Source: a bacterium (GTDB taxonomy: Bacteria > UBA4055). Taken from it: DNA of 8,696 nucleotides. The stretch spans positions 1 through 8,696 of the forward strand of contig JAKQBN010000053.1 of the NCBI GenBank assembly GCA_029559475.1. The letters are read 5' to 3'. Position 1 is the stretch's first letter, and each line of letters opens with the position of its first letter. A program made the translations under genes and the position numbers. The notes beneath the pieces are model-generated. The model did no database searches, was not told where the DNA came from, and saw nothing but the letters and a program-made list of their open reading frames with translations. Of the stretch, positions 1-8,696 are shown in pieces.

Positions 1-12
1 TAGTCAGGATCA

Positions 13-1413
13 ATGAGAGAGAATCTTGAAAAAATACCGAAAGTCGATAAAGTCCTAAATGATGAATTTTTTTCCGGACTAAAAAACAAGTATAAGAATG
101 CGATCCTTGTAAAGCTGATCCAGGCTGAACTTGATATTTTACGGCGTAATATAATCGACGGAAAAATCAAAAAGATAAGTCCGGATTTTATCAGGGGTTT
201 ATCCGGACATATCGAACGGAAGTTCAGACCTTTCACTACGCGGGTTGTTAACGGAACAGGTGTTGTTCTCAACACGGGCTTGGGAAGAGCTCCTTTATCC
301 GATAAAGCGATCAAAATTTCTGAAAGCATACTTCACGGCTACTGCTCTCTTGAAGTTGATATCGAAAGCGGAAAAAGAGGGAGAAGAGAAGATAAAATAT
401 CAGAACTAATATCTCTAATAACTGGTGCTGAGGCTGCGACTGTTGTTAATAATAATGCGGCTGCAGTAATGATCTGCATAAATTCAATAGCAGCCCGAAA
501 AGAAGTCATTATTTCAAGAGGTGAACTTGTCGAGATCGGCGGTTCTTTCAGAATGCCTGATATAATTAAAAAATCAGGCGCGAAAATGATAGAGGTCGGA
601 GCTACGAACAAAACTAAAATTTCAGATTTTGAAGAAGCGATCACTTCAAGAACCGGCGCACTTTTAAAAGTTCATACATCAAACTATAAGATAAAGGGAT
701 TCGTAGAGGAGATAGAATTAAAACACCTTTCAGCGCTTTCAAAAAAGCATAATATACCTTTATATTACGATCTGGGCGGAGGCATTTTCGAGGATCTTGA
801 AAAATACGGTCTGCCGCACGAACCTACTGCTCAGGAAGCTGTAAATGAAGGAGCCGATCTTTTCTCATTCAGCGGAGACAAGGTTCTCGGAGGCCCCCAG
901 TGCGGAATTATTGCCGGGAAAAAAGAATTTGTAGAGAAGGTAAAGAAAAATCCTCTGATGAGAGTTCTGAGAACAGATAAGATCAGACTTGCGCTTTTAG
1001 AGGAAACTCTGAAATATTTCTTGACCGATGATCCTGTAAGAAACGGGCATTTAACTCTGAGTATGCTTTCTGAAGGAAGAGAACTGCTTAAAATTAAAGC
1101 TGAAAAATTGAATAAGCAGATAGAAAAAATTATTCCGGAAAGATGGTCAATCGGGATAGAAGAAATTATTGATCAGGCAGGATCCGGGACACTTCCCACT
1201 GAGGGACTGAAAGGAATTGCTTTATCTTTCAGACAGAACGATATCGGCGTGAACAGACTTTCTGCCGAAATGAGAACAGCATCCGATGTTCCTGTATTCG
1301 GCTATATTAATGATGAGAAGTATTATTTAAGCATGCGAACGATCTTCGAGCGCGATTTTAATGATATCTGCGGAAATTTGAAAAAGATCATCTCAAAGCA
1401 TCAGATCAGATAA
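13..1413 (+). CDS. selA: L-seryl-tRNA(Sec) selenium transferase (SelA)
   Basis: SelA is a cytoplasmic PLP enzyme that converts seryl-tRNA(Sec) to selenocysteinyl-tRNA(Sec) using selenophosphate, the last charging step before UGA recoding. The family shows in the N-terminal helical region (LEKIPKVDKVL, residues 5-15), the segment VNGTGVVLNTGLGRAPL (79-95), NNNAAAV (146-152), RGELVEIGGSFRMP (169-182), EVGATNKT (194-201), the aspartate of YYDLGGG (D253) and the PLP lysine in SFSGDKVLGGPQ (K290, equivalent to E. coli K295). The length of 466 residues matches the roughly 460 usual for bacterial SelA, so the gene looks intact. The start is well fixed: an in-frame TAG lies at 1-3, AGGA at 6-9 can serve as ribosome binding site, and ATG at 13 is the only start codon between the TAG and the coding region. 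prmC follows with no gap. selB and selD are not visible here, so a working selenocysteine pathway depends on genes outside the window. Confidence 0.97.
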   Translation: MRENLEKIPKVDKVLNDEFFSGLKNKYKNAILVKLIQAELDILRRNIIDGKIKKISPDFIRGLSGHIERKFRPFTTRVVNGTGVVLNTGLGRAPLSDKAIKISESILHGYCSLEVDIESGKRGRREDKISELISLITGAEAATVVNNNAAAVMICINSIAARKEVIISRGELVEIGGSFRMPDIIKKSGAKMIEVGATNKTKISDFEEAITSRTGALLKVHTSNYKIKGFVEEIELKHLSALSKKHNIPLYYDLGGGIFEDLEKYGLPHEPTAQEAVNEGADLFSFSGDKVLGGPQCGIIAGKKEFVEKVKKNPLMRVLRTDKIRLALLEETLKYFLTDDPVRNGHLTLSMLSEGRELLKIKAEKLNKQIEKIIPERWSIGIEEIIDQAGSGTLPTEGLKGIALSFRQNDIGVNRLSAEMRTASDVPVFGYINDEKYYLSMRTIFERDFNDICGNLKKIISKHQIR

Positions 1414-1416
1414 TTG
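1411..1416 (+). other. Zero-gap in-frame stop/start junction selA-prmC (TAA then TTG)
   Basis: The selA stop TAA (1411-1413) is followed at once, in the same reading frame, by the TTG that starts prmC. The 25 bases before the TTG contain no convincing Shine-Dalgarno sequence, whereas other genes in the window do have one (for example AGGAG before the KOW gene). The arrangement suggests that prmC is translated by termination-reinitiation after selA. Occasional stop-codon readthrough would give a SelA-PrmC fusion. The TTG start is supported because the resulting N-terminus MKTLLEILNLSTEHLQKK has the usual PrmC form, with no residues missing or added. Confidence 0.7.
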
Positions 1417-2250
1417 AAAACCCTTCTGGAAATACTGAACCTTTCAACTGAACATCTTCAGAAAAAATGCGTTGACGAACCCAGGCTCAGTTCTGAGCTT
1501 ATCATTTCACACGTGCTTAAAATCAGAAGGCTAGACATCTATCTTCAGTTCGACAGAATTCTAAAAGATGACGAAATTCAGAATATCAGAGTCCTGCTGA
1601 AGAGAAGATCAAATCATGAACCTATCCAGTACATTCTGGGCGAGACCGAGTTTTACGGATTGAAATTTATAGTTAATCAGTCAGTTCTTATCCCGAGGCA
1701 TGATACTGAGATCCTTGTCGATACGGCAGCGGCTTATATTAATGACAGGCAGCTGAGTGTATTCGAGATCGGAACTGGATCCGGATGTATAACGGTTTCG
1801 CTGGCTAAGAAATGCCCGAATATAAATATCACTGCCTGCGATATTTCAGATACAGCGTTGGAACTTGCAGCTTCAAACGCCGAGTTGAACAGCGCAGCGG
1901 ACAGGATCAGATTTATTAAACTGGACATACTTACATCCGTTCCGGATTCAAAATACGATATGATCGTATCTAATCCTCCTTACATATCAAGAGAAATAAT
2001 AGCTACATTAGATGAGCAGGTTAAGGACTTCGAACCGTTAAATGCGCTTACTGACGGCAGTGACGGTTTGACATTTTATAAAAGAATAAACGAAATAATA
2101 CCTAAAGTTTTAAATCCTCAAGGATCGGTATTTCTGGAGATCGGCTACGGTCAGGCATCGGATATCAGACAGATCTTTGGCAAAAAATCTGCTGCTATAA
2201 AAATTATAAAGGACCTTTCCGGGAATGACAGGGTTGCTGTAATTAATTAG
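1414..2250 (+). CDS. prmC: Peptide chain release factor N5-glutamine methyltransferase (PrmC/HemK)
   Basis: PrmC is a SAM-dependent cytoplasmic enzyme that methylates the glutamine of the GGQ motif in release factors RF1 and RF2, which speeds peptide release. Residues 1-80 form the typical helical release-factor-binding domain (LSTEHLQKK..DEPRLSSELIISHVL). The linker PIQYILGETEFYGLKF and VLIPRHDTEILV lead into the Rossmann-type methyltransferase domain. SAM motif I is FEIGTGSGC (E118, G120, G122, G124). The substrate-glutamine motif NPPY is at 187-190 (SNPPYIS), and downstream come LTDGSDGLTFYKRI and the C-terminal FLEIGYGQ. The length of 278 residues is normal for the family. The start is TTG at 1414, directly after the selA stop and in frame with it. 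NPPY methyltransferases include the ribosomal protein L3 enzyme PrmB, but the N-terminal domain and SNPPYIS context fit PrmC. Its last codon lies 2 bp from the stop of the opposing gene. Confidence 0.95.
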   Translation: MKTLLEILNLSTEHLQKKCVDEPRLSSELIISHVLKIRRLDIYLQFDRILKDDEIQNIRVLLKRRSNHEPIQYILGETEFYGLKFIVNQSVLIPRHDTEILVDTAAAYINDRQLSVFEIGTGSGCITVSLAKKCPNINITACDISDTALELAASNAELNSAADRIRFIKLDILTSVPDSKYDMIVSNPPYISREIIATLDEQVKDFEPLNALTDGSDGLTFYKRINEIIPKVLNPQGSVFLEIGYGQASDIRQIFGKKSAAIKIIKDLSGNDRVAVIN

Positions 2251-2252
2251 AG

Positions 2253-3959
2253 CTATACATTGACTTCAATGATTCTTACGCTGCGTTTCTGTTGCTTTAG
2301 TATTTCAGCGATCTCAGATAGAGATGTTTTTTGATGGGGGTTTATTCTGTCGAGCGCTTTAAATAAATGAACAGAGCTGAAACAGAAGACCAGAAAATTG
2401 CCTTCGGTCCGTTTTAATGCTGTACAGGTGTTTCCTCCGCTTGTATGCTCAGTTAATAAGCGTTTAATAAAATCAGCAGAAATGTTTTCTGAATTTTCAG
2501 GAACTATCAAAACTGTTCCCGTAAGGTCTTTCAGCCAGTCTTTAGCTATGATTAGTTCATACGCTTCGCCTTTACCCGATTCTGAAAATATAACTTCAGG
2601 CTTGAGACCATCAATAGTCCCGATATTATTTCTATTATCGGGATGAATAATAATCCCTATAGAATCGATCCCGTTATCAATAAGCGATTTTATTTTGGTT
2701 TCAATTTTTTGAGCGATAAATCCGGACGTGGAAATAATTAACGCAGCCAATGTTTTATGAAGAAGCGGTTTCGAAGAAATGTACTCGGATTCTCTTTTTT
2801 CTCCATTATTTTGCTTTGTATGATAAGAATTAACTTTTTTATTCTTATTGAAGTAACATTCAACTGCAGAAGAAATATCGGTTTGATCGATGACCTTTTT
2901 AGAGTTTAATTCAGACAAATACTTATTGAGTTCTTCAATGTTCATGCATAAAACACCTTGAAAGATTTCTGCAGAAGTTTCTTCTGATTCAAAACTTTCT
3001 TCTTTATCAGTGATCTTTATGATCTTTGAAACCACATTTCTAATAATTTTACCTGCTGGAAATTTTCTGCTTTGAATTGTTTTTGTAAGTATGGTGCACT
3101 CGCTGTCTTTCGATTTATGGTCGCTTAATAGATCTTTTACGGTATAAACATACAAGCCGGATAAATCCTGAATGAAGATCAAATAACCAGTTTTGTACTG
3201 AAATAAGCTTAACGTATTATAAATGATCTCAGAAGTGCTTTCCGATTCTTTAGTAAAAAGGAATTCATATTTGATTTTTAATGTTTTCCTTATTTTATCT
3301 GATTCTTTTTTTGAACAAGATATTACTATTTTCTCTACTTCGGAAAGATCCATTGTATTTAATGCGGACAAGTCACGCTCAGGATCGTTCTTTATCAGTA
3401 AAATGATCGGATTTGAGATTTTTATAACAGTCTTATCAAGCTGTCTTTTTACAAGAGTTTTATTTATGAAGTTTACGATGAGTGAAAACAATAAAAGAGT
3501 ACATATACCTGATATAATATATCCGAGGAGCCCGAATTTAGTTGTTTTAGTCGAATTCTTATGAAAATTATCCTTTTTATCGTTCTGTATAAAAAAACTC
3601 AGATCATTGTACAAATTTCTTTTCTCACTATCATCTAAAATGATATGTCTGGACTGAAGCAGCTTATGCTCATTTGAGCCTGAGGTTACGATAATGACCG
3701 TCTGCAGAGATTTGTCTTCATCAGTATATGTATAGAATCGGATTTTCTCAGCAGGATAAATTTCGATCGAACTGCGGGGAAAAATTCGCAGTAAGTATTC
3801 TGATTGGATTATTCGTGTTGATCCGTTTATTTTTTCTGCGGCGATTTCTATCCGATGGTCTCCGAAGTATATCATCGAAATACCTGCAATGAACAAAAAT
3901 ATCACTATCTGAATATAGATTATGGATTTCATCTTTAATTCATATTCAAATTTATGCAT
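2253..3959 (-). CDS. Membrane-anchored protein with two tandem degenerate GlmU/NTase-like domains
   Basis: I do not recognise this 568-residue protein as a named family. A first transmembrane segment (about 14-33) is followed by a region of about 108 residues predicted outside the membrane, a second segment (about 143-164), and then a basic stretch (INKTLVKRQLDK) that places the large C-terminal part in the cytoplasm. Two C-terminal repeats, about 183-385 and 403-568, resemble the pyrophosphorylase domain of GlmU in element order. Repeat 1 has KYEFLFTKES, GYLIFIQDLSGL (like GlmU LVLYGDVPL, with D265 kept), KDLLSDH, GKIIRNVVSKIIKITDKE (like YGRIVRD..V..IVE.KD), EIFQGVLCM (like EINTGIY) and VIDQTDISSA (like EYYLTDII). 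Repeat 2 has LAALIIS, PEVIFSESGKGEAYELI, GTVLIVPENSE, KRLLTEH and a shortened tail. The GxGTRM loop and GD are lost, so catalysis is unlikely. The start ATG at 3959 has only a weak ribosome binding site; a second ATG ten codons in is an alternative. It lies 33 bp downstream of the aminopeptidase gene. The fold assignment is inference from pattern. Confidence 0.6.
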   Translation of the reverse strand: MHKFEYELKMKSIIYIQIVIFLFIAGISMIYFGDHRIEIAAEKINGSTRIIQSEYLLRIFPRSSIEIYPAEKIRFYTYTDEDKSLQTVIIVTSGSNEHKLLQSRHIILDDSEKRNLYNDLSFFIQNDKKDNFHKNSTKTTKFGLLGYIISGICTLLLFSLIVNFINKTLVKRQLDKTVIKISNPIILLIKNDPERDLSALNTMDLSEVEKIVISCSKKESDKIRKTLKIKYEFLFTKESESTSEIIYNTLSLFQYKTGYLIFIQDLSGLYVYTVKDLLSDHKSKDSECTILTKTIQSRKFPAGKIIRNVVSKIIKITDKEESFESEETSAEIFQGVLCMNIEELNKYLSELNSKKVIDQTDISSAVECYFNKNKKVNSYHTKQNNGEKRESEYISSKPLLHKTLAALIISTSGFIAQKIETKIKSLIDNGIDSIGIIIHPDNRNNIGTIDGLKPEVIFSESGKGEAYELIIAKDWLKDLTGTVLIVPENSENISADFIKRLLTEHTSGGNTCTALKRTEGNFLVFCFSSVHLFKALDRINPHQKTSLSEIAEILKQQKRSVRIIEVNV

Positions 3960-3992
3960 TTTATCTTACTGCGTAATTAAACAATATCGGAT

Positions 3993-6041
3993 CTATATTC
4001 CAGCTTTATCGAGAGGAATATTAAGCTCTTCCGCGCCTTTAACGGCGAATCTTCCGTTCCGTATAATATCTATTTTTTTCCCGTCAGCTGAAATGCCGGA
4101 AATGAATTCTATATCCTCGTACGGCAGAGTAATGTCTGTGTGTACTCCGGTATAGGCTTTAGAATGATCTTTTTTCCTGTTGATGGTCATTTCGTTGTCC
4201 CTGGCAGTGATCTCTTTGTTGTCGATAGGATTGAACGTAGCCTTGTCTTCTTCGTGCGAGAAACATGTGTCCCCGATAGCGAAATGAGGTCCCATTTTTT
4301 CGATGATCAGCACAGGAAGAACCTCAAGGATATTATACTTTTTAGCTACCGTATAAGCTAATGTATTTGTTCCTATGGCGAATTCACCTATAGGCAGGGT
4401 TTTGTGCGGGAATATCAGATTTTCCTCGATGAATTTTCTGTTATCAGCTTTGTTCTTAAAATTCGCGCAGCTGTAGTCTGAAATAAATCCGTCTTTAAAA
4501 TCGAGTCTCAGTTCTTTGAATTTTAAGCCGTTCAGGAATGTTTCTTTTATATGCAGAGTTCCGTTAGTACCTTTCAATTGCGGGCTTGTAAAAACTTCGC
4601 CCACAGGGATGTTCACATCCGCTCCGCAGTTGTAGTAATTCGTATGTATTTTCGGGTTCGTTAATGTCTGATTCTTAATTATAATGTCGGTCAGGTTGCC
4701 GTTCGTTCCTTTTACGTGGATCATGCCGGCCTTGTCCATCGCGTCGATTATGTTCTTCTGTATCTTTTCGTATTTTGAGCTTTCGAGCATATTGACTTCA
4801 AGTATGTCCTCGAAGATCTTCTCGAACTCGGTTCCAATCTCAGGTGACGGGAAAGCTATGATACAGAAGCTGTTCTCAGTTCTTGGAATATATTTATTCC
4901 TGATCTGCATGCTGCGGTTCATGAAATGCTGAAATTCTTTCTGCTGATCAGCCGAATATGAAAGAGCGGATTTCTTGTTTTGGGGAGAGAAAGGTTTTTC
5001 GCCGAAACTTTCAACGAGTATCACGCCTGAAAATGCAGAAGTATCATCTTTGAGATTTTTATAAACCTTTTCGGTGAGTTCAAGCTTTTTCTCGGCGAAT
5101 TCTTTATCGAAATATACAGCGTTAAAGAATTTCAGATCGTGAGAAACCTGTTTATTCACCGGAGTAGAAGACGGGCATCCTACGATAGAATCAAGCCCGA
5201 GGTCTTTCTGCAGGAAGTGGATAAGCCTTTTTATAAGTTCTTCCTGACCAGCGCTGAATCTTATCATGACAGATGATTTTATGCTCAAGTCTTTTCCGCC
5301 GTTGACAAATCCCTGCTCGTAGGCCTTTGCGATCTGTTTAGCCAGTATATCAAGCTTTTTCTTCGAATAGCTTTTAAAGAATTCAGCTGTCTTAATCTCG
5401 TTCTTTGTAATGTTGATATTGTATCTGTAAAGATATCGAAGATCCTTAGGGTCGGAGTTCAGGACTATTTCCTTATAATGCGTATATTCTTTACCGAACA
5501 TCTCTTTATACGAAACAAGATTTTCATCGAAATCATAACGTTTTTCATATTTAGCCACAAGCTCTTTTAAAAACTTGTCTGTAAGTTTCTTTTTTGCTCT
5601 GTAGCCGTCATACATCTCAAGAAACAGCCTGTTATATCTTTCCATTTGATATATCCTGTGCTCGAAAGCGAAAGACCTGTACTGTCTGAAAAAATAGAAT
5701 ATAACGTAAGCAATCCGGCCTGTTTTCTCGCCAAAAATTTTTACTGAATAATCCGGATTCAGAAAAGACGTCTTGTAGTTTTTCGGATTTATCTCGTTGG
5801 ATATGGAGTCGAATTCCTTTTTAATCTTTGCGAACGAGTTCTTTTCGAAATATTTGCCGTCGATCTTCTGCTCAAATTTATAATAATTAAGGATCATGCC
5901 GGAAATTTTATAAAGAAATTCTCCCTCCTTTTTACTATCTGAAGCGAGATCACCGTTCGCACTTTTGATCTTCTTTATGCCCTTTTCATAATTTCCGACT
6001 ACTTTTTGATTAAGTTCCGAATAGAATTTTTTAAGATCCAT
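3993..6041 (-). CDS. M29-family (aminopeptidase T-like) metallopeptidase, long form
   Basis: This is probably a cytoplasmic two-metal aminopeptidase that removes N-terminal residues from peptides. The M29 domain occupies about residues 220-682, with GTNGNLTDI (445-453), GEVFTSPQLKGTNGTLHI (481-498), LPIGEFAIGTNTLAY (549-563), GPHFAIGDTCF (584-594) and VHTDITLPY (633-641). By alignment with the AmpS/AmpT/PepS group, metal ligands would be E482, E553, H586, H634 and D636. The position of the family's active-site tyrosine, seven residues after the histidine, is C593. Classic M29 enzymes are about 370-410 residues; this one has 682, because of a lysine- and tyrosine-rich helical N-terminal extension (about 1-220) and an insertion near 595-630. 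I recall long M29 homologues with the same GDTCF and HTDITxPY blocks in Clostridia, so this may be a subfamily rather than an oddity. There is no signal peptide. AGAGGA (6051-6046) precedes ATG at 6041. It lies 18 bp downstream of the beta-barrel gene. Confidence 0.85.
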   Translation of the reverse strand: MDLKKFYSELNQKVVGNYEKGIKKIKSANGDLASDSKKEGEFLYKISGMILNYYKFEQKIDGKYFEKNSFAKIKKEFDSISNEINPKNYKTSFLNPDYSVKIFGEKTGRIAYVIFYFFRQYRSFAFEHRIYQMERYNRLFLEMYDGYRAKKKLTDKFLKELVAKYEKRYDFDENLVSYKEMFGKEYTHYKEIVLNSDPKDLRYLYRYNINITKNEIKTAEFFKSYSKKKLDILAKQIAKAYEQGFVNGGKDLSIKSSVMIRFSAGQEELIKRLIHFLQKDLGLDSIVGCPSSTPVNKQVSHDLKFFNAVYFDKEFAEKKLELTEKVYKNLKDDTSAFSGVILVESFGEKPFSPQNKKSALSYSADQQKEFQHFMNRSMQIRNKYIPRTENSFCIIAFPSPEIGTEFEKIFEDILEVNMLESSKYEKIQKNIIDAMDKAGMIHVKGTNGNLTDIIIKNQTLTNPKIHTNYYNCGADVNIPVGEVFTSPQLKGTNGTLHIKETFLNGLKFKELRLDFKDGFISDYSCANFKNKADNRKFIEENLIFPHKTLPIGEFAIGTNTLAYTVAKKYNILEVLPVLIIEKMGPHFAIGDTCFSHEEDKATFNPIDNKEITARDNEMTINRKKDHSKAYTGVHTDITLPYEDIEFISGISADGKKIDIIRNGRFAVKGAEELNIPLDKAGI

Positions 6042-6059
6042 TTTGTCCTCTGCGGTGTT

Positions 6060-6827
6060 TTAATTTTGAGTGAAGAACGCTGTATTATAGATTACTCTGA
6101 GTTCTCTGCTGACATTATCAGCTCCTTTAAAGTTCTTCAGCACATCTTTTATGTCAAATTCAAGATGAAGCTGATTGCTGAACGACCATCTTAATCCGAT
6201 ATTAAGATAGCCTTTTCCTCTTGAAACCGGAGAATTATCAGAATTGTCGTTGAACGCTAAATCGTACTCGCAAAGAAGATTCATGTTCTTCAACAGACTC
6301 TTATCGATTCCGATGAAAGCATTAATGTTATCGTCTCCGGGAACCGCTTCTTCTGTAACGCAGTAATTAGCTCCGGCATGCAGGCCGAGAGTTCCAAGGT
6401 TTCCTTCGGAAACGAAATAATTTTTACTGAAAACAAGATAAAATCCTTTCGACTTTACCTGATAACGCGGATCGATCCAGACTCCGTAACCCTGGCTGTC
6501 GAAGCCGAGAGCTATATTCGGATAATAATATTCCTCTGGAAGGAGTCTGTACTGCAGCCTTACTCCAGGGTGCCCGTTCCAGACAGGTTTTTCACTGCCT
6601 ATTATCCTTGAGCCTCCATAGCTTACGCCAAGGAAGAAATCCTTAAATATCCCGATATTGATCTCCGTACTCATTCCATCCGTGGCATAGAGTCTTCCGC
6701 CCAGCTCGATTTCAGCCTGCTTCAAAGTAAAAGCGGTAGGAATATCTATCATCCGTTTCGTGTTTACCGGCTGTGCGATTGCCGATATTGCGGAAATGAC
6801 TAAGAATACAGCTAATAATTTTCTCAT
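6060..6827 (-). CDS. Secreted protein, probable outer-membrane beta-barrel (YjbH-like pattern)
   Basis: The protein has 255 residues. Residues 1-18 form a Sec signal peptide (MRKLLAVFLVISAISAIA) with likely cleavage at AIA|Q and no lipobox cysteine, so it is exported but is not a lipoprotein. The mature part begins with RMIDIPTAFTLKQAEIELGGRLY and runs as alternating polar and aromatic strands: INIGIFKDFFLGVSYGG, GVRLQYRLLP, YYPNIALGFDSQGYG, KGFYLVFSKNYFV, LGLHAGANYCV, INAFIGIDKS, MNLLCEYDLAF, YLNIGLRWSF, LHLEFDIKDVL and RELRVIYNTAFF. That pattern fits a small beta-barrel of roughly ten to twelve strands. The block PNIALGFDSQGYG is reminiscent of YjbH-like exopolysaccharide-associated proteins, but I would not assign that function. 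AGGGGAG (6838-6832) sits four bases before ATG at 6827, and a perfect palindrome abuts it. It is the only clearly envelope-exposed product among otherwise cytoplasmic neighbours, so its operon link may be incidental. Confidence 0.7.
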   Translation of the reverse strand: MRKLLAVFLVISAISAIAQPVNTKRMIDIPTAFTLKQAEIELGGRLYATDGMSTEINIGIFKDFFLGVSYGGSRIIGSEKPVWNGHPGVRLQYRLLPEEYYYPNIALGFDSQGYGVWIDPRYQVKSKGFYLVFSKNYFVSEGNLGTLGLHAGANYCVTEEAVPGDDNINAFIGIDKSLLKNMNLLCEYDLAFNDNSDNSPVSRGKGYLNIGLRWSFSNQLHLEFDIKDVLKNFKGADNVSRELRVIYNTAFFTQN

Positions 6828-6837
6828 GATACTCCCC

Positions 6838-6849
6838 TGATAATTATCA
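6838..6849. promoter_or_regulatory. Perfect 12-bp palindrome abutting the SD of the beta-barrel gene
   Basis: TGATAATTATCA is its own reverse complement and lies in the 28-bp gap between the KOW gene and the beta-barrel gene. It shares one base with the AGGGGAG ribosome binding site at 6832-6838. It could be an operator for a dimeric regulator or could simply be A+T-rich chance. The GATAAT half-sites are loosely Fur-like, but a full 19-bp Fur box is not present. No T-run follows, so it is not a terminator. Confidence 0.3.
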
Positions 6850-6855
6850 ATCAGT

Positions 6856-7980
6856 TTATTTTTCTATTACTTCGACATTGGCTCTAGGTATAAGAACCTC
6901 TTTACCGTCAATATCCACGGTCATAACCCTTACCCATGTTCCGGATTCGACTTTATGGAGTTCAACCGGAAGGCTGATCACTTTTCCGAGCTTCCCGAAA
7001 TAAGGCGAACGGATGATCCTGATAACATCGCCTTTTTCAAGTCCGGATTCAGCGTAATTCTTTAAGGATTTTTCTTCGTTCGCCAGATCGTGCGTTACAA
7101 TGATCTCAGGTCTCATAACCCCCGCCCTGATCTGAGTGGCACCGTTGATGGAAGCTTTATAGCCATCGAACTTTTTCAGCAGGTTAAATGTCCTCTCGGC
7201 CATAGGGATCGTCCCGAAACCTTCTGTCAGAATAAGCGTGTAACCGATATCTTCGTGACCTGTTATAGCAACACCGAGATCATGCCCCAGAATATCTTTA
7301 ATATCCTGATAATCGAACCCGCCAGTTATAACACCCGCTACGCCTATATTTTTCGCTTTAGCAAGAGCGTCTGTTGTGATCTTTGAGCCGCAGACAATAA
7401 CTTTATTTTTCATTCCGTCATTGATCATATTAATATCAACAACTTGGTCGGGAGTTTTCGCGACCATCATGATGTTCCCGTAGGATTCTCCACCTAGGCC
7501 GATGATACCCTGAATATGAACGCCTTCGGTCTTCATGATCACGCCTTCTTTTTCGATCTCGTCTTTGACCTCCCCGTCCACATAGGCGTCAATTTCAACA
7601 GGAATAGCCGGAGCATTGAAGATCACCTGCCCGGTTATATGGGATATTTGTGTGATGGTACCGTCTATTGGAGCTTTATAATCACTTTTAAAAAAACCGA
7701 AAAAGCCTTTGCTTTGCGCGATTATTTCGCCTGTTTTAACATGGTCGCCCTCTTTCTTGAGCATGCATTCAATAAGTTCGTTCGCTTTTCCAAGACCGAG
7801 CTGCCCGGCTACGTTTATCGGATAGACCTTACCCGGAAGCTCTGTTTTAGCTACGATGGTATTTGAAGGGATCTTGTCGCCTTTTTTTACAAGAACATGT
7901 CCGAGAAGAGGAAGTTTTCTTGTTTTCTCAATAACAATTTTCGCGGCAACTTTTAAACCCGGTGTATATGCATGAGCCAT
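6856..7980 (-). CDS. Conserved protein with N-terminal barrel-sandwich region and C-terminal KOW domain
   Basis: The function is unknown to me, though the family looks conserved. Residues 1-130 resemble two lipoyl/RnfC-type barrel-sandwich hairpins: LLGHVLVKKGDKIPSNTIVAKTELPG and CMLKKEGDHVKTGEIIAQSKG, then YKAPIDGTITQISHITGQVIF. No lipoyl or biotin lysine motif is visible, so it is probably not a cofactor carrier. The middle (about 150-300) carries the glycine-rich GIIGLGGESYGNI, KVIVCGSKITTDALAKAKNIGVAGVITGG, ILTEGFGTIPMAERTF and the distinctive GATQIRAGVMRPEIIV. The C-terminus (about 311-374) is a KOW module: KGDVIRIIRSPYFGKLGKV and IPRANVEVIE. There is no signal peptide, so it is expected in the cytoplasm. 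The start is chosen at ATG 7980 with AGGAG at 7992-7988, seven bases upstream. It lies 32 bp downstream of the mutL-family gene, and the two are likely co-transcribed. A role in the same aminomutase-related pathway is inference from position only. Confidence 0.75.
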   Translation of the reverse strand: MAHAYTPGLKVAAKIVIEKTRKLPLLGHVLVKKGDKIPSNTIVAKTELPGKVYPINVAGQLGLGKANELIECMLKKEGDHVKTGEIIAQSKGFFGFFKSDYKAPIDGTITQISHITGQVIFNAPAIPVEIDAYVDGEVKDEIEKEGVIMKTEGVHIQGIIGLGGESYGNIMMVAKTPDQVVDINMINDGMKNKVIVCGSKITTDALAKAKNIGVAGVITGGFDYQDIKDILGHDLGVAITGHEDIGYTLILTEGFGTIPMAERTFNLLKKFDGYKASINGATQIRAGVMRPEIIVTHDLANEEKSLKNYAESGLEKGDVIRIIRSPYFGKLGKVISLPVELHKVESGTWVRVMTVDIDGKEVLIPRANVEVIEK

Positions 7981-7987
7981 ATCATAT

Positions 7988-7992
7988 CTCCT
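7988..7992 (-). promoter_or_regulatory. Shine-Dalgarno AGGAG of the KOW-domain gene
   Basis: AGGAG on the - strand lies seven bases before ATG 7980-7978. An earlier ATG at 7985-7983 is closer to the AGGAG but out of frame, so spacing and frame both select 7980. The element sits in the 32-bp gap after the mutL-family stop codon. Confidence 0.7.
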
Positions 7993-8012
7993 ATATCAAA
8001 TCTTAAAGTTTT

Positions 8013-8696
8013 TTACACGCCGTCTTTATGAGATTTCGGCTTATAGTTTTTTGAAATGTCCCATTTCTGGAGCATCTCGACCCTGTTTTTCATATCTTTC
8101 GTGATATTGAAAGGTCTTCCTCTTGTATCTATAACCAGCCCGACAACGCCGCCGCTTAATTTTCTGGTGATCTTTTTGCCTTTTCCTTCGCCTACATCAA
8201 ATCCGGAAGCAGGTTCGATCTCGAATTCAATTTCTTCTTCATGAGACAGGTCATATCTTAAAAGCTGGTTCGCCATGATCCAATCGTTCAGTTTCGTTCC
8301 GTCCGGAAGATCCGCTTTGATCTTCACAACAGGTTTCCCTTCTTTGACGTGTCCGACAGGGCAGATGCTTATAGCCAGATAGATCAGGCAGTCCTTGTCA
8401 AAAACTTCCATTGCGGCTTTATCACAGCCCGGAGCTTGGACTTCTGATAAAACACCAAGCTGAGGCATCATAAAGATAGAGTCCACAGCAAGTTTAGTGA
8501 TACCTTCCGGAAGGAAAGCATCAACAAGCATATGAGCCGACTGGCTTCTTAATGGCGCATGTGAAAGTACGCCGCCGGAACCTACAAGAAGATCAAGTTT
8601 CATCATGTTTACAATTGAATCATTCGAGGAATCAGCATCAAAGGCTTCCGAGATACCCTTTTCCTGCTGCACTCCTTTCAAGCCTACAGCGAAAGC
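8013..8696 (-). CDS. MutL/GlmL-family aminomutase reactivation ATPase, C-terminal part (5' end outside window)
   Basis: This is a partial gene. The frame stays open to the window edge, with AFAVG encoded by 8696-8682 just before the TTG at 8681. That TTG is therefore most likely an internal leucine rather than a start. MutL/GlmL proteins are cytoplasmic ASKHA-type ATPases associated with cobalamin-dependent carbon-skeleton and amino-group mutases (glutamate mutase, D-ornithine 4,5-aminomutase), and are thought to reactivate or assemble them. The family shows in LLVGSGGVLSHAP, then LVDAFLPEGITKLAVDSIFMMPQLGVLSE, the usual GSGG..L and PEG-T-LAVD..-PQLG-L blocks. A further domain of about 140 residues follows: CDKAAMEVFDKDCLIYLAIS, a VKEGKPVVKIKADLPDG turn, FEIEPASGFDVGEGKG and GGVVGLVIDTRGRP. 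This marks the long MutL form rather than the GlmL of about 460 residues. Neighbouring aminomutase genes would be expected upstream, beyond the right edge. It is followed after 32 bp by the KOW-domain gene. Confidence 0.88.
   Translation of the reverse strand, partial: AFAVGLKGVQQEKGISEAFDADSSNDSIVNMMKLDLLVGSGGVLSHAPLRSQSAHMLVDAFLPEGITKLAVDSIFMMPQLGVLSEVQAPGCDKAAMEVFDKDCLIYLAISICPVGHVKEGKPVVKIKADLPDGTKLNDWIMANQLLRYDLSHEEEIEFEIEPASGFDVGEGKGKKITRKLSGGVVGLVIDTRGRPFNITKDMKNRVEMLQKWDISKNYKPKSHKDGV

Follow-up and report, generated by a model that had tools for sequence, protein, structure and literature searches.

Non-catalytic sugar-nucleotide pyrophosphorylases are already known as regulators in eukaryotes, and pseudoenzymes of the nucleotidyltransferase fold form a known class. 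eIF2B epsilon (and gamma) carries this fold inside a larger complex, eIF2B being a eukaryotic translation factor and not a membrane protein. GMPPA is soluble and single-copy, in which it differs from the protein described here. Itself non-catalytic, GMPPA is reported to bind GDP-mannose and to regulate its paralogue GMPPB (PMC11228364). No paper describing a pseudoenzyme form of GlmU, or a GlmU anchored in the membrane, turned up in a search of the open-access literature. A tandem, membrane-anchored version of such proteins, derived from GlmU and carried by a bacterial phylum, would represent a new design.

The protein considered here is encoded by an uncultured bacterium of the phylum Candidatus Delongbacteria. 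The window, which is the whole stretch of 8,696 nucleotides that was analysed, constitutes one entire contig of a draft genome of 2.28 Mb. An earlier note, made from the letters alone, had proposed a membrane-anchored pseudo-nucleotidyltransferase related to GlmU, and this proposal is borne out by sequence profiles, by the predicted structure and by a residue audit. The features of the locus are as follows.

2253..3959, minus strand: tandem pseudo-GlmU membrane protein, 568 aa (ORF call, NCBIfam match, AlphaFold model)
3861..3956, minus strand: predicted membrane helix 1, spanning residues 2-33 of the model with a hydrophobic core at 12-30 (AlphaFold model, hydrophobicity)
3543..3860, minus strand: small beta-rich domain with capping helix, residues 34-139 (model; conserved across the family)
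3432..3539, minus strand: predicted membrane helix 2, spanning residues 141-176 of the model with a hydrophobic core at 144-162, then a basic stretch (model, hydrophobicity)
2805..3410, minus strand: pseudo-GlmU copy 1, residues about 184-385 (PDB and NCBIfam profiles; structure, Z 20.2 to GlmU 4ac3; hhalign)
2256..2753, minus strand: pseudo-GlmU copy 2, about residues 403-568, without the sugar-binding stretch (structure, Z 19.7 to GlmU 3dk5; phmmer; hhalign)
3993..6041, minus strand: protein of 682 aa ending in an M29 peptidase domain, 33 bp upstream of the pseudo-GlmU gene (ORF, Pfam)

GlmU ancestry of the tandem copies

That both copies are GlmU-type nucleotidyltransferase folds in tandem is strongly supported by sequence comparison and by the structure model. 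The NCBIfam model PRK14354 (GlmU) matches the single protein in two stretches (E 9.7e-23), with a score of 80.4 bits that lies below the curated cut-off of 450 for functional GlmU. PDB GlmU was matched by the single sequence at 5.5e-6 over residues 218-383, and by the profile of seven family members at 1.9e-18. In hhalign comparisons, whose E-values are pairwise and do not come from database searches, the copy profiles aligned with 29 GlmU sequences at 1.1e-30 (copy 1) and 7.9e-27 (copy 2), and with each other at 2.5e-16; phmmer aligned copy 2 of the relatives to the genome's own GlmU. When the AlphaFold model was searched with VIA-align, GlmU was the top match for both copies (Z 20.2 over residues 184-384 and Z 19.7 over residues 403-568). 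Homology to the GlmU uridyltransferase domain was thus found in both sequence and fold. A Pfam scan of the window protein returned no significant family, and NTP_transferase was matched in just one of nine family members; Pfam-level annotation overlooks proteins of this type.

The earlier note had read GlmU motifs in their usual order through the part of the protein it took to be cytoplasmic, and the NCBIfam, PDB and family-profile values above give that reading statistical support. The second GlmU-like copy, which it had placed at about residues 395-568, is upheld by phmmer on the relatives, by the hhalign value and by the structural Z score. The window protein resembles the GlmU uridyltransferase domain in fold and motif order, with both copies aligning across the domain, but differs in being tandem and membrane-anchored and in lacking the catalytic loop, conserved metal residues and the hexapeptide acetyltransferase domain, the ORF stopping after copy 2.

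Further structural matches included chains of the GMPPA/GMPPB complex, GMPPA being likewise a non-catalytic paralogue of this fold, and eIF2B chain E, which VIA-align placed on copy 2 with Z 18. Foldseek lists the chondroitin polymerase 2z87 and VIA-align the mannosylglycerate synthase 2bo4, as might be expected if the fold served some other enzymatic activity here, for example that of a GT-A glycosyltransferase. This is very improbable, since GlmU is the better match by sequence and by structure and neither copy has a conserved acidic pair where the fourth strand ends, the metal position at which the GT-A DXD motif was sought.

Loss of catalytic residues and possible roles of the copies

Residues were audited in seven members against an alignment with 29 GlmU sequences, using the 43 positions that at least 90% of these sequences conserve and the numbering of the genome's own GlmU. 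About a quarter of the conserved positions were retained, namely 73 of 301 cells in copy 1 and 67 of 301 in copy 2. The GxGxRM nucleotide loop and the lysine that follows it are absent from both copies in all seven members, and the equivalents of G12, G14, R16, K23 and N229 are kept as a motif in neither copy. Of the metal-binding residues, D104 survives in each copy in only two of the seven members, while the region of N229 is missing from both copies; N171 is kept by no member. The equivalent of Q74 and the asparagine of EIN are likewise gone from both, and copy 2 lacks the GlmU sugar-binding stretch (YGRIVRD...IVExKD). The replacements that the earlier note had reported for the window protein (no GxGTRM, QD or EN for GD, EIF for EIN) proved correct, and the losses extend across the family.

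The positions that remain, such as the glycine at 96 and the histidine at 120, which are kept in all, look largely structural in the alignment. A nucleotidyltransferase fold with its catalytic residues lost is what characterizes a pseudoenzyme, and we infer that both copies are catalytically dead across the family. Most copy 1 sequences carry a GK-[IVL]-[IM]-[RK]-[NS] stretch (also given as GKxIRNxANRI), and in six of seven members an acidic LGDxDD-like stretch replaces LGTGHA in copy 2; these two elements could be unrecognised ligand sites.

Since the copies are conserved yet look unable to catalyse, they probably act in regulation or tethering and not as enzymes, and once catalysis and the nucleotide loop are lost, the binding of proteins would be the simplest use left to them, as in GMPPA. 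The reading that we tentatively prefer, at a little short of an even chance, is that of a two-helix membrane protein whose tandem dead GlmU domains make it a non-catalytic tether or regulator, that is, a protein-binding platform. Such a platform would lie in the cytoplasm, may pair with the cell's own GlmU-type nucleotidyltransferase or with another sugar-nucleotide enzyme and, responding to the outer beta domain, would hold or tune that partner at the membrane's inner face. Control of this kind would resemble that by non-catalytic GMPPA, which pairs with and restrains active GMPPB. Against this reading stand the patchy distribution of the gene, the lack of glmU among its neighbours and the chance that the two retained elements bind a ligand.

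A doubtful but not negligible alternative is that of a sensor, in which a dead GlmU domain would still bind UDP-GlcNAc or a related ligand and relay its state across the membrane. Copy 1 does retain the region that lines the GlmU sugar site, comprising the GK-containing stretch and a Glu or Asp at the position of E156 in five of seven members, and GMPPA is reported to bind GDP-mannose while being non-catalytic (PMC11228364). The case for sugar-nucleotide sensing is nevertheless weakened by the deletion of precisely the nucleotide-binding part: the loop, its lysine, the Q74 equivalent and the EIN asparagine have gone from both copies, in each copy the metal-binding residues are either missing or not conserved, and copy 2 is without the entire sugar-binding stretch.

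Membrane helices and the beta-rich domain

The AlphaFold model, which was built from seven sequences (mean pLDDT 78; pTM 0.40), orders the protein as a membrane helix, the beta-rich domain, another helix and a pair of nucleotidyltransferase-type domains; at this pTM the arrangement of the domains relative to one another is unreliable. The two hydrophobic segments, residues 12-30 and 144-162, lie on either side of a soluble stretch. Basic residues follow the second helix in the members measured. Judged from this charge only, the predicted topology is of an extracytoplasmic beta domain and cytoplasmic GlmU copies.

In the model the beta-rich domain is possibly PH-like. A structural search with it returned many PH, PTB and Pru rows, the best of which (Z 7.0) falls in the range of noise, and Foldseek gave a best E of 0.035, to unrelated folds. 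EROS was among the weak structural matches (Z 6.9), and because all matches of the domain are weak, a relation to Ycf4/EROS is at most a lead.

The beta domain might itself be the working part outside the cell membrane, with the tandem copies serving as a structural or dimerisation module. The membrane-beta-membrane part also stands alone as proteins of 191-192 aa in three genomes, and in the pair compared it has changed slightly less than the dead GlmU copies (pN 0.18 vs 0.25). These copies, however, are also under purifying selection, each of the seven full-length members has both of them, and we regard a purely structural role for them as unlikely. With respect to the preferred platform, its extension to a transmembrane regulator, whose outer domain would control the envelope sugar-nucleotide supply through the tandem dead GlmU domains as a bacterial GMPPA-type control coupling the envelope to UDP-GlcNAc synthesis, is speculative and judged improbable as a whole. 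Were it to hold in some form, the design may link envelope state to precursor supply.

Distribution, origin and gene neighbourhood

A scan of genome contigs with the single sequence found no relatives; one with a five-sequence alignment did. In a profile search, full-length members were found in seven of the 13 Delongbacteria family genomes, with a contig-edge fragment of the gene in one further genome and an additional tandem paralogue, shorter at 381 aa, in one genome. The relatives that carry names are Candidatus Delongbacteria, one of them labelled UBP11_UBA4055. Four Delongbacteria genomes had no member (two are drafts with more than 300 contigs), so that GlmU does not generally depend on the protein for its function. 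A search for the N-terminal part in 373 genomes outside the family gave one spurious match only, a weak one in G202 that sits in an RND pump and was rejected, and the matches inspected outside Delongbacteria (L009, L019, L023) are ordinary GlmU domains with an intact loop. The tandem architecture was not found outside Delongbacteria among the genomes searched.

A functionless, decaying glmU duplicate would likewise be expected to have lost catalytic residues and to have diverged strongly, as this protein has (21-27% identity to relatives). Yet pN lies well below pS in the two closest full-length members (0.24 vs 0.74, with pS near saturation), pointing to purifying selection on the gene, and open frames with a common architecture persist in seven genomes. 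Given full-length members in seven of 13 genomes and selection in the pair compared, decay is largely refuted and hardly merits belief.

A stand-alone uridyltransferase-domain GlmU occurs in 12 of the 13 Delongbacteria genomes (for example G000:C25, L002 1324-2061; about 245 aa), and a bifunctional GlmU above the curated cut-off in none of the 13; the acetyltransferase is presumably a separate protein. In the tree, the pseudo copy 1 sequences, whose branches are long, group together (100/99), which argues that this copy has a single origin. The pseudo family shares stretches such as AEEWLKDFSG and HNKNNNACT with the Delongbacteria GlmU2, the protein that receives the highest score from the family profile, but GlmU and GlmU2 differ from it in their intact catalytic loop, their length of 240-260 aa and their lack of membrane helices. 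The GlmU or GlmU2 lineage is a possible source of the pseudo copies, and the tree does not settle which. At the loci of the second GlmU paralogue, whose loop is intact (L077, L078, L079), a GHMP (galactokinase-like) kinase gene adjoins in two and a Gfo/Idh/MocA oxidoreductase gene in two, which suggests an amino-sugar salvage operon.

Adjoining genes did not include glmU. In five genomes the pseudo-GlmU gene is adjoined, in varying orientations, by a gene for a YfbK-like von Willebrand protein (L033 6744-8633, L036 5037-6944, L034 11804-13702) with a carboxypeptidase-regulatory-like domain, the domains being checked by Pfam in one of the five. In three genomes a protein of 303-315 aa with a signal-peptide-like start is encoded directly downstream on the same strand (L033 11703-12614, L036 8930-9877, L032 11795-12727); such a neighbour fits a membrane-spanning pseudo-GlmU protein. 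These secreted-looking proteins have no Pfam match, and their homologues occur elsewhere as tandem pairs in other genomes. Neither type of neighbour adjoins the gene in the window, and the M29-domain neighbour is absent from the relatives' loci that were read. Co-transcription of the pseudo-GlmU gene with the M29 peptidase gene is possible only. Promoter and terminator scans gave no signal above shuffles.

The window's plus strand carries SelA and PrmC homologues. G+C content is about 0.30-0.33 at 2500-3750, within the pseudo-GlmU gene, against roughly 0.38-0.45 on both sides. Three products are encoded on the minus strand at 6060-8696: one is YjbH-like, another bears an RnfC-like barrel-sandwich domain, and the third, present as its C-terminal part, is of MutL/GlmL type and weakly resembles an ornithine-degradation protein.
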